NCBI GenBank assembly: GCA_945883755.1
Contig: CAMCXX010000007.1
Span: 1-42,118 of the forward strand
DNA: 42,118 bases
DNA from: Bifidobacterium breve
GTDB lineage: Bacteria; Actinomycetota; Actinomycetes; Nanopelagicales; Nanopelagicaceae
Direction: 5' to 3'
A program made the position numbers and the translations under genes. The stretch's first letter is position 1. Every line of letters begins with the position of its first letter. The notes under the pieces were generated by a model. It worked only from the letters and a program-made list of their open reading frames with translations. It searched no databases and was not told the DNA's origin. Shown piece by piece: positions 1-42,118 of this stretch.

Positions 1-1320
1 ATAAAGCTCACACTTTTCTGGTTCAGTCCATTGGCAATCAGCTAACTTTCCTGGCATGCCACGTCCTTCTAGTAAACCTTTTCGATTTCGAGATAGGTCA
101 CGAGCTTTTCTAGCAGCAACTCGAGCCGCGGCGGCATCAATAGATTTTCGAACAATATCCTTACCCTCACTTGGATTTTGTTCAAACCAAGAGGTTAAGT
201 GATCATTCATTGATTTTTGGGTAAATGATTTTGCTTCGGTATTTCCTAATTTTGTCTTGGTTTGTCCCTCAAATTGTGGCTCGCCGATTTTGATTGAAAT
301 AATTGCGGTTAAACCCTCACGCACATCATCACCAGTTAGGCGATCCTCTTTTTTGCGGATAAATCCCCACTCCTCGCCAAACTTATTAACGATCGAGGTA
401 AGTGCGGTTCGGAAACCCTCTTCGTGACTGCCGCCCTCGTGGGTGTGAATGGTGTTAGCAAAACTATATACCGATTCGGAAAAGCCATCATTCCACTGCA
501 TAGCAATTTCAAGAGCAATCTTCTGTTTCTTATCCTCTTCAACAAAGGCGATGATATTTTTATGGGTCGCACCCTTTGATAAATTTAAATGTTTAACAAA
601 ATCAATAATTCCACCATCGTATTGATAACGGGTGTGCAATTGATTTCCTTTTTCATCAACATGGCCAGCACGATCATCGGTTAAAGTAATAATTAAACCC
701 TTATTTAAAAATGCCATTTCGCGAAACCGGGTAGATAGGGTCTCGTAGGAAAAATCAGTGGTTTCAAAGATTTCTTTAGATGGCCAAAAGACAACAGTGG
801 TGCCAGTTCCTTCAACCGTTGCACCTTTTTTAACTGGTGCGGTTGGAACTCCTAATTTATAACTTTGTGAGTATAAATTTCCATCGCGTTTAACCTCAAC
901 TGCAAGATCTGTTGACAATGCATTTACAACTGAGATGCCAACACCGTGCAAACCACCGGAAACACTGTAACCACCATCGCCAAATTTTCCGCCAGCGTGT
1001 AAAACTGTAAGTACAACTTCAAGTGCTGGTTTCTTTTCTACTGGATGGATATCAACTGGTATGCCGCGGCCATTATCAATTACCTTTACCGAACCATCTT
1101 TTTGTAAAATTACATTTATTTCTGTGCAGTAACCAGCTAATGCTTCATCAACTGAGTTATCTACAACCTCATAAACCAGGTGGTGAAGGCCGCGCTCTCC
1201 AGTTGAGCCGATGTACATGCCAGGGCGTTTACGAACTGCATCTAAACCTTCTAGAACGGTGATATTTGAGGCGTCATAACCTTGGCTTGGTGCTTTAGTC
1301 GCGGGTTGTTTTGTCGCCAT
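1..1320 (-). CDS. gyrB: DNA gyrase subunit B (3' part missing)
   Basis: ATPase subunit of type IIA topoisomerase GyrA2B2, which introduces negative supercoils. The window holds the first 440 residues of a protein usually near 650-680 aa. The GHKL ATPase fold is visible: E51 and N55 in the N-box, the DNGRGIP motif at 82-88, and GGLHGVG at 122-128. The transducer domain follows. The frame runs off the window just before the expected TOPRIM EGDSA motif. The ATG at 1318-1320 has a good Shine-Dalgarno (GAGGTGA on the minus strand). It lies last in the dnaA-dnaN-recF-dciA-gyrB order usual for Actinobacteria. Truncation is by the window edge, not by mutation. Confidence 0.98.
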
Positions 1321-1482
1321 AAATCACCTCGCTTAATCTCTTAGAATTAAACCTCGCCGCTTTTTAGCGGTACATGGGGTGAATCTTACTCGGATTGGGT
1401 ACTTAGAATTGTTGAAAATCAACGCTCTGTGGCACAAATGCGCCTCTTTTAGCCAACTTTTGTGGGTGGATACAGGATTTAT
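1321..1482 (-). promoter_or_regulatory. gyrB leader / dciA-gyrB spacer
   Basis: This 162 bp non-coding gap probably carries the gyrB promoter and 5' UTR, read leftward. Two short perfect inverted repeats are visible: CCGCT-TTTT-AGCGG at 1357-1370 and GTTGA-AAA-TCAAC at 1411-1423. Neither is followed by a T-run in the leftward direction, so they do not look like intrinsic terminators. I could not identify a convincing -35/-10 pair. Supercoil-sensitive control is common for gyrB, but nothing here proves it. Confidence 0.35.
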
Positions 1483-1935
1483 CTATCCGTAGGTATCTCT
1501 GGGGCCGCGGGCGCCCTTTATGGAGCGAAGCCCTTTCTTCCAACTTGGAGCTTGAGGTCCAATAAAGATCAGGGATTCAACAAGTGCGCCTGGAGCAGAT
1601 GATGAGATGATTTTTAATAACTCATCTGACATCAACCGCATTTGTGTCGCCCATGCAGATGATGAGCTTTGAATTGTTAATCGACCATCATTTAATGAGA
1701 TTGGTGTTGTGTGTTCTGCAATATCTGCGCCCACAATTGTTTTCCAATCACTAAATAAATTTCCTTCAGCAACCCCTTGATTCCAATTACGGTTTTGAAT
1801 TACTTCAGATAAAACAAAGGCAAGTGATTGTGGGTCAGTTACTTTTTGGCGAACCTCAGTTTGTTGTTCAATTTTTTGTTTGCGAAACCCAGAGCGATAA
1901 AACTTATATATCTCTTTGGCCAAATCTCGTTTCAT
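1483..1935 (-). CDS. dciA: DciA-type replicative helicase loader (DUF721)
   Basis: A 150 aa DUF721 protein. In bacteria without DnaC/DnaI this family (DciA; Rv0004 in M. tuberculosis) interacts with and helps load the replicative helicase DnaB. The DUF721 core sits at about residues 45-120, including LFSDWKTIVG and the following 'ADIAEHTTPISL', with a basic N-terminus. Its ATG overlaps the recF stop by 4 bp (ATGA type), which implies translational coupling with recF. Position between recF and gyrB is the standard actinobacterial arrangement. The DnaB it would serve is also in this window (26245-27645). The family assignment is secure; the role comes from work on relatives. Confidence 0.88.
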   Translation of the reverse strand: MKRDLAKEIYKFYRSGFRKQKIEQQTEVRQKVTDPQSLAFVLSEVIQNRNWNQGVAEGNLFSDWKTIVGADIAEHTTPISLNDGRLTIQSSSSAWATQMRLMSDELLKIISSSAPGALVESLIFIGPQAPSWKKGLRSIKGARGPRDTYG

Positions 1936-3020
1936 AATTTAATGACACCACCATTTTTTACTAAATACTTATCGCCAGTAAGTGATTTAGGAAGATCACT
2001 ATCTACCGCAACTGTAATTATGGTCTGCTCGGCCGATTGTGCGATTACCGCCAAATGTTCTCGCCGCTCTTCATCTAATTCAGAGAAAACATCATCCAAA
2101 ATTAAAATTGGTGCCAAACCATCCTTCTTTAAAAGTTTATAAGTGCTTAACTTTAACGCAAGTGCAATTGACCAAGACTCGCCATGGCTGGCGTAACCCT
2201 TAACTTGGTGATCACCTAACATTAAAAGTAGATCATCCCGATGTGGCCCACACAAGGTTAAACCTCTCTCAATTTCAGCACCTCGGTTGTTTATTAACTT
2301 CTCCATAATTTTATTTGAGTTTTCAGTTGGGTTGTCACTTGGGTTTTCAATACTTGATTTATAAATGATCTCAGCTGGTTTAGTTGATGATATCTCCTGA
2401 TAAACCATATTAAATATTGGTTGAATCTCCTTTAAAACCGAGATCCGTAATGCAATAAGTTCGCCACCAAATTGTGCAACCTGTTTATCCCAAGGCGCAA
2501 GCGCATCATTATTAGCTCGAGTTTTTAAAAGTGAGTTGCGTTGTTTTACCGCTCGATCGTAATCTGAAATTACCGCAGCAATTCTGGGGGATCTAAGAGT
2601 TAACAATTGATCAATAAATCTGCGTCGCTCTGATGGATCTCCTCGAACAATATCTAAATCCTCTGGTGAAAAGTAAATGCTTTGTACAATTCCAAAGATC
2701 TCTTTTTGACTGCGTACTGGATTTTGATTTACTTTGGCGCGGTTAGCTTTATCTGAATTAATCTCAAGCTCGATTAAAACCTCTCGGTCTGGGTTTTTAA
2801 CCTTTGCGCGAATATATGCAGAGCTGTTTCCTAGTTTTACTAACGGAGTATTTGATGAGACTCGGTGGGAGCTTAAAAAGGTGAGATAAAGGATGCTTTC
2901 GGCGATATTGGTCTTACCCTCGCCATTTTTGCCAACAAAGATAGATATCCCTGGATTTAAAGCTAGATCTAACTCGGAGTATGAGCGGTAATTGGTTAGC
3001 GCTAAATTTGTGATTAACAC
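1932..3020 (-). CDS. recF: DNA replication and repair protein RecF
   Basis: SMC-like ABC ATPase that binds gapped DNA and helps RecOR load RecA. The 362 aa length is typical. Walker A is GKNGEGKT at residues 30-37, the signature motif appears as SHGESWS near 279, and Walker B as ILILDDVFSELD near 305-316. The gene follows dnaN by 18 bp and overlaps dciA by 4 bp, so it is probably translated from a dnaN-recF-dciA transcript. Nothing unusual was seen. Confidence 0.97.
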   Translation of the reverse strand: MLITNLALTNYRSYSELDLALNPGISIFVGKNGEGKTNIAESILYLTFLSSHRVSSNTPLVKLGNSSAYIRAKVKNPDREVLIELEINSDKANRAKVNQNPVRSQKEIFGIVQSIYFSPEDLDIVRGDPSERRRFIDQLLTLRSPRIAAVISDYDRAVKQRNSLLKTRANNDALAPWDKQVAQFGGELIALRISVLKEIQPIFNMVYQEISSTKPAEIIYKSSIENPSDNPTENSNKIMEKLINNRGAEIERGLTLCGPHRDDLLLMLGDHQVKGYASHGESWSIALALKLSTYKLLKKDGLAPILILDDVFSELDEERREHLAVIAQSAEQTIITVAVDSDLPKSLTGDKYLVKNGGVIKL

Positions 3021-3038
3021 TCTGTTAGAGATTTATAT

Positions 3039-4166
3039 TTATGAGGAGTAACGCATCGGCATTAACAAGTACTTGTAATTGTTAATTGGCGCGCTATTTG
3101 CTTCGGTTTGTCCAGTTAAGACAGCTGGTTTGTTAGCGCCAGTGAATGCGATGTGCACAAAGGCTGATTGAATTGCATTTAGACCATCAACTAAAAATTG
3201 TGGGTTGAAAGCGATATTTATATCCTCGCCTTTGTAATTAATATCTAACTGTTCAGTTGCTTGTGCCTCTTCGCCAGTTCCTGCCTCTAGTCGCAGTGAG
3301 TTACTAGAGAAGTTAAGTCGTAGTGGAACTGTTTTATCAGTTACTAAAGCAACCCGGCGAACTGAATCTAATAATGGCGCGACCTCAATAATTGCATCGG
3401 CGGTTGATTCACTTGGTAGTAAATGACGGAAAGGTGGGAAGGAGCCATCTAAAACTCGAGATGTCATAGATTTACCTTCGGTAATAAAACCAACTAATTT
3501 TTCATTTGATGTACTTGGTGAGAGCGCAAGTGTTACTTCGGCATTTCCTACTAAAGATTTTGCAGCATCAGCTAATGTGCGAGCGCGCAGTAGTGATGTC
3601 GTTTCAATTGTTGCGTCGGCAGCGTTCCAATTTAATTCTCTAACCGCAAGTCGATAGCGATCAGTTGCTGCTAATGTAATTTGGTTTTTATTTATTTCAA
3701 CAAAGACGCCAGTTAGGGTTGGAAGTGAGTCATCTTTGCCAGCTGCAATAGCAACCTGGTTAATTGCAGTTGAAAATAAATCACTAGTTAATTTTCCAGT
3801 AGCTGCCGGTAATGTTGGAAGTGTTGGGTACTCAGCTAGTGGCAATGTTGGTAATGTAAATTTGGCGCTGCCCGCTGTTACTAATACTCGGGTGCCCTCT
3901 AATGTAAATGTGACCGGTTTTGCAGGAAGTGATCTTGCTATATCTGCTAACAATCTGCCAGGAACTAAAACCTTGCCTTTTTGATTTACATCTGCAGAAA
4001 ACTTTGCTTTGGTAGATGTTTCTAGATCCGACCCAGACAAAATTACCTCTTGATCTACATCGATAACTATTCCCAACAACGCGGTTGTGATTGGACGGTT
4101 AGAGATGGATTTGGAAACCCAATTAACAGCATCGACTAATGGGTCACGTTCTACGATAAATTTCAT
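3039..4166 (-). CDS. dnaN: DNA polymerase III beta sliding clamp
   Basis: 375 aa processivity clamp that encircles DNA as a dimer and tethers DNA polymerase III and other clamp-binding proteins. The N-terminus (MKFIVERDPLVDAVNWVSKS), the three-domain length and the C-terminal LMPMR motif are those of DnaN. The ATG has an AGAGGAC Shine-Dalgarno about 7 nt upstream. It lies downstream of dnaA but is separated from it by the 350 bp oriC candidate, as in many Actinobacteria, so it probably has its own promoter within that gap. Confidence 0.98.
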   Translation of the reverse strand: MKFIVERDPLVDAVNWVSKSISNRPITTALLGIVIDVDQEVILSGSDLETSTKAKFSADVNQKGKVLVPGRLLADIARSLPAKPVTFTLEGTRVLVTAGSAKFTLPTLPLAEYPTLPTLPAATGKLTSDLFSTAINQVAIAAGKDDSLPTLTGVFVEINKNQITLAATDRYRLAVRELNWNAADATIETTSLLRARTLADAAKSLVGNAEVTLALSPSTSNEKLVGFITEGKSMTSRVLDGSFPPFRHLLPSESTADAIIEVAPLLDSVRRVALVTDKTVPLRLNFSSNSLRLEAGTGEEAQATEQLDINYKGEDINIAFNPQFLVDGLNAIQSAFVHIAFTGANKPAVLTGQTEANSAPINNYKYLLMPMRYSS

Positions 4167-4275
4167 CTCGTCCTCTTTTGCTAATCACTTCTTTTTAACG
4201 CTGTTTAATTCCTTGTAAAGTTTATGCCTCTTGCTTTTTTTCACACAGTTCTTTAATCCCCACCCTTTATCTCTA

Positions 4276-4307
4276 TATATAGTGGTTAGTAGTAACCAGG
4301 CTATATA
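4276..4307. repeat. Interrupted inverted repeat in the oriC/dnaN promoter region
   Basis: The left arm is TATATAG + TGGTTA (4276-4288) and the right arm is TAACCA + GG + CTATATA (4293-4307), with a 4 nt centre GTAG. All 13 arm bases pair, and the only interruption is the extra GG. It lies about 110-140 bp upstream of the dnaN start, on the far side of oriC from the DnaA-box cluster. It could be an operator for a dimeric regulator, a cruciform-forming origin element, or part of the dnaN promoter. There is no T-run to suggest a terminator. Confidence 0.6.
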
Positions 4308-4422
4308 ACTGTGGGAGGTAGGTAAAACCGCAGGTCACACGCAGTAAAGTTACCTACATCTACTGTGTATAAAGGGTGGAAAAGCTGTTTATTAAAGCTT
4401 TGCCACAACCTCTCAAAGCAGA

Positions 4423-4452
4423 TTATCCACAGTTATCCACAACTTATCCCCA
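4423..4452 (+). promoter_or_regulatory. DnaA-box cluster in oriC
   Basis: Two consecutive perfect DnaA boxes (TTATCCACA) start at 4423 and 4433, and a third with one mismatch (TTATCCCCA) starts at 4444. Start-to-start spacing is 10-11 bp, which places the boxes on the same helical face. That suits cooperative DnaA binding beside the AT-rich region at 4474-4530. Confidence 0.88.
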
Positions 4453-4473
4453 ATCTGGGGGTTTTATCTGTGG

Positions 4474-4530
4474 TTAACTTTTTTATCTAGATTTCTATAT
4501 TTAATTGGATTTAAAGCTATTTTTTAGATT
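4474..4530. other. AT-rich candidate DNA unwinding element
   Basis: This stretch is almost free of G and C and lies directly beside the DnaA-box cluster. It runs into the last codons of dnaA. Position and composition fit a DNA unwinding element. No clear repeated 13-mer or DnaA-trio array was recognised, so the call is positional. Confidence 0.45.
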
Positions 4531-5923
4531 GCTGCTTAATTCGGTTAGTTAGCTCGGTGACCTGGTTATAGATCGATCTGCGCTCAGCCATTAATTGACG
4601 GATCTTTCGATCAGCATGCATCACTGTTGTGTGATCACGCCCGCCAAAAGCTTGGCCAATTTTAGGAAGAGATAACTCTGTTAATTCGCGGCACAAGTAC
4701 ATAGCGATCTGGCGCGCATTTACTAAAACCCTAGAGCGAGAGGTTCCACAAAGATCCTCAACAGAGAGGCTGAAGTAGGAGGCGGTCTGCGCCATGATGG
4801 TTGGACCAGTTATCTCTGGCCCGCCCTCCTCTTGAATTAAATCCTTTAAAACAATCTCTGCCAAAGAGAGATCTACTAATTGTCGGTTTAACGAAGCAAA
4901 GGCGGTTACACGAATTAACGCACCCTCAAGCTCGCGGATATTTGTAGAGATCTTTGATGCAATGTATTCAAGCACATCATCAGGAGCATTTAATTTATCC
5001 TGCGCCGCTTTTTTACGAAGAATTGCAATTCGAGTTTCAAGCTCTGGTGGTTGAATATCGGTAATTAAACCCCATTCAAATCGGGAGCGCAGACGATCCT
5101 CCAGAGTAGTTAATTGTTTTGGCGGACGATCACTAGAGATAACAATCTGTTTGTTAGCGTTGTATAAAGTATTAAAGGTATGGAAGAACTCCTCTTGAGT
5201 ACGCTCTTTATTTTCCAGGAATTGAATATCATCGACCAACAAAATATCTAGATCGCGGTAACGTTTTTGGAAAACCGAGGCCTTATCATCACGAATTGAG
5301 TTAATAAAGTCATTAGTGAACTCCTCAGATGAAACATAGCGAACCCGAGTTGAGCCATATAGCTCTTTTGCATAAGCACCAATCGCGTGCAGCAAGTGGG
5401 TCTTACCCAATCCGGAATCGCCATAGATAAATAGTGGGTTGTAAGCCTTTGCTGGCGCTTCAGCAACTGCAACAGCTGCGGCATGTGCAAAACGATTTGA
5501 TGCACCGATAACAAATGTTTCAAAGATATAACGAGGGTTTAATTGAGAGGCCTCTGTACTTAATAATGAGGTGGAGTTTCGACCAGTTCCTGATTTAGGC
5601 TCTTGGTATTCAACACTCTCTTCAACTACCTCTTCAACAAGATCACTTCTAACCTCTGCTGTTACCGTAACTGCGATATTAATTTTCTCACCAAGCAGAT
5701 TTGTTAACTCATCACTGATCAAGGCCCGCAAACGGGTCTCTAAAACATCCTTAGTAAAAAGATCTGGAGCTGACAAAAGTAGGTTTGATCCCTCTTCAGC
5801 ACTTCCTGGAAGAAGTCCGAGTGGTTTAGTGCGGGTAAGAAATGCGCTGTATTGGGGGGTGGAGACGGATTCCACCACCTGATCCCACAGCATTTGCAGA
5901 TCCACTTTGACCGCACTATCCAT
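4517..5923 (-). CDS. dnaA: Chromosomal replication initiator protein DnaA
   Basis: AAA+ initiator that binds DnaA boxes and melts oriC. The protein is 468 aa from the ATG at 5921-5923; a GTG two codons upstream (5927-5929) is also possible. Counting from that GTG, domain I covers about 1-85, a short linker follows, and the AAA+ domain has Walker A GDSGLGKT at 170-177 and Walker B DILLVDD. Domain IV contains the DnaA-box-binding signature [15 protein letters not shown] near the C-terminus. DnaA boxes lie on both sides of the gene; those upstream (5962-6096) suggest autoregulation. Confidence 0.98.
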
Positions 5924-5929
5924 AACCAC

Positions 5930-6253
5930 GACCTACATCCCGGCTAAAAGCCCTAAAATCATTATCCACATAGTTATCCACAGGCTGTGGTCTAAACCTG
6001 CCCTTTAAACTTCCAAAAGGCTCCAAAGATGGGGAAATCTGTGGATAGAGGGCGAAGGTAGGGGTAAAGTTCAAGAAAAGCAACTGGTTATCCACATTAT
6101 TTTCCGTATACGGGGCTGGGGAAGAGGCTTTTTGGGCGGTTTGACCCTACTTGTCCCCAACCCCTACCCTTACGACCCTTAACCGCTGTGGCTCAAAAAG
6201 CTTGCACCCAGGCTGATGAGAATAAATACGAGAGCAATTACTAGGAGAGATTT
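5930..6253. promoter_or_regulatory. dnaA-rpmH divergent spacer with DnaA boxes
   Basis: This 324 bp non-coding region lies between divergent dnaA and rpmH. It holds three perfect DnaA boxes (TTATCCACA at 5962-5970, 5974-5982 and 6088-6096) and one reverse-strand near box (TGTGGATAG at 6040-6048). It must carry the dnaA promoter (leftward) and the rpmH promoter (rightward). A weak rpmH candidate is TTGCAC at 6202-6207 with TAAATA at 6223-6228, though the 15 bp spacer is short. The boxes could serve dnaA autoregulation, form a second half of a bipartite origin, or both. Confidence 0.8.
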
Positions 6254-6388
6254 ATGAAGCGCACCTTTCAACCCAATGTACGCAAGCGTGCAAAGAAGCA
6301 TGGATTCCGTGCCCGTATGGCCACCCGTGGTGGACGTGGAGTTTTATCAGCCCGTCGCGCCAAAGGCCGCGCAAAAATCTCCGCTTAA
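6254..6388 (+). CDS. rpmH: 50S ribosomal protein L34
   Basis: 44 aa, strongly basic, with the L34 hallmarks MKRTFQPN at the start, then [12 protein letters not shown] and a basic tail ending KISA. The ATG is preceded by AGGAGA about 6 nt upstream. It begins the conserved rpmH-rnpA-yidD-yidC-jag-rsmG-parA-parB run. Its TAA lies within a palindromic TTAATTAA. Confidence 0.97.
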
Positions 6389-6398
6389 TTAAAATCTA

Positions 6399-6737
6399 GT
6401 GTTACCAAAATCCAACCGCTTGCGGTCGGGTGCTGAGTTCACCCGAATTAGTAAAACTGGCCACCGCGCTTCATCTACCAATTTAGTTATTTACGCAGCG
6501 CTTGAAAGTAATACAACCCCAAAGATCGGTTTTATTGTTAACCGATCAGTTGGTGGTTCAGTGACCAGACATCTAGTAATTCGGAAATTACGCCATGATC
6601 TTGCCTTATATATAAATAAATTACCAAAAAACACAATGTTGGTAGTTCGAGTGTTAAAGGAACAAAAGGATTACCGAGCCGAGGTTGCCAGCTCTATTAC
6701 AAAGATCATTTCAAAGCTAACCAAGGTAGATGTATGA
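6399..6737 (+). CDS. rnpA: Ribonuclease P protein component
   Basis: 112 aa basic protein that assists the RNase P RNA in cleaving tRNA 5' leaders. It begins VLPKSNRLRS from GTG at 6399, the family's usual N-terminus (LPxxNRLR). The conserved basic helix appears as SVTRHLVIRKLR at about residues 53-64, close to the RNR motif with the H variant also common in Actinobacteria. It starts 10 bp after rpmH and overlaps yidD by 4 bp (ATGA). No clear Shine-Dalgarno precedes it, so translation may be coupled to rpmH. Confidence 0.94.
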   Translation: MLPKSNRLRSGAEFTRISKTGHRASSTNLVIYAALESNTTPKIGFIVNRSVGGSVTRHLVIRKLRHDLALYINKLPKNTMLVVRVLKEQKDYRAEVASSITKIISKLTKVDV

Positions 6738-6979
6738 AAAAACCTTTTCTATATTTGATATCCAGATACCAAAAATATATTTCAGCTAACCAACCACAAA
6801 AATGTAAGTACTACCCATCCTGTTCAAATTACACCTCCCTTGCAATTGAGGAGTTTGGTGCAAAGGGATTATTAATGGCAGTTTGGCGATTTGTTCGTTG
6901 CAACCCACTCTCTAACGGTGGGGTTGATTACCCATCAGAGAGATCACGGGCTAGATTAAAAGAGAGGTTATCCGCCTAA
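6734..6979 (+). CDS. yidD: Membrane protein insertion efficiency factor YidD
   Basis: 81 aa protein of the YidD family, thought to help YidC insert membrane proteins. The family signature CKYYPSCSNY (about residues 23-32), with its two cysteines, is present, followed by a GAKGLLMAVWRFVRCNP segment. It overlaps rnpA by 4 bp and shares one base with the yidC start. The position is invariant in many bacteria. Confidence 0.96.
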   Translation: MKKPFLYLISRYQKYISANQPQKCKYYPSCSNYTSLAIEEFGAKGLLMAVWRFVRCNPLSNGGVDYPSERSRARLKERLSA

Positions 6980-7884
6980 TGGGATCGATTTTAAACCCCT
7001 TATATACAGCTGTTTCCTGGGTAATGATTACCTTCCATGATCTATTAAGTTTTACCAACAATCAAGATCTACAGTGGTCAGTTGGAATTATCGGCTTAGT
7101 TATTTTGATTCGAATTATCTTAATTCCACTCTTTGTAAAGCAGATTAAAAGTCAGCGCGCTTTAACCGCTCTGCAACCACAAATGAAGGCGATTCAAAAG
7201 AAGTACAAGGATGATCGACAGAAGCAATCAGAAGAGATGATGAAGCTTTACAAGGAGCATAAAACAAATCCTTTTGCCTCATGCTTTCCTATTCTGGCCC
7301 AAGCACCTATTTTCTTTGCTCTCTTCACAGTGTTAAATGGCATCAGCCAAGACAAACCACGTGGATTATTAAAGGGCGATTACTTAATATCGGCACAAGA
7401 GGCTAGCTTCTTTGGTGCCCCATTATCTGGCACATTTTTAGGATCATCAGATAGCACAACAAAGATAATCTCAGTTATTTTAATTATCTTTATGTCAGCA
7501 ACTACCTTTACCACCCAGCGCCAATTGATGGTTAAGGGAATGCCAAAGATGGATTCATCAAATAACATGATGTTGCAACAGCAAAAAATTATGCTTTATT
7601 TATTCCCAGTAATATTTGCAGTAACCGGTGTTAACTTTCCAGTCGGAGTTTTAATTTACTGGTCAACTACAAATCTTTGGACTTGGGGTCAGCAATATTA
7701 TGTAATTAAGCGAAACCCAACACCAGGCTCTCCTGCATATGAAGAGTTACAAAAGAAGAAGATCGAAAAGGGTGTAATTCCCAACCCAGATGATCCAACC
7801 ACCAACTCTGAGGGTGGATCGGTTGCGGTAGAGGAGCCAAAAGGTCAGCGAAAACAACCAAAGAAGAAGAAAAAGAAGCGTTAA
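6979..7884 (+). CDS. yidC: Membrane protein insertase YidC (Oxa1 family)
   Basis: 301 aa insertase for Sec-dependent and Sec-independent membrane proteins. It lacks the large periplasmic domain of proteobacterial YidC and fits the short Gram-positive type. A membrane helix at about 34-53 carries R45, matching the conserved hydrophilic-groove arginine. A charged cytoplasmic loop follows (60-95), then further hydrophobic segments near 95-115, 155-175 and 200-235. The C-terminal tail is very lysine-rich, which may aid ribosome contact. The ATG overlaps the yidD TAA by 1 bp. Confidence 0.96.
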   Translation: MGSILNPLYTAVSWVMITFHDLLSFTNNQDLQWSVGIIGLVILIRIILIPLFVKQIKSQRALTALQPQMKAIQKKYKDDRQKQSEEMMKLYKEHKTNPFASCFPILAQAPIFFALFTVLNGISQDKPRGLLKGDYLISAQEASFFGAPLSGTFLGSSDSTTKIISVILIIFMSATTFTTQRQLMVKGMPKMDSSNNMMLQQQKIMLYLFPVIFAVTGVNFPVGVLIYWSTTNLWTWGQQYYVIKRNPTPGSPAYEELQKKKIEKGVIPNPDDPTTNSEGGSVAVEEPKGQRKQPKKKKKKR

Positions 7885-7939
7885 GTACAAATCAGTACAA
7901 AAACTATCAAAGCATTACAAATAGGAAATTGGAGATAAA

Positions 7940-8440
7940 ATGAGCGAAAAGGTTGAAGAGAAGGTAGTTGAGAAGAAATCTCTACTCGCAAGACTTGAGG
8001 AGGAGGGGGATGTCGCAGCTGATTACCTTGAGGGGCTGCTAGATATCGCCGATCTTGACGGGGATATTGATATTGATGTTGAGAATGATCGTGCCGCTTT
8101 AGCTATCGCTGGTGGAAAGTTAAACCACCTAGTTGGTGCCCGCGGAGAGGTCTTGGATGCTCTTCAAGAGTTAACCCGCCTAGCTGTTCAAACCTCCCTA
8201 GGTGAGCGCAGCCGCTTAATGCTTGATATTGATGGCTTCCGCAGTGATAAAAAAGAGGAGCTAGCGAAGCTGGCAAAGGAGGTAGCCGAGGAGGTTAAAT
8301 CCACCGGTGAATCTGTGAAGCTACGGCCAATGAACGCCTTTGAGCGAAAGGTTGTCCATGACACCATTCAAGAGATTGGGCTTACTAGCGAATCTGAGGG
8401 TGAAGATCCAGATCGCTGTGTTGTAGTTCTTCCAGCTTAA
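7940..8440 (+). CDS. khpB: Jag/KhpB RNA-binding protein (KH + R3H)
   Basis: 166 aa SpoIIIJ-associated (Jag/KhpB) family protein, a likely RNA-binding partner of KhpA and of the envelope machinery. The acidic/basic N-terminus (1-35) is followed by a KH-like domain with GxxG as GARG at 66-69, then an R3H domain with R136-x3-H140. It lies 55 bp after yidC and has an SD-like GGAGA before its ATG. The jag-yidC pairing is widely conserved. Confidence 0.94.
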   Translation: MSEKVEEKVVEKKSLLARLEEEGDVAADYLEGLLDIADLDGDIDIDVENDRAALAIAGGKLNHLVGARGEVLDALQELTRLAVQTSLGERSRLMLDIDGFRSDKKEELAKLAKEVAEEVKSTGESVKLRPMNAFERKVVHDTIQEIGLTSESEGEDPDRCVVVLPA

Positions 8441-8446
8441 ATTTAA

Positions 8447-8460
8447 GTTTCACGTGAAAC
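8447..8460. promoter_or_regulatory. parS: parS site (perfect 14 bp core)
   Basis: GTTTCACGTGAAAC is a perfect palindrome and matches 14 of 16 positions of the universal TGTTTCACGTGAAACA parS; only the outermost bases differ. It lies about 2.5 kb from the dnaA boxes and next to parAB. It covers the GTG start codon of rsmG (8454-8456). Confidence 0.93.
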
Positions 8461-9050
8461 CCACCCCAGAGCTTCTCGCCTACTTTAAAGGCCGAGAGGA
8501 TCAGATCCAGCAATACGCCCAATTTTTGGCGGGGGCTGGAATTGAACGGGGGTTGATCGGCCCAAAAGAGGGGGATCGGATCTGGGAGCGCCATATCGCT
8601 AACTGCATCCCAATCACCACAATCATTCCACAAGGGGTACGGGTGGTTGATATTGGCTCTGGCGCTGGCCTGCCAGGTGTTGTGATCGCATTGGCCCGGC
8701 CAGATCTAAAGGTAAGCCTGGTCGAACCCCTGCAACGCAGGGTTGATTTTTTAAATGAGATTGTCGCCGAGCTTGGCTTAGATATTGAGGTAATAAGAGG
8801 TAGGGCGGAGCGAGTTAAAAAGCAGTTTGAGGTAGTTACCGCCAGGGCTGTCGCTCCACTCGAGAAGTTAATCAACATCTCCTGGCACATGATTCCCAAG
8901 ACCGGCTCATTAATGGCGATGAAGGGGGAGTCGGCAGCGGATGAAATCCTGGCAACTACCCTCAAAAAAGGTTCAACCGCCCAATTACATGAGATTTCCC
9001 TCCCCAACCTACCGATTGCCAGGGTCATTCAAGTCAAAAAAGGTGCTTAA
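8454..9050 (+). CDS. rsmG: 16S rRNA (guanine-N7) methyltransferase RsmG (GidB)
   Basis: 198 aa SAM-dependent enzyme that makes m7G at position 527 (E. coli numbering) of 16S rRNA; loss gives low-level streptomycin resistance in several bacteria. The SAM loop DIGSGAGLPG is at about 66-75 with an acidic residue closing the next strand (VEP). The GTG start at 8454 lies inside the parS palindrome; no ATG or Shine-Dalgarno is visible, so initiation is probably coupled to jag, whose stop is 13 bp upstream. Length is close to the family norm of about 205-220. Confidence 0.95.
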   Translation: MKPTPELLAYFKGREDQIQQYAQFLAGAGIERGLIGPKEGDRIWERHIANCIPITTIIPQGVRVVDIGSGAGLPGVVIALARPDLKVSLVEPLQRRVDFLNEIVAELGLDIEVIRGRAERVKKQFEVVTARAVAPLEKLINISWHMIPKTGSLMAMKGESAADEILATTLKKGSTAQLHEISLPNLPIARVIQVKKGA

Positions 9051-9059
9051 CTTCCGCCC

Positions 9060-9983
9060 ATGAGCACCGAAAATGTTTCACGGGAAACAGCGCCAGCAAA
9101 GCCGGTTATTGGTGTCCGCAGATTAAAGGAGCCGATGGTCGCTCCCCTAAAAACACGAATCTTTACCGTCGCCAACCAAAAGGGTGGGGTTGGAAAAACA
9201 ACCACCGCGGTCAATCTAGCTGCCGCCTTGGCCATGGGTGGGTTAAAGGTTTTAGTTGTCGATCTAGATCCACAAGGAAATGCATCAACCGCCTTTGGTA
9301 TTGATCGCGCAAACTCCGCCGGAATGTATGAGGTTTTAATTAATGATCTCGCAATGGAGCAGGTCGCGGTAAAGGTTTCTGGCTTTCCCCACCTAGAGGC
9401 TATCCCAGCAAATAGTGAGTTAGCGGGTGCTGAAATTTTATTGGTACCAGCGGTTGCTCGAGAGTTTAGATTAAAGAGTTCATTATTAAATTTCTTAGAA
9501 GCAAGACAATCTGCCGGCCAAAGATTTGATTATGTATTTATTGATTGCCCACCATCCCTTGGTTTATTAACAATTAATGCATTAGCTGCAGCGGATGAGG
9601 TCTTAGTTCCAATTCAATGTGAGTACTACTCACTAGAGGGTTTGTCATTACTACTTGAAACTTTAAATGAGGTACAAAAGCGATTAAATCCAAAGATCTC
9701 ATTAACCACAATTGTTTTAACAATGTTTGATAGCAGAACCAGATTAGCTAGTGATGTTGCAGATAATGTTAAAAAACATTTTCCACGTGAGTTAATTGAT
9801 ACTCCAATACCAAGAGCGGTTCGAGTTTCAGAGGCGCCATCATATGGACAAACAGTAATGACATATGACGCGGCATCTCCTGGCGCAATTGCTTATTTAA
9901 GTGTTGCTCGAGAGATTGCAAATCGTGGCGGTGCACCAATTAATAATTTAAATCCAAAACTTACAAATGAGAGCGCATCATAA
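9060..9983 (+). CDS. parA: Chromosome partitioning ATPase ParA (Soj)
   Basis: 307 aa Walker-type ATPase that forms DNA-bound gradients to move ParB-parS complexes. The deviant Walker A KGGVGKTT is at 41-48 with the signature lysine K41, and the DLDPQGN motif follows near 70. The N-terminal extension (1-32) includes NVSRET, whose codons encode a parS-like sequence; this N-terminal motif recurs in actinobacterial ParAs. It begins 9 bp after rsmG and abuts parB with no gap. Confidence 0.97.
   Translation: MSTENVSRETAPAKPVIGVRRLKEPMVAPLKTRIFTVANQKGGVGKTTTAVNLAAALAMGGLKVLVVDLDPQGNASTAFGIDRANSAGMYEVLINDLAMEQVAVKVSGFPHLEAIPANSELAGAEILLVPAVAREFRLKSSLLNFLEARQSAGQRFDYVFIDCPPSLGLLTINALAAADEVLVPIQCEYYSLEGLSLLLETLNEVQKRLNPKISLTTIVLTMFDSRTRLASDVADNVKKHFPRELIDTPIPRAVRVSEAPSYGQTVMTYDAASPGAIAYLSVAREIANRGGAPINNLNPKLTNESAS
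9074..9089. promoter_or_regulatory. parS: parS-like site inside parA
   Basis: TGTTTCACGGGAAACA matches the 16 bp parS consensus at 15 positions; the central CG/TG step carries the single mismatch. It lies in codons 5-10 of parA, about 630 bp from the perfect site at 8447, so both could seed the same ParB cluster. Confidence 0.85.
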
Positions 9984-10862
9984 ATGTCAACACGTAAAGG
10001 TGGCTTAGGTCGCGGCTTAGATGCATTAATTCCAAACTCAGTTATTCCAGCAGAAATTACTACTGCCAGTGGTGTAGTTGTCGCAGACCGTAATGAAGTA
10101 GATGTTAATTTAATCTCACCAAATCCAAAACAACCAAGAACGGTTTTTGATGAACAACAATTAAATGAGTTAGCCGCCTCAATTAAAGAGGTTGGTTTAC
10201 TACAACCACCAGTTGTTAGATCTATTGGTAATGGCAAGTACCAATTAATTATGGGAGAGCGCAGATACCGCGCCGCAAAACTTGCCGGCTTAAAATCTAT
10301 TCCGGTAATTATTCGGCAAACTCCAGATAATCAATTACTGCGTGAAGCCTTAGTTGAAAACATTCATCGCAGCCAATTAAATCCACTTGAAGAGGGTGCG
10401 GCATATCAACAATTACTAAATGATTTTGGTTATACCCATGATGAGTTAGCGGATCGATTAGGAAAATCTCGCCCTGCAATTACCAACACCATGAGATTGT
10501 TAAATCTGCCAGCATCGGTACAGCGCCGAGTAGCAGCTGGTGTATTAACAGCAGGACATGCTCGCGCACTCTTGTCATTAAGTGATGAAAAAGAGATTGA
10601 GGCGCTAGCAAACCGAATTGTTGCCGAAGGTTTAACTGTTCGGGCGGTCGAGGAGATTGTTGCTACCGGAGGCGCCAAAATCAAAGGTGGCACAGTAAAA
10701 CGGGGCAAATTGTTAGCGCCAAGATTGAAGGAGATTGGCGATCAATTATCAGATGCCTTAGATACCCGAGTAAGTGTTGAGTTAGGTAAGAAAAAGGGAA
10801 AGATTGTGATTGAATTTGCAACAGTTGAGGATTTAGAGCGAATTACAAAACTTATTAATTAA
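9984..10862 (+). CDS. parB: Chromosome partitioning protein ParB (Spo0J)
   Basis: 292 aa CTP-dependent DNA clamp that loads at parS. The N-terminal ParA-interacting segment [13 protein letters not shown] is intact. The ParB/sulfiredoxin CTPase box GERRYRAA is at 91-98, the helix-turn-helix region includes [14 protein letters not shown] near 155-168, and a C-terminal dimerisation domain follows. It starts directly after parA. Its last codons overlap the convergent aminotransferase gene by 8 bp at TTAATTAA, which gives a TAA on each strand. Confidence 0.97.
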
Positions 10863-12108
10863 TTGAACGCTGTTCCATCTCATCTTTAATTACCCCACTC
10901 AAAGCTTTAATTCCCTCCTTTATTCGCTCAGGTGTTGGGTGGCAGTAAGAAAGTCGCAACGACCATGACCCAAAGCCATCGGCGTAAAAAGCGGTCCCTG
11001 GCACATATGCCACCTTGGCGACAATCGCCTTTGGTACCAATGCATTTGTATCAATCTCAGGTGGAAGTGTTACCCAAATATAAAAACCGCCCGCCGGTTT
11101 TGTCCAGGTAGCATTTTTTGGAAAGTACTTATCCAATGACTCAAGAGCAACATCACGGCGAACCTTATACAACTTAGCAAAGGAGGCGATCTGATCTCGC
11201 CATGGTTGATCAGCTAGGTAACTTGAGATTGCAAGTTGGGTAAAGTTTGATGGACATAAAATTGATGACTCAGATGCGATTACCAACTTCTCCTTCAATG
11301 ATTGTGGAACTAACGCCCAGCCAACTCGAAAACCAGGCGCAATAGTTTTTGAGAATGAGCCTAAGTAAATTACATTCTCTGAATCCTCTGCCCGCATAGC
11401 ATTTGGCGATGGTTTATCAAATCCCAATAAACCATAAGGATTATCCTCAACTACAAAGATTTTTTCCTCCCGACAGATATCTAAAATTTCAGTTCTGCGT
11501 TCAGCTGGCAGTAATACACCAGCTGGGTTTTGATAATTTGGAATTAAATATAAAAACTTAATTTTGCGACCAGCTGCGCGAGTGGCAGCAATCGCTTCGC
11601 GTAGTGCATCTGGGATTAAACCATGATCATCCATCGCAACATGAACTACCTTTGCTTCATATTGGCGAAAAGTGCCGAGTGCGCCAACATATGAGGGAGC
11701 TTCAACTAGAACTACATCATCTGGGTCAATAAAAATTCGAGAGATTAAATCAAGTGCTTGTTGTGAACCAGTTGTCACAATTACATCATCTGGATGAGCT
11801 CTAATTCCCTCTAGCGCCATCATCTCGCAAATCTGTTCACGCAATCTTGGATGGCCCTGACCACTGCCGTACTGCAGCGCTTCGGCACCATTATCTAAAA
11901 TTAATTTCTGAACAACCGATGCCATCATCTCCATTGGTAATGCTGAAAGATTTGGCATACCACCAGCTAATGAAACGATCTCTGGCCGGGAGGCAACCGC
12001 AAATAATGAGCGGATCTCGCTGGGCTTCATATGAGCGGCGCGATGAGCAAAACGCTGGGTCAGATTCTCAGGTAACCCGGTTCTAACTCGTGCTGGCTCA
12101 TTTTTCAT
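10855..12108 (-). CDS. PLP-dependent aminotransferase (class I/II, LysN/MocR-like catalytic domain)
   Basis: 417 aa fold-type I aminotransferase from the ATG at 12106-12108. A TTG at 12127-12129 would add 7 residues, but I saw no good SD for either. The PLP lysine lies in [15 protein letters not shown], the aspartate region in VVEDNPYG, and NYQNPAG is the conserved substrate/PLP loop. The sequence resembles the 2-aminoadipate aminotransferase group and the catalytic half of MocR regulators, but there is no N-terminal GntR helix-turn-helix. The substrate cannot be assigned. It is last in the leftward murJ-trxB-trxA-cwlM run. A similar gene next to parB/cwlM occurs in other Actinobacteria. Confidence 0.88.
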
Positions 12109-12145
12109 AAACAAACTCTGCCACAGCAATGGCCAATACCGTTAA

Positions 12146-13276
12146 TTAATTGCGCAATCCCGCACGACGCAAATCAGAGAGCCGCAAGGTTCCGGTCTTT
12201 GCATCATCCTCAGCTGATAAGTAAAGCCGTTGAATCGCTACCAAAATCGCTTCTACCAATGAATCACGAAATTGCGGGTCACTTAAACGTTTTGCATCCC
12301 CTGGATTTGAAAGATAACCAAGATCAATGCGAACTGCAGGAGCTTTTGTTAATCGCAAAATATCCCAACTTTTGCCATGGGTTCGACAATTTAACAAATC
12401 GGTACGAGCACAAATCTCTCGTTGAATTAAGGTCGCAAAACGCTCACCAACTACAGAGTGAACTCCTTGAATATCACGACCGTAGTAATAAGTTGCAACC
12501 CCATTAGCTTTTGTATTAACACTGCTATCTACCTTTAATGCGATAAATAAATCAGCGTTAACTGAGTTCGCTAACTCAATTCGTTGATTCTCAAGGGGTG
12601 AGTTTTTAGCACTGCGGGTTAAAAGAACGGTTACACCCAAAGCTAATAATCTTCCCTCTAATCGTTGAGCGATATCAAAGACTAACTCTGACTCGATAAC
12701 CCCATTAGCAACCTCACCTTTAAACTCACCACCCCAACTTGGGTCAATCACAATAATTTTATTTGCTAAGGCTGGACTGCGAACTGCATGTTTTGTACTT
12801 TCACGAAGTGCGCTAGGTGCACCACCAGATACAGTTTTTACCAACCGCATTAAGGCGATCAAAGTGCCAGGACCACACTTACCATCAACTGCTACACCAA
12901 CTGATTTTTGAAACTCCTTTACCGCTGACTCAGTTAGTAAGCCGTAAACACCATCAATCTTTCCGCAATTAAATCCCATCTCAACTAATCGAGATTGTAA
13001 ATTACTTACATCATCACCATGCATCAACGCGGTTGAATTTAAAGCTAGTACTCGATCACCTAATTTATATCTAGCCTCTTCTAATGCACGAGCACTTACC
13101 TGATCAACAACACCGGTAACCTTTAAGCCACGCTCTTGCTGAAAAGCCTTAACCGCCTCTTCTACAACATTATCAAAATTATCAGTTGGCTTACTTAGAA
13201 AACCAAGGCGAATTAAAATGTTAACGAAAAGGGCGACCGCATCTCCGCGATCGCCCCGAGTTAAATCTTTGCTCAT
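12146..13276 (-). CDS. cwlM: CwlM-like protein: two peptidoglycan-binding domains + inactive amidase_3
   Basis: 376 aa. Two PG_binding_1 domains lie at about 7-66 and 85-145, and an amidase_3 fold at about 172-350. There is no signal peptide, so the protein is probably cytoplasmic. The amidase zinc site is degraded: the DPGHGG histidine is W181 (DPSWGG), the second His (SIH) is K248 (ALK), and the catalytic Glu of the VELGFLSN motif is D318; only the Glu near E195 remains. In mycobacteria CwlM (same position, beside trxC) is not an amidase but a PknB substrate that activates MurA. The C-terminal KTGT (360-363) is a candidate phosphosite by analogy. Role by synteny and residue loss; not proven. 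Confidence 0.87.
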   Translation of the reverse strand: MSKDLTRGDRGDAVALFVNILIRLGFLSKPTDNFDNVVEEAVKAFQQERGLKVTGVVDQVSARALEEARYKLGDRVLALNSTALMHGDDVSNLQSRLVEMGFNCGKIDGVYGLLTESAVKEFQKSVGVAVDGKCGPGTLIALMRLVKTVSGGAPSALRESTKHAVRSPALANKIIVIDPSWGGEFKGEVANGVIESELVFDIAQRLEGRLLALGVTVLLTRSAKNSPLENQRIELANSVNADLFIALKVDSSVNTKANGVATYYYGRDIQGVHSVVGERFATLIQREICARTDLLNCRTHGKSWDILRLTKAPAVRIDLGYLSNPGDAKRLSDPQFRDSLVEAILVAIQRLYLSAEDDAKTGTLRLSDLRRAGLRN

Positions 13277-13306
13277 AAGTAATTCATCTTAGATAAGTAA
13301 AGCAAA

Positions 13307-13630
13307 TTACTTAATAAAGCTCTCTAAATCCTTTAGTAACGCCGGCTTTGGCTTAGCGCCAACAATAGTTTTTACTACCTCACCATTTACAAAGACATTC
13401 ATAGTTGGAATTGATGAGATGCCGTACTTCATCGCGATAGCTTGTTCCTCATCGGTATTTAATTTAACAATCTTGATTTTACTGCCATGTTCATTGGAGA
13501 TCTCCTCCAGGATTGGACCGACTGCGCGGCAAGGTCCACACCACTCTGCCCAGAAATCAACCAGTACTGGGGTCGTACTCTTTAATACAACTGCATCAAA
13601 ATCTGCGGTAGTTACCTTTGTGGTTGCCAT
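13307..13630 (-). CDS. trxA: Thioredoxin
   Basis: 107 aa cytosolic disulfide reductase with the WCGPC active site (C31, C34) and the cis-proline loop ISSIPT. Its ATG has a strong GGAGA SD. It lies between thioredoxin reductase (77 bp upstream) and the cwlM-like gene, as in M. tuberculosis. Confidence 0.97.
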   Translation of the reverse strand: MATTKVTTADFDAVVLKSTTPVLVDFWAEWCGPCRAVGPILEEISNEHGSKIKIVKLNTDEEQAIAMKYGISSIPTMNVFVNGEVVKTIVGAKPKPALLKDLESFIK

Positions 13631-13707
13631 TGCTTCTCCTTTAAATTTACTTGATATTTATCTAATGCCTAGATTCTACTTTTAATTCCCACTGATTGTT
13701 TGATTTA

Positions 13708-14637
13708 TCAGTGGCCAGAAAGAAAACGCTCTGCATCCAAGGCGGCGGCACAGCCTGAGCCAGCCGCGGTAATTGCTTGGCGATAGGTGAAATCAACTAG
13801 ATCACCGCAGGCAAAAACACCTGGCAGATTTGTACTGGTTGAACGACCAACCACATTTACATACCCTTCAGCATTTAAATCAACCTGACCAACAATTAAC
13901 TCACTCCTTGGAAGATGTCCGATGGCGACAAATAAACCGGTGAAATCCTTAGTTGATTCCTCACCCGTTACCGTATTTTTTACCTTTAAACCAGCAACCT
14001 TGTTCTCACCTAGAACATCAATCACCTCATGATTCATCAACAGTTCAATCTTTGGATTAGCTTTTACTCGATCAATCATAATTTTCGAGGCGCGGAAGGT
14101 ATCGCGGCGGTGAATTAAAACCACCTTGCTGGCAAACTTAGTTAAGAAGGTTGCTTCCTCCATTGCAGAGTCGCCACCGCCTACAACTGCAATTACTTGA
14201 TCGCGGAAGAAAAATCCATCACAGGTTGCACACCATGAAACACCATGACCAGATAACCGCTTCTCATTTGGTAAACCAATCTCTTTATACGCCGAGCCCA
14301 TCGCCAAAATAACCGCTTTAGCTTTTACCGTATTCCCAGAGCCATCAGTTACCTCTTTAATCTCACCAGTTAATTTCATCGACACAATATCATCGGTAAT
14401 AATTTTGCAATCAAATCTTTCAACCTGCTTGCGCATCGACTCCATTAAATCAGGACCCATTACGCCAGTTGGAAAGCCAGGAAAATTTTCTACCTCGGTG
14501 GTATTCATTAAGGCGCCACCGGCGGTAACTGAGCCCTCGTAAATAATTGGTTTTAACTGGGCGCGTGCGGCATAGATTGCGGCGGTGTAGCCGGCTGGGC
14601 CACTGCCAACAATTACTACCTCATTAACATCACTCAT
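13708..14637 (-). CDS. trxB: Thioredoxin-disulfide reductase
   Basis: 309 aa flavoprotein that transfers electrons from NADPH to thioredoxin. FAD-binding GSGPAG is at 11-16, the redox disulfide CATC at 136-139, the NADPH-binding [10 protein letters not shown] near 153-162, and the C-terminal FAD motif (ACGD) near 276. It follows murJ by 9 bp and probably shares its transcript. Confidence 0.97.
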
Positions 14638-14646
14638 TAGCCGATC

Positions 14647-16242
14647 CTACCTCACCGCTCTGGTCATTAAATTGATCGCACTTTTGATCTCTTTAACTTT
14701 AAATACAAAGCCTAAAATTAAATAAATTAAGGTACTAACTACTGAAACAATAATTAACTGAATTAAATTCCCGCCCGGTAGAGCGTCGCGAATTAAGAAT
14801 AATGGCGCAATCGCAAAGGTAAAGATGGCGATTAATTTTAAGTAGTGAATGGCAATCGCTGGGATCGCTAGATTAATCTGATGCTTTTTTATTAGGTAGA
14901 AAGAGATGCCAAGACCGATAAAGTAATGAATGGTAAAGATAATTGCCATCGCAACCACAACCCATTTAGATTCAATATAAATAGCAGCGGCAACTGATAA
15001 GAGGACAGAGATTAGATTCATAATAAAGTTACCAATTACTTGCGCCTTAAGATTTTCAAAGGCGTTTAAACCCCGCAGAAGTATCAGATTTATACTTACT
15101 GGAATTAAACCAAGGGCGAAACCAGCCAGGGTGTAACCAAGGTAATTTGCATCATCGGCAGAGATACCAAAGTAAAGGGTGCGGGCAATTAATGGGCCAA
15201 AAAATAAAAAGAGTAATGAGGCTGGGACAATAAAGACACCAACCACCTTAATAGCATTCCTTAACTCACTCTTTATCTCTGGGATTTTCTGATCAATTAC
15301 CAGGTTAGCTAATTTTGGTAGCAGTGCGGTCATTACCGATACGGTAATAATTGAGTGGGGCAGAATGAGAATCAGATAAGCGTTGCTATATGGGGTATAG
15401 CCAACACCAGTTCTTATGCCATTAGCTGCGCTTTCAACTGCAGCGCTAGTTGCAATAATAATTGTTACTAAATAAGACAATTGACTAATTAATGCATATA
15501 AGAAGGACCAACCTGCCAACTTGATTGAGTTAAATAATTGGGTATTTTTCAAATCAAATTTAAATGATAATCGGACACCACTGCGATAAACCACTGGAAA
15601 TAAAATTGCTGCTTGGGCTAAGTAGCCAAATGATGTACCAGCACCAAGCCAGTAAATATCGGTAGTGGTGATATTTCCAATACTTAATTGATCACGGTTT
15701 AACAAATACCAACCAAATAAGGCGATCACAATTAGATTATTGATAACTGGCGCCCACATCATTGGGCCAAATCTGCCCTTCGCATTTGCGATCTGGCCCA
15801 GTAGAGCAAATAAGCCAAGGAAGAAAATTTGTGGTAGGCAGTAACGCATGAATAAAACAGTTACCTCAAACTCCGGTAAACCAGTAAATTTCGGAGCATA
15901 GATATTTACTATTTGTGGCGCCAACCAAATTCCAATTAAGGTTAAAGTAAGTAAAAACAAAACAGTTGTGGTAAATAATCTAGAGATAAATGCATGCCCA
16001 CCATCACTATCGCGGAGTGAGCGAACAATTTGTGGCACAAAGACTGCGGTTAGCGCCCCACCAATTAATAGGTTATATAAAATATTGGGCATCGTATTTG
16101 CAACATTGTAGGTATCACCAAGTAGTGCAGTACCAAGTAATGCAACTAAAAGTAGATTTCTAATCAAGCCAGTAATACGTGAAACAATTGTGCCCGCCGC
16201 CATCAAGGTAGAGGCTTTTGCGATTGAGTTATTTTCCATCAA
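14647..16242 (-). CDS. murJ: Lipid II flippase MurJ (MviN)
   Basis: 531 aa polytopic membrane protein of the MOP superfamily that moves lipid II to the outer face of the membrane. About 14 hydrophobic helices can be counted, and the N-terminal 'ASTLMAAGTIVSRITGL' segment is the MurJ hallmark. Unlike the roughly 1184 aa mycobacterial homologue (Rv3910), it stops right after the membrane domain and has no cytoplasmic pseudokinase or extracellular tail. It overlaps the upstream DUF6049 gene by 14 bp. The gene for sigM, which lies between murJ and trxB in mycobacteria, is absent. Confidence 0.96.
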   Translation of the reverse strand: MMENNSIAKASTLMAAGTIVSRITGLIRNLLLVALLGTALLGDTYNVANTMPNILYNLLIGGALTAVFVPQIVRSLRDSDGGHAFISRLFTTTVLFLLTLTLIGIWLAPQIVNIYAPKFTGLPEFEVTVLFMRYCLPQIFFLGLFALLGQIANAKGRFGPMMWAPVINNLIVIALFGWYLLNRDQLSIGNITTTDIYWLGAGTSFGYLAQAAILFPVVYRSGVRLSFKFDLKNTQLFNSIKLAGWSFLYALISQLSYLVTIIIATSAAVESAANGIRTGVGYTPYSNAYLILILPHSIITVSVMTALLPKLANLVIDQKIPEIKSELRNAIKVVGVFIVPASLLFLFFGPLIARTLYFGISADDANYLGYTLAGFALGLIPVSINLILLRGLNAFENLKAQVIGNFIMNLISVLLSVAAAIYIESKWVVVAMAIIFTIHYFIGLGISFYLIKKHQINLAIPAIAIHYLKLIAIFTFAIAPLFLIRDALPGGNLIQLIIVSVVSTLIYLILGFVFKVKEIKSAINLMTRAVR

Positions 16243-17350
16243 CTAACCCCTTTTGCCCCTTGCGAAATCTTCGAACACTTTGAATTACCGCAGCTGCAAA
16301 TAAAATTACCGCCGCACCTGATGTTATCCAGGTTGCGGTTGGACTAATTACCGATAACTTCAACGAGATATTGACTGGGAAACCAATTGGTTTATTCTCT
16401 AAATTACTTAATTGTGTGAGTAAGAGGGTCTCACCGGAAGCAATTACCTCAATCGGCAGCAGTACCTGAATTTTAGAGTTAGCTGGCACCTCAATTGCTT
16501 CGGTAGGGCGCACCAATACCTTGCTAGTTAAGGGCCGAGTGGTTAACCTCAATTTCACAGTTGAGTTGAAATCATTAATTACGGTAATCGGTAACTCTTG
16601 CTTACTTGATGTAACGGTGAATTTACCTTTGCTAACCCTTAATTTATTTCGAGTTTCATTAAATGCCAGTTGAAAATCATTGTAAAGTGGGGTTAAATCC
16701 TCCGATTCAATATCAGGATTTAATAATTGTGTGATTCTTAACTTTAATAAATCAAACTCCTTCTCTTCAACTAAGGTGCTCATCAAATCAAATTGTTTCA
16801 GCGCAAAGACAAATGTATTTTGAATTGGCTTGCTTATTTTTTGTTGTTCGGCAGATGATGAAACAGCGCCAACAGCAGCTGCACCCAAGTACTCCTCTAA
16901 TTTAATCTTGCTGAGCGCTTGCAGGTATCCAACCTCAGCTGGGATTAATTTATCTATCCAGAATTTAGCTGGGTTGCCGTAGATCAAAGCTGCGATCGGC
17001 CGGGATTTACTGATTAGATAAAACTGATCAAGCCAAGCCGTGGCAACCTCTTGGCCAGTGGGTGTGCTGCCATCAATTACCCCATAACCATTACTCATCG
17101 CGGTTATCTCTTCAAGAGTTGCTGGATCAACCAACCAACTCTTACCAAAGTTACCTCTTGAAAAAACTAAATTACCTAACTCGCCTGCAGGAAGTAATTT
17201 CTGCGCCAACCGATCATCTATAAACTTTCCATCAAGCAGCCTGTGTGTGGGTTCAGTAATAATTATTGGGGTTGCGGCATTAGCAATATTGAAGGTAGAA
17301 AGTGGTGCTATAAAAAGTAAGGTTAAAACAAAAAATATTAACCGTCTCAC
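16229..17350 (-). CDS. Secreted, membrane-anchored DUF6049-like protein
   Basis: 373 aa with a signal peptide (MRR + hydrophobic segment to about residue 25, cleavage near ANA-AT), a long extracytoplasmic region, one C-terminal membrane helix at about 343-360 and a basic cytoplasmic tail (RRFRKGQK). Its position between the NUDIX gene and murJ equals Rv3909 of M. tuberculosis, though that protein is about twice as long. The late extracellular part (about 260-330) looks beta-rich, like NEW3-type folds. Co-location with murJ suggests an envelope role, but the function is unknown. It overlaps the upstream NUDIX gene by 4 bp. Confidence 0.72.
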   Translation of the reverse strand: MRRLIFFVLTLLFIAPLSTFNIANAATPIIITEPTHRLLDGKFIDDRLAQKLLPAGELGNLVFSRGNFGKSWLVDPATLEEITAMSNGYGVIDGSTPTGQEVATAWLDQFYLISKSRPIAALIYGNPAKFWIDKLIPAEVGYLQALSKIKLEEYLGAAAVGAVSSSAEQQKISKPIQNTFVFALKQFDLMSTLVEEKEFDLLKLRITQLLNPDIESEDLTPLYNDFQLAFNETRNKLRVSKGKFTVTSSKQELPITVINDFNSTVKLRLTTRPLTSKVLVRPTEAIEVPANSKIQVLLPIEVIASGETLLLTQLSNLENKPIGFPVNISLKLSVISPTATWITSGAAVILFAAAVIQSVRRFRKGQKGLVDGK

Positions 17351-17910
17351 GGCTTTAATTCACCAGATTTTGCAATTAATTTACGTTCATCTGGATATGC
17401 CAACTTACTTACGATCTCCTCGAGCGGAAACCACTGCACATCATCGACCTCGGTTACCTGTGGTGCTAACTTTCCACCAATCTCTTTAAATAAATAATGG
17501 TGAACTGTTTTATGAATACGCTTGCCACTGGCCATAAACCAAAAATCAATAACTCCTAATGAGCGGACAATCTCACTTTTAATTCCAGTCTCTTCTTCAA
17601 CCTCGCGAATCGCAGCTTGCTCTGGCGACTCACCCACTTCAATATGTCCCTTTGGCAGCGACCACAGCAACCGCTCGTGGGATGCATCCTTTGGATCTAA
17701 TCGACCAATTAACAATCCTTTAGCGCCACTTTTATCAATTACTAATCCACCCGCACTTACCTCATCAACACGTTTTGCATATCGAGAGCTGTTTTGGGCT
17801 TTCTTATTTGAATTACTCTTTTTGGCTGGCCTACCAGAACCAGTTTTTTGTCCGCTCTTGCGCACATCGGTTGAATCCTGTTTGCCACCCGCATTTTCTG
17901 CTGGGGTCAT
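17347..17910 (-). CDS. NUDIX hydrolase (MutT4-like)
   Basis: 187 aa with a complete Nudix box at residues 88-110 (G-x5-E-x7-REVEEETG-I), the metal-binding motif of NUDIX pyrophosphohydrolases. A disordered Lys/Ser-rich extension occupies 1-48. The position equals M. tuberculosis mutT4 (Rv3908), next to pcnA. The substrate (oxidised nucleotide, dinucleoside polyphosphate or other) cannot be read from sequence. A -10-like TAGCCT lies 6 nt before the ATG, suggesting a leaderless mRNA for the start of this leftward operon. Confidence 0.9.
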   Translation of the reverse strand: MTPAENAGGKQDSTDVRKSGQKTGSGRPAKKSNSNKKAQNSSRYAKRVDEVSAGGLVIDKSGAKGLLIGRLDPKDASHERLLWSLPKGHIEVGESPEQAAIREVEEETGIKSEIVRSLGVIDFWFMASGKRIHKTVHHYLFKEIGGKLAPQVTEVDDVQWFPLEEIVSKLAYPDERKLIAKSGELKP

Positions 17911-17916
17911 AACCTA

Positions 17917-17922
17917 AGGCTA
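17917..17922 (-). promoter_or_regulatory. Leaderless -10 element for the NUDIX operon
   Basis: TAGCCT on the minus strand ends 6 nt before the ATG at 17908-17910. That spacing puts the expected transcription start at or next to the A of the start codon. Confidence 0.5.
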
Positions 17923-17940
17923 CCGCCCACCCCTCTGCTC

Positions 17941-17946
17941 TAACCT
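17941..17946 (+). promoter_or_regulatory. Leaderless -10 element for pcnA
   Basis: TAACCT ends 8 nt before the pcnA ATG (17955), and there is no Shine-Dalgarno. Together with the opposing TAGCCT at 17917-17922 it makes a compact divergent promoter pair in a 44 bp gap. Confidence 0.5.
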
Positions 17947-17954
17947 TAGGCACC

Positions 17955-19388
17955 ATGAGCACTTCAGTGAATGCGGCAACCCAACTTGCCATCTCAACAC
18001 TGATTGAGCGAGTACCTGAATCAACTCAGTTGGCGGCAGCTTTTAAAGCGGCGGGATTTAAGTTAGCGCTAGTTGGCGGGCCGGTTCGTGATGCAATTTT
18101 AGGTCGGTTGGGAAATGACTTAGATTTCACAACAAATGCTAAACCAGCTGAAAGTAAGAAAATTTTAACAAGTTGGGCAGATACGGTCTGGGAAATTGGC
18201 GCAGAGTTTGGAACCATCGCAGCTCGCAAAGGTGAGATTGAAGTTGAGGTAACAACATATCGCAGCGAAAGTTATGAGGTTGATTCCCGCAAACCCGATG
18301 TTCAATTTGGCGAGAACATCGAGGGGGATTTAAAACGTAGAGATTTCACAATTAATGCAATGGCTTTAGAGCTAACTACGCAAACACCAACCTTTATCGA
18401 TTTATTTAATGGCATAACCGATCTACAAAACAAAATCATTAAAACTCCAGGCAAAGCCGAAGACTCATTTAGTGATGATCCACTGCGAATGATGCGAGCG
18501 GCACGATTTATGAGTCAATTAAACTTTACCGTTGATGAATCGGTAATTTCGGCGATTAAAAAAATGGCGGATCGATTAAGCATTATCTCAGCAGAACGAA
18601 TCCGGGATGAGTTTGTCAAAACCTTAATGAGTCCGAACCCGCGAATCGGATTAACATTATTAGTAGAAACTGGGTTGGCAGATAAATTTTTGCCAGAGAT
18701 TCCAAAGTTAAAGCTAGAGATAGATGAACACCACCACCACAAAGATGTCTATGAACACACCCTGACAGTGTTAGAGCAGGCGATCGCTCTGGAAGATAGA
18801 TTGGATGGGCCAAACTTAACTTTACGGTTAGCAGCTTTAATGCATGACATCGGTAAACCAAAAACCAAGGAGTTAATTCCTGGCGGCGGGGTTTCATTTC
18901 ATCACCACGAGGTTGTTGGCTCTCGTATGACAAAGGAGCGCCTGCGCACTCTGCGCTTTGATAATCAGGTAATAAAGGATGTAGCAAAGTTAGTTTTTCT
19001 ACATCTGCGCTTTCATGGATATGGCAATGGTGAATGGACCGATTCAGCGGTTCGCAGATATGTACGAGATGCCGAAGATCTATTAACTCACCTACATCTT
19101 TTAACTCGGGCTGATTGCACAACTAGAAATAAAAAGAAGGCGGATTCACTAGCTCGCACCTATGATCAATTAGAGGAGCGAATTGTTCAATTAATGATGC
19201 AGGAGGAGTTAAATAAAATTCGCCCAGATATCGATGGTGATGAAATTATGAAGATTTTAGGAGTCAAACCATCACCGGTAGTTGGCGAGGCATATAACTA
19301 CTTGCTAGAGCTGCGGCTTGAGCATGGCCCATTAGGAGTAGAAAAGGCGACCGAGGAGCTGCTTACTTGGTGGCGTGCGAGAAGTTAG
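17955..19388 (+). CDS. pcnA: CCA tRNA nucleotidyltransferase with HD domain
   Basis: 477 aa class II nucleotidyltransferase, annotated pcnA in mycobacteria, expected to add or repair the tRNA 3' CCA. The NTase motif GGPVRDAILG with DLD (D55, D57) is at 41-57, RRDFTINAMAL near 128 is the NTP-selecting region, and DDPLRMMRAARF near 177 is conserved. An HD phosphohydrolase domain follows, with HHHKDVYEHT and MHDIGKP. It is divergent from the NUDIX operon, and its last 26 bp overlap the convergent MFS gene. Confidence 0.95.
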   Translation: MSTSVNAATQLAISTLIERVPESTQLAAAFKAAGFKLALVGGPVRDAILGRLGNDLDFTTNAKPAESKKILTSWADTVWEIGAEFGTIAARKGEIEVEVTTYRSESYEVDSRKPDVQFGENIEGDLKRRDFTINAMALELTTQTPTFIDLFNGITDLQNKIIKTPGKAEDSFSDDPLRMMRAARFMSQLNFTVDESVISAIKKMADRLSIISAERIRDEFVKTLMSPNPRIGLTLLVETGLADKFLPEIPKLKLEIDEHHHHKDVYEHTLTVLEQAIALEDRLDGPNLTLRLAALMHDIGKPKTKELIPGGGVSFHHHEVVGSRMTKERLRTLRFDNQVIKDVAKLVFLHLRFHGYGNGEWTDSAVRRYVRDAEDLLTHLHLLTRADCTTRNKKKADSLARTYDQLEERIVQLMMQEELNKIRPDIDGDEIMKILGVKPSPVVGEAYNYLLELRLEHGPLGVEKATEELLTWWRARS

Positions 19389-20631
19389 GGCCACGCAAGA
19401 TAACTGCAGCAGCAAATAGATAGGCGCTAGCAATAAGTATAGGTAACAAATTAGAGTCACCATTTTTTGGCAAAACAAGTGCAGCAATAATCGCTGAAGA
19501 AACAATTCCGGCATTTACCGCAACATCATAAAAAGCAAACACTCTTCCGCGGAATTCATCCTTAATCTTTGATTGCACAAGCGCATCATTTGTCACCTTA
19601 ATTCCCTGACCACATAACCCAACAAAAAATGCACAAACAATCATCGATATCTCATTTATATCAATGGCAAAAATTAATAACCAGGGCAGACAAGAGAACA
19701 TCAATATTCGCATCCATAAATGACGACCAAATTTAATTACGCCATACGGTGAAATAATTGCGCCAATTCCAATTCCAACACCTGCGATGGCAAGTGCGAT
19801 ACCAAAGCCGGCTAAACCAGCATCAGGATCATCACTAGGGTTAAAGAGATTTCGCTCTAATAACAACGCCATTAAAGTTAAAGCGGTAATTCCACCACGT
19901 TGGATGCCAATTGCAATGATTCCTCGAAGTGCATCTTTATGTTTACGCAAGATGTGAAAACCTTCCAACATCTCTTTAAATCCCCGGCTCTCATTTAAAA
20001 TCTCATGTTCGTGTGGGCCAATCTCAAACTTGCCCAATCTAACTGTGGCAAGAGCGGCAAAGGTAAATCCAAGAGCGGCAATTAAAATAACAACCGCATC
20101 TGCCAGATCAGCATTATTTGATTGAGTAATAAAGTTTTTTACCGCAATTCCTAACCCGCCGCCAATTACAACAAAAATTGTGCCACCAGTTACAGCAAGT
20201 GCATTAGCTGCAATTAACTCCTCTTTTTTAACTAACAAAGGTAGGCCAGCTGAAAGTCCAGCTAAAATTAATCGATTGACACCAAAGGCGATAAGTACAA
20301 AAAAAGTTAGTAACAAGCCAGTTGCACCATTACTTACTAAGTACGCAATGATTAATAAATTAGTAGCACGAATTAAATTGCAATATCTAATAATTCGCTG
20401 CCGAGAGAATCTATCTAGGATAGTTCCAACGTAAGGACCTATTAGTGAGTACGGCAGTAACACAACTGCGAAGGCGACCGCCGCAGACATCGCATCTGGG
20501 GCTCGTTCCGGTGAGAATAAAACAAAGCTAGCAAGTGCTGATTGAAATAAGCCATCAGTTAACTGCCCGCTCCACCGAACGGTAAGGATTCGATTTAATC
20601 TCGACTCTTTACCAACCGGCCAAACTCCCAT
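19363..20631 (-). CDS. Major facilitator superfamily permease
   Basis: 422 aa polytopic protein with about 12 hydrophobic segments. It has an MFS-type loop motif after helix 2 (GTILDRFSRQRI, a variant of G-x3-D-R-x-G-R-R/K) and resembles the MFS_3/enterobactin-exporter-like group. The substrate is unknown. It overlaps the end of pcnA by 26 bp (convergent) and is divergent from the DUF5318 gene. A TACGCT lies 6 nt before its ATG, so the transcript may be leaderless. Confidence 0.85.
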   Translation of the reverse strand: MGVWPVGKESRLNRILTVRWSGQLTDGLFQSALASFVLFSPERAPDAMSAAVAFAVVLLPYSLIGPYVGTILDRFSRQRIIRYCNLIRATNLLIIAYLVSNGATGLLLTFFVLIAFGVNRLILAGLSAGLPLLVKKEELIAANALAVTGGTIFVVIGGGLGIAVKNFITQSNNADLADAVVILIAALGFTFAALATVRLGKFEIGPHEHEILNESRGFKEMLEGFHILRKHKDALRGIIAIGIQRGGITALTLMALLLERNLFNPSDDPDAGLAGFGIALAIAGVGIGIGAIISPYGVIKFGRHLWMRILMFSCLPWLLIFAIDINEISMIVCAFFVGLCGQGIKVTNDALVQSKIKDEFRGRVFAFYDVAVNAGIVSSAIIAALVLPKNGDSNLLPILIASAYLFAAAVILRGPNFSHATK

Positions 20632-20637
20632 TCCACA

Positions 20638-20643
20638 AGCGTA
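20638..20643 (-). promoter_or_regulatory. Leaderless -10 element for the MFS permease
   Basis: TACGCT on the minus strand ends 6 nt before the ATG at 20629-20631; no Shine-Dalgarno is visible. Confidence 0.4.
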
Positions 20644-20659
20644 GTTATTAAATACCTAT

Positions 20660-20665
20660 TAATCT
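20660..20665 (+). promoter_or_regulatory. Leaderless -10 element for the DUF5318 gene
   Basis: TAATCT ends 8 nt before the ATG at 20674. It overlaps the alternative upstream TTG start (20665), which argues that translation begins at the ATG. Confidence 0.45.
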
Positions 20666-20673
20666 TGGATCTT

Positions 20674-21096
20674 ATGTTTGCCACCTTTAAAACGATGCGA
20701 TCCACCATCGACTACTCACTGAGCAAGCGCAGAACTTTAATCGCCCTGTTTCAAGGAGCAGCATCGGCAATGGATGCATGTGATGCCGATCCATATCTTC
20801 GTCGAGCTGCGAAATATCATGGCTTATTAACAAACCGTGCATGTCCTGTTTGCAAGAAGTTAAAGATTGTTGAACTTCGTTACGCCTTTGGGGATCAACT
20901 CGGCCAATACTCAGGACGAATTAAGAATGAATTAGAGTTGGCGCAGATGCAAAGTGAGTTTGGTGAGTTTCGCGTCTATGTTGTTGAGATTTGTACCAGC
21001 TGTCACTGGAACCATCTTGTCTCTTCATTCGTATTAGGTGATGGCAAGTACCGAAAGCCACCCCGCAAAGTTCGTACACTCGCCGATGATGATTAA
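20674..21096 (+). CDS. DUF5318 family protein
   Basis: 140 aa protein of an actinobacterial family of unknown function, matching Rv0049, which also precedes ponA1. Two cysteine pairs, CPVCKK (near 54) and CTSCHW (near 109), suggest a zinc ribbon. The DADPYLRRAAKYHG segment and GDQLGQYSGR are conserved family stretches from memory. I chose ATG 20674 over a TTG at 20665 because a -10 TAATCT lies 8 nt upstream of the ATG. The conserved link with ponA suggests an envelope or growth role, which is inference. Confidence 0.85.
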   Translation: MFATFKTMRSTIDYSLSKRRTLIALFQGAASAMDACDADPYLRRAAKYHGLLTNRACPVCKKLKIVELRYAFGDQLGQYSGRIKNELELAQMQSEFGEFRVYVVEICTSCHWNHLVSSFVLGDGKYRKPPRKVRTLADDD

Positions 21097-21103
21097 TAAC
21101 CAG

Positions 21104-21109
21104 TAAAGT
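21104..21109 (+). promoter_or_regulatory. Leaderless -10 element for ponA
   Basis: TAAAGT ends 6 nt before the ponA ATG at 21116, and no Shine-Dalgarno is present. It lies in the 19 bp gap after the DUF5318 gene. Confidence 0.45.
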
Positions 21110-21115
21110 TAGGGT

Positions 21116-23080
21116 ATGAATAAGCTGCGGGAGCGATTACCCAGAATTGCGGTTTTAATCACCGGCTTCGGTTTTGTCGCCGGCGTATTCATCTTTGTTT
21201 TTGCTTACTTCACCGTCTCAATTCCAGATCCAAATGCTTATGTAAACTCCCAATCAACAATTATTCAATACGCAGATGGCTCTGAGATCGGGCGAATTGG
21301 CTCTGAAAATCGAACCGTAGTAACTCTTGCACAAATTCCATTAACTGTTCGACAAGCGGTGATGGCGGCCGAGGATCGTAATTTTTATACAAATAAAGCT
21401 TTTAGCGTAACCGCATTAGCGCAAGCTGTACTTGATAATGTTATTTCGCTCGGTCAGGGCCGAGGCGGTTCAACTATCACTCAGCAGTATGCCAAGACCG
21501 CATTTTTAACACCAGAGCGGAGTATTGTTCGTAAAGTTAAAGAGTTAATTATTGCAATTAAGTTGGAGAATCAATTCTCTAAGGATCAAATCTTTGAAAA
21601 TTACTTAAATACAATTTACTTTGGCCGCGGCTCTTACGGTGTGCAAACCGCATCTCAACTTTACTTTGGAACCACAGTTGATCAATTAAATGTCGCACAA
21701 GCTGCCGTTCTCGCCTCTATTTTACGAAGCCCAGGTTTATATGATCCCGGCTTTAAGGCGGAGAATCTACCTAGATTAGAAAATCGCTTCTCCTATGTTA
21801 TTGATGGCATGGTTGACGAGAAGTGGTTAACCGAGGAACAAGCGAGCAAGGTTAAATTTCCATTTATTAATCCCCGAGTTACATCAGGTGCGCTATCTGG
21901 GCCAAAGGGTTATGTAATCTCTTGGGTAGAGCGTGAGTTAAACCGACTTGGCTTTACCGATGAACAATTATTAATTGGTGGCTACATAATTAAGACCACA
22001 TTGGTAAAGGAGGCGCAAGAGGCTGCGGTTGCGGCGGTAAATCAAGAGGCACCAGTTAGGGTGCCAGAAAACTTACATATTGGCTTGGTTTCAATTAAGC
22101 CTGGCACTGGTGAAATCTTGGCGATGTATGGCGGTAAGGATTATTTAAAGTATCAATTTAATGCAGCAACTCAAGGCATCGCATCTGGCGGATCCTCTTT
22201 TAAACCATTTGCCTTAGTTGCAGCGCTAGAAGCGGGCATCCCATTAACTTCAGTATGGAATGGTGATTCACCAAAGGTTTACGATGATGGAATCGGTCGG
22301 CCATACGTTGTAAATAATTACGGTGGCAAAAATTTGGGCGATATCTCATTGCTGACTGCAACCGAAGAGTCAATAAATACAATTTATGTACCACTAGGAA
22401 TTAAAGTTGGTGTAGATAAAGTAGTAGATGTTGCAAGACGTGCCGGAATTCCAGATTCAGTTGAGATGGTGGCATCGCCATCAGTAACACTTGGCTCATC
22501 GAGCCCACATGTAATTGATGTGGCTAATGCTTACGCCACCTTTGCAGCACAAGGTGTTTATGCCAAACCATTTATTATCAATGAGGTGCAAGGTCCAAAT
22601 AAAGGAATTTTGTATCAGGGCAGAATTCAGGCACAAGAGGTATTTAATAAAGAGGTAATGGCAGATTTAACCTACGCTCTATATCGCACAACAGTTGCCG
22701 GAACTGGTGGAATTGTTGGCGCCCGACTTGCTCGACCATCAGCTGGTAAAACTGGAACCTCAAATGACAACGCCGCAGCTTGGTACTCCGGTTATACACC
22801 CGAGGTTGCTGCAAGTGTTGCCTTCTATCGCGATGATGCAACTCAAACATTAAATGGAATTGGTGGCCTTACCTCTGTAACTGGTGGCTCATTCCCAGCG
22901 CGTATTTGGGCGGCGTATGTAAAGGCGTATCTTGGCAGAGCGCCAATTCAACAATTCCCAGCGCCAACAAATATTGGCGGTACCGATCCAGTTGATTATA
23001 TAAATGCAGTACCAACTATGGATCCAGCATTAATTCCACCATCACCAACACCAACGCCAAAACCAAAGAAGAAAAGTTAA
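21116..23080 (+). CDS. ponA: Bifunctional penicillin-binding protein 1A
   Basis: 654 aa class A PBP that polymerises glycan strands and cross-links peptides. There is an N-terminal membrane anchor at about 10-33. The GT51 domain shows the catalytic EDRNFY (E86) and GGSTITQQYAKT. The transpeptidase has the SxxK nucleophile at S360/K363, an SxN motif in ESINTIY, and KTGT near 545. A short Pro/Lys tail (PTPTPKPKKKS) follows; no PASTA repeats are present. Synteny with Rv0050 (ponA1) and the rpsF operon is clear. Its TAA is followed in the same frame by sequence encoding the start of the next gene. Confidence 0.96.
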   Translation: MNKLRERLPRIAVLITGFGFVAGVFIFVFAYFTVSIPDPNAYVNSQSTIIQYADGSEIGRIGSENRTVVTLAQIPLTVRQAVMAAEDRNFYTNKAFSVTALAQAVLDNVISLGQGRGGSTITQQYAKTAFLTPERSIVRKVKELIIAIKLENQFSKDQIFENYLNTIYFGRGSYGVQTASQLYFGTTVDQLNVAQAAVLASILRSPGLYDPGFKAENLPRLENRFSYVIDGMVDEKWLTEEQASKVKFPFINPRVTSGALSGPKGYVISWVERELNRLGFTDEQLLIGGYIIKTTLVKEAQEAAVAAVNQEAPVRVPENLHIGLVSIKPGTGEILAMYGGKDYLKYQFNAATQGIASGGSSFKPFALVAALEAGIPLTSVWNGDSPKVYDDGIGRPYVVNNYGGKNLGDISLLTATEESINTIYVPLGIKVGVDKVVDVARRAGIPDSVEMVASPSVTLGSSSPHVIDVANAYATFAAQGVYAKPFIINEVQGPNKGILYQGRIQAQEVFNKEVMADLTYALYRTTVAGTGGIVGARLARPSAGKTGTSNDNAAAWYSGYTPEVAASVAFYRDDATQTLNGIGGLTSVTGGSFPARIWAAYVKAYLGRAPIQQFPAPTNIGGTDPVDYINAVPTMDPALIPPSPTPTPKPKKKS

Positions 23081-23191
23081 GCCATAACTCTGAAAGGGAA
23101 GTTCGCCTTAATTTTAATTGGCTGCGCCTTAATTTCAATCACAAAATTTAATCACTGCCGAACCAATGATTTTCAATCTCCTGATAATTAT
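23081..23191 (+). other. In-frame coding extension without a standard start codon
   Basis: Between the ponA TAA (23078-23080) and the first ATG/GTG/TTG of the next gene (GTG 23192), the reading frame is open for 37 codons. It encodes a basic-then-hydrophobic stretch (KGKFALILIGCALISI) and then the lead-in to the HACYTDIP motif, so it reads as the true N-terminus with its first membrane helix. Candidate starts are ATA at 23084 and CTG at 23090. Otherwise an A-for-G error or mutation may have destroyed an ATG at 23084, or translation may be reinitiated or read through from ponA. Confidence 0.65.
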
Positions 23192-24244
23192 GTGCACGCC
23201 TGTTACACCGATATTCCAGCATTGTTTGGCGAGCGAGGATTGATCGATAACACCTGGCCTTACCTATCAGCTGATAATTCAATGGAGTATCCACCAATTA
23301 TTGGATTAGGAAATTGGCTGATCTCATTTGTTGTGCCGGCTGAAAACTCATATCGCTGGTTTTTTGATATAAATGTGCTGCTACTAATTGGTTGCTTTAT
23401 CGCAATTAGTTTTTTACTCAGAAAGATGAGACCAGAGCACTCATATTTATTCCCACTAGCACCAGCAGTTATAGCCTCACTCTTTATTAATTGGGATCTT
23501 TGGGCGGTAATTACCTTACTTCTGGCAATCTACTACTTTGATAGTAAAAAATATGATGCCAGCGCAATTGCCCTTGCGATCTCAATCTCTACTAAGTTCT
23601 TTCCGATAGTTTTACTCTTACCGGTAGCAATTTTGTTTTGGCGAAACCATCAATTAAAACAATTAAGGTCATACCTATTTTTCGTATCTCTTTTCTGGTC
23701 GGCGATAAATTTACCGATCATTTTTACCTCATTTGATGGCTGGTGGCGCTTCTTTAGATTAAATCTTGATCGGGGCCCAGATTTTGGCTCGATCTGGTTT
23801 GCGTTAAATATCTTTGGCTTTAACCTATCCGGCTTAAATAATCTTTACAGCCTTATTTCAATTGTGGCATTTATTGGATTTGCGATCTGGTTAATTAAGT
23901 TAAATACAACTCCTAGTTTGGCCCAACTCTCATTTTTTCTAATTTTAATCTTTACTACCTTGGCGAAGGTTTACTCACCCCAATATGTTTTATGGTTAAC
24001 CCCACTTGCAATTATTGCGATGCAGCAACGTAAACAAATCTCCGCATTTTGGATCTGGCAGATAACTGAAATGATTTATCACCTAGCGATCTGGCAGTAC
24101 TTAGCGCTCGATCAAGGCGCAGAGTTTGGTCTGCCCGCCGGTGGTTACGCACTAGCGATCTTGATCCGAATAGGCGGGGTTAGCTGGTTTGCTTACAAAT
24201 TAGCCTCAGAAATCCACAGATCTCACGCACCAATTTCTCGCTGA
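23192..24244 (+). CDS. Polytopic membrane protein, GT87/mannosyltransferase-like (start uncertain)
   Basis: 350 aa from the first standard start (GTG 23192), about 384-386 aa if it begins at 23084-23090, which I think likelier. Eight or more membrane helices are visible. Early motifs (HACYTDIPALFGERGL, then YPPIIGLGNWL) and the position between ponA and rpsF match the Rv0051-type integral membrane family, related to GT-C/GT87 polyprenyl-phosphate-dependent mannosyltransferases. An acidic pair in the first extracellular loop would be the catalytic region in GT-C enzymes, but I cannot confirm activity. Shorter than Rv0051 (about 560 aa). Confidence 0.75.
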   Translation: MHACYTDIPALFGERGLIDNTWPYLSADNSMEYPPIIGLGNWLISFVVPAENSYRWFFDINVLLLIGCFIAISFLLRKMRPEHSYLFPLAPAVIASLFINWDLWAVITLLLAIYYFDSKKYDASAIALAISISTKFFPIVLLLPVAILFWRNHQLKQLRSYLFFVSLFWSAINLPIIFTSFDGWWRFFRLNLDRGPDFGSIWFALNIFGFNLSGLNNLYSLISIVAFIGFAIWLIKLNTTPSLAQLSFFLILIFTTLAKVYSPQYVLWLTPLAIIAMQQRKQISAFWIWQITEMIYHLAIWQYLALDQGAEFGLPAGGYALAILIRIGGVSWFAYKLASEIHRSHAPISR

Positions 24245-24322
24245 CACCCGCTGCGGCTACCCTTATCCCAACACCTGCTTCGGAAATTCCGTAGCCGCTT
24301 TAGTCCAGAGGTGGTTTAAAAA
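24245..24322 (+). promoter_or_regulatory. rpsF leader with hairpin; possible S6:S18 autoregulatory element
   Basis: A perfect 8 bp stem GCGGCTAC (24253-24260) / GTAGCCGC (24291-24298) closes a 30 nt loop. Within the loop CACCT (24272-24276) is complementary to AGGTG (24309-24313), which lies inside the rpsF Shine-Dalgarno AGAGGTGG (24307-24314). This could form a pseudoknot or an alternative pairing that hides the SD. Many bacteria carry an S6:S18-binding leader before rpsF, with a CCG-containing hairpin; a CCG occurs at 24289-24291. Assignment to that family is inference. Confidence 0.5.
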
Positions 24323-24607
24323 ATGCGTCGTTATGAACTCATGGTCATTCTTGATCCTGATTTAGAAGAGAAGACAGTTGCCCCAAGTCTTGAAACTTAT
24401 CTAAAGATAATTAAAGATGGTGGCGGCAAGGTCGACAAGCTTGATATCTGGGGTAAGCGCCGGATGTCCTTTGAAATAAATAAAAAGGGCGAAGGTATTT
24501 ACGCAGTTATTGATATGCACAGCGAGCCCGCACCAGTTAAAGAGTTGGATCGTCAACTTAATTTAAATGAGTCGGTTCTTCGCACCAAAGTTGTACGGCC
24601 AGAGTAA
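24323..24607 (+). CDS. rpsF: 30S ribosomal protein S6
   Basis: 94 aa, with the typical start [16 protein letters not shown] and the conserved [15 protein letters not shown] segment. S6 pairs with S18 on the 30S platform, and S18 is encoded two genes downstream. It is the first gene of rpsF-ssb-rpsR-rplI. The ATG has AGAGGTGG 8 nt upstream. Confidence 0.97.
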
Positions 24608-24667
24608 AAAAGAAATCCCGCGTAACTAATAAACAACAAGCATCCAAAGTAGATAGGGGAAAAGGAA

Positions 24668-25159
24668 ATGGCAGCAGGAGATACCAACCTAACAATGATC
24701 GGTAATTTGGTTAACGATCCTGAACTTCGCTTCACTCCATCCGGAGCAGCAGTAGCAAAGTTCACCGTTGCATCAACACCGCGTTACTTAGATAAGAACA
24801 CAAATGAGTGGAAGGATGGCGATAGCCTCTTTTTACAATGCCAGATCTGGCGCCAAGCAGCTGAAAATGTTGCTGAATCTCTAACTCGTGGAATGCGAGT
24901 AATTGTCTCTGGACGTTTAAAGCAACGTTCATATGAAACAAAAGAGGGAGAAAAGCGCACCGTATTTGAGGTAGAGGTTGATGAGGTTGGACCATCACTT
25001 CGCAATGCAACTGCAAAGGTTACAAAGACATCTCGACAAGCAGGTACCGGTTACACCGCACCAGCTGCCGAGACCGCATCAGCTGAGGATCCATGGTCAG
25101 CCGCACCCGTAGGTGGCGGTTGGTCTACGACTCCAAGTGATGATGCACCACCGTTTTAA
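24668..25159 (+). CDS. ssb: Single-stranded DNA-binding protein
   Basis: 163 aa. An OB-fold occupies about 1-110 ([19 protein letters not shown] at the start), followed by a short flexible linker and the conserved acidic tip DDAPPF that recruits replication and repair proteins. The ATG has a GGGGAAAAGGA SD region. Encoded between rpsF and rpsR as in most Actinobacteria. Confidence 0.97.
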
Positions 25160-25186
25160 ACAAAACTAACCATCAACCATTCCTAA

Positions 25187-25210
25187 CTTTTTAAAAAAGC
25201 TAGGGCCCTA
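25187..25210. repeat. Tandem palindromes in the rpsR leader
   Basis: CTTTTTAAAAAAG (25187-25199, odd-centred palindrome) is followed after one base by the perfect 10 bp palindrome TAGGGCCCTA (25201-25210), 16 bp before the rpsR start. They could fold in mRNA or bind a dimeric protein; no function is known to me. Confidence 0.4.
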
Positions 25211-25226
25211 AAAAAGGAGCACCACA

Positions 25227-25514
25227 GTGGGAGCAAGAAGTAATAAAACGCTTAGAGAAAAACCTAAGCAATCTAAGGCAGCAGCAGCTGCACTTAAGAA
25301 GTTTAAGAAGAAGCCATGTTCATTTTGTCGTGACAAGGTGAATTACATCGATTACAAAGATATTGCCACCCTTCGTAAGTACATCACCGATCGCGGCAAG
25401 ATCCGCGCTCGCCGTATTACGGGTGCATGCACAGAACACCAACGAGCAATCGCCGCAGCGGTAAAAAATAGCCGCGAGATGGCACTGCTCCCTTACACCT
25501 CCACAGCTCGCTAA
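25227..25514 (+). CDS. rpsR: 30S ribosomal protein S18 (zinc-binding type)
   Basis: 95 aa from GTG 25227 with an AAAGGAGC SD. The core [15 protein letters not shown] and GACTEHQR are typical of S18. The CxxC pair plus the later cysteine in GACTEHQ suggests the zinc-binding (C+) form rather than the zinc-independent paralogue some Actinobacteria carry elsewhere. The N-terminal 30 residues are basic and Ala-rich. Confidence 0.96.
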
Positions 25515-25531
25515 GGAAAGGGTTAAGTAAA

Positions 25532-25981
25532 ATGAAATTAATTCTTACTCGCGAAGTATCAGGTCTTGGTAGTGCTGGCGATGTTGTAACTGTTAAAGAT
25601 GGTTATGGCCGTAACTTTTTACTGCCTCGTGGCAATGCAATTGTTTGGACCAAGGGTGGCGAAGGCCAGATCGAAGGAATTAAGCGAGCACGCTCTGCTC
25701 GTGAGATCCGCGACCTTGATCATGCAAAAGAGATTAAAAATAAACTTGAATCAGCAAATATTGTTGTAAAGGTAAAGATCGGCGCAACCGGCAGCATGTT
25801 TGGTTCAGTAACTGATAAGGATTTAGTTGCTGCAATTAAATCATCAACTGGTGAGACTGTTGATCGACACAGTATCAAACTTACAAAGCACATCAAAAAG
25901 GTGGGTAAGTACACCATCCGCATCGCACTTGAATCTCAGGTAGTTGCAAATGTTCCAGTAAGTGTGGTCTCAGATAAGTAA
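25532..25981 (+). CDS. rplI: 50S ribosomal protein L9
   Basis: 149 aa two-domain protein. The N-terminal MKLILTREVSGLGSAGDVV with the VKDGYGRNFLLPRG motif is the L9 signature; the long connecting helix and C-terminal RNA-binding domain follow. It starts 17 bp after rpsR and is last in the operon, which ends at the hairpin at 25995-26031. Confidence 0.97.
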   Translation: MKLILTREVSGLGSAGDVVTVKDGYGRNFLLPRGNAIVWTKGGEGQIEGIKRARSAREIRDLDHAKEIKNKLESANIVVKVKIGATGSMFGSVTDKDLVAAIKSSTGETVDRHSIKLTKHIKKVGKYTIRIALESQVVANVPVSVVSDK

Positions 25982-25994
25982 AGCTTTAAAAGTT

Positions 25995-26031
25995 AAAGAG
26001 CCCTCGTTAATTCGGGGGCTCTTTCTTTTTT
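25995..26031 (+). terminator. Intrinsic terminator after rplI
   Basis: AAAGAGCCC (25995-26003) pairs perfectly with GGGCTCTTT (26016-26024), with a 12 nt loop, and is followed by CTTTTTT (26025-26031). It ends the rpsF-ssb-rpsR-rplI transcript and isolates dnaB. Confidence 0.88.
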
Positions 26032-26060
26032 GGGGTGGTGAAAGCTCCCAAGGCTCATAC

Positions 26061-26096
26061 ACAGGTATTCACACAGCCATCCACAACTTATCCACC
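26061..26096 (+). promoter_or_regulatory. DnaA-box-like cluster upstream of dnaB
   Basis: TTATCCACC at 26088-26096 differs from the DnaA box by one base. A weaker CATCCACAA lies just upstream, and a weak TATTCACAC is at about 26066. The cluster lies about 150 bp before the dnaB start in an otherwise empty 263 bp gap (25982-26244), which also holds the rplI terminator and presumably the dnaB promoter. Confidence 0.4.
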
Positions 26097-26244
26097 GATA
26101 ATTGGCAGTACTGCACAGCCCACTTTCAAATACCCATTTTTTTGGTATCGCAGCGCTGGAATAAGGATTAAGTTTCGACCAGGTGAAGTAAGTGGCCTAA
26201 ATAAGTTTTGATGAGTGTCAGTGGCGGATGGGAGGCTTTGTTTT

Positions 26245-27645
26245 ATGAGTATCGCAGAGTTTCCAAATAACAACGGCCGGCGCAACAACAATCCCGCCGA
26301 GTTTGAACGCACTCCACCACAAGATGTAATCGCTGAACAATCTGTTCTTGGCGGAATGTTGTTATCTAAGGATGCAATCTCCGAGGTTGTCGAGATTTTA
26401 CGGGAACGTGATTTTTACCGTCCCGCCCACGAATTAATTTACGATGCAATTATCGATCTCTACTCACGTGGTGAGCCAGCAGATCCAGTAACCGTCTCCG
26501 CCGAATTAACAAAGCGTGGTGATTTAACACGTGCTGGTGGTGCACCTTATCTACACACATTAATCTCATCAGTTCCAACAGCTGCAAATGCCAGCTACTA
26601 CGCAAAGATAATTCGCGAACGCGCAATTATGCGCAGACTTGTCGAGGCTGGTACAAAGATTGTGCAACTTGGTTACACAGTCGAGGGCGAGGTTGATGAT
26701 GCAGTTAACGCAGCACAGGCCGAGGTACATGCTGTAACTGAACGTCGTTCAGCAGAGGATTACATTCAATTATCTGAACTCTTGCCAGCAGCATTTGATG
26801 AGATTGAAAAGATCTCATCTGGCGTAATGGGCGAGGGTGTTAAGAGTGGATTTAAAGATTTAGATGCATTAACTCATGGCTTCCACCCTGGAAATATGAT
26901 TGTGCTTGCAGCGCGCCCAGCGGTTGGTAAATCAACACTTGGATTAGATATTGCACGCTATGCATCAATCCATAAAGGTGATACCTCAGTTATCTTCTCA
27001 CTGGAAATGTCACGCTCTGAGATTACGATGCGTATGTTGTCAGCTGAAGCCCGAGTTCCGCTAAACAATATTCGCGCTGGCTCTTTAACCGATGAGGAGT
27101 GGGCGCGTATGGCAAGGCGCATGGGCGAGATCTCCGAGGCGCCAATGTTTATTGATGACTCACCAAATCTCTCACTGATGGAGATCAGAGCAAAGGCTCG
27201 TCGATTAAAACAACGCCACAATCTAAAGTTAATCGTGATTGATTACCTACAACTTATGACCTCTGGCAAGCGGGTAGAGAACCGCCAGCAAGAGGTATCT
27301 GAGTTCTCCCGTCAATTAAAGTTGCTAGCAAAAGAGTTAAATGTGCCGGTTATTGCAATCTCACAGTTAAACCGTTCACCAGAGCAACGCTCCGATAAAA
27401 AACCAATGCTCTCTGATCTTCGTGAATCTGGCTCGATCGAGCAGGATGCAGATGTGGTTATATTGCTGCACCGCGATGATCTTTATGATCAACAAAATCG
27501 ATCTGGCGAGGCTGATCTAATTGTTGCTAAACATCGAAATGGTCCAACACGAACAATCACCGTATCAGCCCAACTTCACTTTGCTCGCTTCACCGATATG
27601 GCACCTTCATACAGCTCACAAGAGAGCTATCCAAAGGAGAGTTAA
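26245..27645 (+). CDS. dnaB: Replicative DNA helicase DnaB
   Basis: 466 aa hexameric 5'-3' helicase. The N-terminal primase-interacting domain starts near PPQDVIAEQSVLGGMLL, and the RecA-like domain has Walker A ARPAVGKST (K229) and Walker B LIVIDYLQLM, followed by ESGSIEQDADVV. No intein interrupts it, unlike several mycobacterial dnaB genes. I chose ATG 26245 because GGAGG lies at 26231-26235, 9 nt upstream; a start 10 codons earlier (26215) has no such site. The stop directly abuts the convergent carbonic anhydrase stop. Confidence 0.97.
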   Translation: MSIAEFPNNNGRRNNNPAEFERTPPQDVIAEQSVLGGMLLSKDAISEVVEILRERDFYRPAHELIYDAIIDLYSRGEPADPVTVSAELTKRGDLTRAGGAPYLHTLISSVPTAANASYYAKIIRERAIMRRLVEAGTKIVQLGYTVEGEVDDAVNAAQAEVHAVTERRSAEDYIQLSELLPAAFDEIEKISSGVMGEGVKSGFKDLDALTHGFHPGNMIVLAARPAVGKSTLGLDIARYASIHKGDTSVIFSLEMSRSEITMRMLSAEARVPLNNIRAGSLTDEEWARMARRMGEISEAPMFIDDSPNLSLMEIRAKARRLKQRHNLKLIVIDYLQLMTSGKRVENRQQEVSEFSRQLKLLAKELNVPVIAISQLNRSPEQRSDKKPMLSDLRESGSIEQDADVVILLHRDDLYDQQNRSGEADLIVAKHRNGPTRTITVSAQLHFARFTDMAPSYSSQESYPKES

Positions 27646-28137
27646 TTAAATCTCCTTTAATACCCCACTATTAACATCGTAAATCGCACCAACCACCTCT
27701 AACTCCTTTGGTAAATATGGAAAACTTTTAATTCTAGTTAGGTCAGAGCTCAGGGCAGCAAGTTGATCAGTTACAGTTCTAATCTCAATACTTCTGGTAT
27801 CTAAACCGCTGCGCTCCTTGATCATGGCATGAATCTGCTCTTCACTACCACTAGCCATTTTGCAATCAGTGTGCGGCATAACCAATACCCTAGATACATT
27901 TAATAGATGGGTAGCTAAAACTAATGTTCGTAGAACATCCTCAGTTATCCGGGCACCAGCGTTACGTAAAATTTTCGCATCCCCAGGAGCCATCCCCACA
28001 ATTCGAAGCGGATCAATCCGAGAATCCATACAGGTAACAATCGCTAAACCTTTACGTGCCTGCCCAGTTAAATCATGAGCTTTAAAATTTTTAACAAACT
28101 CTTTATTGGCGGAGAATAGATCGGCAAAACCACTCAT
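27646..28137 (-). CDS. Beta-class carbonic anhydrase
   Basis: 163 aa enzyme for CO2/bicarbonate interconversion. Zinc ligands are C36, H89 and C92 (CMDSR at 36-40, HTDC at 89-92), with the D38/R40 dyad and the GDAKILRNAGARI segment intact. It is short, like the Rv1284-type beta enzymes. Its ATG follows the EamA transporter's TAG with no gap, so the two are probably co-translated. It may supply bicarbonate for carboxylases; that role is inference. Confidence 0.94.
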   Translation of the reverse strand: MSGFADLFSANKEFVKNFKAHDLTGQARKGLAIVTCMDSRIDPLRIVGMAPGDAKILRNAGARITEDVLRTLVLATHLLNVSRVLVMPHTDCKMASGSEEQIHAMIKERSGLDTRSIEIRTVTDQLAALSSDLTRIKSFPYLPKELEVVGAIYDVNSGVLKEI

Positions 28138-29052
28138 CTATCTTGCTCCTGCCTTAGCTTTATCAGCGAGGTAGATTCCTACTAATACAACTGCGCAACC
28201 AAGTAATTGGATCGGTGTGAATGATTCACTAAGCAGCCACCAAGCGATGGCACCAGCAAATATTGGCTCAACCATGCCGATCACACTACTAGTTGAAGCT
28301 GAAAGGGAGCGGATAGCGGTAACTGTTAATAGGTATGGAATTACGGTTCCGATGGTGATAATCCATAAAATAATTGTCCAGCCAGGGGCTTCAATATTAT
28401 TTAAACTTCCCCCCAACGAAAAGGTATCGGTTAAATAGTTGAAGGGAAAATTCCACCAAGGAAGTACAACCATCCAAAATGCCGCGGCGATTCCAATACC
28501 CCAGGTCATTAATGAGAGCGAGCTGCGGTTCTGGGTCAATTTCTCTGCATATAAAAAGTAGGTTGCTAGTGCGAAGGCATCGGCAAATGCAAAGATCACA
28601 CCAAGCGGGTGAAGTGATGAGCCACTCCAGATCTCAGAGATTAATAACAAGCCGCCAAAGGCAAAGCCGATTCCCCACCACATCATCGGTGAAATATATT
28701 TTTTCCGGACAAATCTTAAGTAGAGAGCAATCCAAATAGGTGCGGTGAACTCGATGATTAACGCAATTGAAACATATAGATACTTAATTGCAAAGAAGTA
28801 GAAGGAGGTAACTGCGGCGACACCAATAATTCCAAATATCATCAGATCTTTAATCTCAGATCTTTTAACCGCTAATTGTTCTTTACCAAGTGCAAATGCG
28901 ACGGTTAATAAAATTAAGGCGGCTCCGGTTGTGCGGATCTGGGTTAATCGAAAAGCATCCATATCAGCTTCGCGCAACACCTTCGCACCAACCCCGCCAA
29001 GGGCAAAACCCAATGCAGCGGAGATCATTAAAAATTCAGCGCGGTGTTTCAC
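28138..29052 (-). CDS. EamA/DMT-family transporter
   Basis: 304 aa with ten hydrophobic helices arranged as two EamA repeats (about 5-140 and 155-298). The GTG start (29050-29052) is preceded 7 nt upstream by TAATCT, suggesting a leaderless mRNA. Substrates of this family range from amino acids to nucleotide metabolites and cannot be told here. It is directly followed by the carbonic anhydrase in the same transcript. Confidence 0.88.
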   Translation of the reverse strand: MKHRAEFLMISAALGFALGGVGAKVLREADMDAFRLTQIRTTGAALILLTVAFALGKEQLAVKRSEIKDLMIFGIIGVAAVTSFYFFAIKYLYVSIALIIEFTAPIWIALYLRFVRKKYISPMMWWGIGFAFGGLLLISEIWSGSSLHPLGVIFAFADAFALATYFLYAEKLTQNRSSLSLMTWGIGIAAAFWMVVLPWWNFPFNYLTDTFSLGGSLNNIEAPGWTIILWIITIGTVIPYLLTVTAIRSLSASTSSVIGMVEPIFAGAIAWWLLSESFTPIQLLGCAVVLVGIYLADKAKAGAR

Positions 29053-29059
29053 GCTGAGC

Positions 29060-29065
29060 AGATTA
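29060..29065 (-). promoter_or_regulatory. Leaderless -10 element for the EamA-carbonic anhydrase pair
   Basis: TAATCT on the minus strand ends 7 nt before the GTG start at 29050-29052; no Shine-Dalgarno is visible. Confidence 0.45.
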
Positions 29066-29092
29066 CATTAACTTTGATGGTTGATTGTTAAG

Positions 29093-30919
29093 TTAGAAAG
29101 CAGCCTCTGAAATTTCCATAATCGCACCAGTTTCAGACTCAACTACCGCACGTTCTACTGCAATATGCGGCAGAACTGAGCGAACAAAGAATTTTGCTGA
29201 TGCTACCTTGCCATCATAGAAATCTTTATCTCGACCTGGATTAGCTAATTTTGTTTGTGCAATATCAGCTTGTTGAATAAGTAACCAGGCAATAATTAAT
29301 TCACCAGTTGCCATTAATAAACGAGATGTATTTAAGCCGACCTTATAGATCTGCTTTGGATCATCGACCGACTCCATTGCAATACCGATCATATGTGTGA
29401 TCATGCCTTGCACATCCTCTAGCGCCTTGAGCAACATCTTTTTCTCATCCGGCATATTGCCGCCGCTGGATGCGTACTTAGCTATCTCTTTACCAAGCAA
29501 AGTAATTGATCTTCCACCATCTCTAACAATTTTGCGGAAGAAGAAATCCATTCCTTGAATAGCGGTTGTTCCTTCATACAAGGTATCGATCTTGGCATCA
29601 CGTACATACTGCTCAAGTGGCCAATCCTCGGTAAAGCCAGCGCCACCAAATGTTTGTAGTGATTCAGTGCCAAGTAGTACCCAGGATTTTTCGCTGCCGT
29701 AACCCTTAACAATTGGCAGCAACAGATCATTTAATGCATGTAGATCCTGCAACTTATCCGCATCCAAACCCTCTGCCTCACCAAGTGCAAAGGCATCTTG
29801 GATGGTTGCGGTGTAAAGAACTAGTGCACGCATGCCCTCGGAGTAAGACTTTTGGACCATCAGCGAACGACGAACATCAGGGTGCTTAATGATTTCAACA
29901 CGTGGCGAGGCTTTATCCTTTGCATTTATTAAATCTGGTCCTTGCACACGAGTCTTTGCATAACTTAAGGCTTGTTGGTATCCCGCACTTAGTGTTGCAA
30001 TCGCCTTTGTACCAACCATCATGCGGGCGTACTCAATTACTTTAAACATCTGAGCAATGCCATCATGAACTTCACCGAGAAGATAACCAACAGCTGGTTC
30101 CTTCTCGCCTAAATTCATCTCACAGGTTGCTGAAACATTTAATCCCATCTTATTTTCAATTGATGTTACATACACACCATTTCGCTTGCCTAATTCTCCG
30201 GTATTAAAATCAAACATAAATTTTGGAACCATATAGAGATCTAATCCCTTGGTACCAAGCTTTCCACCTTCAGGTCGGGCAAGTACAAAGTGAATAATAT
30301 TGTCGGTCAAATCTGAGTCACCAGATGTGATGTATCGCTTGGTACCAGTGATATGCCATGTGCCATCAGCTTGCTTAACCGCTTTGCTGCGACCAGCGCC
30401 AACATCTGAGCCAGCATCTGGTTCTGTTAACATCATGGTTGCGCCCCATTGCTTATCAACCATTAACTTTGCAATCTTCTTTTGTTCCTCTGTTCCGTAA
30501 ACATAAGCAACATGGGCAAATGCAGTTCCAGATGCGTAAATATGAATTGAAGGGTTTGAACCCAAAACCATTTCAGCAATTGCCCATCTAATTGATGGTG
30601 GAATTGCAGTTCCGCCTAATTCAACCGGTGCATCAATTCGCCACCACTCATTATCCATAAAGGTTTTGTAAGATTTTTTAAATGATGCTGGAAGTTTCGC
30701 ATCTCCAGTTGCGGGATTAAAATCAACACCTTCACGATCACCATCAACAAAGGATGCAGCTAAATCATTTTCAGCTAATCGCTTAACCTCTTCTAACATC
30801 CCCATCGCAGTCTCGCGATCTAAATCGGCGTAGATAGATTTACCAAGAATTGATTCGCGTCCAAAGAGATCAAAGAGGCAGAACTCAATGTCACGTAGAT
30901 TAGATATGTAATGTCCCAT
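29093..30919 (-). CDS. Acyl-CoA dehydrogenase, FadE5-like
   Basis: 608 aa, matching the long (about 600 aa) ACAD subgroup with a C-terminal extension, such as mycobacterial FadE5 (611 aa). FAD-dependent alpha,beta-dehydrogenation of acyl-CoA is expected. MMLTEPDAGSD (165-172 core) is the FAD/substrate loop, and the catalytic base is probably E449 in YEGTTAIQG. The extra C-terminal helical domain spans about 470-608. No other beta-oxidation genes are nearby. A TAGCAT lies 9 nt before the ATG, so it may be leaderless. Confidence 0.93.
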   Translation of the reverse strand: MGHYISNLRDIEFCLFDLFGRESILGKSIYADLDRETAMGMLEEVKRLAENDLAASFVDGDREGVDFNPATGDAKLPASFKKSYKTFMDNEWWRIDAPVELGGTAIPPSIRWAIAEMVLGSNPSIHIYASGTAFAHVAYVYGTEEQKKIAKLMVDKQWGATMMLTEPDAGSDVGAGRSKAVKQADGTWHITGTKRYITSGDSDLTDNIIHFVLARPEGGKLGTKGLDLYMVPKFMFDFNTGELGKRNGVYVTSIENKMGLNVSATCEMNLGEKEPAVGYLLGEVHDGIAQMFKVIEYARMMVGTKAIATLSAGYQQALSYAKTRVQGPDLINAKDKASPRVEIIKHPDVRRSLMVQKSYSEGMRALVLYTATIQDAFALGEAEGLDADKLQDLHALNDLLLPIVKGYGSEKSWVLLGTESLQTFGGAGFTEDWPLEQYVRDAKIDTLYEGTTAIQGMDFFFRKIVRDGGRSITLLGKEIAKYASSGGNMPDEKKMLLKALEDVQGMITHMIGIAMESVDDPKQIYKVGLNTSRLLMATGELIIAWLLIQQADIAQTKLANPGRDKDFYDGKVASAKFFVRSVLPHIAVERAVVESETGAIMEISEAAF

Positions 30920-30928
30920 GGGATAAGC

Positions 30929-30934
30929 ATGCTA
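30929..30934 (-). promoter_or_regulatory. Candidate -10 element for the acyl-CoA dehydrogenase
   Basis: TAGCAT on the minus strand lies 9 nt before the ATG at 30917-30919, slightly farther than at the other leaderless candidates. Confidence 0.35.
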
Positions 30935-31000
30935 CTGCCGAGTAACTTATGCAATACCAGCCAGTAGGTTTTGCTCCTCTTCATTTGATCGGCTGAGAGA

Positions 31001-31006
31001 TAGGGT
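31001..31006 (+). promoter_or_regulatory. Leaderless -10 element for dcd
   Basis: TAGGGT ends 6 nt before the dcd ATG at 31013, and no Shine-Dalgarno precedes that ATG. Confidence 0.45.
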
Positions 31007-31012
31007 CGCCCC

Positions 31013-31591
31013 ATGTTAATTAGCGATCGGGATATTAAAGCGGAGATCGCCGCTGGCCGGGTAAAGGTAGAGCCATTTACCGAGGCGATGGTTCAGCCCT
31101 CAAGTGTTGATGTTCGGTTAGATCGCTTTTTCCGAACCTTTGAAAATCACAAGTATGAGGTGATCGATCCATCAAAGGAGCAACCAGATTTAACCCGCGA
31201 GGTTGCTGTTGCCGCTAACGAGTTTTTTATCCTCCACCCAGGTGAGTTTGTTTTAGCAAGCACCTATGAAGTAATTACTTTGCCCGATGATATTGCTGGC
31301 AGATTAGAGGGAAAATCCTCCCTTGGCAGATTGGGATTGCTTACCCACTCAACCGCCGGTTTTATTGATCCAGGATTTTCTGGTCACATAACTTTAGAGC
31401 TTTCAAATGTAGCAAATCTGCCAGTTAAATTATTTCCAGGAATGAAGATCGGCCAACTCTGTTTAATTAGATTATCATCCCCTGCAGAGCATCCATATGG
31501 TTCAGCAATTTACGGCTCACGTTATCAAGGTCAACGTGGTCCAACACCATCAAAATCCTGGTTAAATTTTCACCAAAGTGAGATTAAGTAA
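31013..31591 (+). CDS. dcd: dCTP deaminase (probably dUMP-forming)
   Basis: 192 aa trimeric enzyme supplying dUMP/dUTP for thymidylate synthesis. The active-site motif KSSLGRLGL (S102, R106) and E129 in HITLELSN line up with the mycobacterial bifunctional dCTP deaminase/dUTPase, including the length near 190 and the [11 protein letters not shown] loop. That similarity favours the dUMP-forming type, but the two classes are hard to separate by eye. It is convergent with the histidine kinase gene, with a 5 bp gap. Confidence 0.94.
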
Positions 31592-31596
31592 AAGCT

Positions 31597-33063
31597 TTAA
31601 TCTTGATTTAAAAAGTGCAATTTAAAGGTTGCACCCTCACCTAATTTAGATTGCACCGAAACATAACCACCATGTGCATTCATAACCGCATCCACAATAG
31701 AAAGTCCTAAACCACTTCCCTCACCACTATTTCTTGCACGTGATGGATCGGCGCGGAAAAATCTCTCAAAGATTCGCTCTTGATCACTTTCAGATAAACC
31801 AGGACCATTATCGCTAACAGAAATAATTGTTTCAGCGACGCCTTGTTCTAGTACCACCTTTATCTCTGAACCATTTGGCGTATGAGTACTTGCATTTGCT
31901 AATAAATTTGCAACCACCTGATGCACTCTTTGTGAATCACCCAAGATAAATACCTCGGCACTTGGCAGCGTAAGTTCAATCAAATGATTTGGACCAGCAG
32001 CTTGAGCAGATGCCACTACCTCAGTTAATAATGTATTTAAATCAACTGGCTCTTGACCCATCTCGCGGGATTGATCCAATCGGGCAAGTAGCAAAAGATC
32101 CTCAACCAGTGAGCTCATGCGAACCGACTCTTTTTCAATTCGACCAACTAGCTCCTTAGTTTTTTCCTCACCAACCACCGCACCCTGTCGATGTAATTCG
32201 GCAAAACCTCTAATTGCAGTTAATGGAGTACGAAGTTCATGGGAAGCATCGGCGACAAATCGGCGCAACTTATTCTCACTACTTACTCTGGCGGCAAAGG
32301 ACTCTTCAATGCGCCCTAACATCGTATTTAATGAGGTTGTTAATCGACCAACCTCAGTATTAGGTCTAGCTGCCGGCAGACGTGCAGATAGATCACCACC
32401 TGCAATCGCTTCAGCTGTCTCTTCGACCCGCTCTAATGGTTTAAGTGAGATCGCAATAATCCAACGGGAAACTAAGCCAACTGCAAGCAAAGCAAGGAGA
32501 CCTAGAATTAAAAAGAAAAATCCTAATCTTTGCAGGGTGCGATCAACCTCTGCTAATGAGTTTGCCACAACCACACTGCCTAAACCAGTTGGTAAAACTT
32601 GAATAACTGCACGCACATCTGGTTCGCCACCATCACCTTCAATGGTAAATGGTGCACTTCCTTTAGCTCGAACCTCTTTAACGCTCATTCCAAAAACTGC
32701 GATTTGTGCCTGTGATAAATCACCACCGATCCGGCCAACTAAATTGCCATCAACATCTAATAAAGATACTGAGGCTGATGTTGGTACGCCACGCAATGGT
32801 TGAAACTCAATAAATGGGGAGTTTTGATCTCGGGCGCCTTCAGCCTCAATACCAGCACGATCTAATCTAGTTAAAGAGCTGCCAGATATTTGAATTAACT
32901 CTTGATCTACTTGCGAGATTAAATATGAACGAAGCGCCGCATTTGCCGCAAAATCTGATGCACTAATTGCTAAAGCAGTTAAAACCATCGCCGCTAAAAT
33001 AAGCCGGTTGCGCAAACTCCATAGTGATAAGGGCGTGCGCACCCGGCTTAGCGGTGACCTCAT
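31597..33063 (-). CDS. Membrane sensor histidine kinase
   Basis: 488 aa. Membrane helices lie at about 20-41 and 180-203, flanking an extracytoplasmic sensor of about 135 residues. A HAMP domain (about 203-258) follows. The DHp H-box FVADASHELRTP has the phosphorylated H275. The ATPase domain shows the N-box ANLLANASTHTP, G1 DNGPGL, F-box and G2 GEGSGLGLSIV. It partners the response regulator 3 bp upstream. The signal is unknown; the sensor has no recognisable ligand motif. Confidence 0.94.
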   Translation of the reverse strand: MRSPLSRVRTPLSLWSLRNRLILAAMVLTALAISASDFAANAALRSYLISQVDQELIQISGSSLTRLDRAGIEAEGARDQNSPFIEFQPLRGVPTSASVSLLDVDGNLVGRIGGDLSQAQIAVFGMSVKEVRAKGSAPFTIEGDGGEPDVRAVIQVLPTGLGSVVVANSLAEVDRTLQRLGFFFLILGLLALLAVGLVSRWIIAISLKPLERVEETAEAIAGGDLSARLPAARPNTEVGRLTTSLNTMLGRIEESFAARVSSENKLRRFVADASHELRTPLTAIRGFAELHRQGAVVGEEKTKELVGRIEKESVRMSSLVEDLLLLARLDQSREMGQEPVDLNTLLTEVVASAQAAGPNHLIELTLPSAEVFILGDSQRVHQVVANLLANASTHTPNGSEIKVVLEQGVAETIISVSDNGPGLSESDQERIFERFFRADPSRARNSGEGSGLGLSIVDAVMNAHGGYVSVQSKLGEGATFKLHFLNQD

Positions 33064-33066
33064 TAA

Positions 33067-33810
33067 TTACTTACTTGCTGGCAGACGCAAGCGGTATCCC
33101 ACACCTCGTACCGTGTGAATTAAAGCTGGATCGTAAATATCAACCTTCTTGCGAAGGTAAGAAACATATGTTTCTACAATTCCCATATCGCCACGGAAGT
33201 CATACTGCCATACATGATCCAAGATCTGTGCCTTGCTAACAACACGATCAGCGTTGATCATTAAGTAACGCAGTAACAAAAACTCGGTAGGAGAGAGGTC
33301 GATTAAATTGCCCGCACGTCGCACCTCATGAGTTGCCTCATCAAGTTCAAGATCGGCAAATCTAATTTTTTCCTCATCTGGCATAACCTCAGTTGCACCA
33401 GTACGGCGAAGTAGCGCGCGTAATCTGGCAACTAGCTCTTCAAGTGAGAAAGGCTTAGTTACATAATCATCGCCACCAATTGTTAAGCCAGCAATCTTGT
33501 CTTCAACTGAATCCTTTGCAGTTAAAAACAAAACACCAACATTGTGGCCCTGGCTGCGTAATTGGCGACAGACCTCAAAACCATTTTGGTCTGGCAACAT
33601 GACATCAAGGATCAGTGCATGTGGTTTGAACTCCTCTGCAATTTGCAGTGCTTGTGCACCAGTTGCAGCTGTGCGAACATCAAAGCCAACAAACTTTAAG
33701 CTGGTGGCAATTAACTCGCTGATGCTATTTTCATCATCGACCACCAAAACTCTTTGAGTAGTCGCACTTGTATCTTGGTTGTTGCTAACGCGATCTTTTA
33801 GTGCCGTCAT
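33067..33810 (-). CDS. OmpR/PhoB-family response regulator
   Basis: 247 aa. The receiver domain (about 19-135) has the acidic pair D25-D26, phospho-acceptor D69 in LILDVMLPDQNG, and the conserved lysine in LTAKDS. A winged-helix DNA-binding domain follows (about 150-245, ending HTVRGVGYRL). The ATG has a GAGGTGA SD. The organisation resembles mycobacterial TrcR/TcrA regulators, but orthology needs a tree. Target genes are unknown. Confidence 0.95.
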   Translation of the reverse strand: MTALKDRVSNNQDTSATTQRVLVVDDENSISELIATSLKFVGFDVRTAATGAQALQIAEEFKPHALILDVMLPDQNGFEVCRQLRSQGHNVGVLFLTAKDSVEDKIAGLTIGGDDYVTKPFSLEELVARLRALLRRTGATEVMPDEEKIRFADLELDEATHEVRRAGNLIDLSPTEFLLLRYLMINADRVVSKAQILDHVWQYDFRGDMGIVETYVSYLRKKVDIYDPALIHTVRGVGYRLRLPASK

Positions 33811-33874
33811 TTTTCATCACCTCGAAGGAGATGATTATCTACTAGACTGGGTGTTACCTGAGAATCGGCCTAAA

Positions 33875-35932
33875 TTAACCTTGAGGTTTTACGCTCCGAA
33901 GCAACGCCTGCGCTACATCCAGCACCTCAACTGAGCTCTCGCGAGCAACCATGCCATCAGAGACCATTACTCGACAAAATGGGCAGCCAACCGCAACCTC
34001 CTCCGCACCAGTAGCAATCGCCTCATCAACTCGATTTAAATTAATTCTGGTGCCGATCTTCTCCTCCATCCACATTCGCCCGCCACCTGCGCCACAACAA
34101 AATGATCGCTCTTGATTACGTGGCATCTCAGTTATCTCAATGCCAGTTGATTCAAGTAATTCACGTGGTGGTTCATAAATCTGATTGTGACGACCTAGGT
34201 AACAAGGATCATGGTAAGTCAACTTCTTCTCTGATTTTGAAACTGGTTTTAATCTTCCCTCTTTTACCAATTGATTTAATAATTGAGTGTGGTGCACCAT
34301 TTGTAAATCAAAGCCCTGTTGTTTGTAATCGCGGCCAATTGTTGTGAAGCAGTGCGGGCAGGTAACAACTACCTTTTTCACACCACGCGTACCAAAGGTT
34401 TCCTGCAAAGTTTCAATATTCTCGCGAGATAAAATTTGATATAAAAACTCATTACCGCTTCGACGCGCCGGATCTCCGGTGCATGTCTCACGCTTACCAA
34501 GAACACCAAATTTAACCCCAGACATATAAAGTAATTCAGCAACCGCCTTTGTTGTTTTCTTTGCCCGCTCCTCATATGCACCGGCACAACCGACCCAGAA
34601 CAAGTACTCAACATCCTCTGGAATAACAGATTCAATTACCGTGATTGGGAAATCAACCTCTGCGATCCAAGCATCTCGATCGGTGCGGTTAGCACCCCAT
34701 GGATTGCCCGCCTTCTCTAGATTTCGGAAGGTGTTACCTAGCTCAGTTGGAAACTCTGATTCAACTAAAACCTGAAAGCGGCGCATATTAACAATGTGAT
34801 CAACATGTTCAATATCAACTGGACACTCTTCAACACATGCGCCACATGTTGTACATGACCAAAGCACATCAAGTGAGATTGCATTCTCATGTGCATTTCC
34901 AACAATCTTGGTTTCAATTGGTCCATCCGCTGGTAATTTTGCAAGTGCGTGATCGCGCATCGCCATAATTAATAACTTTGGCGATAGCGGTTTTTCAGTG
35001 TGCCAGGCTGGGCATTGCGATTGGCAACGACCGCACTCAGTACAAGTAGACATATCCAGCAGACCCTTCCAAGAGATATCTGCGGCAGTTCCAATACCAA
35101 ATACATCCTCCTCTTTTGGATCTTCAAAGTTAATTGGTGCACCATGAGAGAGCATCTCTGGCAATGGACCGAGCGCATTTTCAGAGGTTGGATTTCGCTT
35201 AAAGTAAAGGTTAAAGAAGGCTAAGAAGCGGTGCCAAGCAATACCCATTGTTAAATTAAAGGCGATGACAATAAACCAAACCATCGATACTGCAATCTTG
35301 GCAAATGCAAAAACTTGAATTAGATTTTCAATTTGTTCAGTATTCATCGAGCTGAAGTAGGAAACCGCCGGATATGAAAGTGCGTAATGCCAATTCCAAC
35401 TGGTTTTGCCAAGAAGAGCACCCTCTAAGCCGCGAAGAGCAATCACACAAAATACAATTGCCAAAATAGTTGCTTCAACATAGTAAGCCTTCTTATTGCC
35501 AGAGCCATAAAATCTTGATGCTCTAGCAGGCTTTTTAAATCTAGTAACCTGTCTAATACCAATTAAGGTAACAATTCCAACTCCAGTAAGCCATGCAATT
35601 AACTCAACAAAAAATTCATAACCAACAAAATGGCCAATTATTGGCAGGGCAAAAGTGGGATTAATCAACTGCCCATATGCGGTAATTAATGTGCCAAGAA
35701 GAGCGAAGAAGCCAACCATGACAAACCAATGTGCAACTCCAGTTGCGGTGAAGTTAAGCATCTTGGTATGAGTTAAAACCTCGCGCAACATATTTTTTGT
35801 GCGCTGACCTTTATTTAAAAATCTCGCAGGATCTGGTTGGCCCGCTGAGATCTTTTTAAATAATTGGAAGGATCTAAAGGCAAAGAGGCCAACTGCAACA
35901 ATAGTTAAGAGGTAGGCGATGATTGCGAGCAC
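33875..35932 (-). CDS. Membrane-bound iron-sulfur oxidoreductase (HdrD/GlpC-like, Rv0338c type)
   Basis: About 685 aa from GTG 35930-35932; a GTG at 35951-35953 would add 7 residues. I prefer the inner start because TACCCT lies 6 nt before it and neither has an SD. The N-terminal half has several membrane helices like nitrate-reductase gamma/DUF3483 domains. Then come two 4Fe-4S motifs, CTECGRCQSQCP and CTTCGACVEECP, and two CCG-type cysteine-rich domains (VGCAGAYEERA; DPCYLGRHN plus CCGAGGG). It probably passes electrons between a dehydrogenase and the quinone pool; the donor is unknown. An electron-transfer flavoprotein from acyl-CoA dehydrogenases is one possibility. Confidence 0.9.
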   Translation of the reverse strand: MLAIIAYLLTIVAVGLFAFRSFQLFKKISAGQPDPARFLNKGQRTKNMLREVLTHTKMLNFTATGVAHWFVMVGFFALLGTLITAYGQLINPTFALPIIGHFVGYEFFVELIAWLTGVGIVTLIGIRQVTRFKKPARASRFYGSGNKKAYYVEATILAIVFCVIALRGLEGALLGKTSWNWHYALSYPAVSYFSSMNTEQIENLIQVFAFAKIAVSMVWFIVIAFNLTMGIAWHRFLAFFNLYFKRNPTSENALGPLPEMLSHGAPINFEDPKEEDVFGIGTAADISWKGLLDMSTCTECGRCQSQCPAWHTEKPLSPKLLIMAMRDHALAKLPADGPIETKIVGNAHENAISLDVLWSCTTCGACVEECPVDIEHVDHIVNMRRFQVLVESEFPTELGNTFRNLEKAGNPWGANRTDRDAWIAEVDFPITVIESVIPEDVEYLFWVGCAGAYEERAKKTTKAVAELLYMSGVKFGVLGKRETCTGDPARRSGNEFLYQILSRENIETLQETFGTRGVKKVVVTCPHCFTTIGRDYKQQGFDLQMVHHTQLLNQLVKEGRLKPVSKSEKKLTYHDPCYLGRHNQIYEPPRELLESTGIEITEMPRNQERSFCCGAGGGRMWMEEKIGTRINLNRVDEAIATGAEEVAVGCPFCRVMVSDGMVARESSVEVLDVAQALLRSVKPQG

Positions 35933-35938
35933 AGGCCT

Positions 35939-35944
35939 AGGGTA
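35939..35944 (-). promoter_or_regulatory. Leaderless -10 element for the iron-sulfur oxidoreductase
   Basis: TACCCT on the minus strand ends 6 nt before the GTG at 35930-35932, which supports that inner start over the one at 35953. Confidence 0.4.
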
Positions 35945-35974
35945 GGTGAGCACAGTAGAAAAAGGGCTTAAGAG

Positions 35975-36003
35975 TTATCCACAGGCGTTATCCACCGTGT
36001 GGA
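35975..36003 (+). promoter_or_regulatory. DnaA-box pair upstream of the iron-sulfur oxidoreductase
   Basis: A perfect DnaA box TTATCCACA (35975-35983) is followed at 13 bp start-to-start by TTATCCACC (35988-35996). The second box is part of an inverted repeat TCCAC-CGT-GTGGA (35991-36003). They lie in the 80-100 bp spacer between crgA and the oxidoreductase gene, just upstream of the latter's predicted -35 region, about 30 kb from oriC. Confidence 0.55.
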
Positions 36004-36034
36004 GAGTTACATCGATGTAATTAAGACTGGTTAA

Positions 36035-36298
36035 TTAATGCCAGCGGGTGGCGAGTGAGAAGCCAATACCCACAAAGCCAAAGCCAACCAACATATTCCA
36101 AGCACCAATTCCTGGGATTGGGTAGCTAGTTGAGCTGACATAGAAGATTACGATCCAGATTAAGCCAATTAGGAAGTTAGCCACCATTACCGGCGCTAGC
36201 CAGGATGGACTCTCGATAATCTCATTTTCAACAACCTCTACTACCTGCTCGGCAGCGCGTTGTTCAATAACCTTTTTACGTACTTTGGACTTCGGCAT
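36035..36298 (-). CDS. crgA: Cell division protein CrgA
   Basis: 87 aa. A charged cytoplasmic N-terminus (MPKSKVRKK) is followed by two membrane helices at about 38-55 and 65-83, with a short loop (SSTSYPIPGIGAWN) and the C-terminal RW. Actinobacterial CrgA interacts with FtsZ, FtsQ, FtsI and related division proteins. The ATG at 36296-36298 matches the family start; the 31 codons open upstream overlap trpG and are probably non-coding. A -10 TAATCT lies 7 nt upstream. Near trpG and pknB, as in mycobacteria. Confidence 0.92.
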   Translation of the reverse strand: MPKSKVRKKVIEQRAAEQVVEVVENEIIESPSWLAPVMVANFLIGLIWIVIFYVSSTSYPIPGIGAWNMLVGFGFVGIGFSLATRWH

Positions 36299-36305
36299 AG
36301 GGCAG

Positions 36306-36311
36306 AGATTA
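36306..36311 (-). promoter_or_regulatory. Leaderless -10 element for crgA
   Basis: TAATCT on the minus strand ends 7 nt before the ATG at 36296-36298, and the 29 bp crgA-trpG gap leaves little room for a 5' UTR. Confidence 0.5.
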
Positions 36312-36327
36312 CTACACAATATGCACC

Positions 36328-36981
36328 ATGAACAGTCATCTTCCTGGCGACCGCCAAACCAAGATATTGGTGATCGATAACTACGACTCATTTGTATTTA
36401 ACCTGGTGCAGTACCTGCAACAACTAGGTGCTAATTGCAATGTGGTTCGAAATGATTCGATCAAGGTAGAAGATGCACAAAATTATGATGGTGTTTTAAT
36501 CTCACCTGGACCTGGCACACCTGAAGCGGCGGGCATCAGCGTTGAGATGGTGAAGTACTGCGCCGAACACAAGATTCCACTCTTTGGTGTTTGTTTAGGA
36601 CATCAAGCTATTGCTGTTGCATATGGTGCAACTGTTTCCCGCGCTCCTGAGTTACTTCACGGCAAAACCTCAGTTGTTCAACACAACAATAAATCAGTTC
36701 TACACCAAATTCCTACACCATTTACTGCAACTAGATACCACTCACTCGCTGTTGAAAAAGCAACCCTGCCAGATCAATTAGAGGTAACTGGGCAAACCCA
36801 ATCAGGAGTTGTCATGGCAATGCAACATAAATCGCTACCGATTTGTGGTGTGCAGTTTCATCCCGAATCAGTTTTAACTGAGCATGGTTATCAGATGGTT
36901 GGTAATTGGTTAGAGATCTGTGGCGATAAGGGAGCACGCGCTCGCAGCGAGGGATTATCCCCAGTTGTAATTAGATCTTAA
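36328..36981 (+). CDS. trpG: Anthranilate / 4-amino-4-deoxychorismate synthase glutaminase subunit
   Basis: 217 aa class I glutamine amidotransferase that supplies ammonia to TrpE or PabB. The catalytic triad is C89 (GVCLGHQ), H178 and E180 (QFHPES); the oxyanion strand SPGPGTP is at 59-65. No synthase large subunit is in the window, so it may serve both tryptophan and folate synthesis, as proposed for single-copy trpG/pabA. The ATG follows crgA's start by 29 bp in a very tight divergent promoter. Its TAA abuts the convergent pknB stop with no gap. Confidence 0.94.
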   Translation: MNSHLPGDRQTKILVIDNYDSFVFNLVQYLQQLGANCNVVRNDSIKVEDAQNYDGVLISPGPGTPEAAGISVEMVKYCAEHKIPLFGVCLGHQAIAVAYGATVSRAPELLHGKTSVVQHNNKSVLHQIPTPFTATRYHSLAVEKATLPDQLEVTGQTQSGVVMAMQHKSLPICGVQFHPESVLTEHGYQMVGNWLEICGDKGARARSEGLSPVVIRS

Positions 36982-38514
36982 TTAATTTTTATTTACCGTA
37001 ATAGTTACAGCGCTACCAATAATTCGAGTTGTACCAGCCTCTGGCGCCTGAGCAAGAACAACACCTAACTCCTGTGTTGCATCATATGCGTAGATCTCTC
37101 GCACCAAAAAGCCAGCTTGTACTAATAAGGTTTTTGCTTGAATTTCAGAGACACCAAGCAGTGAAGGAACTTGAACATTGCCACTTGCAATTTGTAGTAC
37201 AACTCCACTTCCAGCCATGATGGTGGTACCTGCTGCCGGCACAACACTTAAAACAACACCAGGTGCTTGATCTGAATCCACTGGTTGAGTTTGTGCAACC
37301 AACAAACCAGCGGCAGTTAAAATACTTCTTGCCGCTTCAAGTGAGATTCCTACTAAACCAGTTGGCACCGTTGTATTTCCCGGTCCAGAGGAGATAGTTA
37401 AGGTAACACTGCTTCCCTTTTCTGCATTAGTAGTTGCTAGCGGCATTTGGGATGCCACTCGATCAATTGGGATTCTTGGATCTGGCGCAGTATTGATATT
37501 TACATTGAAATTACTTAATAAGGCACGAGCCTCACCTTCAGTTAAACCAACCACATTTGGCACTGTAAGTGGTGCACTGCCGCCACTGCTGAAAAATACT
37601 CCTGCACCAACCAAGACAACTCCAGCAACAATTGCACTTAATGTTGTAATTAATTTTCTTCTAGGAAAAACCTTTTGGATCTTGGTGGTTACCGGCTCGC
37701 CCTTAATTACTCGACGCAAATCAGCCAGCATGGCGCTGGCATCTTGATAACGATTATTTGGATCCTTACTTAATACGACCTCAAGCATTCGATCAATATC
37801 ATTTGATAAACCAGGCATTACTTGTGAAGCTGGCGTAATTGGTGATGAAACATGTTGATATGCAATTGAAACTGGAGTATCTCCCGTAAATGGTGGCCGT
37901 CCCGTTAACAACTCATACATTAAACAACCAAGTGAGTAAAGATCACTTCGACCATCAGCCATCTCACCAGTTGCTTGTTCAGGGGATAAGTACTGCGCTG
38001 TACCAACTACATTCCAGGTATTTGTCATCGTGGCGCCGATATCATCAGTTGCACGAGCGATTCCAAAATCCATCACCTTGATATCACCGCTCTCGGTAAT
38101 CATGATATTTCCTGGCTTAATATCACGGTGCACAATTCCCTCTTTATGTGAGTACTCAAGTGCCTGCAAAATACCTTCAACAATTTCCAGAGCTCTAGCT
38201 TGCGGAATCAAACCTTTTTGCAACAGCTGTCGCAAACTTTCACCAGTAATTAACTCCATCACAATGTATGGCGAATTACTTTCCTCACCTGAGTCATAAA
38301 CTGAAACAATTCCAGAGTGGTTTAATCCACCAGCTGCTAGCGCCTCTTTTTTAAAGCGGGCAACAAATGAGGGATCCCGCGCTAAATCACGACGTAAAAC
38401 TTTAATTGCTACCTTACGATTTAATCTGGTGTCATCACCAATAAAGACATCGGCCATACCGCCAGTACCGATCATCTCACCGAGTGCGTACCGCCCACCT
38501 AATAATTGGCTCAT
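36982..38514 (-). CDS. pknB: PASTA-domain Ser/Thr protein kinase (PknB-like)
   Basis: 510 aa transmembrane kinase. Kinase domain 1-275: Gly loop GTGGMADVF, K38, HRD at 129-131 (with K133), DFG at 149-151, and a Thr-rich activation loop near 158-166. A membrane helix spans about 287-308. Three extracellular PASTA domains follow (about 316-378, 382-446, 447-510), against four in mycobacterial PknB. PASTA repeats bind muropeptides or lipid II and report on wall synthesis. It overlaps the pstP stop by 4 bp (pstP is upstream in the operon). Confidence 0.95.
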   Translation of the reverse strand: MSQLLGGRYALGEMIGTGGMADVFIGDDTRLNRKVAIKVLRRDLARDPSFVARFKKEALAAGGLNHSGIVSVYDSGEESNSPYIVMELITGESLRQLLQKGLIPQARALEIVEGILQALEYSHKEGIVHRDIKPGNIMITESGDIKVMDFGIARATDDIGATMTNTWNVVGTAQYLSPEQATGEMADGRSDLYSLGCLMYELLTGRPPFTGDTPVSIAYQHVSSPITPASQVMPGLSNDIDRMLEVVLSKDPNNRYQDASAMLADLRRVIKGEPVTTKIQKVFPRRKLITTLSAIVAGVVLVGAGVFFSSGGSAPLTVPNVVGLTEGEARALLSNFNVNINTAPDPRIPIDRVASQMPLATTNAEKGSSVTLTISSGPGNTTVPTGLVGISLEAARSILTAAGLLVAQTQPVDSDQAPGVVLSVVPAAGTTIMAGSGVVLQIASGNVQVPSLLGVSEIQAKTLLVQAGFLVREIYAYDATQELGVVLAQAPEAGTTRIIGSAVTITVNKN

Positions 38515-39284
38515 TTGGCAGCACCAAACTTAACAACCTGATTTGTATCGTTATCTTCAACAAGCCCTGCCCAAACAATTGTGATGTTATCTGGTGCACC
38601 CTTAGCCTTTGTTTCGCTAATTAGCTCAGCTAATAATTGATCCTCTTTTGTTGATTTAATTATTTTAGAGATCTCTAAATCAGATAAAACATTGGTTAGC
38701 CCATCACTGCAGATTAAAAACTTGTCATCTATCTTTACCTCATAACTCATTAACACTGGATCGATCCCACTATCTCCCATTAACGCCTGGGTTAACAGCG
38801 AACGCTGCGGATGATCAAATACCTCATCCGGTGTTAAGCGCCCCTGATCCAATAACTCCTGCATCACCGTGTGGTCATAACTTAATCTAGTTAATTTTTT
38901 ATCTCGCCAGAGGTAACAACGAGAATCTCCAATATGCAGTAGATCGACCTGATTATTTGAAATCGCTAACGCGGTCAATGTTGTACCCATGCCAGATAGC
39001 TCTGGTCGCTCTTTACTAACCCGCAAAATTTCTGCATCTACCTCATATGAAAGATTTAAAAATAAATCCTCCCGAGAATCAATATCAATCGAAGTATCGG
39101 CAATTACTGGCAACAAAGCTTCTAAGGTATTGATTGCAATGGCAGATGCCACCTCACCACCAGCATGTCCGCCCATCCCATCGGCAACTGCAATTAAATT
39201 TTGCGAGATTAATGCAGAATCCTCATTTCCATCCCGCACCAAACCCAGATCACTTTGTGCAATGGCGTTAAACTGCAATCTCAT
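38511..39284 (-). CDS. pstP: PP2C-type Ser/Thr phosphatase PstP
   Basis: 257 aa PPM phosphatase expected to reverse PknB phosphorylation. Metal-binding residues appear in VRDGNEDS (about 17-24), VADGMGGHAGG (about 33-43), a DGLTN segment near 193 and GAPDNITIVW near the C-terminus. Mycobacterial PstP has a membrane helix and extracellular tail (about 514 aa); this one ends after the catalytic domain and is therefore soluble. It directly overlaps pknB; the rodA-pbpA-pknA genes that usually lie between them are not here. Confidence 0.94.
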   Translation of the reverse strand: MRLQFNAIAQSDLGLVRDGNEDSALISQNLIAVADGMGGHAGGEVASAIAINTLEALLPVIADTSIDIDSREDLFLNLSYEVDAEILRVSKERPELSGMGTTLTALAISNNQVDLLHIGDSRCYLWRDKKLTRLSYDHTVMQELLDQGRLTPDEVFDHPQRSLLTQALMGDSGIDPVLMSYEVKIDDKFLICSDGLTNVLSDLEISKIIKSTKEDQLLAELISETKAKGAPDNITIVWAGLVEDNDTNQVVKFGAAK

Positions 39285-39332
39285 AAGCCAATCTCACCAC
39301 ATCTTTATGAGTTTTAAGGAGCACCGATTTAG

Positions 39333-40031
39333 ATGCAGATTTACGCTCACCGTGGTGCAAGTGCAGATTTTCCTGAAAGCACACTGGCCGCTTATGAAGC
39401 AGCCATCCTGCAAGGCGCCGATGGCTTTGAGTGCGATATCCGGCTGACCAAGGATGCTCAGATAATTTGCTTCCATGATTCAAATACCAAAGCGCTAACC
39501 GGTATTGATCTAGAGATTGCTGAAAGTGATTTTCAAACTCTAGAAAGTAAGTTAAAAGATAAGCAACCGGTTTTACTATTTTCGCTCTTGTTGGATCTAG
39601 CGATAAAGCATAAAAAGCATCTTGCGATTGAGACTAAACATCCAGTGCCAACTGGGGGTTTGATCGAAGATCTACTGCACCAACTTTTAAAATCAAGAGC
39701 GGATGAGATAAAGGCAAGTGGCATAAACATTTCAATCATGTCATTTTCTTGGCTTGCTACACAGCGAAACATTAAATCTGGCTTTGAGGCGGTTTATCTC
39801 TTCGCTGAAAAGTTAATGGTCAATTTAAATACCGCAGGTGTTGTGGGTCCATCGCTGCAAATCATTAGAAACAATAATGATTTCGTCGCACAGCAAAAGG
39901 GTAAGGGCCGACGAGTATTTGTCTGGACGGTAAATGATCCAGTAGATGTAATCATGTGTGCCAAATTAGGTGTTGATGTGATTATGAGCGATAACCCGGC
40001 GCAAGCACGAAAGGCACTGGGCTACTCTTAA
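39333..40031 (+). CDS. Glycerophosphodiester phosphodiesterase (GDPD) family protein
   Basis: 232 aa TIM-barrel hydrolase, predicted to release glycerol-3-phosphate from glycerophosphodiesters. Conserved residues are H6-R7, E15, E33/D35 (FECDIRL) and H48 (CFHD). There is no signal peptide, so it is cytoplasmic. The ATG follows AAGGAG with 10 nt spacing. It is 3 bp upstream of pheA; the GDPD-pheA-serS neighbourhood also exists in mycobacteria (glpQ1, pheA, serS), with other genes between. Confidence 0.9.
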   Translation: MQIYAHRGASADFPESTLAAYEAAILQGADGFECDIRLTKDAQIICFHDSNTKALTGIDLEIAESDFQTLESKLKDKQPVLLFSLLLDLAIKHKKHLAIETKHPVPTGGLIEDLLHQLLKSRADEIKASGINISIMSFSWLATQRNIKSGFEAVYLFAEKLMVNLNTAGVVGPSLQIIRNNNDFVAQQKGKGRRVFVWTVNDPVDVIMCAKLGVDVIMSDNPAQARKALGYS

Positions 40032-40034
40032 CCC

Positions 40035-40865
40035 ATGTCAACTAAGTACGCCTACCTTGGTCCAGCCGGAACATTTACCGAAGCGGCGCTACTTCAAATT
40101 ACAAATGCCGATGATCTGCTTATACCTTATGCAAATGTCACCGCTGCCTTAGATGCAGTAAGAAATGGCGAATGCGAAAAAGCACTGGTGCCAATTGAAA
40201 ACTCAGTTGAAGGTGTAGTTGCACGTACTTTGGATGAGCTTGCGATGGGTAAGCCATTAGTAATTACTGCAGAAACCACCCTGCCAGTCACCTTCTCACT
40301 AATGACATCACCTGGCATGGATAAAAGTAAGATAAAAAGTATTGCCACGCATCCACACGCTGAATCACAATGCCGCACCTATATTGCAAAAAATTATCCG
40401 CATGCAGAAATTATTGAAACCCCATCTACCGCTGCCGCTGCACAAGGATTAGCTGCTGGAAAATATGATGCTGCGATCGCTGCACCGACCGCCGCTAAAA
40501 ATTATCGCTTGCAGGTAATCGCTGAAAATATTGGCGAGAATCAAAATGCAATTACTCGATTTGTACTGGTGCAACCTCCTGGCGCCCAACCAAAGGCCAC
40601 TGGATCTGATCGCACCTCAATGGCGGTATTTATCGGAATCGATCACGCAGGTGCGCTGCTTGAGATTCTTACCGAATTTGCCAAACACAATGTCAACCTT
40701 ACTTTTATCCAAAGCCGCCCAACTGGACGTGAACTTGGTGATTACCACTTCATTATTGATACGCAGGGACATATTGATGATCCCGCTGTTCTCGCTGCAG
40801 TTAATGGCTTACGCAGTATTTGTGAAGATATTAGATTTCTAGGTTCCTACCCTCGTGCCAACTAG
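40035..40865 (+). CDS. pheA: Prephenate dehydratase
   Basis: 276 aa stand-alone enzyme making phenylpyruvate for phenylalanine synthesis. The PDT domain (about 1-180) begins YLGPAGTFTEAAL, with the catalytic-region motif NAITRFVLV near 175-183. A C-terminal ACT domain (about 197-270, including ILTEFAKHNVNLTFIQSRP) is the phenylalanine allosteric site; its usual ESRP motif is QSRP here. There is no chorismate mutase domain. It starts 3 bp after the GDPD gene. Confidence 0.95.
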   Translation: MSTKYAYLGPAGTFTEAALLQITNADDLLIPYANVTAALDAVRNGECEKALVPIENSVEGVVARTLDELAMGKPLVITAETTLPVTFSLMTSPGMDKSKIKSIATHPHAESQCRTYIAKNYPHAEIIETPSTAAAAQGLAAGKYDAAIAAPTAAKNYRLQVIAENIGENQNAITRFVLVQPPGAQPKATGSDRTSMAVFIGIDHAGALLEILTEFAKHNVNLTFIQSRPTGRELGDYHFIIDTQGHIDDPAVLAAVNGLRSICEDIRFLGSYPRAN

Positions 40866-40888
40866 TAATAGATTAAAGATAGATCGGT

Positions 40889-40894
40889 AGGCTA
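40889..40894 (+). promoter_or_regulatory. Leaderless -10 element for serS
   Basis: TAGGCT ends 8 nt before the serS ATG at 40903; the 37 bp gap has no clear Shine-Dalgarno and no T-box-like structure. Confidence 0.45.
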
Positions 40895-40902
40895 CTTACT
40901 TA

Positions 40903-42118
40903 TGATTGATTTAAAAGCCTTACGTGAGAATCCAGATCTATTTCGCTCCTCGCAAAAGCTTCGTGGCGAAGATCCTTTATTAGTTGATCAATTAATTGCC
41001 GCTGATGATCTGCGACGTACCGCCATCACCGAATTTGAAACTTTACGCGCTCAACAAAATACTCTTTCAAAATCAGTTGGTGCAGCTAAAGGGGATGAGA
41101 AAGCAGCACTGCTAGAGAACTCAAAGAAGCTATCAGCTGATGTAAAGGCAGCAGATGCTAAGCGGGCACAAGCAGAAGAGGCGGCACACAAAATTGCTTT
41201 ACAAATTGCAAATTTAATTGATCCTAATGCTCCCGTTGGTGGCGAAGCAGATTTTAAAGTTATTGAAGAGATTGGTAAGCCCCGTGATTTTAAAGCAGAG
41301 GGCTTTGCCGCTAAGGATCATGTTGAACTTGGAAAGATTTTGAAAGCAATTGATACTGAACGTGGTGCCAAGGTATCTGGCGCTCGTTTCTATTATTTAA
41401 CTGGAGTAGGTGCACTACTTGAATTAGCTTTAGTTAATTACGCAATCGCATCTGCAGTTAAAGCCGGCTTTATCCCAATTATTCCACCAGTATTGGTAAA
41501 GCCACATGCGATGGAGGGCACCGGCTTTTTAGGCCAAGCAGCAGAGAATGTTTTTCATTTAGCCGAGGATGATTTTTATTTAGTTGGCACATCAGAGGTA
41601 CCACTAGCTGCGTATCACATGGATGAAATTCTAGAAAACCTGCCAATTCGATACGCCGGTTACTCACCATGTTTTCGTCGTGAAGCTGGCACTTACGGAA
41701 AAGATACCCGTGGAATTATCCGTGTCCATCAATTTGAAAAGGTAGAGATGTTCTCATTCTGCAAACCAGAGGATGCGCAAGCAGAACATAAAAAGTTACT
41801 GCAATGGGAGAAGGATTTCTTTGATGCCATGGAGCTGCCATACCGAGTAATTGATGTAGCAAGTGGAGATCTTGGTGCCAGTGCGATTCGCAAATTTGAT
41901 ATCGAAGCATGGATTCCAACCCAGGATGCATACCGCGAGGTCACCAGCACCTCTAACTGCACCGAGTTTCAATCTCGCAGGTTAAATATTAGATACCGTG
42001 ATGAGAGTGGTACAAAACCAGTTGCTACCTTAAATGGCACATTAGTTGCAGTTCCGCGCACCATTGTGGCGATCTTAGAAAATCATCAACAAAAAGATGG
42101 CAGTGTAAAAGTACCAAA
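40903..42118 (+). CDS. serS: Seryl-tRNA synthetase (3' end missing)
   Basis: 405 complete codons of a protein usually about 420 aa, so only the last residues are cut by the window edge. The N-terminal coiled-coil tRNA arm (about 25-105) reads as charged heptads. Class II motif 2 is [14 protein letters not shown], and motif 3 ends in [13 protein letters not shown] with its arginine. TSEVPL is the conserved serine-binding TxE region. It charges tRNA-Ser (and tRNA-Sec, if present). Confidence 0.97.

Follow-up and report, generated by a model that had tools for sequence, protein, structure and literature searches.

The genes infC and pcnB are rare bacterial examples of a near-cognate start, in both cases AUU. 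The codon CUG accounts for 0.024% of bacterial starts and is 0.86% as efficient as AUG, according to the part of PMC11497404 available to us. Reinitiation needs short distances between stop and start, and its efficiency is described in the accessible sections of PMC10666635 as dropping steeply with distance. Both subjects bear on a gene junction in the window, by which we mean the whole analysed stretch of 42,118 nucleotides, taken from a draft genome that totals 998,171 bases and is split into 38 contigs.

In this window a gene encoding a ponA-type bifunctional penicillin-binding protein (21116-23080, + strand; Pfam Transgly and Transpeptidase) ends in a TAA at 23078-23080, and the same frame stays open from 23081 to a TGA at 24242-24244, making 387 codons with no internal stop. 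The ponA product has a Lys-rich C-terminus and its best match is NCBIfam PBP_1a_fam, though under the cut-off of that family. The genes rpsF (S6), ssb, rpsR (S18) and rplI (L9) lie downstream (24323-25981, +; NCBIfam S6, ssb, S18 and L9 above cut-off), followed by dnaB among the neighbours. This order resembles that in Mycobacterium tuberculosis, ponA1 - membrane protein Rv0051 - rpsF - ssb - rpsR - rplI, with Rv0051 beside ponA1; the likeness is one of gene order.

The first ATG, GTG or TTG in the frame that follows ponA is a GTG at 23192-23194 (+), exactly 37 codons in, and before the first predicted helix just two near-start codons occur, ATA at 23084-23086 and CTG at 23090-23092 (+). Both observations had been made in a first-pass annotation of this DNA and were confirmed in the sequence. 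A run of 37 coding codons without a start has a chance of about 17% by in-frame codon frequency, which is not rare on its own, and 37 stop-free triplets have a chance of about 12% in random DNA of the same composition; the significance of the run therefore rests on homology.

The upstream codons and the encoded enzyme

Orthologues were compared at 212 loci, the 218 genomes of the family with a match being covered as far as they were among the matches listed. Nanopelagicaceae MAGs and Candidatus Nanopelagicus are among the relatives matched by protein, and the source of the window is thus most likely a Nanopelagicus-type actinobacterium. Of these loci 206 were analysable and were then collapsed to 180 distinct ones; the six left out were L022, L025, L063 and L076, 3' fragments in which the N-terminal query was unmatched, and L031 and L032, which had no anchor. 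A contig titled Polaribacter (Bacteroidota; L080, JALQYN010000070.1) carries a Nanopelagicaceae-type copy of the gene, probably as contamination of that MAG. Viral contigs were also searched for relatives and none were found.

An ATG, GTG or TTG is present upstream of the same helix in 177 of the 180 distinct loci (among the matches listed); the distance from this start to the invariant Cys just past the helix is 19 codons or more. The nearest standard start is ATG in 97, GTG in 40 and TTG in 39 of them, and in one it lies more than 45 codons away. The other three loci keep the helix and have no standard start. These are the window itself (L001), the nearest of the relatives available, G015 (L002 = L034; the MAG of an uncultured actinobacterium, 83% identical, separately assembled as CAITID010000140.1) and G027 (L023), and all three have an in-frame CTG 4-9 nt past the ponA stop. 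A start at the position of GTG 23192 was found in none of the orthologous loci examined among the matches listed, so that the helix-less orthologues which the first-pass annotation had set against its own proposal did not appear.

Comparison of the window with G015 is informative at the codon level. Of the 34 codons that begin with CTG and end just before GTG 23192, 24 are identical, 6 differ synonymously and 4 non-synonymously, with 2, 2 and 9 changes at codon positions 1, 2 and 3, and of the 350 codons downstream 180 are identical, 109 synonymous and 61 non-synonymous. This positional pattern indicates that coding constraint reaches upstream of GTG 23192. Moreover, an alignment of 42 orthologues shows no variation at residues C23 and P31 (numbered from CTG) and has S16 and K19 in 38 of the 42 sequences, all four residues being encoded upstream of GTG 23192. 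These comparisons show that the upstream codons encode a real and conserved N-terminus which includes the first transmembrane helix (TM1), as had been proposed. With no ordinary start available, a rare codon just past the ponA stop is almost certainly where translation begins.

The gene product is a GT-C lipid-linked mannosyltransferase-type membrane enzyme (GT87/PIG-M/PimE-like). It resembles the GT87, PIG-M and PimE enzymes in its fold and in the families of its orthologues, four of the six orthologues searched passing Pfam GT87 (L072, L077, L079 and L082) and three of the six passing PIG-M, two of these without GT87. The window protein itself is unlike them in being below the Pfam cut-offs, with no family above cut-off and no match to GT87 (PF09594). 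The 384-residue protein read from CTG (23090-24244, +) was modelled with AlphaFold2 from the 42-sequence alignment (pLDDT 92.2, pTM 0.91), and in the model the first helix spans residues 5-25 (TM1, 23102-23164, +). Foldseek followed by VIA-align, with rows drawn from Foldseek's own list only, matched it in the PDB to GPI mannosyltransferase I, PIG-U, ALG3, ALG6 and PimE (Z 19.5-26.7 over 337-358 residues). The VIA-align comparison places the model in the GT-C fold, and with the best-matching solved GT-C enzymes it aligns from residue 1 to residues 377-384, with Z up to 26.7. In addition, a profile search of PDB sequences returned GPI mannosyltransferase 1 with an E-value of 7.9e-10.

In GT-C enzymes the acidic residue needed for catalysis sits in the first external loop, which follows TM1. 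In the window protein the loop after TM1 holds the motif HACYTDIP (23195-23218, +; invariant columns C38, Y39 and D41), and its Asp41 (23210-23212) is invariant in 42 of 42 orthologues, which suggests that it is probably the catalytic Asp. A protein without residues 1-34 has no TM1, and the probable catalytic loop of this cell-envelope glycosyltransferase would then have the wrong topology. Gene finders limited to ATG, GTG and TTG would miss the start and cut off this helix; the expectation that annotation would truncate the protein is thus upheld by the orthologue comparison.

The start codon at the ponA junction

Two codons can be considered in the space between the ponA stop and the helix. 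CTG 23090 lies 9 nt after the stop, and the gap itself (23081-23089, +) holds ATA 23084-23086; the junction of G015 has the same arrangement, gcc ATA NCT CTG. Of the two we favour CTG, and consider it moderately likely that this codon is the start and that it is reached by reinitiation coupled to ponA. The genome G022, which is sister to the window plus G015 (support 100/99) and is the nearest member of the clade with a standard start, has a GTG at the position of the window's CTG, both codons being 22 codons before the invariant Cys. This GTG overlaps the ponA TGA (gap -4). Judged by eye, it may owe its place to a deletion of 14 nt, in which case more than a simple substitution separates it from CTG. 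In G027 the CTG is 25 codons before the invariant Cys, the same distance as the ATG in L064, and inspection of the stretch before the helix showed no ATA, ATT or ATC.

The genome G027 is placed outside the genus clade (PMSF tree, 99/96), on a long branch whose exact place is unsure. As read from the sequences, the start-less state is common to two species and has arisen separately in a third, the window's exact arrangement being known in two species only. An in-frame CTG occurs in the comparable 10-codon stretch of just 14 of the 177 other loci, from which we calculate a probability of about 0.6% that CTG would be present by chance in both independent start-less lineages. The genome G018, which is close to the window's genome by infC (99%), is 69% complete and gave no match at this locus.

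A start at ATA, the second codon after the ponA TAA, is the best of the alternatives, and it would have replaced the TTG that most relatives of the same genus (L003 and L012, for example) have 3 nt past the ponA stop, at the very place held by the ATA in the window. The ATA is conserved in G015, and the purine-rich stretch which could pair with the ribosome is better spaced for it (8 nt, vs 14 nt for CTG). AUA starts are also known in infC and ccpN of Staphylococcus aureus, but according to the available part of PMC13009471 these have extended Shine-Dalgarno motifs and the ATA of the window is without one. Moreover, the same region of G027, the second lineage with no standard start, has no ATA, and an in-frame ATA is present in 19 of the 177 other loci. 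Against the CTG reading counts a mycobacterial reporter with a Shine-Dalgarno sequence in which ATT was enriched (9.8%) and CTG was not (0.03%), as given in the accessible text of PMC4633059. The better spacing of ATA, the TTG position, the possible deletion in G022 and this reporter result are the reasons why CTG is held at the level stated above and why ATA is kept as a possible, though rather unlikely, start. It had also been suggested that the ATA is a mutated ATG; this is less favoured than a start at CTG.

The CTG reading agrees with the tight spacing of the junction. Among the 174 loci where ponA was found upstream, 165 have their start between -10 and +15 nt from the ponA stop, a count that leans to short gaps as the standard start closest to the ponA stop was taken where several were possible. 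The start-less loci have gaps of +9 (window), +9 (G015) and +4 (G027), and the +9 nt of the window is within the very short stop-start distance of translationally coupled gene pairs. Pairing with the anti-Shine-Dalgarno sequence is weak at the junction throughout (median -2.2 kcal/mol, n=176), with -2.2 kcal/mol for CTG and -2.5 for ATA in the window, and the strong extended Shine-Dalgarno at short spacing of the ccpN and cvfC1 type is present at neither codon. Weak pairing in all species is more in keeping with coupling than with a separate ribosome-binding site. Ribosomes finishing ponA would not leave the mRNA but start again at the first codon that they can tolerate. Pairing of the initiator tRNA with CTG would be weak, and the output of the enzyme would then be low and tied to that of ponA.

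The remaining explanations are considerably weaker. It is improbable that the protein starts at GTG 23192 without TM1, or that the gene is decaying; this GTG is indeed the first standard start, but a protein beginning there would lose the conserved residues as well as the helix, no orthologous locus among the matches listed begins at that place, the constraint seen against G015 extends upstream of it, and a decaying gene is hard to reconcile with the long uninterrupted frame. Read-through of the ponA TAA, giving a ponA-transferase fusion, is very improbable, for although the two genes share a frame in the window and in G015, the frames differ in G022 (-4), the start-less G027 (+4), L064 (+13) and L061 (+14). 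Equally slight is the chance that a sequencing or assembly error deleted an ATG from this draft sequence, given that the separately assembled relative has the same start-less arrangement. Among the four explanations offered in the first-pass annotation, a rare non-AUG start with reinitiation coupled to ponA is therefore the best supported.

Other candidate unusual starts in the genome

Further odd starts were sought with a codon-usage scan of a 401,100-base sample of the window's own genome, holding 382 putative genes. The scan is weak for membrane genes; its first version dropped the window gene and its second ranked it low (upstream score -4.0), and it neither supports nor excludes other cases of odd starts. 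As a positive control it found infC again (L231:1890-2468, G000:C20), which has no standard start before the conserved sequence; an ATC follows AAGGAG, as in relatives from the Actinomycetes, and ATC AGC, ATC ACC or ATC ACT is present where the known odd start of infC is expected in 30 loci (among the matches listed).

The same search led to a genus-wide ATT start in these streamlined freshwater bacteria. The gene encoding a YdcZ/DMT-family transporter (PF04657; L230:11194-12150, G000:C19:11194-12150) has no ATG, GTG or TTG for 45 codons. An ATT stands at the aligned place in 12 of 13 loci of the genus and a TTG in the thirteenth (G003). The ATT is preceded, at a distance of 4-8 nt, by a strong Shine-Dalgarno whose pairing energy is -6.6 to -8.4 kcal/mol. 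Three of the 12 ATT loci also have a standard codon nearby, namely G005 with a GTG that precedes the anchor Glu by 3 codons, G009 with a TTG 1 codon before that Glu and G013 with a TTG upstream of the Shine-Dalgarno; in more distant genera the start is mostly ATG or GTG. Since mycobacteria can use ATT as a start when it has a Shine-Dalgarno, as reported in the available part of PMC4633059, the ATT start of YdcZ is well grounded, and we regard it as a cleaner and stronger case than the CTG at the ponA junction.

Three other genes were noted. In an Acyltransferase_3 gene (L226:2671-3696, G000:C15) the domain match begins 11 codons before the first ATG, and a CTG runs into the TGA that ends the gene before it (CTGA), by eye one for a Crp-like regulator; no close orthologue of the acyltransferase was found. 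The frame of a DUF418 protein (L221:4438-5511, G000:C10) extends 57 codons upstream of the first standard start, and this stretch is family-like by eye, which may reflect a frameshift or a truncated gene. A conserved gene on the minus strand (L223:15170-16120, G000:C12) has a stop directly after the place of an aligned TTG, the rest of the frame being open. Its part at 15170-15946 (-) was rejected as a conserved odd start, as G018 (90% identical) has an intact gene with a standard TTG, so the stop in the window's genome is a mutation or an error.

Tentatively, starts at the ponA-coupled junction may be under relaxed selection, with repeated drift from ATG, GTG or TTG to CTG, here at least twice, and no loss of function, and the near-cognate starts of the genus (CTG, the ATT of YdcZ and possibly the CTGA of the acyltransferase) may amount to hidden N-termini that are truncated or missed. 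The reason may be that ribosomes which have just terminated bring initiation to the junction themselves.

Comparison with known systems

The start of the transferase gene is a further example of a known but rare class, the near-cognate bacterial starts. A literature search on Nanopelagicus and start codons found nothing, and the terms 'CUG' and 'non-AUG' are absent from the text of PMC12548453. The two separate origins of CTG at one coupled junction offer a natural test of how strict reinitiating ribosomes are about the start codon.

The S. aureus genes ccpN (AUA) and cvfC1 (AUU) resemble the window gene in having no AUG, GUG or UUG, in the conservation of the odd codon between species and in the low output expected. 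They differ from it in relying on extended Shine-Dalgarno motifs, according to the available part of PMC13009471, whereas pairing in the window is weak. The locus is like termination-reinitiation coupling in that the start is a few nucleotides from the upstream stop in 165 of the 174 loci, but the cases described in the accessible portions of PMC10666635 and PMC12548453 are mostly overlaps of -4 and -1 nt. Unlike the known near-cognate starts, the one in the window stands 9 nt after a stop codon and its codon is probably CTG. What is unusual here is that a probable CTG start has arisen on two occasions at a single coupled junction which lacks a Shine-Dalgarno.
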